Below, piece by piece: positions 1-51,059 of a stretch of 51,059 nt of DNA. Source of the stretch: a virus; the IMG/VR virus record IMGVR_UViG_3300027801_000035, positions 1-51,059 of that record, one strand, 5' to 3'. The position numbers and the translations under genes were made by a program. The stretch's first letter is position 1, and every line of letters starts with the position of its first letter. The notes beneath the pieces are model-generated. The model saw nothing but the letters and a program-made list of their open reading frames with translations, had not been told where the DNA came from and did not search any database.

Positions 1-95
1 GCAAGAAGTGGATCCATTGCATTTACTTCTGCAATAGTATATTGCAGTTCGTCTTCTTGTAAGTTTTCTTTTCTGTTTTCGTGTTTAAATGCCAT
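1..95 (-). CDS. Partial hypothetical protein at the left edge
   Basis: Reading leftwards from an ATG at 95-93, an open frame runs off the window edge. It gives about 31 residues starting MAFKHENRKENLQEDELQYT, charged and rich in Glu, Lys and Gln. It lies 8 bp downstream of the stop of the reverse-strand fibre gene, so both are probably on one late transcript. A small gene directly after a fibre could encode an assembly factor or a further fibre part, but the visible piece matches no family I recognise. No strong Shine-Dalgarno sequence precedes it, so translation may be coupled to the fibre gene. Confidence 0.55.
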   Translation of the reverse strand, partial: MAFKHENRKENLQEDELQYTIAEVNAMDPLL

Positions 96-103
96 AATAG
101 TTT

Positions 104-3031
104 TTAGCTTCCGTCATGGTTTCTGTGTCTGTTGAATGGATCAATGATTGGATTACTCGTCCACGTATTAACTGTATTTGTTAAGGTACCTGTTGCGGTT
201 AGTGCAGCCCAAGAATCATTCGTGGATTTAAGTCCAATTCGGATATACTCATCTATATTTGCAAAAACCCTGTTACTCGCGAGTGAAGCGCTGCCGCTGA
301 GATTGCCACATTGTGTACCCACCCAAACGTAAAGATATCTTTGATTATCATTATCTGGACCACTTATTGAAAAACTCGAGTGAGTGTAAGTAAACTTGGT
401 ATTTGGAAACACAGGATTTACTGAGCCATAGCCGACATCCAGCGAGGCGGAGCTCTTTTGTTGAGTTTGATTTTGTAAATCAAGCAAGGAGGTAGAATCT
501 GTTTGTGACCATGTTGCTCGTAGAGTTATAAGGAATTTCGTTTCACCCCCGTCAGTCTGGCTTCCAAATCGTGCGATGTGTTCGAGGCCGTCTTTTCCAA
601 TAATTCCTCCAGTGAAACCAGCGTTGTTGTTATTTGCGACTGTTGTGGAAGAAGAAGATGTGCCACCCGTAACAGTATCTGCTGTCGTAAACACGGTTGC
701 TCCAACTTGTTCATATTCAATAAAGTCTGTAGTCACAGTACCGGTACTGTGGGCTTCTGTAATTGTAAATGTATCTGTAATAGTTCCACTCGCAAGTGAA
801 GAACTTCCACTAATTGATTCTCCAATTACAAATCCAGTTTTATCTGCAACTTTGATTTTACATCTACCAATAAGATCGATCTCAAAAGGAAGATTATATA
901 ATTGCAATTTTGAGATATTTGTTGGATGAGTTACATAATCATTTGCATCTAATTTGAGAAAGTGCATGACTGGCGGGGAATCGACGTTGTAATTACTAAT
1001 TAACGTGCCTGGCTGAGTATTACGGGGTGATTCATCCCTTCGAGAGAAAGCGGTTGTGTATATCACGCCGCCAGCGTCATTAAGGACGGTACCATCGGAC
1101 GGTGTTAAGTAGTTGTACAATTCGGGTTTAACATTTGATGCGCTGCCCCAGGTTGATACCGTTTTCGTGTTTATAATTCCATACGTGCCATCAGTATCCA
1201 CTATTTGGGTACTGCTAGCCATCATGCCGTTATTGAAATTTATGCTGTGGCCAGACGATGAAGTAATTGTACCAGTAGGTATTGCTTGTAGTATCTCGAT
1301 TGGATTAGCGGGAGCCCAATACATTCTAGCGCATAGAGGAACATGGCCACGATTTACTTGGCCAAGCGTGCCGTAGGAGTCGTGTGTCCAGGTATGGGTA
1401 TCATATACTGGGCGATACTTGATCAGAGTGATTCTGACTACTAGAGGTAAAGGATCGTAATTTGATCCGCTTGTATTTTTCATTAAAACACAAATATCGC
1501 CAACTGCAAATCCATCCATGGAACCAGAAACGCTGGAGGTGGCTGGATCATGCGTTATATTTGCATTAGGGTTCAACGGGTTACCAGTTTCGGGATGGGT
1601 CGCGGGGAAAGTGAACACTCCGCCGCCTGTGAGGCCGCGCACGTCGGTGCGGAAACCAGTATTTTCAATCCCTCCAGAATATCCTGTCCAATTAATATCT
1701 TGATAAGCATTTGCTATAGCATTACTTGGAACAGTTCCTATTTCAAGTTTACCACCTGCAATTTTAAGTGTTTCATCGTCAACATCAATCTTAATTTTAC
1801 CATTCGTATCAGTTGTTAATCCTCCTAGACTTTCGTCGTAACTAATCATATTACCAGTAACAATATTGTTACGAGCTACAAGAGTATTCACTACCGCTGT
1901 TCCAGAAGGAGCATGGAATATAAATCCTTTAGTGCCTAGATTAAAAGTATAAGTACCACTTCCATCAGGGCCTGTGATTTGTCCATCAAAGCCTCCATCA
2001 AGAGTTCCTTTTAAAGAAAGGTTATCAGATGTTATCGATGCAGATGTAATCGAGTTGGATATAACGGATCCGGTCGAAATTGAATTATTAGCAATATGAA
2101 TTGCAGTAACACCGCCTGCTGCAACTTGGTGAGCAGTCACTGCGTTGGCTGCTATTTGAGTTGCTGTAATAGAACATGCGTCAAGTGTAATTGTACCAAT
2201 TCTATTTGCACTAAGAGTACCTGTTGTTATTTGGTCTGCACTTAGAGAAAACGTTGAAATGGTTTGTGCAGTTATGTGATTTGCATTAACAGCGTCTGCA
2301 GATATTTGTTTTCCAGTAATTGAATTGGCTGCTATTTGTGTCGCTGTAACACTGTTAGCTAAGATATTATCTGCAGTAACAACATTAGCCCCAAGCATCG
2401 ACGAGTTGATTACTATCGAGTTTAATACTTGTGTTGTAATAGCATTTGTATCAATATTAGCTGCAGTAACAGTTATAGCATCAATCGTGGCGGTTGAAAT
2501 TGAATTTGCAGTAATAGAATTTGATGCAATTATACGTGCTGTTACTGAATTGCCTGAGAATTTATTAGTAGTAATTGAATTAACCGCTACGATATCTTGG
2601 CCAACCCAACTAGTTGAGCCTGTTGATGTTGCGCGATAAAGTTGAGTTGATTCTGTATCAACCCAAAGATCACCAACTGTAGTTGCGCTTGGAGCAGTAG
2701 CTTGTGAAAATGTTTTTACCTTAGCAGCTGCTAAGGTATTAGCGGCGTCTGCGTCGGTCTGAGCGGCCGCGGTCGCAGCAGTCGTAGAAGCACCAATACT
2801 ACTTGGTGTTATACTACTAGCAACGGTTGATGCCAATGAACTTGTTAAACCGGCCGAAGCTTCAGACGCTCCAACTGAATTTTCTGCTAGTTGAGCTGCA
2901 CCAATTGAATCAGTAAAAAGCAGATTAGATAACGTTATTCTTTTAGTTGTCCCTCCTGCTATTACAGGGATGATGATAGTGCCATCTGCTGCTGTTGCTT
3001 CGTCTAGTGCGGATATTTTTACTTCAGCCAT
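104..3031 (-). CDS. Tail fibre protein with adaptor-like N terminus and long polar repeat shaft
   Basis: 975 residues. The N terminus (KISALDEATAADGTIIIPVI, then TKRITLSNLL) is the kind of short module found at the virion end of many phage fibres. Residues about 110-145 hold a GDLWVDTESTQLY-type segment. From about 150 to 340 there is a degenerate repeat of roughly 8-12 residues built on I-T/S-A-x-x-I-A/S-A-N (for example ITATQIAANSITGKQISADA), as in fibrous shafts. The C-terminal half is a mosaic of beta-rich modules, including IGESISGSSSLASGT followed by a similar TVTGGTSSSSTTV. It is on the opposite strand to the baseplate genes and has its own late promoter and an AAAGGAA ribosome binding site. 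The C-terminal half uses visibly more GC-rich codons than the shaft, suggesting exchange of the receptor-binding part. Role as a fibre is inferred. Confidence 0.75.
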   Translation of the reverse strand: MAEVKISALDEATAADGTIIIPVIAGGTTKRITLSNLLFTDSIGAAQLAENSVGASEASAGLTSSLASTVASSITPSSIGASTTAATAAAQTDADAANTLAAAKVKTFSQATAPSATTVGDLWVDTESTQLYRATSTGSTSWVGQDIVAVNSITTNKFSGNSVTARIIASNSITANSISTATIDAITVTAANIDTNAITTQVLNSIVINSSMLGANVVTADNILANSVTATQIAANSITGKQISADAVNANHITAQTISTFSLSADQITTGTLSANRIGTITLDACSITATQIAANAVTAHQVAAGGVTAIHIANNSISTGSVISNSITSASITSDNLSLKGTLDGGFDGQITGPDGSGTYTFNLGTKGFIFHAPSGTAVVNTLVARNNIVTGNMISYDESLGGLTTDTNGKIKIDVDDETLKIAGGKLEIGTVPSNAIANAYQDINWTGYSGGIENTGFRTDVRGLTGGGVFTFPATHPETGNPLNPNANITHDPATSSVSGSMDGFAVGDICVLMKNTSGSNYDPLPLVVRITLIKYRPVYDTHTWTHDSYGTLGQVNRGHVPLCARMYWAPANPIEILQAIPTGTITSSSGHSINFNNGMMASSTQIVDTDGTYGIINTKTVSTWGSASNVKPELYNYLTPSDGTVLNDAGGVIYTTAFSRRDESPRNTQPGTLISNYNVDSPPVMHFLKLDANDYVTHPTNISKLQLYNLPFEIDLIGRCKIKVADKTGFVIGESISGSSSLASGTITDTFTITEAHSTGTVTTDFIEYEQVGATVFTTADTVTGGTSSSSTTVANNNNAGFTGGIIGKDGLEHIARFGSQTDGGETKFLITLRATWSQTDSTSLLDLQNQTQQKSSASLDVGYGSVNPVFPNTKFTYTHSSFSISGPDNDNQRYLYVWVGTQCGNLSGSASLASNRVFANIDEYIRIGLKSTNDSWAALTATGTLTNTVNTWTSNPIIDPFNRHRNHDGS

Positions 3032-3058
3032 AATTTTTAGTTCCTTTTGTTATATGTT

Positions 3059-3066
3059 TATTTATA
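3059..3066 (-). promoter_or_regulatory. Late promoter for the reverse-strand fibre gene
   Basis: The minus strand reads TATAAATA exactly here, 27 nt before the fibre ATG, with AAAGGAA in between as ribosome binding site. It sits back to back with the gp25 late promoter. Confidence 0.75.
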
Positions 3067-3088
3067 ATAGGAACAACCTTGAATCTCG

Positions 3089-3096
3089 TATAAATA
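3089..3096 (+). promoter_or_regulatory. Late promoter for gp25 (leaderless type)
   Basis: Exact TATAAATA box; the gp25 ATG follows after 5 nt (CAATT). With T4 late-promoter geometry the transcript would begin at or next to the ATG, leaving no room for a ribosome binding site. Confidence 0.8.
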
Positions 3097-3101
3097 CAAT
3101 T

Positions 3102-3536
3102 ATGCTGTTGTCAGATTATAATAAAAACGAAAAGGTTTCAAGAAATGTTGCGTCAAACAGACTTTACTCAGACATACCTTTATCGTTTGCGATTCATCCT
3201 AACACTAAGGATATTCGACCTATTACCGACATCGCAGCTGTGAGACAAGCAGTGAAAGTTTTAGTATTATCAAACTATGTAGATAGACCGTTTCATCCTG
3301 AACTTGGTGGAAATGTTACAGCGTACCTTTTTGAAAGTACAAATAAATTTACCGCCATCGCGCTAAGGGATGAAATCACACGTCTTTTAAGAAAAAATGA
3401 GCCAAGAATCAGTAATACTGAAGTGCAGATTGAAGTAAACGATGCGCAAAATAGAATATTAGTTACTATTCTTTTTACAATTAACTCATCTAACACAAAT
3501 ACAGAGGTTTCGTTTTTCCTCAATAGAATAAGATAA
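3102..3536 (+). CDS. gp25: Baseplate wedge subunit gp25
   Basis: 144 residues from the ATG at 3102, close to T4 gp25 (132). The frame is open further upstream (to 2970), but that extension crosses the divergent promoter region and part of the opposite-strand fibre gene, so I chose the ATG placed 5 nt after the TATAAATA box. The core IRPITDIAAVRQAVKVLVLS followed by NYVDRPFHPELGGNV is the GPW/gp25 signature (a conserved run ending in R-P-F-x-P-x-x-G). Proteins of this family form part of the wedge that attaches the baseplate inner ring to the sheath and are lysozyme-like in fold. It is first in the wedge operon, one nucleotide before gp6. Confidence 0.92.
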   Translation: MLLSDYNKNEKVSRNVASNRLYSDIPLSFAIHPNTKDIRPITDIAAVRQAVKVLVLSNYVDRPFHPELGGNVTAYLFESTNKFTAIALRDEITRLLRKNEPRISNTEVQIEVNDAQNRILVTILFTINSSNTNTEVSFFLNRIR

Positions 3537-3537
3537 T

Positions 3538-5355
3538 ATGAAACAGTTTAACGTTACAGAATTAGATTTCGACGAAATTAAAAATGCAATTAAAGCATAT
3601 TACAAAAGGGCAGATTCTACCTTTAGTGATTTTGACTATGAAGGTTCTGGTCTTAATCTGATTTTAGATATACTTGCGTATAACACACACTATAATGCTA
3701 TCTTAGCTCACTTAGCCGCGAATGAAGGATTTATCGCGTCTGCGCAATTAAGAAAAAACGTAGTAGCCCGTGCAAAAACACTTGGATACATTCCTCATAG
3801 TGTAAGTGCTTCTCGCATATCTCTTGCACTCACGAATGTAGATCAAAGCATTTTATCTATTCCAACAGGAACTACTTTTACTACGACCGACACATTAAGT
3901 GGTACGACATATTCGTTTGTGAATATAAGTGAGGTTGGTACTCCTACTGTTCCATTTGAAGTTTTTCAAGGTACTTTGAAAACTCGTAGTTTTGTTTTTG
4001 ATAGCCAGGCAGAAAATTTAAAATTTGAAATACCTGATGAAAGCATAGATATAACTAAGCTTACAGTAAGTAGCTTTCCAAATGCTAATTCTACACAGCA
4101 AGAAACATACTCTAAGTTCTCAGAACTAGCAGGGCTTGATGGAGATTCTTTAGTGTATTTTATCAGCGAGAATCCCAATGGCAAATACGAAGTTAGCTTT
4201 GGAGATGATATCATTGGTTCAAAGCCTTCGGCTGGAAGTATAATTAAAATTCAATATTTAGTAACTGACGGAATAGACGCTAATGGCTTATCAGCATTTA
4301 CAACCACAGATTCTTTGTTTGATAGCGTTGCAAGTAAACCAATCATCACTCCATCGGGCACATCAACTGGTGGAGGTAGTAAAGAAACGATTGAAAGTAT
4401 TCGTGCCAATGCACCTTTAAATTATCTTGCACAAAATAGGGCAGTTACACCTGATGACTATGTAGCGCTCGTGCGAAATAATGTCAACGCCTCGGCAGTG
4501 TCTGTTTGGGGAGGTGAAGATAACGCTGAACCCGAGTACGGTAGCGTTTTTATATCAATAAAACCTACGAATGGTGAAACATTATCTAACGCAGAAAAGG
4601 CTGCGCTTCTACCGGTTTTAAATAGGAAAGGCGTTCTTACTGTAAAACCAAAAATAGTAGATCCATCTTATGTATACCTTTATTTTGATGTATTTACAAA
4701 ATTCAATTCTACTCTTACTGATGCTGGTGAAGCAGGTATAAGTTCATTAATAAGAAATGGTTTAACTACATACAATAGCGCTTATCTTTCAGACTTCGAA
4801 GGCGTGTTTAGAAATTCACAACTATTGACTTATCTTGTAAATTTAGACACATCGATTTTGAGCGCAACATTAAGATTAAAGGCGTATAAAAAATTCACAG
4901 CCACTACTCTTAACACCGGCCAATATAAAATTAATTTTAATTTCGCGTTAGAAGAACCTGGCGATTCAACGGCTTCGTCAATATCGACAAGTGCGTTTAC
5001 AATTAATAATATTAAACATTATTTAGCAGATGAGCCATCTACTACACCGCACTTAAGAAACATATATCGGTATATCATTGACACTAATACAAAAATAAAT
5101 ATTATGGAAAAACGTAATGTTGGAACTATAGACACTCTAAGAGGTATAGTTACAATTGATGATTTTGATATTGATGCTGATGCTGAAATTTCTATTTTTG
5201 TAAAACCTGCATCGGCCGATATAGCTCCTTCAAGGAATGAAATAATAGAAATTGACGCAGGTGCGCATACAGTTATTAGCTCACAAATAGATTCTATCGC
5301 AACAGCTGGATCAACTGGAGCGATTGGTTATACCACAATATCAAGAGACGCATAA
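3538..5355 (+). CDS. gp6: Baseplate wedge subunit gp6
   Basis: 605 residues (T4 gp6 is 660). The N terminus (FDEIKNAIKAYYKRADSTFS, then DFDYEGSGLNLILDILAYNTH) is strongly typical of gp6 in T4-like phages. Residues about 280-330 (NAPLNYLAQNRAVTPDDYVA, then an acidic G-rich turn) match the baseplate J-like core that gp6 shares with other contractile injection systems. gp6 dimers form the ring that ties the wedges together and changes shape on contraction. It starts one nucleotide after the gp25 stop, and its stop overlaps the gp7 start by one base (TAATG), so the genes are probably translationally coupled. Confidence 0.93.
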   Translation: MKQFNVTELDFDEIKNAIKAYYKRADSTFSDFDYEGSGLNLILDILAYNTHYNAILAHLAANEGFIASAQLRKNVVARAKTLGYIPHSVSASRISLALTNVDQSILSIPTGTTFTTTDTLSGTTYSFVNISEVGTPTVPFEVFQGTLKTRSFVFDSQAENLKFEIPDESIDITKLTVSSFPNANSTQQETYSKFSELAGLDGDSLVYFISENPNGKYEVSFGDDIIGSKPSAGSIIKIQYLVTDGIDANGLSAFTTTDSLFDSVASKPIITPSGTSTGGGSKETIESIRANAPLNYLAQNRAVTPDDYVALVRNNVNASAVSVWGGEDNAEPEYGSVFISIKPTNGETLSNAEKAALLPVLNRKGVLTVKPKIVDPSYVYLYFDVFTKFNSTLTDAGEAGISSLIRNGLTTYNSAYLSDFEGVFRNSQLLTYLVNLDTSILSATLRLKAYKKFTATTLNTGQYKINFNFALEEPGDSTASSISTSAFTINNIKHYLADEPSTTPHLRNIYRYIIDTNTKINIMEKRNVGTIDTLRGIVTIDDFDIDADAEISIFVKPASADIAPSRNEIIEIDAGAHTVISSQIDSIATAGSTGAIGYTTISRDA

Positions 5356-8300
5356 TGTCACATTACCATAAAGCAACTTTCAATCCTTCTAGTCACGAGC
5401 GAGAAAAAGTAAGAGAAATTTTTCCTCAATACTTAGAGGAAAACGCAGAGAATCTTATTTCTTTTATTGAAGAATACTACACCTATTTAAATAGAGATGG
5501 TTATCCTTCTTACGAATTAGAACACATCATATCTGAAAATGATATAGATGCAACTTCAGCTAAGTACTTAGACGCAATTCAAAACGAGATTGCTAAAATC
5601 GTTCCTCAATCGCGAGTGGTTGATAGGAATACGCTTTATGCGCGTATAGTGCATTTCTATAAAACTAAAGGGACTATTGAAAGTGTAAATACCTTTTTTA
5701 AACTATTCTTTGATGACGATCCTAGTGTATATACACCAGGCCAAGACTTATTAAAATTGTCTTCGGGAAATTTTGTAATTGATACTAAACACTGGATTAC
5801 TAGCAACGTATTACACCGTTCAACGCGCGATGAGTTATTTACAGATTCAGGATTATCTATTGGCGTACTGAATCAACCTATATTTGGTAAAGATTTCGAA
5901 ATAAACTTTACAGCGCAGTTAAGTTCGACTCAGCCTGCAAGCAGAACATATTTACTTAGTACAAAAAATCCTTTAGCAAATCCGTATGTAACAATAAGTG
6001 GAACTACAGAGTTGCATGGGCCAGGAACAATTGATATTTTCAAAGATTCAACTGGAACTGGAATACTATTTCAGCAATCAGAATCGAGGAAGGTGACCAC
6101 ACTAAATTCGTCTGAAAGTGCAATCGCATATTTGTCTGGTGATGATGATATATACGACGATAAGTGGCACAACATAAGTTTATCGTATAAAGAAAACGAC
6201 GACGATATTACATTAGAGGTAAGTGGCAGCGATATAGTTGTATCTGAAAGTGGCGATGTCGGGGTAGACGGTACATACTTTCCAGAAGCATCAACGGGAA
6301 ATTTTATAAAGACCGGCACCGTGACTGAAGTAGTGGTTAGTGGTGAAGGCGCATCAGCTGGCGGCATATATAATGGAACATACGTTTATGATTCGACCGA
6401 AGAGGTTTGGTACAATACCACAAACACATCTGCGACGGTAGGCTATCAGGGATATTTCTACTTTAACGCTACAGCAAGTAGATGGCAATTTGCTAATTCG
6501 GCTGTCGCGGCGAAAACGATAGCAGATACCGCCATATACGCTTTTTTAAATCCGAGTATGTCTGAAGCCACAGGGTTTTGGACAGTCGATACAAATTCTA
6601 ATTGGACATCCTCGGGCGGTTCCGGTACTGGCTTCGCCGACAGCGCTGAAGACATGTCTTTTGCCACTGACGCGCTTAAGACTGGTTGGTATAGATCATT
6701 AGAAAACTCAGGTAAAGCATTTTCGGTTCGATCAGATAATTTGATAACGGGTGAACAATACATGGTCTCATCTCAAGGCCTTACCAGTTTGCAGGATTGG
6801 GATACAATTGGAGCCGCTTCCGCGAATCCAAGCGCGGGTGATACATTTACATACAATGGTGCAACTGGGAATCAATACCTGACGGTCGCGGCCCACGGCT
6901 TCGTAGAACACTATGTAAAACATTGGCATTACCGCGAATATACCAGTGCAACAGCTTACACCGTCAAATTCCGGCACGCGTTAGTAGATGATTTACATGT
7001 TGGAAGTGGAGCGACTGTTACGGTGGCCTATAGAGCATTAGAAGGCGAAGCTGATATTACTCGACAAGGCGGTTCTTCTGGTACACCGAGGGCAGATATT
7101 GCAAGTATCGTAAAGCTTCCCTTTATAAACGCCGTAACAGGAGAATCTAAACAAACCGCGACGATAGTAGTTAAGGTAGATAACGTAGAAAAGCTAAGGA
7201 CTAACATTCCAAATAATGGCGGATACTCTTTAGCAACCGAATCTCTTTCTATATTTTCGAAAAATAGATCTGCAAATACTTCTAATGATACCCGTGGTTC
7301 TATCACAGCGTTTAGTGTTGAAAACGCTTTTTCTAATGGTTTTGATTATAGATTTACTAAAAGCGATGCGTTGTCATTATCAACATTAGTAGATTTTAGT
7401 CCTAATTCTAATACTGGTAATATAACTTTAAATACTTCAGGTAGCGATTACACATCTGCTACTGCGCCTACCGTAACTGAAATCGCTTCATTTACGCTTT
7501 TAAACTTTTTGCCTGGATTAGATTCTCCTAACGGCGTGTACACAAAAAGTGGTACCGGAATAGCTGAGACGTGGACAGGGCCGAATGGTCACAAATTTGT
7601 TATTGAAGCTGAAGGAGGAGTTTACAATTGGCGTTTTTACGACGTAGACGATAATAATCCAAATATAGTATCGTCAGTAAATGCGGCGGGAGCGACAACA
7701 CTAGCGAAACCTTGGGAGATCGTAACAGAGTGGAATCCTTTCTTACCTCCATCAACTGTGTTGGAAGTTAACATACAAGATAAATGGAAATGGAGCGACA
7801 GCGCAACATCTTTAGGCGTTAAGCCTTCTAATTACCAACCTTTGCCTACTGTAGAATCTTATAAAGATGATACGAATGGGTTTTTATCCTCAGACAAAAA
7901 AATACAAGACTCAGAATTTTGGCAAGATTTTAGTTACGAAATTCGGACGAAGATCGAAGGATCTAAATGGAAAGATTCTTTCAATAGGTTAGTACATCCT
8001 GCCGGTTTAAAATTCTTTGTTAAGTTGTTGCTTGAATCTTCCGCGACTGGAAATTGGGATAAAGTAGAAACTTACATAGGTAGTTTTGAAAACGAAGATG
8101 CATGGTTATTTAATCTTCTTCCGCCCGCATTAAGAACACTTAATTCTTATGAAGGAACACACACACCTCGCTATCAGCCAGGGTGGTTATCATCTTTAAT
8201 CTCTCTCTTCGTACAAGCTTTTGCTAATATATCACAGCGAGGATTTTTCAACGGTGTAAATTATCGTGATGGACAAGACGTTGCATCTTCAAGTTTTGTA

Positions 8301-10052
8301 AACAAGTTAAGAATACCTTCGAATAACGTTGAGCTTAAAAACAATTACGCGAATGGCATAGTGCAAGAACCAGTGAATTCTTCTTTAAGAAAATTTGCAA
8401 CTTTCACTAAAGTGTTGAATGGATTTACTGCAACTTCCGGATCACTTGGATCTGGTTTTAGTTTTGCGGGTTTCCCTTTATCGCAACCTATGCGAGCTGG
8501 TGATTCAATTAAAATAGGATACTCATTTACACGAGGATCTGGAACTAATAAAACTTACGTAGGTTTACTAAAAGGCGCTAACGACATAGGCAGATTTGGT
8601 GAAATTTCTATTAACACAAATTCTCCTTCAACATATTTTACAAGTAATACCAGTCTGCTGGTAAACGCGAGTGATGGTGTAAAAGAAATAACTTTAACAG
8701 CAATAGAAGACGGTTGTAGATTTGTTGGATTCTTGGTAAACAATACGGACGCAGCTAGTCAGCTAATTCAAATAACTGACTTTACTGTAATTACACCTCC
8801 TGGCGAATCGACTTATGATTATTATAGAAACTCTCGACAAATCGCTACGAGCGAGGTAGTACCAACAACTTCGCCTGTAGACCCTCCACAATCAAGAGCG
8901 GAGTATGTTTATAACAGCTATTTAGGAACTCCTACACGAAATCCAGACTTTTGGATTGATCCTCGCGAAATGAGAAGGACAGGATATTTAGAAAACGAAA
9001 TTGGTAATTTTGTTCTTGACTTCGACGCAGCGCTTGCATCTACAGAATACAATAGAGCTGGATTATCAAATCCTCACAGTTCAATTATAACTGTTCCAGG
9101 CATAGAAGAATCAGGAGGAAACGAAAATGGTAATGAGAGAATAGAATTTTTTGGAAGAGGTGGACCATTGAGTGAAGGAGGTTATGATAATATCGTGCAC
9201 TTAAACGTTACTGTTGTAGATGTAAATGAAGATATTAATTTTAGCGGTGATGAGAGTGGGATTGCTGTTAGTGGTAGCCAATTTCTTGCATTAAACCGAA
9301 CATATACTAAAGTTTCTGATACTTTATGGACGAACACTGCGGGCTCTAGCAATAAAACATTAGCATTCGGTAATGTTTCAGGATTAACAACCTATGGACC
9401 AAGTGAAATAATTGATGGTCAAGAGTATGAAATTGTTACACTTGGAACTACTAATTGGACTACTTATGGTGCTGATGCTACTCCTGTATACGGTGAAATA
9501 TTTACTGCAGCTAATTCTGTTAACAATGATATAACTACTGGTACAGTAAAACACCGACCAAAGGTTTGGCATCTTAACGATCTTTCTGGTCCTTACGTCC
9601 GATATGTAGATGCTAATGTTGACACTTACCACGAAAGCGGAGCGGCGAAAGGAAGTAATCGCCAAGGAGTAGTTGCTGCAGCAGATATAATTAATCTGAA
9701 CTGGATCAATCATGCGACTGGTACAAGTGCAGATAATAAATTTGCAATAAACGGAAATCAGACATTTGATTTCAAATTCCACCAAGGAACTAAATATATA
9801 TTTGATGTAAGTGATTCTAGTAATTCAGGTCACCCAATGAGATTTTCATTAACCAATTCAACAACCATGCTTGATAGCAAATACATAAGTACAAATGGAA
9901 CAGAAGGATCTCATGGTTCAGATGGAACACCTGCAACTGTAACGTTAACAGCAAGATTTGACAATGGATTTGGCACAGACATATATATGTATTGTAAAAA
10001 CCATGGAGAAGGCATGGGATCTTTATATAATCCTATTCTTGAACAAACTTAA
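5355..10052 (+). CDS. gp7: Baseplate wedge subunit gp7, enlarged, with inserted domains and a C-terminal cupredoxin-like module
   Basis: 1565 residues, much longer than T4 gp7 (1032). The N terminus (NPSSHEREKVREIFPQYLEE, later YARIVHFYKTKGTIESVNTF) is the conserved gp7 start seen in marine T4-like phages. Residues about 155-305 look like a concanavalin/LamG-type sandwich (DDKWHNISLSYKENDDDITL). Residues about 300-560 use more GC-rich codons and carry glycine-rich modules. Residues 720-795 resemble a module in the 25607 adhesin. Two GxxY-type modules (about 470 and 1360) are alike. The C terminus carries H1493, C1547, H1550 and M1554 in the type-1 copper spacing C-x2-H-x3-M. The gp7 call rests on the ends and on order; the insert roles are unknown. 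Confidence 0.82.
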   Translation: MSHYHKATFNPSSHEREKVREIFPQYLEENAENLISFIEEYYTYLNRDGYPSYELEHIISENDIDATSAKYLDAIQNEIAKIVPQSRVVDRNTLYARIVHFYKTKGTIESVNTFFKLFFDDDPSVYTPGQDLLKLSSGNFVIDTKHWITSNVLHRSTRDELFTDSGLSIGVLNQPIFGKDFEINFTAQLSSTQPASRTYLLSTKNPLANPYVTISGTTELHGPGTIDIFKDSTGTGILFQQSESRKVTTLNSSESAIAYLSGDDDIYDDKWHNISLSYKENDDDITLEVSGSDIVVSESGDVGVDGTYFPEASTGNFIKTGTVTEVVVSGEGASAGGIYNGTYVYDSTEEVWYNTTNTSATVGYQGYFYFNATASRWQFANSAVAAKTIADTAIYAFLNPSMSEATGFWTVDTNSNWTSSGGSGTGFADSAEDMSFATDALKTGWYRSLENSGKAFSVRSDNLITGEQYMVSSQGLTSLQDWDTIGAASANPSAGDTFTYNGATGNQYLTVAAHGFVEHYVKHWHYREYTSATAYTVKFRHALVDDLHVGSGATVTVAYRALEGEADITRQGGSSGTPRADIASIVKLPFINAVTGESKQTATIVVKVDNVEKLRTNIPNNGGYSLATESLSIFSKNRSANTSNDTRGSITAFSVENAFSNGFDYRFTKSDALSLSTLVDFSPNSNTGNITLNTSGSDYTSATAPTVTEIASFTLLNFLPGLDSPNGVYTKSGTGIAETWTGPNGHKFVIEAEGGVYNWRFYDVDDNNPNIVSSVNAAGATTLAKPWEIVTEWNPFLPPSTVLEVNIQDKWKWSDSATSLGVKPSNYQPLPTVESYKDDTNGFLSSDKKIQDSEFWQDFSYEIRTKIEGSKWKDSFNRLVHPAGLKFFVKLLLESSATGNWDKVETYIGSFENEDAWLFNLLPPALRTLNSYEGTHTPRYQPGWLSSLISLFVQAFANISQRGFFNGVNYRDGQDVASSSFVNKLRIPSNNVELKNNYANGIVQEPVNSSLRKFATFTKVLNGFTATSGSLGSGFSFAGFPLSQPMRAGDSIKIGYSFTRGSGTNKTYVGLLKGANDIGRFGEISINTNSPSTYFTSNTSLLVNASDGVKEITLTAIEDGCRFVGFLVNNTDAASQLIQITDFTVITPPGESTYDYYRNSRQIATSEVVPTTSPVDPPQSRAEYVYNSYLGTPTRNPDFWIDPREMRRTGYLENEIGNFVLDFDAALASTEYNRAGLSNPHSSIITVPGIEESGGNENGNERIEFFGRGGPLSEGGYDNIVHLNVTVVDVNEDINFSGDESGIAVSGSQFLALNRTYTKVSDTLWTNTAGSSNKTLAFGNVSGLTTYGPSEIIDGQEYEIVTLGTTNWTTYGADATPVYGEIFTAANSVNNDITTGTVKHRPKVWHLNDLSGPYVRYVDANVDTYHESGAAKGSNRQGVVAAADIINLNWINHATGTSADNKFAINGNQTFDFKFHQGTKYIFDVSDSSNSGHPMRFSLTNSTTMLDSKYISTNGTEGSHGSDGTPATVTLTARFDNGFGTDIYMYCKNHGEGMGSLYNPILEQT

Positions 10053-10076
10053 ATGAAAAAAGCTTTGGCGTATCAT

Positions 10077-10084
10077 TATAAATA
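10077..10084 (+). promoter_or_regulatory. Late promoter for gp8
   Basis: Exact TATAAATA, 36 nt before the gp8 ATG. The leader contains an AAAGAGAT ribosome-binding-like stretch, so this is of the leader-containing class. Confidence 0.72.
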
Positions 10085-10120
10085 ACTATAGAAAAACTAA
10101 TTTTAAAGAGATAATTAATT

Positions 10121-11677
10121 ATGGCAGCAATTATAACAGACGACTTTCGTAGAAATCAGGCTCGTTTATTGATAAACGACATTAAGGCATCAGTAGCTTT
10201 AAGTGCTCCAGACAGCGCGCTATTTCGTGATAACGCAAATTACCTAATCGGCTTAGGTAAAACGGATTCGTGGGGGAGTGATTCAGCCGGCAATTCAGAA
10301 ACATCTAGCGCGTTTATCGTAGATGCTCCTATTGGAACAGAGATTGAAAAGAAAGATGTTATTGATAATCTATTTACACTAAAGGAATTGGCAGTTGATA
10401 GTTGTTATCATATGATTCCAAAAAATGGTTGGGTTACAGGTAGAAAATACAAAGTTTATAATCACGCAGATAACGATTGCTTTTATGCAACTGGAGATCA
10501 GTATCCATGTTATGTTACACACGACAGTAAAGTTTACCTTTGCTTAAGTAATCACTCTTCACAAAGTAATGGATCCGCGGCTGATGAAATCGTAGCTGCT
10601 TCTTCGTCTTCGCCAGATACAAACAACACTTCAGATTTTGGTATTACCACCGCGGCCGTTGGAGCTGACGGTTATGTATGGGCCCACGTACAAACACTTC
10701 CTACTTCAGGCACTATTGCTAAGCTTATTACGTCACAGTTCGTACCCATACAAGATAACACATATTCAGCAGACGCTGATTCAAATAGTGGAGGATTTTT
10801 ATACGACATAGGTATTGTAAGTGGAGGATCAGGCTATAGCTCATCACCTACTGCAACAATTACTGCAATTAATGAAGATGGTGTAGAGATTACTGCGAAT
10901 CTTCCTTTTTTGGAAGTAAAACAATCTGGTGGTGTTATAACATCGATCAATCTTCGTAGACCTGGAATAAGTGGAGCTTCCGGTACAGCAGCGAATGCAG
11001 GTTCTAGAGGATATTGGAATCACACTGTAGGAAATAGGTTTAAAGATATTCTAAGCGCTACAATAACTATTACCGATAGCACTGGAACTGGAGCAAAAGC
11101 CATTGCTTCAATCACACCTCAACGTGGATTAGGTAATAACGCCATTGAAGTATTACCAACTTGGTTTGTAGGTGTTACTGTAGACTTTGTAAATAATGAA
11201 AGTAATGATTCGCCAATTCTAGATTTTAGACAAGTTTCCTTAATGAAAAGTGCTACTGTAACAGATGGTAATACAACTGGAACACACACCGCTTTGAAAA
11301 GTATTACGTTAAGCGGTACAATTACTACTGCAAGTTTAGGGGCACTTACAGCAGGAACAGTTTTAAAACAAGGTAACTCGAAATTCTATTTTAACAGATA
11401 CGATAGTACCACTAACAAGTTATTCTACCATCAGAATTCTGATGAAGAAGTAAATTATATAAAACCAATCGTCGGTACTACTGATGTAACTAGTTTAGAT
11501 ACTAGTACAACATACGCGACTGACGTCACTGCAGTAGGTGTAGGAGAATTCCGAAAGACCGAAACAGTAAATTCTCGAGAAGAGTATAATGGAGAAGTAA
11601 TATTCCATGAGAATAGAACTCCATTTACTCGGGGTGGAACACAGACAGAAGAAGTTAAATTGATTATACAACTTTAA
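10121..11677 (+). CDS. gp8: Baseplate wedge subunit gp8
   Basis: 518 residues versus 334 for T4 gp8. The N terminus (ITDDFRRNQARLLINDIKAS, then LFRDNANYLIGLGKTDSWGS) is the conserved gp8 start of T4-like phages. gp8 dimers bind gp7 and gp10 in the outer wedge. Residues about 220-290 contain an inserted GGSGYSSSPTATITAI module also seen in the 2009-residue neighbour, and this partly accounts for the extra length. The C terminus (EVIFHENRTPFTRGGTQTEE) matches the usual gp8 end. It follows gp7 after 68 bp with its own late promoter, and precedes the DUF4815 gene by 19 bp. Confidence 0.88.
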   Translation: MAAIITDDFRRNQARLLINDIKASVALSAPDSALFRDNANYLIGLGKTDSWGSDSAGNSETSSAFIVDAPIGTEIEKKDVIDNLFTLKELAVDSCYHMIPKNGWVTGRKYKVYNHADNDCFYATGDQYPCYVTHDSKVYLCLSNHSSQSNGSAADEIVAASSSSPDTNNTSDFGITTAAVGADGYVWAHVQTLPTSGTIAKLITSQFVPIQDNTYSADADSNSGGFLYDIGIVSGGSGYSSSPTATITAINEDGVEITANLPFLEVKQSGGVITSINLRRPGISGASGTAANAGSRGYWNHTVGNRFKDILSATITITDSTGTGAKAIASITPQRGLGNNAIEVLPTWFVGVTVDFVNNESNDSPILDFRQVSLMKSATVTDGNTTGTHTALKSITLSGTITTASLGALTAGTVLKQGNSKFYFNRYDSTTNKLFYHQNSDEEVNYIKPIVGTTDVTSLDTSTTYATDVTAVGVGEFRKTETVNSREEYNGEVIFHENRTPFTRGGTQTEEVKLIIQL

Positions 11678-11696
11678 AAAAAGATAAGATTTAATT

Positions 11697-14600
11697 ATGG
11701 CAATTACAACATATTCAAGTGCACCTTATAACGATGATTTTGCGTCAGCAGATAAAAACTATAGTCGAATACTTTTTAGACCAGGTCGTAGTTTACAGGT
11801 CAGAGAATTAAATCAATTACAATCCAATTTACAAGATCAAATAGATAAATTCGGTAGGCACGTTTTCAAAGATGGCGATCGTGTTTTAGATGGTTACACC
11901 ACATACGATGAAAATATTCGAAGCGTACCGATTACATTTGCCGGTAACGCTTCATTAACAGCCGCACAGCTCAATGCTTTAAAAGGAATTGAGATCTATA
12001 AGAATGGGGCCTCTACGCTTTCAGCTAAAATACTTGGTGCGGAATCGTTTATTGGCACTAATAATACTGTTTATTATAGGTTGTATTTAAAATACTTTGG
12101 TTCACAAGCCGCTTCTACTTCATCATTTTCGCAAGGCGATACGCTAAATTTAGGTGCATCCGTAAGTGCTGTTACACTTGGAACAAACACTACTGTTAGC
12201 ACTGATGCTACGTTTGCAACTGTTGTTACCTCCGCCAATGCTTTAGAATCTCCTGGGTATTATGGAGGGTTCTTTCAAGACGAAGGTGTGTTTTTTATCA
12301 AAGGATCTTTTGTACATACTGATTCTCAATCGGTCTTCTATATAAAAAGTGGTGAAACAGTAAAGTTGACGGGTAATTGTGTATTTGATATTGTAGAATC
12401 CGTTGTTACTTCAAAGGTAGACACAACTCTTTTAGATAACTCTTCTGGCACACCGAACTTTAATGCTCCTGGTGCAGATAGATATAAGGTTGAATTGACG
12501 CTAAAGTTTGTTACTTCAGATACTACAGGTGTAAAAGAAAATCAACAGCGTATTAATTTACTTGAGATAGATCAAGATCAAGTTGTTAAACCTGTACGTA
12601 CAGAATATTCCGAATTAGGAAAAGCTTTAGCGCAAAGAACTGCAGAAGAAAGCGGTTCATACGTGTTAAAACCATTTAAGATTGATGTTCGCGAATACCT
12701 AAATAACGAAGCAGGCAATAGAGGTAAGTATACAGACGATGAAATACTTAACAGTGGAGGTACACCTCTTATTACAGGCGTCTCGTCAACAGCAGAAGCT
12801 CAAACAGCAGGTGCAAAGAAATTTGTTGTAGGTGTCGAACCTTCAGTTGCATACGTTCAAGGCTACAGAGTTGAGCTTGAAGATAAGACCGAAGTAGTAG
12901 TAGAAAAGGGTAGAGAAGGCGCTGATGTAGCTACTTCTACTGGATATAAAATACAAGCAGTTAGACCTTCTCTATTTATTGAAGGTTGCATCAGCGATGG
13001 CCATACCGATGGTGTCGCAACGGCGGATATTCAAGCTCTTGACTTTTCACCTGATGACAAATATTACTTTTATGATAAGGCCACTGTCGCTCCTGTAGGC
13101 TGGTGCAGAATTCATTCAATAGAAGCTACAGGTGTTCTTAGCGTTGATTATTCAAATGCGAATAGCACTACAAATCCAGACGCGTCCCAGGCAATGGAGA
13201 GAATCTATATATATGACTTTCATCAAACTGGATTCACCGCTGCGGGTGAAAGCGGATTAAATGCCAGTGAAGTTTTAAGAAAAATGGAGTTTTTGAGTCT
13301 AAGACCTAATTCCACTGCACAAGCGGACTACGACGATGATAACAAATTTGGTTTAGAAAACCGTTCAGGATTTACTTTCATGGGTGATGGCGTCGAAGAT
13401 AAAAGAACTACTTTAGTGTATGATTTGCCTGCAGATGGTGTTAATAGCGTAGATTCAACTACACTTAAATATGCTGTCCAAAAAACAATGGACGTTACTA
13501 CAAGTTCCACAGTTGGCTCACAGGGACGAGTAACACACACTCTTTCAAGCGGCAAATTCTTTAGTACTAACGCTGAAGACTATACTATAATGTTATATGG
13601 CAAGGGCTGGGGGGCCGCCGCGGCCAATGGCGGTTCACCATATATTCATAACGTTGTAATTTCAAATGGCGGATTGACAATAACGGCTTTCGTTAGATTA
13701 TCTGACGGGAAAGACATTACTGTCGCGATTCCCGGAACCCTTTTTGGCCCTGTTGAATCTTCAGGTGTAAAAATAAAGACTCAGACGACTGGCCAAACTA
13801 CTACTACTACAAAGGCGCTCTATAAAGGTCAGCAGCTTCAATTAGGACATGTAGATGTTTACGCAATAGAATCTATTACACACGCCGGTAATCCTGCAGG
13901 TGCTTCAGTTGATATTAAATCAGACTTTATTTTAGACGATGGCCAAAGAGATTCTCACTACACATATGGAAATGCTTCTTATAAAGGTAATTTAAATTTA
14001 GCGGCGGGCACAGGTAATATTGTAATAACGTATTCGTACTATGCTCATACTGGAAGCGGAGCGTGTTTTACTAGAAATTCTTATACAAGTGATGGTACTA
14101 CTTTAATAGCATTAGAAGCTGTTCCTACTTTTGGAGATGGAAAGTTGACAGACACTCTTGACTTTCGTCATAACATACTAGAAACTGGCGATGCTTCAAA
14201 TATTTTTCCAAATACAATTATTAATGTTGACTTTGAGCATTTTCTTCCAAGACTCGACGCGGTAGTCTTAACACAACTAGGAGATGTAAAAGTAATTACC
14301 GGCGCTGCCGCCAAAAATCCAACACTACCAACAATTCCAAATGATTCTTTGCAATTGTACACTATCAATAAACCTGGTTACGTATATAATTTAAACGATT
14401 TAGACATTGAAGCTCATTCGCACGAAAGATACACGATGAAAGACATCGAAGGTATCGACGATCGAGTAAAACGTTTAGAGTACTATACCGCTTTAACTGA
14501 TCTAGAAAGAGATGCATCAGAAAGAGATTTATCAGATCAGTTTGGAACGCGCCACAAGTCAGGTATTTTCACAGATGGATTTATAGGTCATGGCGCGGGA

Positions 14601-17600
14601 GATTCGACTAACTCAGCGTATAAAGTAGGAATTAACCGTGAAGAAAATTCAGCAAGGCCTTTGTATCTATCTGAAAATAGTAGATGGAGTTATATTAAGG
14701 ACGGATCTACTACATTACAAAGTACAGCAACAGCTACTGTTACGGAGTGGAATGGAGAGACGATAGATTCTACTACAGTACATTCTGGAAAAAGAGCGAA
14801 CGCAATCACCTTAGACTTTATTGAAAAAACAGTCGTTAACCAACCTTTCGCTAGCGAACACATGAGTGTAAATCCTTATGATGTTGCAACTTGGAGTGGA
14901 ACACTTGAGGTTTCTCCTTCTAGCGATGAGTGGAAAGATACAACACACGTTCCTGATATTGTTCAAAACGTCGAAGGTAACAATGACGCTTTACTAAATC
15001 AAATCGCGAATAACCCTAACGTTCTTGGTACAGAGTGGAATGAATGGTCAACAAACTGGAGAGGCCGCAGATGGCGCAGACGCAGTTGGTGGAGAGGCAG
15101 AGGTAGAGGCCGAAACCGCCGTTGGAGCAGACGCCGCAGGTGGTGGACATCACGCGCTACTCAGGTAAGATCTGGCATTCAAACTGAACTTACCGCAAAC
15201 TTTAGAAAAGAAGTTATAGATGAAGAAGTTTTAGATATAAGTTTTATCCCTTTTATTCGTTCTCGCAAAGTACATTTCCAAGCAAGATTGCTTAAACCTC
15301 ATACCAAGTTCTATCTTTTCTTTGATGACGTTAACATAACAAGTTATGCGAAAGATGGTGTAAGCTTTACCACGTTCGGAGGAGGAGTTGCATCAAACGG
15401 TGGAACAGACGTTGTAAGATATGATGGTCAAACTAGTATCAGCGGTGCTGATGGAAGCATTGTCTCCGACGGTGCAGGTGATATTAATGGTTGGTTTGTA
15501 GTACCTAATAATGATATACTAAGATTTAGAACTGGAACACGCTCTGTTCGCTTAACTGATAGCGCGCTTAATAATAAAACATTAGAATTGTCCGCTGCTG
15601 AAACTTCTTATCACGCCAAAGGTGTATTAGAAACAAAACAACGTACAGTACTTTCAACAAGAGAACTTTCTCTTACAAGAACAAGAGTCTCAGATAGAAG
15701 AAACATCGTGGTTCGCCGAAGTAGAGTTTGGAGAGATCCGATATCCCAAACATTCATGATTGGTAACGAGTCGACTGGCCTATTTATATCTTCAATTGAT
15801 ATATTTTTCCAAGCAGTCGATCCAGAAATTCCAATCGAGTTAAGTATTGTTACTGTTGAAAATGGAATACCTACACAAAATACTGTTCCATTTTCAAAGG
15901 TGATTAAGAAAAATGGCGATACGGGTGTCGCGATTGATGCAGATACCGCGCAAGTTGCAACGAACTTTATGTTCGATACACCGATATATTTAGAAGCAGG
16001 TATAGAATATGCGGTATTACTAATTTCAAATAGTGCAAGATGGAGAACCTGGGTAGCAAGAATTGGAGGAACAAATAAAGTTCCTTCTGGAGTAAACGGT
16101 GAAAAGATTACAAAGAACGTAAATCTAGGTGTATTGCTTAAAAGCCAAAACGCTTCTACTTGGACTCCTGATCAAAATGCCGATTTAAAATTTAAATTGA
16201 ATAGGGCTGACTTTAAATCAGATGCATCGCAAACAGCTTTATTCACTGGTGTATGTCCTGCAAGAGGTGATGTTACTTATATCGATGTGACTACGCCATC
16301 AAGTGGTTATCTTAATGGTCCTCCTGTAGTAACCATCGATGCTCCTGGTAGTGGAACCAATAACGCCACTGCAAAAGCGTATGTTTCTGAAGGCGGCGTG
16401 CTCGAGTATATTGAAGTTACAAATGGAGGAAGCGGTTATACTATAGCGGATGCGAATGCCGTAACTTTAAGTGCTCCTGAAGGAATAGCAATCACAACTG
16501 GACAAGTTGCATTTGCTGGCAATGGAATTATAAGTCTTTTTGGTACTATTACAGATATAACTACTGGCACGACCGCTGCAGGTGCTTCGGGGCAGCTCGA
16601 TCCATTAGCGTTTTACAAAAAATCTGCGATCTCTAGAATAAAAAATGGACAAGCCTTTGTGTATAACAATGGTGGAGGCACGAGTATTGGAGGTATGGCT
16701 GATGGGTCTACGTATTATGCGAAATGTACATACGGCCATGGAGAAAGTGTAGCAGATGGTTTAGAGTTTAGTCATCAGTTCGCGATATACTCAAATGAAG
16801 AGTTAACTACTCGTGTAATTTTAACTGGAGCCGGTAACAATCTGCAAAGTATTACACCAACTGCTGCAGCGACTGCAACTGCAAAATTAAACACTTGGAA
16901 AGGCGCAACGTTCTTTAACATCATAGAAGAATTAAAACTTCCTGAAGCTTCTACAGAATATACGATGACAGTTAGAGGAGACGATGCGAGTACTGGTGGA
17001 GGAGTTAATGAAACATTAGCGTATCCAATTACTCCTAACGAAACGTTTTACTCAGATATTCAAGTAGAGCACGATTCTAGTAGTGGAAGTTCAGGAAGTT
17101 ACTTAGATACTTTAAAACTAGAAAGTGTTCTTTCCACTACTGATTCGAAAATTAGTCCATTGATTGACTTAGATAGAATATCTTTAGTTTCATTTGACAA
17201 TTTAGTAAATGCTTCTACAGAGTTTGAACATATTACAGATGAAGGTCAATCGTTATCTCGATATATTAGTAAACGTATTAAGCTCGATGCTTTAGCAGAT
17301 GGCGTTAATATCATATTTGACTTAATGAAACCTGATGAATCTACTGATGTTAAAGTTTATGTCAAAATACGTGGTCCTCGTACAGAACAACAGAATCCAG
17401 TTGATCAGACTATAACAGGAACTGATTTAACAACTGGTGGTTGGGATCAACTTGGGTGGAAAGAGGTATCCAAAGATGGTGGAGAAGAAGCTCCGGTTTC
17501 TCAAGACTTTTCTTTTACAGAAGTCCAGTATTCTTCTCAATTCCAGGGTAATGATTTTAACGCTTCTGATTTAGCTGATGTTGATTACCAAACTATTAGC

Positions 17601-17726
17601 CAATACGCAGCAAACAATTTAATAACAGAAAGATTTAACGAAGTTGCGGTGAAGATTGTATTCACTTCAAGCAATCCTGCATTTGCTCCTGAAATTAAAA
17701 ACTTACGAGTAATAACATCATTATAA
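11697..17726 (+). CDS. Very large DUF4815-type baseplate/tail structural protein
   Basis: 2009 residues. The start (SSAPYNDDFASADKNYSRIL, then FRPGRSLQVRELNQLQSNLQ) is the DUF4815 signature found in a structural protein next to gp8 in marine T4-like phages, in the place of T4 gp9/gp10. Its exact place in the baseplate is unproven. DUF4815 appears to fill about the first 700 residues. A conserved-looking stretch (SFIPFIRSRKVHFQARLLKP) follows residue 1180, and GSGY repeats lie near 1545-1600. Residues 1122-1153 form an abrupt Trp/Arg/Gly-rich segment (RRWRRRSWWRGRGRGR) unlike the rest of this acidic, Ser/Thr-rich protein. The +1 frame over the same bases is open and Ala/Gly/Glu-rich. A GC-richer patch lies around 13590-13800. 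No promoter is seen; it probably shares the gp8 transcript. Confidence 0.8.
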   Translation: MAITTYSSAPYNDDFASADKNYSRILFRPGRSLQVRELNQLQSNLQDQIDKFGRHVFKDGDRVLDGYTTYDENIRSVPITFAGNASLTAAQLNALKGIEIYKNGASTLSAKILGAESFIGTNNTVYYRLYLKYFGSQAASTSSFSQGDTLNLGASVSAVTLGTNTTVSTDATFATVVTSANALESPGYYGGFFQDEGVFFIKGSFVHTDSQSVFYIKSGETVKLTGNCVFDIVESVVTSKVDTTLLDNSSGTPNFNAPGADRYKVELTLKFVTSDTTGVKENQQRINLLEIDQDQVVKPVRTEYSELGKALAQRTAEESGSYVLKPFKIDVREYLNNEAGNRGKYTDDEILNSGGTPLITGVSSTAEAQTAGAKKFVVGVEPSVAYVQGYRVELEDKTEVVVEKGREGADVATSTGYKIQAVRPSLFIEGCISDGHTDGVATADIQALDFSPDDKYYFYDKATVAPVGWCRIHSIEATGVLSVDYSNANSTTNPDASQAMERIYIYDFHQTGFTAAGESGLNASEVLRKMEFLSLRPNSTAQADYDDDNKFGLENRSGFTFMGDGVEDKRTTLVYDLPADGVNSVDSTTLKYAVQKTMDVTTSSTVGSQGRVTHTLSSGKFFSTNAEDYTIMLYGKGWGAAAANGGSPYIHNVVISNGGLTITAFVRLSDGKDITVAIPGTLFGPVESSGVKIKTQTTGQTTTTTKALYKGQQLQLGHVDVYAIESITHAGNPAGASVDIKSDFILDDGQRDSHYTYGNASYKGNLNLAAGTGNIVITYSYYAHTGSGACFTRNSYTSDGTTLIALEAVPTFGDGKLTDTLDFRHNILETGDASNIFPNTIINVDFEHFLPRLDAVVLTQLGDVKVITGAAAKNPTLPTIPNDSLQLYTINKPGYVYNLNDLDIEAHSHERYTMKDIEGIDDRVKRLEYYTALTDLERDASERDLSDQFGTRHKSGIFTDGFIGHGAGDSTNSAYKVGINREENSARPLYLSENSRWSYIKDGSTTLQSTATATVTEWNGETIDSTTVHSGKRANAITLDFIEKTVVNQPFASEHMSVNPYDVATWSGTLEVSPSSDEWKDTTHVPDIVQNVEGNNDALLNQIANNPNVLGTEWNEWSTNWRGRRWRRRSWWRGRGRGRNRRWSRRRRWWTSRATQVRSGIQTELTANFRKEVIDEEVLDISFIPFIRSRKVHFQARLLKPHTKFYLFFDDVNITSYAKDGVSFTTFGGGVASNGGTDVVRYDGQTSISGADGSIVSDGAGDINGWFVVPNNDILRFRTGTRSVRLTDSALNNKTLELSAAETSYHAKGVLETKQRTVLSTRELSLTRTRVSDRRNIVVRRSRVWRDPISQTFMIGNESTGLFISSIDIFFQAVDPEIPIELSIVTVENGIPTQNTVPFSKVIKKNGDTGVAIDADTAQVATNFMFDTPIYLEAGIEYAVLLISNSARWRTWVARIGGTNKVPSGVNGEKITKNVNLGVLLKSQNASTWTPDQNADLKFKLNRADFKSDASQTALFTGVCPARGDVTYIDVTTPSSGYLNGPPVVTIDAPGSGTNNATAKAYVSEGGVLEYIEVTNGGSGYTIADANAVTLSAPEGIAITTGQVAFAGNGIISLFGTITDITTGTTAAGASGQLDPLAFYKKSAISRIKNGQAFVYNNGGGTSIGGMADGSTYYAKCTYGHGESVADGLEFSHQFAIYSNEELTTRVILTGAGNNLQSITPTAAATATAKLNTWKGATFFNIIEELKLPEASTEYTMTVRGDDASTGGGVNETLAYPITPNETFYSDIQVEHDSSSGSSGSYLDTLKLESVLSTTDSKISPLIDLDRISLVSFDNLVNASTEFEHITDEGQSLSRYISKRIKLDALADGVNIIFDLMKPDESTDVKVYVKIRGPRTEQQNPVDQTITGTDLTTGGWDQLGWKEVSKDGGEEAPVSQDFSFTEVQYSSQFQGNDFNASDLADVDYQTISQYAANNLITERFNEVAVKIVFTSSNPAFAPEIKNLRVITSL

Positions 17727-17730
17727 AACT

Positions 17731-17919
17731 ATGAGTACACCACAATACACAAAGGACGCAACTTCAGGAGCGTTAATATCAAATGGCAGAGGTGCGAGTG
17801 GTAGAGAAGCTATCAAGGCAAGTTACTTTAAACTAATAGCTGCTCAATCAGAAATTCAGACATTAAAAACAAAGGTTACAGCGCTAGAAGCTGCAGTAAC
17901 TGCTTTGCAAAATGGATAA
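17731..17919 (+). CDS. Small coiled-coil protein
   Basis: 62 residues, starting 4 bp after the 2009-residue gene. The N-terminal half (YTKDATSGALISNGRGASGR) is Gly/Ser-rich. The C-terminal half (LIAAQSEIQTLKTKVTALEA, then AVTALQNG) has clean heptad spacing of Leu/Ile/Val/Ala, so a short coiled coil is likely. Small proteins of this kind beside baseplate genes may trimerise or cap a fibre, but I recognise no family. Codon use and tight spacing support it being real. Confidence 0.6.
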   Translation: MSTPQYTKDATSGALISNGRGASGREAIKASYFKLIAAQSEIQTLKTKVTALEAAVTALQNG

Positions 17920-17922
17920 ATA
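17915..17922 (+). promoter_or_regulatory. Possible variant late promoter (GATAAATA)
   Basis: One mismatch from TATAAATA, at the first base. The ATG of the 245-residue gene follows after 6 nt, the same geometry as the exact leaderless-type boxes. It overlaps the end of the preceding gene. Confidence 0.4.
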
Positions 17923-17928
17923 TAATAT

Positions 17929-18666
17929 ATGAGCGATATACAAAATTTTAATGATTTCAATAACGTTACAGAGCCGACTGAGGCTGGAACTAATGCTGCT
18001 GGTGTTTTACTTAGCGATACATTCGAAAATTGGCGAGAAAAGACTAATGGTATTATAGCTGAGATCAACGTTTTGGCAACGCAGCTTAACACCCAAGTGG
18101 ACGTTCCATTGAGTGGAATAGTTCAAGCATCTGGTAAAAAGCTTATAGGTAATGTAACAGGATCGACCGCGGATTTAGCAGAAATTAGTATTATTGCAGA
18201 GTCAGATAAAATCATTAGTAATGATAACGATACAACCATTCCTACATCAGCTGCTGTTCACGATTTTCAAGAAAAACGTTATATATCAGGGCGTGTTTCC
18301 TCAAGTGGTGTTGCTACTTCTCTCCATGGCATCTCTTCTGTCCGCGTGGGTACAGGGGCGTACAATATTACCGTCAACGGCAGTCACCAATTACCTGCTG
18401 GACAACGCTATACAGTTGTTGCACAACTAGCAATAGACTTGGCCCCGTATGGCGCCACTCAAAGCAGGATTAACAATCAATTCCAGATTCAACTTTTTCA
18501 GATAGATGATATTAGCGGTGATCCAGCATACAGAGCTGAAATATTTGAATTAGAATCTTACGAGGGCCACGGTGGTGGTAATGACGCCAACAGCGCCTCC
18601 TTTGTCAGTGTTAATCGCAGAGACTTTCCTTTTACTTTAATTGGTTTACCCGCCACTGATCAATAG
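17929..18666 (+). CDS. Putative tail fibre or baseplate appendage protein
   Basis: 245 residues. The N-terminal part (TNAAGVLLSDTFENWREKTN, then GIIAEINVLATQLN) is a helical start I associate with short structural proteins in marine T4-like tails. The middle (LAEISIIAESDKIISNDNDT) resembles fibre shaft sequence. The C-terminal 125 residues (from about RVSSSGVATSLHGISSVRVG) are beta-rich and use more GC-rich codons than the N-terminal half, suggesting an exchanged receptor-facing domain. It lies between baseplate and fibre genes, so a minor appendage is plausible. No enzymatic motif is visible. Confidence 0.55.
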   Translation: MSDIQNFNDFNNVTEPTEAGTNAAGVLLSDTFENWREKTNGIIAEINVLATQLNTQVDVPLSGIVQASGKKLIGNVTGSTADLAEISIIAESDKIISNDNDTTIPTSAAVHDFQEKRYISGRVSSSGVATSLHGISSVRVGTGAYNITVNGSHQLPAGQRYTVVAQLAIDLAPYGATQSRINNQFQIQLFQIDDISGDPAYRAEIFELESYEGHGGGNDANSASFVSVNRRDFPFTLIGLPATDQ

Positions 18667-18681
18667 CTGCGCGTAAAGTAA

Positions 18682-18689
18682 TATAAATA
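18682..18689 (+). promoter_or_regulatory. Late promoter for the 151-residue gene (leaderless type)
   Basis: Exact TATAAATA with ATG after 6 nt (ATAATA). No Shine-Dalgarno sequence is possible in that space. Confidence 0.75.
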
Positions 18690-18695
18690 ATAATA

Positions 18696-19151
18696 ATGGC
18701 AATAAATTATTATTTACGATGCGAAAAAGTTGGAGGAGGATTATGCTTCGTATCAACTATAGAAAAGTTACCACTAAGCGATAAATGTAAGTTGGTAGAT
18801 ATTGAAGATAAGACAACAAAGCTTTACATAAAATACGTAGATTGTTGTTTCATAAACAAAAAGGGTGAAGTATACTTTGACGCAGTCAAAGTGCTAAGTT
18901 TGCGTTTAGAGGAGTTTAAGAGAAATTTGGATAGAACATTATCTACGCTTAGAAAATTTTTAGTTGAAGCACACGCTTTAAATAATAACGATGTTGTTAA
19001 AGAAATTACTGAAGATATAAATGATTTAGTTAATTGTTTAAATCGTGATTTTTCTGCTATTGACAATATCGAGGATTTAGACAATCTTTCTATTCCTGAA
19101 TTGGCGTTTGATCATTATACACACTATATGAATAAACTATACAATGTATAA
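18696..19151 (+). CDS. Hypothetical protein, mixed beta N terminus and helical C terminus
   Basis: 151 residues, not recognised. The first 65 residues look beta-rich with several cysteines (C9, C17, C27 and a CC pair near 50). Residues 65-130 form charged helices (LRLEEFKRNLDRTLSTLRKF, then EITEDINDLVNCLNRDFSAI). A late promoter directly precedes it, so it is made late with the tail proteins. It overlaps the next gene by 8 bp, which suggests co-translation with the oxygenase-like protein. It could be a structural, assembly or modifying protein; nothing in the sequence decides. Confidence 0.6.
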   Translation: MAINYYLRCEKVGGGLCFVSTIEKLPLSDKCKLVDIEDKTTKLYIKYVDCCFINKKGEVYFDAVKVLSLRLEEFKRNLDRTLSTLRKFLVEAHALNNNDVVKEITEDINDLVNCLNRDFSAIDNIEDLDNLSIPELAFDHYTHYMNKLYNV

Positions 19152-19674
19152 GTCTTACGATATTGGCAAAAGAGGTGTTCCGCTCTTAGTAGATGGTGAT
19201 TTACTAAAAACCAAATTTGAAAAGTTAGCAACTAAAGAATACTACAACGCGCTTTCTGCTAATGAAAGAGATGGCAAAATTGACCCGTATTCTGCTCTCG
19301 GTGATTCAGTAAAGATGCGGCCAATTCACAGCTCAGATCAAAAGGAAATAAGCAGATTACTAAAAAGGTGTTTTCCAAATATCACATTTAGATTGTCTGG
19401 CTTTTTCATATACGGACCTGGCGATTATATGAGTGAACATACAAACTCAAACGATCCAGGAAATACGATGTACATCACATACGCGACTGGCGAATCAAGT
19501 TTTTCATATCGGTTTGACCCTTCTGAAGAATTCGTTAAAACATCAGATATGAAAAACGATATCACCTTAAGAACATTTAGTCTTACAGGTGAAGGTCCTT
19601 TTACACACCACAAAGTTGATTGCGAAAGTGGATATAGGCTTTCAATCGGCATGAGATATGTTCAAATCAAATGA
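19144..19674 (+). CDS. 2-oxoglutarate/Fe(II) oxygenase-like protein with HxN in place of HxD
   Basis: 176 residues. The C-terminal 90 residues have the layout of the double-stranded beta-helix oxygenases: H99-T-N101 after GPGDYMSE, then TMYITYATGESSF, then H155/H156, then R165-L-S167 in the usual place for binding the 2-oxoglutarate carboxylate. In the family the first motif is normally H-x-D/E. Here it is H-T-N, so iron binding may be altered or lost. Phage members near tail genes are often guessed to hydroxylate virion proteins, but no substrate is known here. It overlaps both the 18696 gene (8 bp) and the ParB-like gene (17 bp), forming a tight three-gene cassette under a late promoter. 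Fold assignment is by motif reading only. Confidence 0.55.
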   Translation: MYKSYDIGKRGVPLLVDGDLLKTKFEKLATKEYYNALSANERDGKIDPYSALGDSVKMRPIHSSDQKEISRLLKRCFPNITFRLSGFFIYGPGDYMSEHTNSNDPGNTMYITYATGESSFSYRFDPSEEFVKTSDMKNDITLRTFSLTGEGPFTHHKVDCESGYRLSIGMRYVQIK

Positions 19675-20044
19675 AGTATTTAGTGATCACTGCATTTTCA
19701 AAAATGGTGATATCGTAGGTTGGGTTGATGTTACTTCATTAATGTTTACGCTCCGCGCGTTAAACAAAATAGAATACCAGAAAAGTTATACTATTAAAGA
19801 TACTACGTTGAAAAACGATGACTTTAAAAAAGCCACATTAGAGTACTACGAAAAACATGGTATATGCGATAGACCGATTGTTGTAACAACAAAAAACTTT
19901 TGTTTAGATGGCAGACACCGAGTGCACGCTAGTCGTTTGAAAGGCAAACTGCATATTAAAGCATATATAGTTCCTCATAATCTAATAGAAACTTTTTATA
20001 AAGAAATCACGCAAGTAGTAAATCGCAGGAGTATAAATAGATAA
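19658..20044 (+). CDS. Small ParB-like domain protein
   Basis: 128 residues. Residues 71-100 (RPIVVTTKNFCLDGRHRVHA) carry the ParB/sulfiredoxin-fold signature, with D84-G-R-H-R88 corresponding to the nucleotide-binding loop of ParB-like NTPase/nuclease domains. There is no helix-turn-helix or centromere-binding region, so a partition role is unlikely. Stand-alone ParB-like domains occur in many phages with unclear function. It overlaps the oxygenase-like gene by 17 bp, and its 3' end contains the late promoter of the next gene. The unusual late expression beside fibre genes suggests a modifying or assembly role, which is speculative. Confidence 0.6.
   Translation: MFKSNEVFSDHCIFKNGDIVGWVDVTSLMFTLRALNKIEYQKSYTIKDTTLKNDDFKKATLEYYEKHGICDRPIVVTTKNFCLDGRHRVHASRLKGKLHIKAYIVPHNLIETFYKEITQVVNRRSINR
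20032..20039 (+). promoter_or_regulatory. Late promoter for the 115-residue structural gene (leaderless type)
   Basis: Exact TATAAATA inside the last codons of the ParB-like gene; ATG follows after 6 nt (GATAAC). Confidence 0.75.
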
Positions 20045-20045
20045 C

Positions 20046-20393
20046 ATGGCTACTTACTCAAATTTATACATAGATCAAGGGTCGGACTTTAATGCGACTA
20101 TAGACTTATCTCAAACAACTGGTTCTTTAAATCTGACAGGATACACCGGTGCAGGTACAATTGCAAAATCTTACGATGGAACAAGTAAAGGAAGTTTTAC
20201 TGTAGTAGTAGATTCTACTGATAACGAACTTGACTTATCTTTAACTGCAGCTCAGACTGCGGCGTTAAAACCAGGAAGATATGTATATGATGTGATAATA
20301 AAGTCTGCAGCTGGTGTGATTACTCGTGTTTTAGAAGGCCAGCTGAATGTTACGCCCGGAGTAACATTTGATTCTTCAGCCCCTGAGACATAA
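20046..20393 (+). CDS. Small beta-sandwich virion protein
   Basis: 115 residues starting MATYSNLYIDQGSDFNATID, with the middle LSLTAAQTAALKPGRYVYDV and the end EGQLNVTPGVT. This pattern is common in small structural proteins next to tail fibre genes of marine myoviruses. It reads as one immunoglobulin-like or BppU-N-like beta domain. No catalytic motif is present. It is 3 bp ahead of the 1737-residue fibre gene and shares its late promoter, so it may cap, collar or attach that fibre. The link to the fibre rests on position only. Confidence 0.65.
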   Translation: MATYSNLYIDQGSDFNATIDLSQTTGSLNLTGYTGAGTIAKSYDGTSKGSFTVVVDSTDNELDLSLTAAQTAALKPGRYVYDVIIKSAAGVITRVLEGQLNVTPGVTFDSSAPET

Positions 20394-20396
20394 GAA

Positions 20397-23300
20397 ATGG
20401 CAACTATTAAATCAACTGTTACAACAGAGAATAGGATTAACGCCAATGTTAGTCCACCTTCTAAAATAGTACCAAAAAATGTGGTGCTTCATGATGTCAC
20501 TGCAGCGTCTGTTGGTTTAGAAAATGTAGATAATACGAGTGATATTAATAAACCTGTATCTACTGCTACACAAACTGCTTTAGATTTAAAGGCGAATCAA
20601 AGTACAACTTACACCAAGACTGAAGTTGATGCTGAAGTAACCGCGGCATCAACTTCAGCTTCTTTAGCTTTAACAGCCCACGGCGATTTAACAAATAATC
20701 CTCATAGTGTAACAGCTACTCAGATTGGTTTAGGTAATGTAGAAAATAAATCAGCAGCAACTATTATTGGCGAGATAGTTGATAGCGATATACCAAGTAC
20801 TATTACTCGAGATTCAGAACTTAGCGCTCATACATCTTTAACTAATAATCCTCATAGTGTTACTAAAACTCAAGTAAGTTTAGGTAATGTTACTAATGAG
20901 TCAAAGACTACGATGTTTACCGACCCGACATTTACCGGTAATCCGCAATCAAATGCAGCACCAACTTCAAACGATCATTTAACAAATAAAACTTATGTTG
21001 ATACTCAAGTTGCGGGTGTAGTTGATTCCGCTCCTGAAGCATTAGATACTCTAAACGAACTTGCTGCAGCTCTTGGTGATGATGCTAATTTTGCAACTAC
21101 TACTGCTACATCTATTGGTGAAAAATTAGCGAAGGCAAGCAACTTATCAGATTTAGCAGATGATGCTACCGCAAGAACTAATTTAGGATTAGGCAGTGTT
21201 GATAATAAATCTTCTGCCACAATACGTGGTGAAATTGTTGATGGTGATATACCAAGTACTATAGCAAGAGATAGCGAACTAACAGCACACACCTCTTTAA
21301 CAGATAATCCTCATAGTGTTACTAAGACACAAGTTGGATTAGGTAATGTAGAAGATAAATCTTCTGCCACAATACGTACTGAAATAGTTGATTCAAATAT
21401 ACCAAGTACAATAACAAGAGATAGTGAATTAAATGCACATACATCTTTAACAAATAATCCTCATAGTGTTACTAAAGCACAAGTTGGATTGGGTAATGTA
21501 GAAAATAAATCTTCTGCCACAATACGTAGTGAAATAGTTGACGGCGATATACCAAGTACTATTACTCGAGATTCAGAACTAAGTGCTCATACTAGTTTAA
21601 CTAACAATCCTCATAGTGTTACTAAAGCACACGTTGGATTACCTAACGTAGAAGATAAGTCAGCAGCAACTATTATTGGCGAGATAGTTGATGGTGATAT
21701 ACCAAGTACTATAGCAAGAGATAGCGAACTAAGTGCTCATACTAGTTTAACTAACAATCCTCATAGTGTTACTAAAGCACAAGTTGGATTAACTAATGTA
21801 GATAATACAAGTGATATTAATAAACCTATATCTACTGCTACACAAACTGCTTTAGCTGGAAAGCAAGACACTTTAACTTTCGGTAGACTTAACACGAATG
21901 CTGTTAAGATTGATAATACTTCTGCCGCGGCAAATCCTGGTGATATTTGCAAGTTTGCGGGTAATGGTATTATGCCTTACACTTTCCTAGATATAAAATA
22001 TGATTTGGGTCTACCGGTTATTGAGGCAACTCTTCTTGATAAAGCTAACAAAGCATCACCTGAATTTACTGGTAATGTAGGTATAGGTTTAAGTGGCGCG
22101 TCGTCTGAAGCATTAGATATGAACGGTCACTTTAGATTAAAAATATCATCTGCAAATCGTACAGCAGGGAAAAGTGTAGCTTTAATTAAAAGCGATGATA
22201 AGACTGCGGCAAACTTAAGAGTTGAAGGACCGGTTGCTGTCACTCACGATTTGTTTAAAAACAGTGGAGTAGATAACGGGTTTGCAGATAACTCAAATCA
22301 CTTTCATACAATACAAAAGATTAATCGTATTACTCAGCAGTCCGGTTCAGGCACTGCAAACGAAAGAGTACAAGAACAGTATTACGCGATTGAGAATAAT
22401 AATCTTAAAAATAGTAAAGCCGCATTTTGGAATTGGCACCGTGTGTCAAAGGAAGTTTCTAGCACTGCTGTAGCTTTAACTAATCTAGTTGGATGGAACG
22501 TCTCAGGCATCCAAGATAGTAGTAATAGAACAGCTACATCGCAGGTATCATTTCCAACAGGAGGTGCTGAAGCCACTACATTTACGTTTGACACGGCTGG
22601 TAATAATCCATTTACGTTAAATGACGTATTACAAATAGCAATTAGTATAGATTTTGAAGGTGCGATTGTAGCAGCAACGCTTTTTGCTAAAGTTACCGCA
22701 GTAAGTGGAGCAACTGCTACAGTTGTTCTTTATGGTGGTAATTATAAATCAACAGATGAGGTTGCTGATGGAAATAGTCAAACTGCTCTTACAAATAACT
22801 TTACTGTTGAAAAAATTGATACAACACAATATATAGCACTCTCGAGTGGATTCGGTATTGATGTGTTAAGCGACTCTACAAGAACAACAACCACAGATAC
22901 TTTTTCTCTTACCTTTGCATCTGCTCATAGCCTTCAATTAAATGATACTGTCACAATTATTACCGATAGCAGTGGAGGATTTCAAGCTGCTGAAGTAGCC
23001 TTCGTAAAAGAAGTTACAAGTACTACTGCAGCTAAGTTTGTCTATGGTAGAGTATTTGAACCAGAAAGTCGATTGGCACTAGGCGATCTTGGTTCTGGTC
23101 AAGTTGTCGGAGTACTAAAAGGAACACTTGATGGTCTTCATAGATTTACTGCTGGTGATCAGTTAATGCACTTTAATGCAGATAACGAAGGTCGATACAA
23201 AAGTTATCAAATAGGACCAGGGTCTGAGGTTGGTGCAGATTGTATTGCAATTGGTAAGAACGTTTACAATAAAGACGCTTCGACTATTAAGATTGGTTAC

Positions 23301-25610
23301 GATAATAATATGTTGAATATTGATTCTGCTGGAATTGATGTTGCAGGAACAGTTAATACTACTGGAAATATAACAGCACCTCGACTAATTACAAACGAAA
23401 TACAGTGTGTAGGTACTACAACAGGAACAGCACAGCCAATAACATACGACGCTAAAGAACATCGCTTCAGAGATTACGATGAAACACCTAGTAACTTAAT
23501 GGTGATTAAGAAAGTTGATGGTGTACCAATTGGTAAAGTTGGTATCAATCACAACAATCCAGTTTCTGCATTACATGTTGTAGGCGGACACACGGCAGGT
23601 GGTGGTATTCCAAATGAAGCATTACGAGTTGTAGGCTCTGGTTTATTCACTTCAACTGATGAGATTGCTTTGGTTGTTGCACGAGATACAAACAACACTG
23701 TAAGCACTAATGGTGGCCACGTCCTAAAGTTAAAACAGGATGTTAGTACTGCATCTACTTCCAATAAAGAAGAATTGAATATTGGATTTGTTGGTAGTGG
23801 CGGTGGAGGAATATATACGAACTCAACCTCACTCGCAGCATACATAGACGTCCAAAACTCTAAAAGTTTCGAAATTGCAGTTGGCGGAAAGAAAGCACTT
23901 TCGTTACACCCAACAGTTGGGTACGCAACATTTAGTAATGGCGCATTGTTTAATGGTGATATTGCTATAACAGATAAAATTATACATAGTGGTGATTCAG
24001 GCACTGCTTTAAGATTCCCATCTAACGATATATTTACAATTGAAACCGGTGGAGCTGAAAGAGTAAGAGTGGGTGCCTCGGGTCTTGTCACAATAGCTGG
24101 TGACTTACAGGTTAATGGAATAACCACAACAGTTAACCAAACTAACCTTGATGTGTCAGATAACATTATTGGACTTAATCGAGGTTCATCGACAAATGCA
24201 AATGACTCAGGTATTATTATTGAAAGAGGAAGTACTGGAGACAACGCAGCAATACTTTGGGATGAATCTGAAGATTACTTTCACGTAGGAACTACAGCAT
24301 CAGATGCAAGCTCAACTGGTAATATTGCGGTTGCAACAGGAAATTTATATGCTACAATAGCAAAAGCAGCTCAACCAAATATTACAAGTGTTGGTACATT
24401 AACAGGTTTAAGTGTAAGTGGTAATGTTGGTGTAGGAGTTACTGCTCCTACTAGTAAATTACATGTAAAAAATACAAGTGCAGGCAATGTTCTTCGTCAA
24501 CTTCGATTACACAACGATTCGACCACTGCTGGTACCGGTGCAGGTATAGCATTTACTAATAGCACATCTGAAACTTTCGTTGGCGCGTCTATAGATTCTG
24601 TTAGAACTACTTCTACTGCAAATGGTAATCTAGTATTCTCTACTCGAGCAGATGCCACTGCGAATGATGATAATGCCGTCGTTGAAAGAATGCGTATTAA
24701 CCCTACAGGCGAAGTTGGTATTGGTAAGACTGCTACTGCAGGAGTTGAATTGGATGTTAACGGTGATATTGCAGCAAGTGGAAATATTACAGGAACTCTT
24801 GGAACTGCAGCTCAAACCGCTATTACAAGCGTTGGTACATTGACAGGTTTAACAGTTAGCGGAGCGGTAACTATTGATTCACAAACACTAACGGTTGATT
24901 CAACTAATAACAGAGTTGGTGTAGGAACTAACGCTCCAGGAGCACCATTACACATAAGAAAAAGTGCGGGGGGTGGTACTCTCATCCGTCAGCTTCGACT
25001 AACTAATGACACTAACGCGCAAGGCACTGGTTCAGGTATAATATTTAATAATGCTGATAACGGCGGGGAGGGTCATGGTGATTTTATCAATGCAGCCATA
25101 GATTCTATCGATACTGAATCAGGACTGAGAAGTGGTAATCTAGTATTCTCTACTCGACCCAATAGTACTGGTGGTGATGCTGCTGTTATTGAAAGAATGC
25201 GTATTAACGCTACAGGCGAAGTTGGTATTGGTAAAACTGCTACTACTGGAGTTGAATTGGATGTTAACGGTGATATTGCAGCAAGTGGTACTGTTAATGC
25301 TAAAGGGTTCTCATTAAACGCAAATACATTTACAGTTGTATCGACTACCTCTACACTCGCAGCATCTACAAATGGATTAACAGTAATACTGCAAAATACT
25401 GGTCCTATTACTATCACACTTCCAACATTAGCAGCAGGCCACGTAACAACATTTATTTCAGAAACCAACAATGACGTTACATTCGTTGCTGATACAGGAA
25501 TTACAGTCAATTCATTTAATGGGGCCAATACTACTGCAGGCATATTTGCTCAATGCCAAGTAATATATAAAACAACTGCAATCGCATTCCTTGGAGGTAA
25601 TCTAGTATGA
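20397..25610 (+). CDS. Long tail fibre with tandem 50-residue repeats
   Basis: 1737 residues. Residues about 40-490 form the shaft with six copies of a 50-residue unit built on NNPHSVTKAQVGLGNVENKS, SATIRSEIVDGDIPSTI and RDSELSAHTSLT. A DNTSDINKPxSTATQTAL segment brackets the array at both ends. A different insert (TDPTFTGNPQSNAAPTSNDH onwards) splits copies 2 and 3. The middle is beta-rich. The C-terminal 430 residues hold two copies of a long module ending in ERMRINPTGEVGIGKTATAG, then VELDVNGDIAASG, as in fibres that continue into a tip. No peptidase_S74 chaperone tail is visible. It overlaps the next gene by 4 bp (ATGA). It is the best candidate for the main long fibre. Confidence 0.82.
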   Translation: MATIKSTVTTENRINANVSPPSKIVPKNVVLHDVTAASVGLENVDNTSDINKPVSTATQTALDLKANQSTTYTKTEVDAEVTAASTSASLALTAHGDLTNNPHSVTATQIGLGNVENKSAATIIGEIVDSDIPSTITRDSELSAHTSLTNNPHSVTKTQVSLGNVTNESKTTMFTDPTFTGNPQSNAAPTSNDHLTNKTYVDTQVAGVVDSAPEALDTLNELAAALGDDANFATTTATSIGEKLAKASNLSDLADDATARTNLGLGSVDNKSSATIRGEIVDGDIPSTIARDSELTAHTSLTDNPHSVTKTQVGLGNVEDKSSATIRTEIVDSNIPSTITRDSELNAHTSLTNNPHSVTKAQVGLGNVENKSSATIRSEIVDGDIPSTITRDSELSAHTSLTNNPHSVTKAHVGLPNVEDKSAATIIGEIVDGDIPSTIARDSELSAHTSLTNNPHSVTKAQVGLTNVDNTSDINKPISTATQTALAGKQDTLTFGRLNTNAVKIDNTSAAANPGDICKFAGNGIMPYTFLDIKYDLGLPVIEATLLDKANKASPEFTGNVGIGLSGASSEALDMNGHFRLKISSANRTAGKSVALIKSDDKTAANLRVEGPVAVTHDLFKNSGVDNGFADNSNHFHTIQKINRITQQSGSGTANERVQEQYYAIENNNLKNSKAAFWNWHRVSKEVSSTAVALTNLVGWNVSGIQDSSNRTATSQVSFPTGGAEATTFTFDTAGNNPFTLNDVLQIAISIDFEGAIVAATLFAKVTAVSGATATVVLYGGNYKSTDEVADGNSQTALTNNFTVEKIDTTQYIALSSGFGIDVLSDSTRTTTTDTFSLTFASAHSLQLNDTVTIITDSSGGFQAAEVAFVKEVTSTTAAKFVYGRVFEPESRLALGDLGSGQVVGVLKGTLDGLHRFTAGDQLMHFNADNEGRYKSYQIGPGSEVGADCIAIGKNVYNKDASTIKIGYDNNMLNIDSAGIDVAGTVNTTGNITAPRLITNEIQCVGTTTGTAQPITYDAKEHRFRDYDETPSNLMVIKKVDGVPIGKVGINHNNPVSALHVVGGHTAGGGIPNEALRVVGSGLFTSTDEIALVVARDTNNTVSTNGGHVLKLKQDVSTASTSNKEELNIGFVGSGGGGIYTNSTSLAAYIDVQNSKSFEIAVGGKKALSLHPTVGYATFSNGALFNGDIAITDKIIHSGDSGTALRFPSNDIFTIETGGAERVRVGASGLVTIAGDLQVNGITTTVNQTNLDVSDNIIGLNRGSSTNANDSGIIIERGSTGDNAAILWDESEDYFHVGTTASDASSTGNIAVATGNLYATIAKAAQPNITSVGTLTGLSVSGNVGVGVTAPTSKLHVKNTSAGNVLRQLRLHNDSTTAGTGAGIAFTNSTSETFVGASIDSVRTTSTANGNLVFSTRADATANDDNAVVERMRINPTGEVGIGKTATAGVELDVNGDIAASGNITGTLGTAAQTAITSVGTLTGLTVSGAVTIDSQTLTVDSTNNRVGVGTNAPGAPLHIRKSAGGGTLIRQLRLTNDTNAQGTGSGIIFNNADNGGEGHGDFINAAIDSIDTESGLRSGNLVFSTRPNSTGGDAAVIERMRINATGEVGIGKTATTGVELDVNGDIAASGTVNAKGFSLNANTFTVVSTTSTLAASTNGLTVILQNTGPITITLPTLAAGHVTTFISETNNDVTFVADTGITVNSFNGANTTAGIFAQCQVIYKTTAIAFLGGNLV
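20514..21860 (+). repeat. Tandem 150-bp repeats in the fibre gene
   Basis: Copies are spaced exactly 150 bp where adjacent. The shared core CCTCATAGTGT starts near 20700, 20850, 21309, 21459, 21609 and 21759. Flanking halves of a GTAGATAATAC-type segment occur near 20526 and 21798. The later four copies are nearly identical at DNA level, which favours recombination and copy-number change. Confidence 0.85.
24684..25288 (+). repeat. Duplicated segment near the fibre 3' end
   Basis: Positions 24684-24781 and 25191-25288 are almost identical over 98 bp (starting GAAAGAATGCGTATTAAC, ending GCAGCAAGTGG). A shorter identical stretch, GGTAATCTAGTATTCTC, precedes each. This marks a duplicated protein module of about 165 residues. 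Confidence 0.8.
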
Positions 25611-27697
25611 GTTTTTTAGCATCAATAAGCCCAGGTAACATAAAAGGAAAACTCCCAAGTGATTGGAAGTTTGATGACGATTTAAGATGGATACGCCCTA
25701 CAGAATGGCTTAGCTTAGGCACAAGTACGTATGATGGTACAGTACCAGAAAAAATTATTGGCTTAGTCGCGGTGTATCCAGATGATGTGCACAATTATGT
25801 TTCTTTTCATTTAGATACGAATGATAGTTCGAATATTAGTGTAAACTGGGGTGATGGCACTACTGAATCCTTAGCGCATAACACCACTCATTACCATGAG
25901 TATGATTATGATTCAATTACATCTGATACAAGCACAGCGAAGTCTACGCTTTTTAGGGGTTACAAACAAGTAAAGTTTGAAGTTACATTAACTGGCTCTG
26001 CCAAGTTCAGCCAAATATTATTTGATGTCGATGGACCATTTACTACACATACTAGTAGACTATATAGAAGAGGTGCAAACATCTTAGACTTATTCATAAG
26101 CTCGAGCAATGCAACTAATCACGAAATATCAGATGATAGGCCTTTAAACATCTGCGAACAAATAGAAATAAGAAATACATCTTCGAACAGATTATCCAAT
26201 CCGCAGAAGCTGTATTCTGGTGCACAAGCATTAGAATCGATTCCGTTTGTACCGTATATTTATAATAGTGGTTATAGGGATTATGTTTATGCATTTTATT
26301 ACTGTCAAAATCTAACACAGTTACCTGATGATTTTGCTGACCCCGATAGGTATTGGTTTAGAAATCCTAGTCGCACGCAAGAAGCTTTCCGAGCTTGTTA
26401 CAGCTTGCGATATATACCAAATGGTTTGTTCGGTACAACTACCTGGGCGTCAAATTCGAGCCTTTATTATATGTTTTACGATTGTCGTAAACTAAAGAAT
26501 ATACCTTATCTTCCAATGAGAACAGGCGCAGGCACAGATACAAGATGCGATTATATATTTGGTAATTGCTTAGAGTTAAGAGCAATTCCTCAAGGATTCT
26601 CAGTTGAAAGAGCTAATACAAATGGTATTGATAGACTATTTTATGGTTGCAGAAAATGTACTGATTGGTCAGCACTTTATGATGGTGGAGTAGCTATATT
26701 GGATAATCTTAATATATCAGCTGGTTCAAGTTTTAACATGTCACAGACCTTCGGGAACTTAGATCAATTATTAGAGTTTCCGTATGTTGGCAATTTTTCA
26801 AAAGCTACACAAGAAGCTTATGCTGTTTTTCTTAGTAATGGCCACATAAAAAGATTTAATTCTCAGTATACACATTTAGATTTTAGTAGAGTCGATGGTC
26901 TTAAAAATTTATTTCAGGACTGTTATAATCTCCAAGAAATACCAGAAATACGAGTTCGTTCATTGACAAGAATTAATGCTTTTTACTATACGTTCTATAG
27001 TTGTCAAAACCTTCGTAATATCAAAATGACTGGTATGATAGCTGGACCTAGTGATGGTGAATACTACAGGTGTTTTTATAATTGTAGAACATTAGCAGTT
27101 ATTGACGGAATTGACTTTTCGTTTGCTACTGAAACTAGCGATTATTATCAAATGTTTCACGTTTGTCGTGACATAAGTGCTATAAAATTTCCTGGCACAT
27201 TTAGAGCTGGTTACGCAAGTCCAAGAATAAACGTAACTGTCGCAAATCACGCTGATATAAGTGGTGAATATCATATAACCGCCGATGGTACTGGCTATGA
27301 TCAAGCAAGTGGCAATGGTGAATTAAGAGTTGCTGAAAGTGGTGGTAATTATACATGGACAATTCGAGATAGTTCTGATAATACACCAAACGAAAGCTCT
27401 TCGGCATCTTCAAGCACTCAATTCACACCTCACTCAGCAGATTGGTCTGGAGCAACAAATGCGGTTACATTCTCAGAAGTTGAAACAGGATTTAAGTATA
27501 CAGTAACTGGTGGTAGTGGTGATGGATTAAGGTATAATCCTATTAACCGTGCAAACATGTTAGAAATTTTTAATCAATTGGTCACAGTATCACATAGCGC
27601 TACGCTTGACCTAAGAAATAATTCATACACCGCAGATCTAACAGATGCAGATAAGGCCATTGCAACAAATAAAGGTTGGACGTTAACATTAGCGTAA
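25607..27697 (+). CDS. Tail adhesin with PKD-like N-terminal segment and BspA-type leucine-rich repeats
   Basis: 696 residues. The N terminus (SPGNIKGKLPSDWKFDDDLR) follows the fibre gene with a 4-bp ATGA overlap. Residues about 78-95 (ISVNWGDGTTES) resemble a PKD-type turn. Residues about 225-535 contain roughly eleven repeats of the form F-Y-x-C-x-x-L-x-x-I-P (YYCQNLTQLP, YDCRKLKNIP, GNCLELRAIP, QDCYNLQEIP, YSCQNLRNIK), nine of them with the cysteine. This is the DUF285/BspA-like repeat known from bacterial surface adhesins. Residues about 548-615 form a GxY...W...W module like one in gp7. The C-terminal part (NMLEIFNQLVTVSHSATLDL) resembles the end of BspA-like proteins. Its likely role is receptor recognition at or near the fibre tip. 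Confidence 0.72.
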   Translation: MSFLASISPGNIKGKLPSDWKFDDDLRWIRPTEWLSLGTSTYDGTVPEKIIGLVAVYPDDVHNYVSFHLDTNDSSNISVNWGDGTTESLAHNTTHYHEYDYDSITSDTSTAKSTLFRGYKQVKFEVTLTGSAKFSQILFDVDGPFTTHTSRLYRRGANILDLFISSSNATNHEISDDRPLNICEQIEIRNTSSNRLSNPQKLYSGAQALESIPFVPYIYNSGYRDYVYAFYYCQNLTQLPDDFADPDRYWFRNPSRTQEAFRACYSLRYIPNGLFGTTTWASNSSLYYMFYDCRKLKNIPYLPMRTGAGTDTRCDYIFGNCLELRAIPQGFSVERANTNGIDRLFYGCRKCTDWSALYDGGVAILDNLNISAGSSFNMSQTFGNLDQLLEFPYVGNFSKATQEAYAVFLSNGHIKRFNSQYTHLDFSRVDGLKNLFQDCYNLQEIPEIRVRSLTRINAFYYTFYSCQNLRNIKMTGMIAGPSDGEYYRCFYNCRTLAVIDGIDFSFATETSDYYQMFHVCRDISAIKFPGTFRAGYASPRINVTVANHADISGEYHITADGTGYDQASGNGELRVAESGGNYTWTIRDSSDNTPNESSSASSSTQFTPHSADWSGATNAVTFSEVETGFKYTVTGGSGDGLRYNPINRANMLEIFNQLVTVSHSATLDLRNNSYTADLTDADKAIATNKGWTLTLA

Positions 27698-27704
27698 AAA
27701 TATC

Positions 27705-27953
27705 ATGGAAGAAGAAAAAGGATTTTACAAATTAGAACCAAGCAATAAAGGTAGACCACAATTAATACATGGACAAGTTTTATTGAATAAAGAGTGGACA
27801 TTAGACATAGCTTTAAAGGATACATATACGTATCCAGTAGACGGTTGGACATATTATAATAGCTTTGATGAAGCTGCAATAGGATTTAATTTAACAGAAA
27901 CGCAAAAAGAACAGTTCAAAGAAGATTTATTTCCTACTGAAGAAATGTTATAA
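27705..27953 (+). CDS. Small hypothetical protein at the end of the fibre cluster
   Basis: 82 residues, acidic, with aromatic positions (YPVDGWTYYNSFDEAAIGFN) and a charged C-terminal helix (LTETQKEQFKEDLFPTEEML). It starts 7 bp after the adhesin gene, and its stop codon lies inside the gp13 late promoter. A short acidic protein in this place could be a fibre chaperone or assembly factor, but I recognise no family and the role is only suggested by position. Confidence 0.55.
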   Translation: MEEEKGFYKLEPSNKGRPQLIHGQVLLNKEWTLDIALKDTYTYPVDGWTYYNSFDEAAIGFNLTETQKEQFKEDLFPTEEML

Positions 27954-27956
27954 ATA
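27949..27956 (+). promoter_or_regulatory. Late promoter for gp13 (leaderless type)
   Basis: Exact TATAAATA overlapping the TAA stop of the previous gene; ATG after 5 nt (GAATT). It would start the neck and packaging transcript. Confidence 0.8.
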
Positions 27957-27961
27957 GAATT

Positions 27962-28714
27962 ATGGCACAACCTAACACACGACAAAAATTAATAGATTAT
28001 TGCTTAAGATCTTTAGGCCATCCTGTGATTGAAATTAACGTTGATGAAGATCAACTCGAAGATCGTGTTGATGAAGCGCTGCAGTATTATCAGGAATATC
28101 ATGGAGATGCGGTTGTTCGTAACTTGTTAAAACACCAAGTTACGCAGACTGATATCACTAATGGGTTTATTCCAATAGAATCAAGTGATAATATACTTTC
28201 AATCAACAACGTGTTTAATGTAAGCAGCAGTAATAGCTCTGGTGCTTTCTCGATTGATTACCAAATACACTTAAACGACATCTTCGATTTAAATTCTATT
28301 CATGGCGGAATAGTAAATTACGAAATGACAAAGCAGTATTTGTCAATGATTGATCGTAATATAAACGGTGTATATGAAATGATTGAATACTCGCGTCACA
28401 AGAATAGGGTAAACTTTCATTCTAATACCTTAGATAACATGTTGAATCAATACGTAGTCTTTGATGGGTACCAATTAGTAGACCCAGAGTCATTCGTTGA
28501 TGTTTACAACGATGGGTTTTTAAAGAAATATACAACCGCACTATTTAAAAGACAATGGGGATTAAACTTAATTAAATTCGAGGGAATGGTTTTACCAGGC
28601 GGTGTTACACTCAATGGTCGTCAGATTTTTGACGATGCGAAAGAAGAGATCCAGCTGCTCGAAGAAACGATGCAACTGAAACATGAAATGCCTCCACTAG
28701 ACTTTATCGGTTAA
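27962..28714 (+). CDS. gp13: Neck protein gp13
   Basis: 250 residues (T4 gp13 is 309). The N terminus (TRQKLIDYCLRSLGHPVIEI, then NVDEDQLEDRVDEALQYYQE) is highly conserved in gp13 of T4-like phages. The C-terminal half includes FDGYQLVDPESF and LFKRQWGLNLIKFEGM, also typical. gp13 and gp14 form the neck that closes the portal vertex of a filled head and connects it to the tail. It is first in a five-gene run gp13-gp14-gp15-gp16-gp17 with spacings of 6 bp or less and one overlap. Confidence 0.93.
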   Translation: MAQPNTRQKLIDYCLRSLGHPVIEINVDEDQLEDRVDEALQYYQEYHGDAVVRNLLKHQVTQTDITNGFIPIESSDNILSINNVFNVSSSNSSGAFSIDYQIHLNDIFDLNSIHGGIVNYEMTKQYLSMIDRNINGVYEMIEYSRHKNRVNFHSNTLDNMLNQYVVFDGYQLVDPESFVDVYNDGFLKKYTTALFKRQWGLNLIKFEGMVLPGGVTLNGRQIFDDAKEEIQLLEETMQLKHEMPPLDFIG

Positions 28715-28720
28715 TTTATT

Positions 28721-29626
28721 ATGCCACGAAATGTATATTTTTCTCAAGGAACTACGCCCGAAAAAAGACTCTACGAAGATATTACGATAGAGGCTCTTAA
28801 GATATACGGGCATGATGTATATTACATTCCTCGTACTATCGTTAATACAAATGCGATCTTTAATGAAGATTCGTTGAGTAAATTCGGTGAAGCATTTCAA
28901 ATTGAGATGTACGTTGAAAATACCGATGGGTTTGAAGGTGATGGAGATTTACTTTCAAAGTTTGGTGTAGAAGTTCGAGATTCAATGACGTTGGTTCTTG
29001 CTACGAGAAGGTGGGAAGAGCTTGTTGGCAGATTCCAACCAATAGCAGAGGGTAGGCCGCAAGAAGGTGATCTAATTTACTTTCCTCTCGTAAAAGGTTT
29101 ATTCCAAATTAGCTTTGTTGAAGATGAGTCTCCGTTCTATCAATTATCAAATCTTCCGACATTCAAGTTAACATGTGAATTGTTTGAATACGGCAATGAA
29201 GCGATTGATACTGGCATCGTAGAAGTTGATCAATTTGAAACCGACTATGCTTCTCGTACAGAACTTACACTTGGTTCTGGTAGTGGCACATACCAAGTAG
29301 GAGAAGATGTAACACAGACAAACACATCGAGTGGTATTACTGTTACAGGTGAAGTATCTACAGTAAGTTCAGGAAAGATTGAAGTATCGAGTCAAGTTGC
29401 GAGCGATGGAAGTAACACGCTCTTTGCACCGACGAGTGCAGGTACAACAGGAAATATTATAGGTGTCACATCTGCTGCTTCATACGAAATTAGTTCAATA
29501 GATGCTTTCGCTTCTATTGATAATAACGACCCTTATGCAGATAACGTAGATTTTGAAACTATAGGAAATAACTTTATAGATTTCAGTGAAGAAAACCCAT
29601 TCGGTAAACCAAATATAACGAGTTAG
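28721..29626 (+). CDS. gp14: Neck protein gp14
   Basis: 301 residues (T4 gp14 is 256). The start (RNVYFSQGTTPEKRLYEDIT, then IEALKIYGHDVYYIPR) is the conserved gp14 signature. The region EGDLIYFPLVKGLFQISFVE is also typical. Residues about 185-265 form a Ser/Thr/Gly-rich beta segment (GSGSGTYQVGEDVTQTNTSS) that looks inserted compared with T4 and resembles modules in the fibres and gp18. The end (NNFIDFSEENPFGKPN) matches the family. It works with gp13 at the head-tail joint. It starts 6 bp after gp13. Confidence 0.92.
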   Translation: MPRNVYFSQGTTPEKRLYEDITIEALKIYGHDVYYIPRTIVNTNAIFNEDSLSKFGEAFQIEMYVENTDGFEGDGDLLSKFGVEVRDSMTLVLATRRWEELVGRFQPIAEGRPQEGDLIYFPLVKGLFQISFVEDESPFYQLSNLPTFKLTCELFEYGNEAIDTGIVEVDQFETDYASRTELTLGSGSGTYQVGEDVTQTNTSSGITVTGEVSTVSSGKIEVSSQVASDGSNTLFAPTSAGTTGNIIGVTSAASYEISSIDAFASIDNNDPYADNVDFETIGNNFIDFSEENPFGKPNITS

Positions 29627-29628
29627 TC

Positions 29629-30438
29629 ATGTCAATATTTAATGGAAAACATTTTTATAATCAGACTCTGAAAAAATCAGTTGCTGTCTTTGGTACAATA
29701 TTTAATAACATTAAAATTGTTCAACAAGGTGTTGGTGAAACACGAGTTCCAATAGCGTATGGACCAAGATCTAAGTTTCTCGCGAGAATACAATCTGATA
29801 CTTCTGCAGCTTCAGATAAGAGCATAGCGATTAAATTACCAAGGATGAGTTTTGAAATTACATCTATAGATTTTGATTCATCGTCTAAATTAAATAAGAT
29901 AAATAAAAGGTTTTTAAGTGCTACATCCAGCGCTGCAGCGACGAGTGTCGACACTGTTTTTCAGAGTGTTCCTTATAACATAGGAATGCAATTAAACATA
30001 TTTGCGAAAAACCAAGATGATGCTTTACAAATATTTGAACAAATACTTCCAAGCTTTACGCCTGAATACACTGTTGCCGTAAAAGAACTAGAAGGTCCTA
30101 ATACAATTACCGATGTTCCAATTGTTTTGAATGGAACGAGTTTTGAAGATACATATGAAGGAGATTTTGAAACGCGTAGGAATTTGACGTATGTATTAGA
30201 CTTTACGATGAAAGTTAAATTTGCTGGAGGTGTTGATGAAGGAAAGATTATACGCACAGTAGACACATTCTTTTACGCAGATACTAAAAACACCGCAACA
30301 TTGAAAACACAATATCCTCATGGGTATGATAACGAGCCAGGATTAGAAAATGTAAGACACACCGTAGCAGCATCCGACGAAGCACCTTTAGATTCAACAG
30401 ATACAATTACTACTACGTTTGGATTCACACATAGTTAA
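29629..30438 (+). CDS. gp15: Tail sheath stabiliser/completion protein gp15
   Basis: 269 residues, nearly the T4 length (272). The start (FNGKHFYNQTLKKSVAVFGT, then IFNNIKIV) and the central PEYTVAVKELEGPNTITDVP match gp15 of T4-like phages. gp15 forms a hexameric ring on the last tube and sheath layer and makes the joint with the neck. Two nucleotides separate it from gp14 and from gp16, so these genes are likely translationally coupled. Confidence 0.92.
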   Translation: MSIFNGKHFYNQTLKKSVAVFGTIFNNIKIVQQGVGETRVPIAYGPRSKFLARIQSDTSAASDKSIAIKLPRMSFEITSIDFDSSSKLNKINKRFLSATSSAAATSVDTVFQSVPYNIGMQLNIFAKNQDDALQIFEQILPSFTPEYTVAVKELEGPNTITDVPIVLNGTSFEDTYEGDFETRRNLTYVLDFTMKVKFAGGVDEGKIIRTVDTFFYADTKNTATLKTQYPHGYDNEPGLENVRHTVAASDEAPLDSTDTITTTFGFTHS

Positions 30439-30440
30439 TT

Positions 30441-30872
30441 ATGAATAAAAATAATGAAATACTTGATGCACTTGAAAAAAATCTTAAAATCATAGAAAAG
30501 CCAAAAACCGAAGTTGATAAGGGTCAAATAATAAATGATACTGAGAAAGATATAGAATATTCTCGTGCAAAAATGAAAGACCTGATTGATCAGTCTTCAG
30601 AAGCGATTAATCATATGATGGCTTTGGCCTCTGAGTCAGAACATCCGCGGGCATTTGAGGTTCTATCTAATATGATAAAGGACGCGAGTACGATGACTCA
30701 AGATCTTGTGAAGTTACAAAAAACTAGGAAAGATATCACACAAAGCAAAGATGGATATTCTAGCGGGGGCAATACTACTAACAACTCGATTTTCGTAGGT
30801 TCAACTACGCAGCTTCAAAAGTTTTTAAAGGAAAAACACAAAGAGACTATAATCGATGCCGAGGAAAGTTAA
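30441..30872 (+). CDS. gp16: Small terminase subunit gp16
   Basis: 143 residues (T4 gp16 is 164). The protein is almost wholly helical, with the central section RAKMKDLIDQSSEAINHMMA and then HPRAFEVLSNMIKDASTMTQ typical of T4-like small terminases. The family forms rings that recognise DNA and regulate the large subunit. The C terminus (STTQLQKFLKEKHKETI) is also conserved. Its 3' end overlaps the start of gp17 by 17 bp, the usual arrangement in this group. Confidence 0.92.
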   Translation: MNKNNEILDALEKNLKIIEKPKTEVDKGQIINDTEKDIEYSRAKMKDLIDQSSEAINHMMALASESEHPRAFEVLSNMIKDASTMTQDLVKLQKTRKDITQSKDGYSSGGNTTNNSIFVGSTTQLQKFLKEKHKETIIDAEES

Positions 30873-32448
30873 CCCAGACGCAGGATATCTTGGAAATAAC
30901 TTAGTTAAAAAAGATGGTATCCAAGATTCGTTTACAAAAGAAGAAGTAGACGAATACGTAAAATGCATGCAAGATCCTATTTACTTCGCTCGGAAGTACG
31001 TAAAGGTGATTAATCTTGACGAAGGTTTGGTTCCATTTGATCCTTATCCTTATCAAGAAAAAATGTTTGATAACTTTACCGATAATCGATTTAATATCGT
31101 TTTAGCGTGTCGTCAATCAGGTAAATCAATCGCATGCGTCGTTTACATTCTATGGTACGCGATATTTAACGCAGAAAAAACAATTGCTGTTCTTGCTAAT
31201 AAAGGTGCTGTTGCTAGAGAAATGCTAGCTCGGATTACTCTAGCATTAGAAAATCTACCTTTCTTTTTACAACCAGGGACCAAAGCGTTGAATAAGGGTA
31301 ATATAACGTTTGGCAATAATACTAAAATTATTGCGGCTGCTACTACCGGGAGTTCTATCCGCGGTTTGTCAGTCAATTTGCTTTTTCTTGACGAGTTCGC
31401 GTTTGTTGAAAATGCTGCAGAGTTTTATACATCTACGTATCCAGTGGTTTCTTCTGGTCAAGAAACAAAAGTTATTATTTGTTCTACCGCGAATGGTGTA
31501 GGAAATATTTACCACCGTTTATACGAAGGAGCTGTTCAAAATACAAATGGGTTTAAAGATTTTAGAGTTGATTGGTGGGACGTGCCTGGACGAGATCAGA
31601 AATGGAAAGATATAACTATAGCCAATACATCAGAACTACAGTTCGAACAAGAGTTTGGTAATAATTTTCATGGCACTTCTAATACGCTTATCTCTTCGAA
31701 TACACTTTTAGAACTAAAATCTAAAGTGCCTATACAGGTTAGAAACGACGTGTATTATTTTGAAGAACCTGAAGAAGGTGCCCAATACATTATGACTGTT
31801 GATGTATCAAACGGAAGAGGCCAAGATTACTCAACATTCAATGTTATCAAAGTGTGTAAAGAAAGGTTTACGCAGGTCTGTACGTACAGAAACAACCTTA
31901 TATCACCTATGTTGTTTCCAGATATAATCGTGAAAATAGCAGCGTTGTATAACGAAGCGGTTGTAGTTATTGAAAATAACGATGTAGGAAAAGTGGTGTG
32001 TAATCATGTCTATTACGATTACGAATACGAAAATATGTTTGTTTCATCTTCTGTAAAGGCGAGTGGTTTAGGTGTTATGATGACTAAACGAATAAAAAGA
32101 ATAGGTTGCTCAAATTTAAAAGACATTATAGAAATGGGAAAATTGGATTTATCTGATGGTTATACTATCGATGAACTTACAACGTTTGAAGTCAACGGAC
32201 CTTCGTACGCAGCATCTGCGGGTAACCACGACGACTTAGCTATGAATTTAGTGATGTTTGCGTGGTTTGTTTCTTCTGATGCTTTTGGAAATATAGCTGA
32301 ATTAGATTTGAAAACTATTTTATATAAAGATAGAGTTAGAGAAATGGAAGAAGACTTGCTGCCTTTTGGTTATGTGGTTGATAGCAGCAAAGGGCGATCA
32401 GACCATGATAAACTGGTCGAACAAGCAAAACAATGGGGAAATCTCTAA
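30856..32448 (+). CDS. gp17: Large terminase subunit gp17
   Basis: 530 residues (T4 gp17 is 610; the N-terminal region is shorter). The ATPase domain has Walker A at 84-91 (ACRQSGKS) and Walker B ending in D179-E180 (LLFLDEFAF), followed by the coupling motif region CSTANG. The nuclease domain has D316 (TVDVSNGRGQDYS), E373 (VIENNDVG) and D459/D460 (GNHDDLAMN), the acidic residues of the RNase H-like headful nuclease. It powers DNA translocation through the portal and cuts the concatemer. It is the last gene of the neck/packaging run; the 92 bp after it carry the gp18 promoter and leader. Confidence 0.96.
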   Translation: MPRKVNPDAGYLGNNLVKKDGIQDSFTKEEVDEYVKCMQDPIYFARKYVKVINLDEGLVPFDPYPYQEKMFDNFTDNRFNIVLACRQSGKSIACVVYILWYAIFNAEKTIAVLANKGAVAREMLARITLALENLPFFLQPGTKALNKGNITFGNNTKIIAAATTGSSIRGLSVNLLFLDEFAFVENAAEFYTSTYPVVSSGQETKVIICSTANGVGNIYHRLYEGAVQNTNGFKDFRVDWWDVPGRDQKWKDITIANTSELQFEQEFGNNFHGTSNTLISSNTLLELKSKVPIQVRNDVYYFEEPEEGAQYIMTVDVSNGRGQDYSTFNVIKVCKERFTQVCTYRNNLISPMLFPDIIVKIAALYNEAVVVIENNDVGKVVCNHVYYDYEYENMFVSSSVKASGLGVMMTKRIKRIGCSNLKDIIEMGKLDLSDGYTIDELTTFEVNGPSYAASAGNHDDLAMNLVMFAWFVSSDAFGNIAELDLKTILYKDRVREMEEDLLPFGYVVDSSKGRSDHDKLVEQAKQWGNL

Positions 32449-32459
32449 TTCGCAATATT

Positions 32460-32467
32460 TATAAATA
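32460..32467 (+). promoter_or_regulatory. Late promoter for gp18 with long leader
   Basis: Exact TATAAATA 73 nt before the gp18 ATG. The leader contains a strong GAGGGG ribosome binding site at 32526-32531 and a short leader reading frame. This fits a very highly expressed gene. Confidence 0.78.
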
Positions 32468-32491
32468 GAACTATTGAGAAAATACCTTATT

Positions 32492-32527
32492 ATGCAAAAA
32501 AACTTATTAATTAAACAAACAAATTGA
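32492..32527 (+). other. Eleven-codon leader reading frame upstream of gp18
   Basis: ATG to TGA in the gp18 leader encodes MQKNLLIKQTN. Its stop codon overlaps the GAGGGG ribosome binding site of gp18. It has no good ribosome binding site of its own, so translation is uncertain. Confidence 0.25.
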
Positions 32528-32540
32528 GGGGAAAACTATT

Positions 32541-34601
32541 ATGGGATTTCAAGTATCACCAGGCGTACAGGTCAAAGAAATTGATCTAACAAACGTCATC
32601 CCGGCCGTATCTACATCTATTGGTGGATTCGCTGGACACTTCAACTGGGGCCCGTCTGAGGAAGCTGTATTAGTTTCTTCGGAAAAAGAATTAAGTGAAA
32701 CATTTGGAACACCCAATGCAGACACTTACAAATCTTTTTTAACGGCAGCCAGTTTTTTAAAGTACACTAACGCTTTATACGTTAGCCGCGCTGAACCAAC
32801 GGCCGCACGAAATTCAGTGTGGAGCACAAAGGAAGCTAATCAATCAACTATTACCTCACCTATATCAAACGAAGAAGATAGCAGAACAAGTTCTGATGCT
32901 ATCGCCCTTGGAAGATATTTTGGTGCTAAAGGTAACAGCATTAAAATACACATGGCGGTAGCCGCAGTTGATCCTGGTGATGTTGCTGACAGTGTTGAAT
33001 CACAAGGACGATTCGCTGATATAGCCGCACAAGACTTAGTAAGCGACCTTGCAGGAACAACCGCTTGGGGCGAGGCTAATGTAGGTGTTAACGCAAACGA
33101 CGAAATTCATATTATCGTTGAAGACGTTGGAGGAGAGATTAGTGGTACTAAAGGAGCAATATTAGAAATATATGAAGGTTTATCAATGTATTCTGATGCT
33201 CTTAAAGACGGTGGTACAAACTATTATGAGACTGTAATTAATCGTGACTCTAAATATATTTACGTTAATAACACTGGTTTTAAAGCGCTGTGGACAAGTA
33301 GTAGTACAGACGCACAGCCAGGAGATTCTGGTCTAACTGTTACTGATGGCGTACAAAAGAAATTTGGTATAGCTGGAGCCACCCCCAACATCGCTGAAAC
33401 TGGTGTTGCGACTGTAGGAACACTTGCAAATGGTACATCTGTGAATCGTACACCTGGTACATACACTGTTAAAATTGCAGACTCGACTACTAGCTCAAAC
33501 GCTACTGGTAAGGGTGCTGAATTTAGTATTACAGTAGCCACTGGTGGAATTGTTACAGCCTCGACTATTACTATCGTAAAGCCTGGAGTTGGTTTTGCGG
33601 CGGGTGAAACAATCACTGTCACGGATGCTGCTCTAGGGCTCGGAGGAGGCGATTCTCTATCGTTCAATGTTGCAACTGTCGGTAAGCTTTCTTTGCAAGG
33701 CACACTAATAAACGGTGTAGATGGCGCTGTTGCAACTGGTAATGTTAGTGCTGCTCTTAATTATTTAGCAGACGTAAATGTAGTAGACGTAAATCTATTA
33801 TTTGCAGAACAAACTGATGACAGTGTAACTGTTCCAAACAAGATTATCGAGATTGCCGGTACAACTCGTAAAGACTGTGTAGGATTTATCTCGTGTAATA
33901 CATCAAGTGATGACGAAACTGAAGTAATTTCAGATTTCTCAACACTAGGTTCAACCTCTTATGTTGTGCTCGACTCGAGTGCAGTGCATGTTTATAACAA
34001 GTACACAGACCAATACCAATATATACCAGCAGCAGGTCATATGGCAGGTCTTTGCGCAAGAACAGATAACACTAACGATCCTTGGTTCTCACCAGCAGGT
34101 TATAGCCGCGGTCAATTATTAGGTGTAAGTAAACTAAAATTCAACCCTAATCAGGTTGAAAGAGATGCTCTTTATAAGAAAGGTATCAATCCAATAGTTG
34201 CTCAACCTGGTCAAGGTATTCTTCTCTTCGGCGATAAAACATACCAAAGAAAACCTTCTGCGTTTGATAGAATCAACGTACGTAGGCTATTCATTGTCTT
34301 AGAAAAGGCAATTTCGACTGCATCCAAATTTCAATTGTTTGAATTAAACGATGAGTTTACCCGTGCAATGTTCCGTAATATGGTTGAACCATTCTTAAGG
34401 GACGTTAAAGGTAGACGTGGTATTAATGACTTCTTAGTTGTTTGTGACGAAACAAATAACACTGGAAACATTATTGATACTAATCGTTTTGTGGCTGATA
34501 TCTATATTAAGCCAGCTCGTTCAATTAACTTTATCACACTTAACTTTATTGCAACACGCACTGGAGTTGAATTTAGTGAGATTGTTGGTACAGGAAACTA
34601 A
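32541..34601 (+). CDS. gp18: Tail sheath protein gp18
   Basis: 686 residues (T4 gp18 is 659). The N terminus (SPGVQVKEIDLTNVIPAVST, then SIGGFAGHFNWGP) and the C-terminal domain (RRLFIVLEKAISTASKFQLF, later INFITLNFIATRTGVEFSEI) are conserved in sheath proteins of T4-like phages. The termini make the extended-arm mesh between subunits, and contraction drives the tube through the envelope. Residues about 285-400 hold a Gly/Thr-rich insertion (GKGAEFSITVATGGIVTAST, then GVGFAAGETITVTDA) resembling the GSGY modules of the baseplate proteins. It would lie in a surface-exposed protrusion. It has the strongest ribosome binding site in the window. Confidence 0.95.
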   Translation: MGFQVSPGVQVKEIDLTNVIPAVSTSIGGFAGHFNWGPSEEAVLVSSEKELSETFGTPNADTYKSFLTAASFLKYTNALYVSRAEPTAARNSVWSTKEANQSTITSPISNEEDSRTSSDAIALGRYFGAKGNSIKIHMAVAAVDPGDVADSVESQGRFADIAAQDLVSDLAGTTAWGEANVGVNANDEIHIIVEDVGGEISGTKGAILEIYEGLSMYSDALKDGGTNYYETVINRDSKYIYVNNTGFKALWTSSSTDAQPGDSGLTVTDGVQKKFGIAGATPNIAETGVATVGTLANGTSVNRTPGTYTVKIADSTTSSNATGKGAEFSITVATGGIVTASTITIVKPGVGFAAGETITVTDAALGLGGGDSLSFNVATVGKLSLQGTLINGVDGAVATGNVSAALNYLADVNVVDVNLLFAEQTDDSVTVPNKIIEIAGTTRKDCVGFISCNTSSDDETEVISDFSTLGSTSYVVLDSSAVHVYNKYTDQYQYIPAAGHMAGLCARTDNTNDPWFSPAGYSRGQLLGVSKLKFNPNQVERDALYKKGINPIVAQPGQGILLFGDKTYQRKPSAFDRINVRRLFIVLEKAISTASKFQLFELNDEFTRAMFRNMVEPFLRDVKGRRGINDFLVVCDETNNTGNIIDTNRFVADIYIKPARSINFITLNFIATRTGVEFSEIVGTGN

Positions 34602-34609
34602 TATAAATA
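34602..34609 (+). promoter_or_regulatory. Late promoter for gp19
   Basis: Exact TATAAATA starting one base after the gp18 stop codon, 22 nt before the gp19 ATG, with AAAAGGAAA as ribosome binding site between. This gives the tube protein its own strong transcript. Confidence 0.78.
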
Positions 34610-34631
34610 ATATAAAAAGGAAACAACTATT

Positions 34632-35153
34632 ATGGCAACTGTAGACAACTTTAAATCAAAACTAATTGGTGGCGGTGCAAGAGCTAATCTCTTCAAAGCG
34701 ACATTAACATTCCCAGGATACGCCGAAGGCGATGCTGAATTATCTTCATTCATGTGCAAAGGCGCCCAAATGCCTGCGAGTGTAGTCAACAACATTGAAA
34801 TCCCTTATCGTGGACGTCAATTAAAAGTAGCTGGTGATCGAATATTCGAAAACTGGACAGTAACTATTATCAATGATTCTGGTTATGAAGTCAGAAACGC
34901 AATGGAGCGATGGATGAATGGTATTAACGAACACGTGGCTAACACCGGTTTAGTTAATCCTAATGATTATACATCTGATCTTTTCATTGATCAGCTCGAT
35001 AAAGCTGGAGCAACAACTAAATCATATACTATCAGAGACGCATTTCCAGTAAATGTATCAGCGATTGATGTAAGTTACGATTCGGCAGATACAATTGAAG
35101 AATTCACTGTTGAGTTTGCTTACCAGTATTGGGAATCAAACACCACAACTTAA
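34632..35153 (+). CDS. gp19: Tail tube protein gp19
   Basis: 173 residues (T4 gp19 is 163). It has the typical start (ATVDNFKSKLIGGGARANLF, then KATLTFPGYAEGD) and FMCKGAQMPASVVNNIEIPY, and the family end VEFAYQYWES. Hexameric rings of this protein stack into the inner tube through which DNA passes. It is flanked by its own late promoter and by a hairpin terminator at 35177-35203, so it is probably also transcribed as a single-gene message, suited to the high copy number needed. Confidence 0.94.
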   Translation: MATVDNFKSKLIGGGARANLFKATLTFPGYAEGDAELSSFMCKGAQMPASVVNNIEIPYRGRQLKVAGDRIFENWTVTIINDSGYEVRNAMERWMNGINEHVANTGLVNPNDYTSDLFIDQLDKAGATTKSYTIRDAFPVNVSAIDVSYDSADTIEEFTVEFAYQYWESNTTT

Positions 35154-35176
35154 AGTTTTAACTAAGATATACGCAC

Positions 35177-35203
35177 TAAGCGGAGGTCCAAACCCTCCGC
35201 TTA
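35177..35203 (+). terminator. Hairpin terminator after gp19
   Basis: A 10-bp perfect stem (TAAGCGGAGG pairing with CCTCCGCTTA) with a 7-nt loop, followed by a T-rich stretch (TTGTTGT). The gp20 late box begins 7 nt further on, so old transcripts end where the new one begins. Confidence 0.75.
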
Positions 35204-35209
35204 TTGTTG

Positions 35210-35217
35210 TATAAATA
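35210..35217 (+). promoter_or_regulatory. Late promoter for gp20 (leaderless type)
   Basis: Exact TATAAATA, ATG after 5 nt (TTATT). It lies directly after the gp19 terminator. Confidence 0.8.
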
Positions 35218-35222
35218 TTATT

Positions 35223-36737
35223 ATGGAATTATTCGGATACGACATTAGTAAAAAAGTATCGGCCAAAACAACGGCTCGAGAAGAAAAGATCATTTCGCCT
35301 ATACCCAAAGTTAGCGACGATGGAGCAACTAATGTTGCAGTAAGTGGTGGAGGATACTACGGAAGTGTTTTAGATTTATCTAACACTGATGCAGTTTCTG
35401 ATCATGACTTAATTATCAAATATCGCGATGCGGCGGCTATGCCTGAGTGCGACGCAGCAGTAAACGATATCGTAGATGGCGCTATAGCGTCAGGCGATAC
35501 ATCTGCACCTATTAGTTTACACTTAGAAGATTTGCGGCAGCCCGCAAGTGTAAAAAAAGGAATACTAAAAGAATTTTCAAAGATTTTAGAATTATACAAC
35601 TTTAACGAAAAAGCGTCAGACTATTTTAGAAACTGGTATATCGACGGTAGAGCTTATTTTCATGTTATTATTGATAAAGAAAACCCACAAAAGGGTATTG
35701 TAGAATTACGTCAGGTTGAACCTACACACATAAGCAAAGTAAAAGAAATAGAAACAAAACGAGATAAAAAGACTTCTGTTGAATACGAACATATCTCCGA
35801 CGAATACTACGTATACTCAAATAATCTAAACGGTGCCAGCGCTACTGGAGTCAAATTCGCAAAGGATGCTATCATACAAGTAACATCTGGTCTTATGGAT
35901 TCTCACAGAACGAGATCAATAGGCCACTTGCATAAGTCTTTGAAATTGGTTAACCAATTAAGATACATGGAAGATTCTTTAGTGGTTTACAGAGTTTCAA
36001 GAGCACCAGAACGTAGAATATTTTATGTAGACGTAGGTAATTTACCTAAAGGTAAAGCAGAAGAATACGTACAACAGGTCGTATCGAGATATAGAAATAA
36101 ATTAGTGTACGATGCTTCAACTGGTAATATCAGCGATGACCGTAGACACATGTCTATGTTAGAAGATTTTTATTTACCGAGAAGAGAAGGCGGTAGAGGT
36201 ACCGAAATTACTACATTACCAGGTGGTGATAACTTAGGTCAAATCGAAGATGTGCAATTCTTTCAAAAGAAACTGTATAGATCTTTAAACGTTCCTTTAG
36301 CAAGATTAGAACAAGAAAGCGCTTTCTCAGTTGGTAGATCCAGCGAAATTACACGAGAAGAAGTAAAATTCCAGAAGTTTGTCGATAGACTAAGGAAAAA
36401 ATTCTCTTTCATGATTATTGATGCTTTAAGAATTCAGCTAATACTAAAAGGTGTTATAACAGAATCTGATTGGTACACAATGAAAGAGTACATTACAGTA
36501 GATTATCTAGAAGATAACTATTTCTCTGAAATGAAAGAATTTGAAATTCTTAGAGAACGCCTAGAAATGGCACAACAAATGGATGATCTTTTAGATAAGG
36601 GATTCGTATCTAAGAAGTATATTCGTCAAACGGTACTAAAACAAACTGAAGAAGATATTGAAAGACTGGCCAGTGAAATAGAAGAAGAATCTGAAGAATC
36701 CGGCGAAGAAGGCGAAGAAGACGATTTAGATTTCTAA
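35223..36737 (+). CDS. gp20: Portal vertex protein gp20
   Basis: 504 residues (T4 gp20 is 524). The conserved sections are DLIIKYRDAAAMPECDAAVN, the stretch QLRYMEDSLVVYRVSRAPER (then RIFYVDVGNLPKGKAEEYVQ) and PLARLEQESAFSVGRSSEIT. The dodecameric portal nucleates head assembly and is the conduit for packaging and ejection. The C terminus is a strongly acidic tail (EEESEESGEEGEEDDLDF), as is usual in this group. It is the first gene of the head block gp20, small prohead gene, gp21, gp22, gp23, although the next gene has its own promoter. Confidence 0.96.
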   Translation: MELFGYDISKKVSAKTTAREEKIISPIPKVSDDGATNVAVSGGGYYGSVLDLSNTDAVSDHDLIIKYRDAAAMPECDAAVNDIVDGAIASGDTSAPISLHLEDLRQPASVKKGILKEFSKILELYNFNEKASDYFRNWYIDGRAYFHVIIDKENPQKGIVELRQVEPTHISKVKEIETKRDKKTSVEYEHISDEYYVYSNNLNGASATGVKFAKDAIIQVTSGLMDSHRTRSIGHLHKSLKLVNQLRYMEDSLVVYRVSRAPERRIFYVDVGNLPKGKAEEYVQQVVSRYRNKLVYDASTGNISDDRRHMSMLEDFYLPRREGGRGTEITTLPGGDNLGQIEDVQFFQKKLYRSLNVPLARLEQESAFSVGRSSEITREEVKFQKFVDRLRKKFSFMIIDALRIQLILKGVITESDWYTMKEYITVDYLEDNYFSEMKEFEILRERLEMAQQMDDLLDKGFVSKKYIRQTVLKQTEEDIERLASEIEEESEESGEEGEEDDLDF

Positions 36738-36793
36738 TCAACAAAGGTTGATACTATAAAGGCTATTGTGTGGCCTTTCAAAAACTAAAATAT

Positions 36794-36801
36794 TATAAAT
36801 A
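36794..36801 (+). promoter_or_regulatory. Late promoter for the small prohead gene and gp21 (leaderless type)
   Basis: Exact TATAAATA with ATG after 5 nt (GAATC). Confidence 0.78.
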
Positions 36802-36806
36802 GAATC

Positions 36807-36965
36807 ATGAAAGCAGAAGAAATATTTAAGGGTATAATTACTAATAACCCTGTTAAATCCGCCAAAGCATTTGGTGAAGGAGTGCGTGAAAAATTAGATA
36901 GCGCGCTTGAAGTTCGTAAAGTAGGTCTTACATCATCAATATTTAATAAAACGATCGAAAAATGA
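36807..36965 (+). CDS. Small prohead core protein candidate (gp67/gp68 position)
   Basis: 52 residues: it starts MKAEEIFKGIITNNPVKSAK and ends TSSIFNKTIEK. It begins 5 nt after an exact late box, and its TGA overlaps the gp21 ATG (ATGA). In T4 the genes for the small prohead core proteins gp67 and gp68 lie between gp20 and gp21, and short helical proteins in this place are common in marine relatives. Order, size and the helical basic/acidic pattern support that role; the sequence itself is too short to assign to gp67 or gp68. It is small enough to be missed by length-filtered gene calling. Confidence 0.72.
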   Translation: MKAEEIFKGIITNNPVKSAKAFGEGVREKLDSALEVRKVGLTSSIFNKTIEK

Positions 36966-37609
36966 AATTAATTACAGAACAGTTAGATTCCAACATTAGC
37001 TACATCACAGAAGCTAATGAAAAAGGCGAAAAGAACGTATACATCGAAGGTGTATTTATGCAAGCCGAAAAACAGAATCGCAACAATAGAATTTATCCTA
37101 AAGATGTATTGGCTAAAGCAACAGCTAAATACGTTAAGGAGCAGGTTGTAACTGGTAGAGCCGTTGGTGAATTAGATCACCCTCAAGGGCCCCAGATTAA
37201 CCTTGATAAAGTTTCACACAGAATCACCGAACTTAAATGGAACGGTAATGATGTTGTTGGAAAGGCGCTGATACTAGATACACCTATGGGTAAAATAGTG
37301 AAAGGGCTCGTCGAAGGCGGGTGCAAGTTAGGCGTCTCTAGTCGTGGTATGGGAACAGTTGAGGAAAAAGGAAAAACATCATTTGTTAAGAACGATTATG
37401 TTCTTGCAACTGTTGATATTGTCCAAGATCCAAGCGCTCCATCAGCTTTTGTTGATGGCATAATGGAAGGCGTCGAGTGGATTTACGAGAATGGAATTCT
37501 TACACCTCAACAAATTGAAGAATATGAGACAGAAATTAAAAAGGTACCAATTGGGCGGATTAGTGAAGCTCAAGAAAGAATCTTTAGGGATTTCCTCTCC
37601 AAACTCTAA
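36962..37609 (+). CDS. gp21: Prohead core protease gp21
   Basis: 215 residues (T4 gp21 is 212). The herpesvirus-type serine protease signature is present: H73 in GELDHPQGPQINLDKVSH and S126/S127 in LGVSSRGMG, followed by DIVQDPSAPSAFVDGIMEG. This protease sits in the prohead core and trims scaffold and capsid proteins during maturation. The C-terminal segment (RISEAQERIFRDFLSKL) is the part removed or used for core assembly in relatives. It overlaps the small upstream gene by 4 bp and precedes the scaffold gene by 25 bp. Confidence 0.95.
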   Translation: MKLITEQLDSNISYITEANEKGEKNVYIEGVFMQAEKQNRNNRIYPKDVLAKATAKYVKEQVVTGRAVGELDHPQGPQINLDKVSHRITELKWNGNDVVGKALILDTPMGKIVKGLVEGGCKLGVSSRGMGTVEEKGKTSFVKNDYVLATVDIVQDPSAPSAFVDGIMEGVEWIYENGILTPQQIEEYETEIKKVPIGRISEAQERIFRDFLSKL

Positions 37610-37634
37610 TTCATAATAAGGAAACTTAAAAAAT

Positions 37635-39125
37635 ATGTCAAACGATAACAAAGAACAAATCGTTGAAGATGTTGAAGAAAAAGATCTTGTTGAGAACCAG
37701 GAGCTTGAAGTTGAAGAAACCGAAGCGGTTGTTGAAGAAACAACTGAAGAAGTTTCAGAGGAGACTGAAGTTACTGAGGACCAACCTTTATCTGATGCTG
37801 TCTTAAACGTATTACTTGGTGAAAAAACCAAGAAAGAAGAAACGGAAGAAGAATCCGAAGAGGAAGAGGAAGAATCCGAAGAAGAAGTAGAAGAAGCTAA
37901 AAAGGTAAAAGAAGACGAAGATGAATCAGAAGATGAATCTGAAGAAGATGAGGAAGAAGTTTCCGAATCTGCTGAAGATGAAGACGAAGATGAAGACGAA
38001 TCTGAAGTTGCTGAAGAAGTCGAAGAAGACGAAGACGAATCTGATGAAGTCGAAGAAGACGAAGAAGAGGAAGAAGAATCTGATGAAGACGAAGTAGAAT
38101 TACCTGAAGTAAAAACAAAGGCTGGTTATCTAGCATCTAGTTTTGATAAGCTAAAAGGTATGAAAAAGACAGAACTTGTTAGTGCATTCAGTGCATTAAA
38201 CATGACTGAGGAAGATGAAGACGAAGTAGAAGTTCCAAAGACTAAAGCTGATATTATAAACTCTGTTTATGGTCAACTTAAGGCGATGAAGAAGGACGAC
38301 TTAATGGCTTCATACCAATCAATCATGGCATCAAACTACGAAAGCGTTAAGGAAGAAACAGAAGCAAATCTTTTTGCTGATGACCTTAAAGTTTTAGCTA
38401 GTACTGATCAAGAATTGACTGAAGACTTCAAAGCAAAAGCTTCTATCTTGTTTGAAGGTGCTGTCGCAAATAAAGTGGCCGAGATTAAAGAATCATTGGA
38501 AGCTGAATATTCAGAAAATCTACAGGAAGAAGTTACTTACGTTCGTGAGTCTCTTGTTGCTAAGATTGATGATTATCTTTCATATGTTGTTGAATCTTGG
38601 ATCGAAGAAAATCAAGAGTTTGTTGATAACAAACTTCGTACAGAAATTTCAGAGAATTTCATGAAAGCGCTGCAAAGTACTTTCACTGAACATTACATTG
38701 AAGTTCCTGATTCAAAAGTTGATCTTGTAGATGAACTTTCAGACGAAGTCACATCAATAAAAGAATCTTTAGAGATTGCTAACGCAGAAAAATCTGAACT
38801 TGCTAGTCAAGTTGAAGAACTTTCTCGTGAAAAGGTTATCTCTGAAGCAACTAGTGATTTAGCTTCAACACAAGCTGGTAAATTTAATAAACTTCTTGAA
38901 GAAGTTACATTTGAAAATACTGAGCAGTTTGCTGAAAAGGTAGCAACTATCAAAGAAGGTTTCTTTTCAGAGTCAGCTTCAACTGAAGAAGTCTCTCAAT
39001 TGGACGAAGACAAATCCGTTACTACAAATGTAGAAACAATCGTAGAAGGTCTAGTGGATGCTAACGCAAATCTTCCAAAAGATATGCAGAAGTATGTTCA
39101 GCACCTTTCACGATTTAACCCATAA
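37635..39125 (+). CDS. gp22: Prohead core scaffold protein gp22, with long acidic N-terminal region
   Basis: 496 residues, much longer than T4 gp22 (269). Residues 1-160 are dominated by Glu and Asp (EEDEDEDEDESEVAEEVEED), encoded by GAA/GAC-rich tracts. Two related segments follow (AGYLASSFDKLKGMKKTELV and ADIINSVYGQLKAMKKDDLM). Residues about 200-440 are helical and match the scaffold pattern (KASILFEGAVANKVAEIKES, then SYVVESWIEENQEFVDNKLR). The end DANANLPKDMQKYVQHLSRF is typical for gp22. The scaffold fills the prohead and is degraded by gp21. The acidic stretch is probably discarded or helps expel the fragments. It has an AAGGAAA ribosome binding site. Confidence 0.93.
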   Translation: MSNDNKEQIVEDVEEKDLVENQELEVEETEAVVEETTEEVSEETEVTEDQPLSDAVLNVLLGEKTKKEETEEESEEEEEESEEEVEEAKKVKEDEDESEDESEEDEEEVSESAEDEDEDEDESEVAEEVEEDEDESDEVEEDEEEEEESDEDEVELPEVKTKAGYLASSFDKLKGMKKTELVSAFSALNMTEEDEDEVEVPKTKADIINSVYGQLKAMKKDDLMASYQSIMASNYESVKEETEANLFADDLKVLASTDQELTEDFKAKASILFEGAVANKVAEIKESLEAEYSENLQEEVTYVRESLVAKIDDYLSYVVESWIEENQEFVDNKLRTEISENFMKALQSTFTEHYIEVPDSKVDLVDELSDEVTSIKESLEIANAEKSELASQVEELSREKVISEATSDLASTQAGKFNKLLEEVTFENTEQFAEKVATIKEGFFSESASTEEVSQLDEDKSVTTNVETIVEGLVDANANLPKDMQKYVQHLSRFNP

Positions 39126-39169
39126 TCAAATAAACTAAAATTCTAACAACAAAAAAGGAATTATTTAAA

Positions 39170-40489
39170 ATGTTAAACGCAGAAAAAGAAATTAAAAAGT
39201 GGGCACCAGTATTAGAACATGCTGATGCTGCACCGATCACAGATCGCTACAAGAAAGCTGTAACCGCTAAGCTTCTCGAAAATACCGAAAAGGCTATTAG
39301 AGAAGAAAACGCGCATTCCAGCTATTCTTTGAATGAAGGACTAGGTACAGATACTTCATCTGGTAATATGCCTGGTCAAGGAACTGGATTTGATCCAATC
39401 CTTATCTCGCTTGTACGCCGTGCAATGCCAAACCTTATTGCTTATGATGTAGCAGGTGTCCAGCCAATGTCTGGTCCTACTGGTCTTATCTTCGCAATGG
39501 AACCACGCCATGAGTCTAACTCAACAGCTGGTATCACAAGTGCAGACGCTGCAGCATTCGCACCAGGTGTAGAACCTGGTGATGTTGCTGGTGCAGGTAC
39601 AGGTACTAACACTGGTAATACTGGTGCATTCAACTCAGACGTTACAACAGATGCTTCTGCAGAAGCTATTTTTGATGCCGACAATATCGGTTTCAATGTA
39701 GAAGATTCAGAAGACGCTAACATTGCTGGTGAAATGGGTTTCACACTGTCCAAGACAGTTGTTGAAGCTAAAACACGCCAACTGAAAGCTGAATACACAA
39801 TGGAAATGGCACAAGACTTGAAAGCAGTTCATGGTCTTGACGCTGAAGCCGAATTGGCTAACATCCTATCTGGTGAAATTCTCGGTGAAATCAATCGTGA
39901 AATTATCCGTACAATCATCAAACAAGCTAAGCTTGGTGTAACTGGTGTCCAAAACACCGCTAAGTTAGACCTATCAGCAAGTAATGATTCAATTGGCCGT
40001 TGGGCAGTTGAAAAATATCAGTACCTTGCATTCGCTATTGAGAAAGAAGCAAACAAGATTGCTGAAGAAACACGTCGTGGAAAAGGTAACTTCGTTATCT
40101 GTTCTTCAAACGTAGCTTCTGCTCTTGCTGGTGCTGGTAAGTTAACATTCGGTGGCGATGGCTCCTTGAATGTAGACTCAACTGGTAACACATTTGCTGG
40201 TGTTCTTAATGGTTCACTTAAGGTGTATGTTGATCCATACGCTGTCGGTGATTACGCAGTGGTAGGTTATAAGGGAGATAGTGCTTATGATGCAGGTATA
40301 TTCTACTGCCCATACGTACCTCTTACAATGATCAAAGCAGTTGGAGAAAATACTTTCCAACCTAAGATTGCATTCAAGACTCGTTACGGAATCGCAACAA
40401 ACCCATTTGTAACTGCAAGTGGCGGCGCGGCTGGTAACACATCTAACCTGAATCAATACTACCGTAAGTTCGGTGTTGTTGGTATCTAA
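39170..40489 (+). CDS. gp23: Major capsid protein gp23
   Basis: 439 residues (T4 gp23 is 521). Typical stretches are DPILISLVRRAMPNLIAYDV, then AGVQPMSGPTGLIFAMEPRH; also EMGFTLSKTVVEAKTRQLKA and then EYTMEMAQDLKAVHGLDAEA; and the end YRKFGVVGI. It has the HK97-type capsid fold. The first 60-odd residues (ending near NEGLGTDTSS) would be removed by gp21. The region between about 125 and 180 is Gly/Thr/Asn-rich and shorter than in T4, which fits a smaller insertion domain. It follows gp22 by 44 bp with an AAAAAAGGAA ribosome binding site, and is terminated by the strong UUCG hairpin. No gp24 vertex paralogue is in the window. Confidence 0.96.
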   Translation: MLNAEKEIKKWAPVLEHADAAPITDRYKKAVTAKLLENTEKAIREENAHSSYSLNEGLGTDTSSGNMPGQGTGFDPILISLVRRAMPNLIAYDVAGVQPMSGPTGLIFAMEPRHESNSTAGITSADAAAFAPGVEPGDVAGAGTGTNTGNTGAFNSDVTTDASAEAIFDADNIGFNVEDSEDANIAGEMGFTLSKTVVEAKTRQLKAEYTMEMAQDLKAVHGLDAEAELANILSGEILGEINREIIRTIIKQAKLGVTGVQNTAKLDLSASNDSIGRWAVEKYQYLAFAIEKEANKIAEETRRGKGNFVICSSNVASALAGAGKLTFGGDGSLNVDSTGNTFAGVLNGSLKVYVDPYAVGDYAVVGYKGDSAYDAGIFYCPYVPLTMIKAVGENTFQPKIAFKTRYGIATNPFVTASGGAAGNTSNLNQYYRKFGVVGI

Positions 40490-40520
40490 TTAGATATCGG
40501 TTAAAGCAACCTTTAAACTT

Positions 40521-40552
40521 AAAGAGGAGTTCTTCGGAGCTCCTCTTTTTTT
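40521..40552 (+). terminator. Strong intrinsic terminator after gp23
   Basis: The stem GAGGAGTTC pairs with GAGCTCCTC around a TTCG tetraloop closed by C-G, extended by AAA/TTT, and followed by seven T. This is a textbook intrinsic terminator with an extra-stable tetraloop. The next late box starts 5 nt later. Confidence 0.92.
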
Positions 40553-40556
40553 GCGT

Positions 40557-40564
40557 TATAAATA
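40557..40564 (+). promoter_or_regulatory. Late promoter for the tube-like tail protein (leaderless type)
   Basis: Exact TATAAATA immediately after the gp23 terminator; ATG after 5 nt (GATAT). Confidence 0.8.
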
Positions 40565-40569
40565 GATAT

Positions 40570-41055
40570 ATGGCTGGAACAAACTTAACAAGTAATATCA
40601 ATCTTTTAGCACCAACTGGTTTTAAACTTACGATCAACCGTGAAAAGTTCGCGAACACCGAATACTTTATCACGTCTTTTTCTATACCAGACATCGCGGT
40701 ATCTGCGGTTGAAACACGATATCGTGGTGTGATATCGTACGAATCAGGCGAGCCTAGACAGTTTGGTGATTTGTCAATTCGATTTGCGATTGATGAAGAT
40801 ATGAAAAACTATAACGAAATATACGATTGGCTAAAAAGCAATTCTAATCAAGGTTCGAATAAAGGTCAGATAGAAAGACACGACATGATTCTATCTGTTT
40901 TGTCAAGCCATAATAACGTTACGAAACAATTTCAATTCAGGGATGCATTCCCTACCACTATTGGTGGTGTTGAGTTTAGTACTCAAAATACAGATGTTGA
41001 ATATTTGCAGGCAGATGTTACATTTAGATACACTGAATATGACATTATAAAATAA
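40570..41055 (+). CDS. Tail tube-like/tail completion protein
   Basis: 161 residues: it starts TSNINLLAPTGFKLTINREK, then SFSIPDIAVSAVETRYRGV, and ends YLQADVTFRYTEYDIIK. The layout (N-terminal beta, an IPxxxV.. turn, GVISYESGEPRQFGDLSIRF, then DEDMKNYNEIYDWL) matches the gp19-type tube fold, and the protein resembles gp19 at 34632 in outline. In marine T4-like phages a protein of this type follows gp23 and is usually called gp3 (tail completion/sheath stabiliser) or a tail tube-associated protein. I cannot decide between a tube terminator and a tube initiator (gp48/gp54-like). It has its own late promoter and is followed 19 bp later by uvsY. Confidence 0.65.
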   Translation: MAGTNLTSNINLLAPTGFKLTINREKFANTEYFITSFSIPDIAVSAVETRYRGVISYESGEPRQFGDLSIRFAIDEDMKNYNEIYDWLKSNSNQGSNKGQIERHDMILSVLSSHNNVTKQFQFRDAFPTTIGGVEFSTQNTDVEYLQADVTFRYTEYDIIK

Positions 41056-41056
41056 G

Positions 41057-41064
41057 AATAAATA
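41057..41064 (+). promoter_or_regulatory. Possible variant late promoter before uvsY (AATAAATA)
   Basis: One mismatch from TATAAATA, located two bases after the previous stop. The uvsY ATG is 10 nt downstream. It is weak and may be chance in AT-rich DNA. Confidence 0.3.
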
Positions 41065-41074
41065 ACTTTATATT

Positions 41075-41524
41075 ATGATTAACTTGGAACAAATCCTAGA
41101 GATGTGGAAGAAAGACACAATCATCGATGACGTATGTTTAGATGATGAAACAATAAAGTCTTCTAAATTACACGCCAAATACCTTGAACTTTTTTCAATG
41201 GCTAAGCTTATGCTAAAGAAAAAAGAAATGGAACAAGAATCCATGAAAAAGGATAAGTGGCTTTACTATAACGGTAAGATGTCGCAAGAAGACATGGACA
41301 ACCGTAAATGGAAATATGATCCATTCGATGGTATGACTAAACCATTAAAGAGCGACATGGACATGTACTACTCCACTGATAAAGATATGGTGCGGATTAA
41401 AGCACAGATAGATTATCAGAAAACTATCATTGATACTCTTGAAGAAATCATGGGCAACATACGCTGGAGGCACACCCACATCAGGAACATTATTGATTTT
41501 AAGAAGTTTACTTCTGGAATGTAA
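41075..41524 (+). CDS. uvsY: Recombination mediator UvsY
   Basis: 149 residues (T4 UvsY is 137). The start (INLEQILEMWKKDTIIDDVC), the central KDKWLYYNGKMSQEDMDNRK and the end EIMGNIRWRHTHIRNIIDFK are characteristic. UvsY loads the RecA-like UvsX onto gp32-coated single-stranded DNA during recombination-dependent replication. uvsX itself is not in this window. The stop overlaps the next ATG by one base (TAATG), tying it to the methyltransferase gene. Confidence 0.93.
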   Translation: MINLEQILEMWKKDTIIDDVCLDDETIKSSKLHAKYLELFSMAKLMLKKKEMEQESMKKDKWLYYNGKMSQEDMDNRKWKYDPFDGMTKPLKSDMDMYYSTDKDMVRIKAQIDYQKTIIDTLEEIMGNIRWRHTHIRNIIDFKKFTSGM

Positions 41525-42027
41525 TGCTAAAGGCAAGAAAAAATTTACCAGATCTGTTACAAAATAATTCTATTGGGATAGAATTAGGCGTTGCTGCAGC
41601 TTCTTATACAAAGGTGTTATACGATTCTAAAAAATTTAAAACACTTTATGGAATAGATATGTGGAATAGCAGAGGTCATACTGATGATGAAATGAAATCT
41701 GCAAAAAAACTTGTTCCTAATGTAAAAATTATGCATGGCACATTTGAGCAATTTGTGAATAAGTTTGAAGATAACTTTTTCGATTTTATTTACATAGATG
41801 GATATGCACATACCGGACAAGACGATGGAAAAACACTGTATGATTGGTGGCCAAAATTAAAAGTTGGAGGTATATTTTCAGGCCATGACTATTGCAAGAA
41901 ATACGCTGAAACTATAAAAAGAGTAGATGCTTTTTATAATAAAAACATCGATAACATTGTTCCGTGGTCACTTAACGTAACAAACGATGTTGATAATTTT
42001 CCGTCTTGGTATTTTTATAAAAGATGA
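41524..42027 (+). CDS. Class I SAM-dependent methyltransferase-like protein between uvsY and uvsW
   Basis: 167 residues. The start of the fold is clear: SIGIELGVAAASYTKVLYDS (motif I, glycine-rich loop), TLYGIDMWN (acidic end of strand 2), FDFIYIDGYAHTGQDDGKTL (strand 4 with IDG, then H) and LKVGGIFSGHDYC (strand 5). This layout is that of the Methyltransf_24/TylF-like group. The substrate is unknown: a small molecule, sugar or protein are all possible, and no DNA methyltransferase motif (DPPY, PC) is seen. It overlaps uvsY by 1 bp and uvsW by 4 bp, so it is fully stitched into the recombination operon, where T4 has no such gene. Confidence 0.75.
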   Translation: MLKARKNLPDLLQNNSIGIELGVAAASYTKVLYDSKKFKTLYGIDMWNSRGHTDDEMKSAKKLVPNVKIMHGTFEQFVNKFEDNFFDFIYIDGYAHTGQDDGKTLYDWWPKLKVGGIFSGHDYCKKYAETIKRVDAFYNKNIDNIVPWSLNVTNDVDNFPSWYFYKR

Positions 42028-43523
42028 TAACCGCACACAGAAAAGACGAATCTCGAATTTTTTTAGAAAGCCAAGACACCGGCCTTCTTATGGAGTTGTG
42101 CGAGTACTTTACCTTTTACGCTGAAGGATACAAGTTTATGCCAGCTTATAGAAATAAGTTATGGGATGGAAAAATACGTTTGTTTGATAGACGTTCTAAT
42201 ACTTTGCCTTATGGCTTACTCAAAAGAGTAGCAGAGTTTTGTTACGAAAGAAACTACAAAATTGAATATGATGATTCTTTAAAGAACAACACCTTATTCG
42301 AAGAAAAGGGAGAACTAGAAAAATTTGCTAATAATCTTTCTTTATCGAATGGCGGTAAAACTATTACACCTCGTGATTACCAGTTAGATGCGTTTATCCA
42401 CGCTGCGCAAAACCATAGATGTTTACTGTTATCTCCTACTGGATCTGGTAAATCGCTTATCATCTATATGTTACTAAGATACTTTTTAGATAACGACATG
42501 GATAAAAAGGCGCTGGTGGTAGTTCCTACAACATCGTTGGTTGAGCAGATGTATAAAGACTTTGACGAGTATTCAAAAAACGATAGTACCTTTTCTGCAG
42601 AAGAAGATGTGCACCGAATTTATTCAGGAAAAGAAAAGCACGATTTTGATCAGTCAGTGGTAATTACTACATGGCAAAGCGCTATTAAATTACATGCAAG
42701 TTGGTTTGTTCAATACGGCTTTGTAGTAGGTGATGAAGCTCACACCTTTAAAGCTAAATCGTTAACTACAATTATGAATCGATTGACAGAAGCGTACGTG
42801 CGAATAGGAACTACAGGAACCATTGATGATGCTATCTCTAATCAAATGACGTTAGAAGGTAATTTCGGACCTATTCGAAAAGTTACAACTACAAAGGAGT
42901 TGATTGATTCTAACACGTTAGCACAATTGACTGTGCAGTGTTTAGTACTAAAGTATTCAGACGAAGAAAAGAAGATATGCAAAGGACTGAAATACCAAGA
43001 TGAAATCGATTTTATCGTGAGCCATGAAAAACGTAATCGATTTATTGTGAATCTTACGTGTGATCAGCAGGGGAATTCTTTAGTGCTATACAATCTGGTG
43101 CAAAAACACGGTAAGCCTCTTTACGATATGTTTGTTGAAAAATGCAAAAGCACAGGACGTAAAGTATTCTTTGTATCAGGTGCAGTAAACGCTGAAGAGC
43201 GCGAAAGAATACGAGCTATTACTGAAAAGGAAAAGAACGCGATTATTGTTGCGAGTGTGGGTACCTTTAGTACAGGTATAAATATAGTTAACCTGCACAA
43301 TATAATGTTTGCTTCACCAACAAAATCACAAATAAGAGTTTTACAATCTATCGGAAGAGGATTAAGAAAAACAGAAGATGGTCAAGGGACGACTATTTAC
43401 GATTTAGCTGACGATTTGTCATGGAAGAAATCTAAGAACTACACCTTGAATCACGCAATTGCACGAGTTAAAATATACACTAAAGAGAAGTTTAACTATA
43501 AAATCAGTGAGGTGCCACTATGA
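42024..43523 (+). CDS. uvsW: ATP-dependent recombination helicase UvsW
   Basis: 499 residues, close to T4 UvsW (503). The N-terminal domain (RIFLESQDTGLLMELCEYFT, then AEGYKFMPAYRNKLWDGKIR) is the UvsW DNA-binding part. Helicase superfamily 2 motifs follow: Q-motif-like ITPRDYQLDAF, Walker A at 137-144 (SPTGSGKS), DEAH (VVGDEAHTF), TGT (RIGTTGTI), GTFSTGIN and the motif VI QSIGRGLRKTEDG. UvsW drives branch migration and unwinds R-loops, switching replication from origin to recombination mode. Its 3' end overlaps the next gene by 4 bp. Confidence 0.95.
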   Translation: MITAHRKDESRIFLESQDTGLLMELCEYFTFYAEGYKFMPAYRNKLWDGKIRLFDRRSNTLPYGLLKRVAEFCYERNYKIEYDDSLKNNTLFEEKGELEKFANNLSLSNGGKTITPRDYQLDAFIHAAQNHRCLLLSPTGSGKSLIIYMLLRYFLDNDMDKKALVVVPTTSLVEQMYKDFDEYSKNDSTFSAEEDVHRIYSGKEKHDFDQSVVITTWQSAIKLHASWFVQYGFVVGDEAHTFKAKSLTTIMNRLTEAYVRIGTTGTIDDAISNQMTLEGNFGPIRKVTTTKELIDSNTLAQLTVQCLVLKYSDEEKKICKGLKYQDEIDFIVSHEKRNRFIVNLTCDQQGNSLVLYNLVQKHGKPLYDMFVEKCKSTGRKVFFVSGAVNAEERERIRAITEKEKNAIIVASVGTFSTGINIVNLHNIMFASPTKSQIRVLQSIGRGLRKTEDGQGTTIYDLADDLSWKKSKNYTLNHAIARVKIYTKEKFNYKISEVPL

Positions 43524-44047
43524 GCGATTATAACCCATCAGACGATTTAAAACAACACATGCGTGAAGCAGCAATAATGAGCTATCGATTAGTGGACGGC
43601 AGTTACATATTGGCAGAAGAAATAGATGCTGACGAAGAAAACAACGTGATATACATTGCTGACGCGTTAGAACTTAATGTTATAGGTGCAAGAGCGTACT
43701 TCACTTGTTGGTTAGATTCAGAAGAAGATGAAATGATCCAGCTTGTCGGAGATAAGATCGTAGGTCGTACAGAGACACCGATGCATCTAAAAATGGATTA
43801 CCATAGATACTATATACTTCAGAAATTGAAGAACGTTTTAACGAAAGACGAAATAAGTAAAGTAATTGAAGAGATGTTTAATCCTCCAGTTGATAATCAA
43901 GATTTAACAGATGAATACGAAGAGGAAGAAAAATGGAAAACCGATGGCGGTATTAGTTCTGAAAAGAATTTGAAACCCGATTATGGATTTGAATCAACCT
44001 CTGACTACCATTTTAAATGGAGAAAGAAGTTTAAAGGAAACAACTAG
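43520..44047 (+). CDS. Sm-like small protein downstream of uvsW
   Basis: 175 residues. Residues about 20-85 (MSYRLVDGSYILAEEIDADE, then ENNVIYIADALELN) resemble an Sm/LSM-like beta barrel as annotated in cyanophage hypothetical proteins. The rest is acidic and ends with a short basic tail (HFKWRKKFKGNN). It lies between uvsW (4-bp overlap) and the promoter of gp55, so it belongs to the uvsY-uvsW operon. T4 has the small gene uvsW.1 in about this place, but I see no clear sequence match. A nucleic-acid-binding or RNA-related role is only a suggestion. Confidence 0.55.
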   Translation: MSDYNPSDDLKQHMREAAIMSYRLVDGSYILAEEIDADEENNVIYIADALELNVIGARAYFTCWLDSEEDEMIQLVGDKIVGRTETPMHLKMDYHRYYILQKLKNVLTKDEISKVIEEMFNPPVDNQDLTDEYEEEEKWKTDGGISSEKNLKPDYGFESTSDYHFKWRKKFKGNN

Positions 44048-44137
44048 TCATACCCTTTCCTTGTTTGGTTTTAATTATTATACCAAAAAAGCAGACAGTT
44101 GTAAATAAAAAAGTGCGAAAAAGGGTAACTTTTTTTA
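44048..44137 (+). terminator. Possible terminator region after the uvsW operon
   Basis: TACCCTTT near 44051 can pair with AAAGGGTA near 44120, enclosing a smaller TTTGGT/ACCAAA hairpin, and is followed by seven T. The long loop makes this uncertain. Confidence 0.35.
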
Positions 44138-44166
44138 TTTACTTTTGAGTGATAATATAGTATAAT
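44138..44166 (+). promoter_or_regulatory. Sigma70-like promoter for gp55
   Basis: TTTACT, 17 nt, then TATAAT (44161-44166) followed by AG. The ATG is 15 nt after the -10 box, leaving a leader of about 8 nt with no Shine-Dalgarno sequence. Use of a host-type promoter is expected, since gp55 must be made before late transcription. Confidence 0.72.
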
Positions 44167-44180
44167 AGATACAGAAAATA

Positions 44181-44777
44181 ATGAAAAGCGAACCTAATAA
44201 AAAACCTAAAATTAAACCTAGGGATAAACCACACTACGTAAACAATAAACAGTTTTCCCAGTCAGTAGTAGATTATGTCACCTCTGTGAATGAAGCTCGT
44301 GAAAAGATGGTAGATGAGCCTAGAATTACAGAGTATATCGGCACATGTTTTCTAAAAATTGCAGAAGGATTATCGCACAAACCAAATTTCGTAGGGTACA
44401 CATACCGCGAAGAAATGGTCATGGATGGAGTAGAAAATTGTATTAAAGCAATAATGAATTACGATGTTAAAAAGGCAACACGTACTGGATTACCAAACGC
44501 CTTTGCTTACTTTACACAAATTGTGTACTTTGCCTTTTTGCGCAGAATAGCTAAAGAGAAGAAGCAGCAAGAAATAAAAGAAAAATATATAGACTATGCT
44601 GGAGCTAGCGCCTTTATGGAAATTGGCGATCATCCAGATTCAAATGGCATCGTTGATAGAGTACGTTATAAATCACAAAGAATTAGATACAATGACGATA
44701 AGATTAAACAGTTTGGAAAAGAACTTAAAAAACGTGCTAAGAAAAAAGTAGTAGGCGGATTAGAAAAATTTCTATAA
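44181..44777 (+). CDS. gp55: Late-transcription sigma factor gp55
   Basis: 198 residues (T4 gp55 is 185). The core REEMVMDGVENCIKAIMNYD followed by NAFAYFTQIVYFAFLRRIAK is the sigma region 2 remnant that binds host RNA polymerase core and recognises TATAAATA. The C terminus is strongly basic (LKKRAKKKVVGGLEKFL), the part that in T4 contacts the sliding clamp gp45. The many exact TATAAATA boxes in the window are its expected targets. The co-activator gp33 and the clamp gp45 are not in the window. It is followed by gp47 after 6 bp. Confidence 0.93.
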   Translation: MKSEPNKKPKIKPRDKPHYVNNKQFSQSVVDYVTSVNEAREKMVDEPRITEYIGTCFLKIAEGLSHKPNFVGYTYREEMVMDGVENCIKAIMNYDVKKATRTGLPNAFAYFTQIVYFAFLRRIAKEKKQQEIKEKYIDYAGASAFMEIGDHPDSNGIVDRVRYKSQRIRYNDDKIKQFGKELKKRAKKKVVGGLEKFL

Positions 44778-44783
44778 TACATT

Positions 44784-45842
44784 ATGCGAATAGCGATATT
44801 GAATGATACTCATGCCGGAGTTAAAAATGGTGCTGATATCTTTTTAGATTATTCAGAAAAATTTTATGATGAAACCTTTTTTCCGTACTTGGTTGAACAC
44901 GGAATAAAGAAGATAATTCACTTAGGTGATTATTTCGAGCATCGTAAGTATGTAAACTATAAAGTTCTTGAACATAACTACGAAACGTTTGTTTCTAAGT
45001 TATACGAGCATGATATGCACATGGATATTATTCCAGGAAATCATGACGTTTATTTTAAGAACACTAACAACCTAAATTCGCTTGAACAAATTCTAAGTAA
45101 GTATAGTGATCGTATTCATATACACATGGATCCAAAAGTAATTAATTATGATGGATTAGATATTGGCTTAGTTCCGTGGATAAGCAAAGATAACGAAGAA
45201 GAATGTATGGAGTTTATGCGTACTGCTTCTGCTCCTATTCTTATGGGTCACTTAGAACTTGGCGGTTTTAGATATATGGCTAATGCTAATATCACATCAC
45301 ATGGTATGGGCACAGAAATTTTTCAAAGATATGAAGCTGTTTATTCTGGCCATTATCATACAAAGAGTACACAGGAAAATGTAACGTATCTTGGTACTCA
45401 ATTTGAACTTACTTGGTCTGATGCTGGTGATCCTAAATACTTTCATGTATTAGATACTGATACCCGCGATATTTTGCCAGTGCGTAATCCTGCGGTGTTG
45501 TTTCAAAAAATTATCTATGATGGTGATGACGAGCCAACACTTGAACAGGAAAGAATAGAAGGAACATATATCAAAGTTGTTGTAAGTAATAAAAAAGATC
45601 TATTTGCCTTTGATCAGTTCATGGACAAGTTGTATAATCTTAATCCACACGAAGTACGCATTATAGAAAACTTTGATGAACTTGCAGGTGGTAGTATCGA
45701 CGATGACGATGTTGATACTGTCGATACACCTACACTATTAAACAGTTATATCGACACAGCAAAAACAAATTTGAATAATGACATTCTCAAGAAAATGATG
45801 AATGAACTCTATATAGAAGCACAGGCTTATGATAATATTTAA
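44784..45842 (+). CDS. gp47: Recombination nuclease subunit gp47 (Mre11-like)
   Basis: 352 residues (T4 gp47 is 339). The metallophosphatase motifs are all visible: ILNDTHAG (D8, H10), IHLGDYFEHRK, IPGNHDVYF, ILMGHLELGG and YSGHYHTK. With gp46 it forms the Mre11/Rad50-type complex that resects DNA ends for recombination-dependent replication. It overlaps gp46 by 14 bp, which favours matched synthesis. The C-terminal 100 residues, after PTLEQERIEGTYIKVVV, are acidic in part (SIDDDDVDTVDTP). Confidence 0.95.
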   Translation: MRIAILNDTHAGVKNGADIFLDYSEKFYDETFFPYLVEHGIKKIIHLGDYFEHRKYVNYKVLEHNYETFVSKLYEHDMHMDIIPGNHDVYFKNTNNLNSLEQILSKYSDRIHIHMDPKVINYDGLDIGLVPWISKDNEEECMEFMRTASAPILMGHLELGGFRYMANANITSHGMGTEIFQRYEAVYSGHYHTKSTQENVTYLGTQFELTWSDAGDPKYFHVLDTDTRDILPVRNPAVLFQKIIYDGDDEPTLEQERIEGTYIKVVVSNKKDLFAFDQFMDKLYNLNPHEVRIIENFDELAGGSIDDDDVDTVDTPTLLNSYIDTAKTNLNNDILKKMMNELYIEAQAYDNI

Positions 45843-47529
45843 GAAGGTCCAATACAAAAACTTCCTTTCAACTGGCAATAAAGAAACTACGGTTTATCTC
45901 AATCAGGATAAATCTACATTAGTTGTTGGTGCTAATGGTGCAGGTAAATCTACATTACTTGATGCTCTATCGTTTTCCCTATTTGGTAAACCACACCGTA
46001 GTATTAACAAGCCTCAACTTGTAAATACTATCAACAATAAAAACTGTTTAGTTACAGTTGAATTTTCTGTAGGTGGTTTAGAGTATAAGATCATCCGCGG
46101 TATGAAGCCCAATATATTTGAAGTATACAGAAATGGACAACTGCTAAATCAAGAATCTCATAGCAGGGATTACCAAAAAATTATTGAGCAGAACATTCTT
46201 AAGCTTAACCATAAGTCTTTTCACCAAGTGGTTGTTTTAGGATCATCTAACTTTATTCCTTTTATGCAACTACCTTCGCACTCAAGACGAAGTGTTATTG
46301 AAGACTTGTTGGATATCGGTATTTTTACTAAGATGAATGTAGTCTTAAAAGATAAAATAAATTTGTTGCGTAGTCAATCGCAAGATACTGATAATAAGCT
46401 CGATTTGCTTAAAGAAACAATTCAACTACAGGCCAAACATATCGCAGATCTTAAAAACATTGATACGTCTAATAAAGAAAAGAATGAAAAAAAGATTGCG
46501 CTGATCGATGATGAAAACCAAGTATTGATTGATAGTAATAAAGAACTACAAGAAGAGTACGATAATACTTACACTGAGGTAAAGGCGAATATGGATACCG
46601 CTCATAACAAAATACAAGATCATAGTTTCGCAGAACAATCTTGGAATTTGAATGTAGGTAAAATTGTCAAAGAGGCTAAATTCTATGAAGAAAATAACGT
46701 GTGTCCTACGTGTTCTCAAGAATTAAGTTTAGATTTAAAAACCAAAAAAGAATCTGAAGCTAGAAAAAAGGCAAAAGACATAAGTTCAAGAATAACTAAC
46801 TCTATTGAAAAGCGTCTTGGTATAGAAGAATTGCATGAGAAGTACCGTAAACAATGGGTACATCTAAACGAAGTTCAAACATCTATTAATAATAATAAGT
46901 TGAGGTTGACATCCAATAACGAAAAGATTGATGACTTAAAAATAGTTGAAACCGTAAAAGACACAAAGACAGCAGAAGATAAACTGTTAAGTGATAAAGA
47001 AGAACGCGAAAAACTTTCTGAACTAAGAGTAGAACAATCTAAACTAAGTTCTTATATGGACGCATTAAGTGAGCTATTGCGTGATACAGGCATTAAAACA
47101 AAAGTTATCCGCCAGTATCTACCTGTCATGAACAAGCTTATAAATCAATATCTTCAGGTTCTAGACTTCTTTGTGTTGTTTAATTTGGATGAATCGTTCA
47201 ACGAAACTATCCGTTCTCGCCATAGGGATGTATTTACTTATCCATCTTTTTCTGAAGGTGAAAAGCAACGTATTGATTTAAGCCTTCTTTTCGCTTGGCG
47301 TCAAATCGCTAAAATGAAAAACTCAGCAAATACTAATCTGTTGATTCTTGACGAAACATTTGATTCGAGCATGGATGCAGACGGTGTTGACAACCTCCTC
47401 AAAATACTTTATACACTAGGAGATGATACTAACGTTTTCATTATTTCTCATAAACAGGATATGCTCGAGGGCAAATTTCCGCGGAAACTAGAGTTTGAAA
47501 AGGTAAATAATTTCAGCAGAATGAAGTGA
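45829..47529 (+). CDS. gp46: Recombination nuclease ATPase subunit gp46 (Rad50-like)
   Basis: 566 residues (T4 gp46 is 560). Walker A is at 34-42 (GANGAGKST). A Q-loop-like region follows (FHQVVVLGSSNFIPFMQL). Two coiled-coil arms flank a zinc hook with C292-P-T-C295. Near the C terminus lie the ABC signature (FSEGEKQRIDLSL), Walker B (LLILDETFDSSMD) and the H-loop (VFIISHKQD). Together with gp47 it processes ends and is needed for arrest of host DNA synthesis in T4. It is followed by 114 bp without a gene holding the promoter of the VWA gene. Confidence 0.96.
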   Translation: MIIFKKVQYKNFLSTGNKETTVYLNQDKSTLVVGANGAGKSTLLDALSFSLFGKPHRSINKPQLVNTINNKNCLVTVEFSVGGLEYKIIRGMKPNIFEVYRNGQLLNQESHSRDYQKIIEQNILKLNHKSFHQVVVLGSSNFIPFMQLPSHSRRSVIEDLLDIGIFTKMNVVLKDKINLLRSQSQDTDNKLDLLKETIQLQAKHIADLKNIDTSNKEKNEKKIALIDDENQVLIDSNKELQEEYDNTYTEVKANMDTAHNKIQDHSFAEQSWNLNVGKIVKEAKFYEENNVCPTCSQELSLDLKTKKESEARKKAKDISSRITNSIEKRLGIEELHEKYRKQWVHLNEVQTSINNNKLRLTSNNEKIDDLKIVETVKDTKTAEDKLLSDKEEREKLSELRVEQSKLSSYMDALSELLRDTGIKTKVIRQYLPVMNKLINQYLQVLDFFVLFNLDESFNETIRSRHRDVFTYPSFSEGEKQRIDLSLLFAWRQIAKMKNSANTNLLILDETFDSSMDADGVDNLLKILYTLGDDTNVFIISHKQDMLEGKFPRKLEFEKVNNFSRMK

Positions 47530-47588
47530 TTTTTCATAAGTTGTTGATAGTAATATAGTTAGTGTTTTGACATAGCTGCATTTTGTTA

Positions 47589-47617
47589 TGTACTTTTGCC
47601 TCATTCTATGGTATAAT
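47589..47617 (+). promoter_or_regulatory. Sigma70-like promoter for the VWA gene
   Basis: TGTACT, 17 nt, then TATAAT (47612-47617) followed by AG. A TTGACA also occurs at 47567-47572 but has no good -10 partner at the right distance. The -10 box is part of the 32-nt element shared with the AAA+ gene. Confidence 0.68.
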
Positions 47618-47642
47618 AGTACTATAACAATTAGGTAAGGTT
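47611..47642 (+). repeat. Shared promoter/leader element, copy 1
   Basis: 32 nt matching 49954-49985 with two mismatches. It includes TATAAT, the perfect palindrome ATAGTACTAT just after it, ACAATTA, and AAGGTT serving as ribosome binding site. Confidence 0.85.
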
Positions 47643-47643
47643 T

Positions 47644-49914
47644 ATGGAAAAAATACTCGATTTACAAAATCAATCATCTGTAGCACGGTTACTCGCCACA
47701 GAGAATATTACGGTCACTCACAAAAGGGGTATCACAACCGCATACTTCGATGTAAAGCATCGTGTACTTGGTCTTCCAGTCTGGAAAGATAAAGGCAAAG
47801 TGGTGTATGATATGCTTGTTGGTCACGAAGTATCACATGCTCTTTTTACTCCTGCTGATGGATTTGAAAAGTTTGTTGAGGAAGAAGGACGTAAGCATTT
47901 TGACATCTTAAACATTATTGAAGACATTCGTATCGAGCGGCTTATTAAAAACAAGTATGCAGGCATGCCAAGAATATTCAATGGTGCTTATAAGGACCTT
48001 GTAGAAAACGACTTTTTCGGTATTAACGACAAAGATGTTCCATCACTAGGCTTCCTTGATCGTTTGAATTTACGCGGTAAGATTGGTACAGTTGTCGATA
48101 TTCCTCTCAACGATGATGAAGAAAAGCTTTACCGAGAATGCTATGCTGCAGAAACATTTGAAGATGTAGTTGAGCTTTATCACAAAGTAAAGAAGTTTGC
48201 ACAGGAAGAAGCCAAAGCTAAAAAGCAAGAGGCTGACGACAACGAAGATCAAGAAGGTGATACTTCTGAAGATGGCGAAGGTGAACAACTTGAACCACAG
48301 GAAAGTAGTTCTGAAGATGGCGATGGTTTCAGTAATTCTTCTTTACCTGAAGATACTTCTGACGAAGCAGACGATGGCACAGAATCACACAGTGTTCCAT
48401 CTGCTGTCAGTGACGAAGAAATAGAAGAGGCTTTAGGCGATTATTTAGACAAAAGAAAAAAACAATTCGCCGAAACTGACGAAGATGATGATCTTGGTCA
48501 AGACGGAGCAGGTCGTAAAAGCGATTCCAATGGTGAAGATGTTATCATTGAGCCTACGACTACAAAAGCACTTGAAGAAAATTTAGTTGACAAAGAATCG
48601 TTAAAGGCCGGTCATAAAAGGGAAGCAATTGCGCTATGGCCTACAAAAAAGACTATTAATAAACACATCGTAGGCTATAAAGAAGTGATGAAAGCTCGAG
48701 GTAAGCTTGAAGAATTTTATCCTGAAGAATATTACTGTCCTAAGGAGCGCGCTGATTACGTATCTAAACTCACCTATAGCGCGATTGAATTTAAGAAGAA
48801 GACTAACAAAAAGGTTAATGTACTTGCTCGTGAATTTGAACGTAGAAAAGCAGCTTATCAGTATTCACGAGCTCAAGAGTCTCGTCGTGGTACATTAGAT
48901 GTAAATAAACTGCACAAGTACAAATATGACGATCAGATTTTTCAATCAGTCATGCACCTTGCAGATGCAAAAAGCCATGGTATGATATTCTTTATTGACT
49001 ACTCAGGCTCAATGAGCGCGGTGCTTAAGGACGTATTAGAACACACTTTGAATCTAGTCCACTTTTGTAAGAAGGTTGGTATTCCATACAAAGTTTACTC
49101 CTTTACATCAAACTATTCTTTAGATAAAGAAGACGTTTCTCAATCAGACATGGAGTTTGATCTATCAGACTTAGTTTTAGCAGAATTGTTTTCAAGCGAT
49201 ATGACAGCAAAGGAATACAACGAAGCTTTTCAAATGGTGACTTGTCAAATACTCAATTCCAATGAATATAGATTTAGCCAACAAGGAGTTTCAAAGTTCG
49301 AACACTTGGGTGGTACTCCACTCGATCATACATTAATTGCTTCACATCAGATTGTAGACGATTTTAGAAAAAAGAACCCTGTGCAAAAGCTGAATGTCAT
49401 TGTTCTAACTGATGGTGAATCACACAGCTGTGGTCCAACTGAAGGTTGGGCCGCAGGTACATTTTTCACCAACGTAGCAGGAAAACAAAGATCGATAAAA
49501 CGTCATTACGCAACTGAACAATATATTCAATTGTTGAAAGAAGTAAAGGGCGTCAACACTATTGGCTTCTTTCTTCCAAATAACAGGCGTGCAGGTAATC
49601 AACATCTTAATGCAATGGCAAGATCAGCTCATAGTGTTGTAGAAGCTTATGGAAAAGCAGGTCAATATATGAAAAAGTACCGCAAGGACAAGTGCTTTCA
49701 TATGTCTAAATGTTTTGGTTACGATTCGTACTTTCTACTCTCAAGTGATGTTGAAATTGAAGATGATGACTTCGACTTCTCAACCACTGAAGGAAAAACC
49801 ATTTCAGACAACCGCGGAGAACAAAGTAAGCTTGCCCGCCAATTTGCTAAACATAATGTAGCAAACCGTACAAATCGGATAATCATGACAAAATTTGCTG
49901 AAATAATTGCCTAA
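47644..49914 (+). CDS. Metallopeptidase-like/VWA protein, partner of the AAA+ ATPase
   Basis: 756 residues. The N-terminal domain has a zincin-type H61-E-V-S-H65 and a downstream NIIEDIRIERLI (E93, D94, E98), the layout of putative metallopeptidase domains of the DUF2201 type. Residues about 185-305 are an acidic Ser/Glu/Asp linker. A von Willebrand A domain follows with a complete metal-ion-dependent adhesion site: D452-Y-S454-G-S456, T558 (LGGTPLD) and D590 (LTDGES). Such proteins, including CobT of cobaltochelatase, work with MoxR/CobS-type AAA+ ATPases, and one is encoded directly downstream. There is no CobN, so cobalt insertion is doubtful. It has its own sigma70-like promoter. The likely role is an ATPase-driven protein remodelling or metal-handling complex; the substrate is unknown. 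Confidence 0.82.
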   Translation: MEKILDLQNQSSVARLLATENITVTHKRGITTAYFDVKHRVLGLPVWKDKGKVVYDMLVGHEVSHALFTPADGFEKFVEEEGRKHFDILNIIEDIRIERLIKNKYAGMPRIFNGAYKDLVENDFFGINDKDVPSLGFLDRLNLRGKIGTVVDIPLNDDEEKLYRECYAAETFEDVVELYHKVKKFAQEEAKAKKQEADDNEDQEGDTSEDGEGEQLEPQESSSEDGDGFSNSSLPEDTSDEADDGTESHSVPSAVSDEEIEEALGDYLDKRKKQFAETDEDDDLGQDGAGRKSDSNGEDVIIEPTTTKALEENLVDKESLKAGHKREAIALWPTKKTINKHIVGYKEVMKARGKLEEFYPEEYYCPKERADYVSKLTYSAIEFKKKTNKKVNVLAREFERRKAAYQYSRAQESRRGTLDVNKLHKYKYDDQIFQSVMHLADAKSHGMIFFIDYSGSMSAVLKDVLEHTLNLVHFCKKVGIPYKVYSFTSNYSLDKEDVSQSDMEFDLSDLVLAELFSSDMTAKEYNEAFQMVTCQILNSNEYRFSQQGVSKFEHLGGTPLDHTLIASHQIVDDFRKKNPVQKLNVIVLTDGESHSCGPTEGWAAGTFFTNVAGKQRSIKRHYATEQYIQLLKEVKGVNTIGFFLPNNRRAGNQHLNAMARSAHSVVEAYGKAGQYMKKYRKDKCFHMSKCFGYDSYFLLSSDVEIEDDDFDFSTTEGKTISDNRGEQSKLARQFAKHNVANRTNRIIMTKFAEIIA

Positions 49915-49931
49915 TAGGGGCCATTTTATTA

Positions 49932-49960
49932 TTTACACACCGCTAAAAATATAGTATAAT
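49932..49960 (+). promoter_or_regulatory. Sigma70-like promoter for the AAA+ gene
   Basis: TTTACA, 17 nt, then TATAAT (49955-49960) followed by AG. The ATG is 38 nt further on. It is the closest of the three such promoters to the sigma70 consensus. Confidence 0.75.
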
Positions 49961-49985
49961 AGTACTATAACAATTAAGAAAGGTT
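49954..49985 (+). repeat. Shared promoter/leader element, copy 2
   Basis: Matches 47611-47642 with two mismatches, including the palindrome ATAGTACTAT and AAGGTT. Here AAGG lies about 15 nt before the ATG, further than in copy 1. Confidence 0.85.
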
Positions 49986-49998
49986 AGAAAAACAAAAT

Positions 49999-51059
49999 AT
50001 GACAAAATCACTCAAAGAACTCCTCCAGGATGCAGGACAAGCATCTTTCACTCGCCAAGAAGTTTTGGCAGTTGCAGAATCTAACGGTATCGACGTAAAG
50101 GTTGCTTACCAAGCGATTAACAATTTACATCGTGTAAAGCGTGGTGTATACTCAATTGACTTGCCTGCAGTAAGTGCTCCTGTAGCACCTCAGGTGCCTC
50201 AAACAGCAATGGCTAATATCGCCTTCAGAGGTGTAGCTTCAGTCTCTAATGATGAAGTCTACGTACCGGCTGTCGATCCTACTTACATTAAGTGGGGTGA
50301 GTACACCACCATCATGAAAATCATAAAGTCAAATATGTTTTTCCCAACATACATTGCTGGCCTTTCAGGCAACGGTAAGACAATGATGGTAGAACAAGCT
50401 TGTGCTAAAACAAAGCGTGAATACGTACGAGTTCAAATCTCTCCTGAAACAGATGAAGATGATTTGATCGGTGGCTTCCGCTTAGTCAATGGTGAAACAG
50501 TTTTTCAAAAAGGACCAGTCGTAAAAGCTATGGAACGTGGTTGCATACTTCTGATTGACGAAATCGATAGGGCTACGAACAAGATCATGTGTCTCCAAGG
50601 AGTACTTGAAGGCAATCCTATTCTCTTGAAAAAGACGGGAGAGGTAGTAACACCTGCAGACGGGTTTAACGTAATCGCTACAGCCAATACTAAAGGCCGC
50701 GGCTCTGACGATGGTAGATTTACCGCAGCATCAATCATTGACGAAGCATTCCTCGAAAGGTTTGTCTGTGTAATTGATCAAGCTTTTCCTCAGCCAACAA
50801 TTGAAAAGAAGATTGTCGAAAAGCACATGGCTAAGTTCGGTGTTGAAGATACTGAATTCGCTGAAAAGCTTATTGCTTGGTCAAATGTGATCCGCAAAAC
50901 CTTTGAGGCTGAAGGTGTGGAAGAAGTGGTTTCCACTCGCCGCCTTTGCCACATCGTGAAAAGCTTCTCAATCTTTGAAGATCGCATGAAAGCAATCAAC
51001 ATGTGCATCAGCCGATTCGATGAAGAAACGCGTGTAGCATTCTTAGATCTTTATACTAA
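49999..51059 (+). CDS. MoxR/CobS-like AAA+ ATPase with N-terminal winged-helix-like domain (3' end cut by window)
   Basis: 353 codons are visible. The final TAA-looking bases are out of frame, so the gene continues beyond the window. Residues 1-60 (TRQEVLAVAESNGIDVKVAY, then QAINNLHRVKRGVYSIDLP) look like a small winged-helix domain. The AAA+ module has Walker A at 121-128 (GLSGNGKT), Walker B ending in D187-E188 (LLIDEIDRA), sensor 1 (VIATANTKG) and an arginine finger in DEAFLERF. The spacing and GRGSDDGRF loop are MoxR/CobS-like. Marine phages carry this gene commonly, often named cobS, but the only partner here is the VWA/HExxH protein encoded upstream. It is expected to form a hexamer that drives that partner. 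The start is chosen after the 84-bp promoter gap. Confidence 0.85.
   Translation, partial: MTKSLKELLQDAGQASFTRQEVLAVAESNGIDVKVAYQAINNLHRVKRGVYSIDLPAVSAPVAPQVPQTAMANIAFRGVASVSNDEVYVPAVDPTYIKWGEYTTIMKIIKSNMFFPTYIAGLSGNGKTMMVEQACAKTKREYVRVQISPETDEDDLIGGFRLVNGETVFQKGPVVKAMERGCILLIDEIDRATNKIMCLQGVLEGNPILLKKTGEVVTPADGFNVIATANTKGRGSDDGRFTAASIIDEAFLERFVCVIDQAFPQPTIEKKIVEKHMAKFGVEDTEFAEKLIAWSNVIRKTFEAEGVEEVVSTRRLCHIVKSFSIFEDRMKAINMCISRFDEETRVAFLDLYT

Follow-up and report, generated by a model that had tools for sequence, protein, structure and literature searches.

The predicted 2009-residue baseplate protein encoded in the window, the whole 51,059-nucleotide stretch analysed here (viral record IMGVR_UViG_3300027801_000035), carries two cationic loops that we interpret overall as one hypervariable contact site whose likeliest target is the anionic host envelope, an interpretation in which our confidence is evenly balanced. 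Its parts differ in strength. Loop 1 is almost certainly a real loop that is read natively and owes nothing to sequencing error; that the two loops together form a contact site selected for charge is likely; and the host envelope as the partner falls slightly short of an even call, contact with another virion protein being its main rival.

The gene and its surroundings point to the baseplate:

3538..5355, + strand: neighbouring baseplate wedge subunit (phrog_219, E=7.8e-137)
10121..11677, + strand: neighbouring gp8-like baseplate wedge subunit (phrog_438, E=2.3e-46)
11697..17726, + strand: ORF of 2009 aa, DUF4815/VrlC-like baseplate protein (Pfam PF16075, phrog_358, PDB 9euf)

The ORF product belongs to Pfam PF16075 (DUF4815), with E=3e-53 and a score of 181.5 bits (cut-off 30), and matches phrog_358 with E=0. 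The best Pfam stretch covers residues 776-1085, and loop 1 lies just beyond this domain. Homologues are annotated as VrlC, virion structural protein or baseplate wedge tail fibre connector, among others, and sequence comparison found a single relative of solved structure, the DUF4815 chain in the baseplate of phi812 (PDB 9euf, E=1.4e-38). The gene adjoins the gp8-like wedge gene, as expected for a DUF4815/VrlC-like context, with wedge genes upstream (phrog_219, a Baseplate_wedge match and phrog_438) and fibre-like genes, a terminase and a portal downstream. Judged by these matches, the product is a predicted baseplate component, and the phage is T4-like with a contractile tail; no phage isolates related at the DNA level were found. 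Between the DUF4815 gene and a fibre-assembly-like gene, four ORFs (17929-20044) have no PHROG or accepted Pfam match, with one sub-threshold DNA_primase_lrg match among them. The fibre region also holds a 696-aa ORF (25607-27697) containing leucine-rich repeats of the BspA type (Pfam LRR_5, E=1.9e-7), whose predicted product possibly binds the host surface.

Loop 1 is set between two conserved flanks:

14943..15059, + strand: conserved acidic left flank, residues 1083-1121, ending in GTEWNEWSTNW
15060..15155, + strand: Trp/Arg-rich loop 1, residues 1122-1153; its full variable extent runs up to residue 1159 (nt 15173)
15174..15416, + strand: conserved right flank, residues 1160-1240, with the beta strands that follow in the Ig-like part (strands taken from the models)

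Within the ORF, positions 15060-15155 translate as RGRRWRRRSWWRGRGRGRNRRWSRRRRWWTSR. The abrupt Trp/Arg enrichment pointed out in the first-pass annotation is evident, with 23 Arg and Trp among the 32 residues of codons 1122-1153, against 6 in the richest 32-residue stretch found elsewhere when 32 other plus-strand ORFs were scanned. Counted over 38 residues, the loop has 6 Trp and a net charge of +18, thus displaying the high Arg/Trp content and positive charge of membrane-active Trp/Arg peptides; it contains RG repeats, and RGG box repeats are absent. The description of its codons as like those of the rest of the phage is not quite accurate, the GC content being 66% in the loop DNA and 39% in the gene. 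Among 20 near relatives, the left flank (protein window starting at residue 1083) has a mean net charge of -6.3 and a mean pairwise identity of 71%. For the right flank, dN/dS relative to the homologue L013 is 0.134.

The segment had also been read as a possible product of two compensating indels that switched a linker from acidic to cationic, and an open frame lies over it on the same strand:

14998..15168, + strand: open +1 run of 56 codons, a by-product of Arg/Trp/Gly codons according to synonymous recodings, and no gene

This frame is indeed acidic and open from 14998 to 15168, with a TAA at 15166, and its run of 56 codons is the longest of the gene in that frame. However, its openness is forced: when the loop residues were recoded synonymously following the codon usage of the gene, the +1 frame was open in 20,000 of 20,000 recodings, because Arg, Gly and Trp codons shifted by one base mostly begin with G and hence yield no stop. 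Acidity in this frame is likewise shared by most other Trp/Arg loops, with +1 net charges of -8 in the window and in L091, -9 in L124, -6 in L125, -14 in L126, -9 in L170, -7 in L171 and -5 in L146; the exception is L137 (+5), where Lys takes the place of Arg. Segments rich in Arg, Trp and Gly thus necessarily carry an open and mostly acidic +1 frame, and caution is warranted, since finding one does not indicate a frameshift. The short repeats thought to favour slippage are not in excess either, with 2 repeated 8-mers in the loop versus 3.0 expected under synonymous recoding; none of the 9 loops tested exceeded this synonymous null. With repeats at or below this null, we rejected an origin by slippage.

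Comparison with homologues leads to the same answer. A second contig (L002/L012) encodes a protein identical to that of the window, and relatives from another metagenome (L003/L013/L090), 89-93% identical depending on the stretch, retain the segment, which is four residues longer there and altered in its interior. Persistence of the Trp/Arg stretch in relatives was the outcome that the first-pass annotation itself had named as telling against a double frameshift, and the stretch is kept in this approximately 91%-identical relative; moreover, each of the 19 distinct near loops is positively charged when read in the native frame. Of 88 loci, 66 had both flanks identifiable (the 22 lacking one or both being left out of the count), and a single same-frame ORF spans them in all 66. 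Compensating indels or an assembly error are therefore scarcely credible as the source of the cationic loop. A real overlapping peptide or programmed-frameshift product, which the length of the +1 run might suggest, is just as implausible: the openness is dictated by the codons, the loop head of the closest relative is exact in frame 0 while its +1 residues differ, and +1 stops occur inside the loop of near relatives, L016, L019 and L038 among them. On the grounds of forced openness, these stops and frame 0 conservation, an overlapping +1 gene was rejected. The other half of the earlier proposal, a real membrane- or nucleic-acid-interacting patch, holds insofar as loop 1 is a real cationic and aromatic patch under selection in its native frame.

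Codon comparison of the nearest pair shows purifying selection on loop 1. Between the window and L013, dN/dS in loop 1 is 0.179, and the first 12 codons contain no nonsynonymous and three synonymous changes. In the larger sample of the window plus 80 fetched loci, 58 distinct loop 1 sequences range from 23 to 84 aa, of which 54 are net positive, 2 neutral and 2 negative. All 19 distinct near loops (flank identity of at least 0.5) have a net charge of +4 or more, reaching +20, and 13 of them contain Trp. When 1,919 protein windows of 38 residues were compared over the 20 near relatives, the one on loop 1 had the highest mean charge (+9.6) and an identity in the lowest 2%; the next separate charge peak (+6.05, window start 1309) covers loop 2. 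A tree of the flanks groups the window with L013, L037 and L038 (support 97/99), with loop charges of +12 to +20. These alignments show loop 1 to be hypervariable in length and sequence, yet always strongly cationic in the clade of the window. All counts refer to fetched loci ranked by likeness to the query (the best 80 of 127, corresponding to 77 distinct loci, the best 80 of 302 and the best 80 of 593), with contigs recurring between scans; one relative set left out L001, L002, L003, L012 and L069, as well as L082, which is too short.

Trp/Arg loops are also present in distant lineages with flank identities of 0.36-0.44, for example VGRSRWGWGRRWGRRWGRRGFWWRR in L125, RFRWRRRGGFRGRGRASSWRRFGRRGRRWRQW in L171 and RRWGWGRGRWWSGNRWW in L146, while L169, 60% identical to L146, is without one. 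Using a rule of at least 3 Trp and a net charge of at least +5, which was fixed after the data were seen, loop 1 is Trp/Arg-rich in 12 of 141 distinct relatives; on a FastTree tree from which both loops were excluded, this takes no fewer than 8 changes. The set of 141 was obtained by dropping 9 of 150 distinct relatives with flank identity below 0.30, and 5 of 194 rows (L133, L082, L011, L086 and L087) were dropped from the wider relative table. Mapped on this tree, Trp/Arg-richness is shown to have been gained or lost repeatedly at one site. Since loop 1 is net negative in 8 and neutral in 7 of the 150 distinct relatives, positive charge is not required family-wide. The acidic loops in distant relatives contain stops when read in either other frame, and a frameshift origin was rejected for them. 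A Trp/Arg-rich loop is absent from all 7 isolates tallied (8 isolate loci were fetched, L011 being dropped by the filter), and no known-host isolate with such a loop was found, the listed isolates nearest L171 and L038 being only 33-38% identical. Two further loop types were seen: L137 has a Trp/Lys version of loop 1, SGINKKWWSWSWLKKKKITGIRD, in which Lys replaces Arg, and L045 and L054 have a long loop 1 sharing the element RNC(N/R)CGHRNTL, whose residues resemble those of a small patch that binds metal or forms disulphides.

The second charge peak corresponds to a second loop:

15675..15731, + strand: loop 2, second cationic loop, residues 1327-1345, TRTRVSDRRNIVVRRSRVW

Loop 2 is positioned just ahead of a conserved RDP motif and is Trp/Arg-rich there in L124-L126; L133 was cut from the comparison. 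Over a wider range, it is Trp/Arg-rich or cationic in L124-L126, L170 and L171, and in L138, L201, L188 and L186 it is acidic, with a mildly to clearly acidic loop 1 (-1 to -7). The charges of the two loops correlate with rho 0.40 over 150 distinct pairs, and a loop 2 charge of at least +4 is found in 11 of the 13 relatives whose loop 1 reaches at least +10, versus 15 of the 137 others. Using independent contrasts on the 141 rows, the correlation is r=0.326, a value attained by none of 108 control windows (highest 0.199) and by none of 20,000 shuffled contrasts. When ranked, the contrasts correlate only weakly (rho 0.16, borderline at P=0.06; P=0.056, 0.037 and 0.007 with minimum branches of 0.01, 0.03 and 0.1), which means that the coupling depends for the most part on some large changes. 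An independent-pairs test on the Trp/Arg labels had too few informative pairs, with 1-2 agreeing, none disagreeing and 5-6 showing no difference, and in L146 and L137 the change is confined to loop 1, which is Trp-rich without a Trp/Arg loop 2. Across the aligned relatives, the charge of loop 2 thus tends to change with that of loop 1, above control windows, and from this coupling both loops probably form one contact site. An electrostatic latch between loop 1 and its own acidic flank (residues 1083-1118) was rejected: the raw rho of -0.64 disappears with independent contrasts (r=+0.10).

The coupling also bears on whether loop 1 is a tolerated low-complexity spacer that merely joins two strands, with Arg, Trp and Gly codons drifting in by GC-rich expansion. 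The great variation (23-84 aa among 58 distinct loops), the GC content far above that of the gene and the unequal Trp/Arg-richness of the sister relatives L019 and L016 would all fit such a spacer, but drift would hardly keep 19 of 19 near loops at +4 or more, give the dN/dS of the closest pair or couple the charges of two loops, and the DNA repeats are without excess. We regard this explanation as improbable.

Structure prediction covered the part of the protein around the loops. Residues 830-1520 and 1062-1325 were modelled with intermediate quality, with mean pLDDT values of 68.3 and 66.9 and pTM values of 0.39 and 0.51, respectively. Loop 1 is the least confident part of both models, with pLDDT values of about 32-37 in the larger model and 37-45 in the smaller; this shows low confidence of the prediction and is not proof of disorder. 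Foldseek ranks the phi812 chain (9euf) first with E=4.9e-20, establishing a fold relation. VIA comparison with this chain gives Z-scores of 22.3-23.9, but with an rmsd of 14.8-19.0 Å over 232-361 residues of a multidomain model, which means that the domains match and their arrangement does not. The smaller model superimposes on phi812 residues 590-777 with a Z-score of 10.3 and 3.2 Å over 113 residues. Immunoglobulin-like and similar sandwich folds rank lower, at the background level (Z of 7.6 or less), and no Foldseek or VIA match besides phi812 was counted as functional evidence. In the larger model, loop 1 directly precedes and loop 2 ends long predicted strands (model residues 322-354 and 470-511). 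Pairing of these two strands would bring loops 1 and 2 together, and loop 1 is probably a flexible insertion in the Ig-like part.

For a site of this kind, a combination of Arg and Trp is characteristic of peptides binding to LPS and to membrane interfaces, and the hosts of the nearest isolates are Gram-negative marine bacteria; for both reasons, the host envelope appears the likeliest partner. Loops 1 and 2 would be exposed side by side on the baseplate surface, with many copies per baseplate facing the host. They could bind anionic envelope components, e.g. LPS phosphate or lipid A, through Arg-phosphate contacts, while Trp would insert at the membrane interface, and such binding may help firm attachment.

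A serious though lesser possibility is that the loops hold the virion together by binding a lineage-specific acidic phage partner, for instance a neighbouring wedge, the root of a tail fibre or one of the downstream proteins, their variability then reflecting partner swapping. The lineages with both loops acidic (L138, L201 and L188) fit a coevolving protein better than a fixed anionic surface, and the gene adjoins a gp8-like wedge gene and lies upstream of fibre-like genes. These acidic lineages suggest that the partner differs between phages, and a virion protein thus stays a strong rival, although the one internal partner tested, the acidic flank of the protein itself, shows no covariation once relatedness is removed. 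Far less probable is nucleic-acid binding of the RGG or Arg-rich type, e.g. holding DNA during ejection. The RGRGRG and Arg runs resemble RGG motifs, but strong Trp content is not typical of these motifs, the protein is of a baseplate family, and acidic versions occur at the same site.

Returning to the envelope, a bolder and rather unlikely extension is that the paired loops act, on some marine T4-like phages, as tethered Trp/Arg antimicrobial-like peptides. On landing, they would enter the outer membrane by way of lipid A and either anchor the particle or weaken the membrane before the tail tube reaches it; this property would have evolved several times at one site, with other lineages acidic there for another surface. 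The two-loop site of this VrlC/DUF4815 protein offers a concrete, testable place where baseplate and envelope might meet, a hypervariable site of coupled charge that turns repeatedly into antimicrobial-peptide-like sequence.

Tritrpticin and indolicidin are Trp/Arg- or Trp/Lys-rich antimicrobial peptides, and together with (KW)n they have a residue make-up like that of loop 1. An antibacterial action of the (KW)n Lys-Trp repeats is reported in PMC3549253. All three are free peptides, in contrast to loop 1, an internal loop of a virion protein for which such an activity is hypothetical. The DUF4815/VrlC family is itself already known; for its Trp/Arg loops, no earlier description was found in the largely open-access literature searched on DUF4815, VrlC and the phi812 baseplate. 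The DUF4815 protein of Staphylococcus phage phi812 (ORF65; PDB 9euf before and 9eui/9euj after contraction) is homologous by sequence and fold, but this phage has a Gram-positive host, unlike the Gram-negative hosts of the nearest isolates, and its loop region is not Trp/Arg-rich in the alignment. According to PMC7029224, VrlC is an integral part of the two-layered baseplate, and VrlC/DUF4815 is among the few structural proteins common to all pelagimyophages and cyanomyophages compared there. The VrlC proteins of the pelagimyophages and cyanomyophages HTVC008M, Mosig and S-CAM22 belong to the same family and occupy the same place after gp8, whereas their loops are mildly cationic with 0-1 Trp and that of the window is Trp/Arg-rich.
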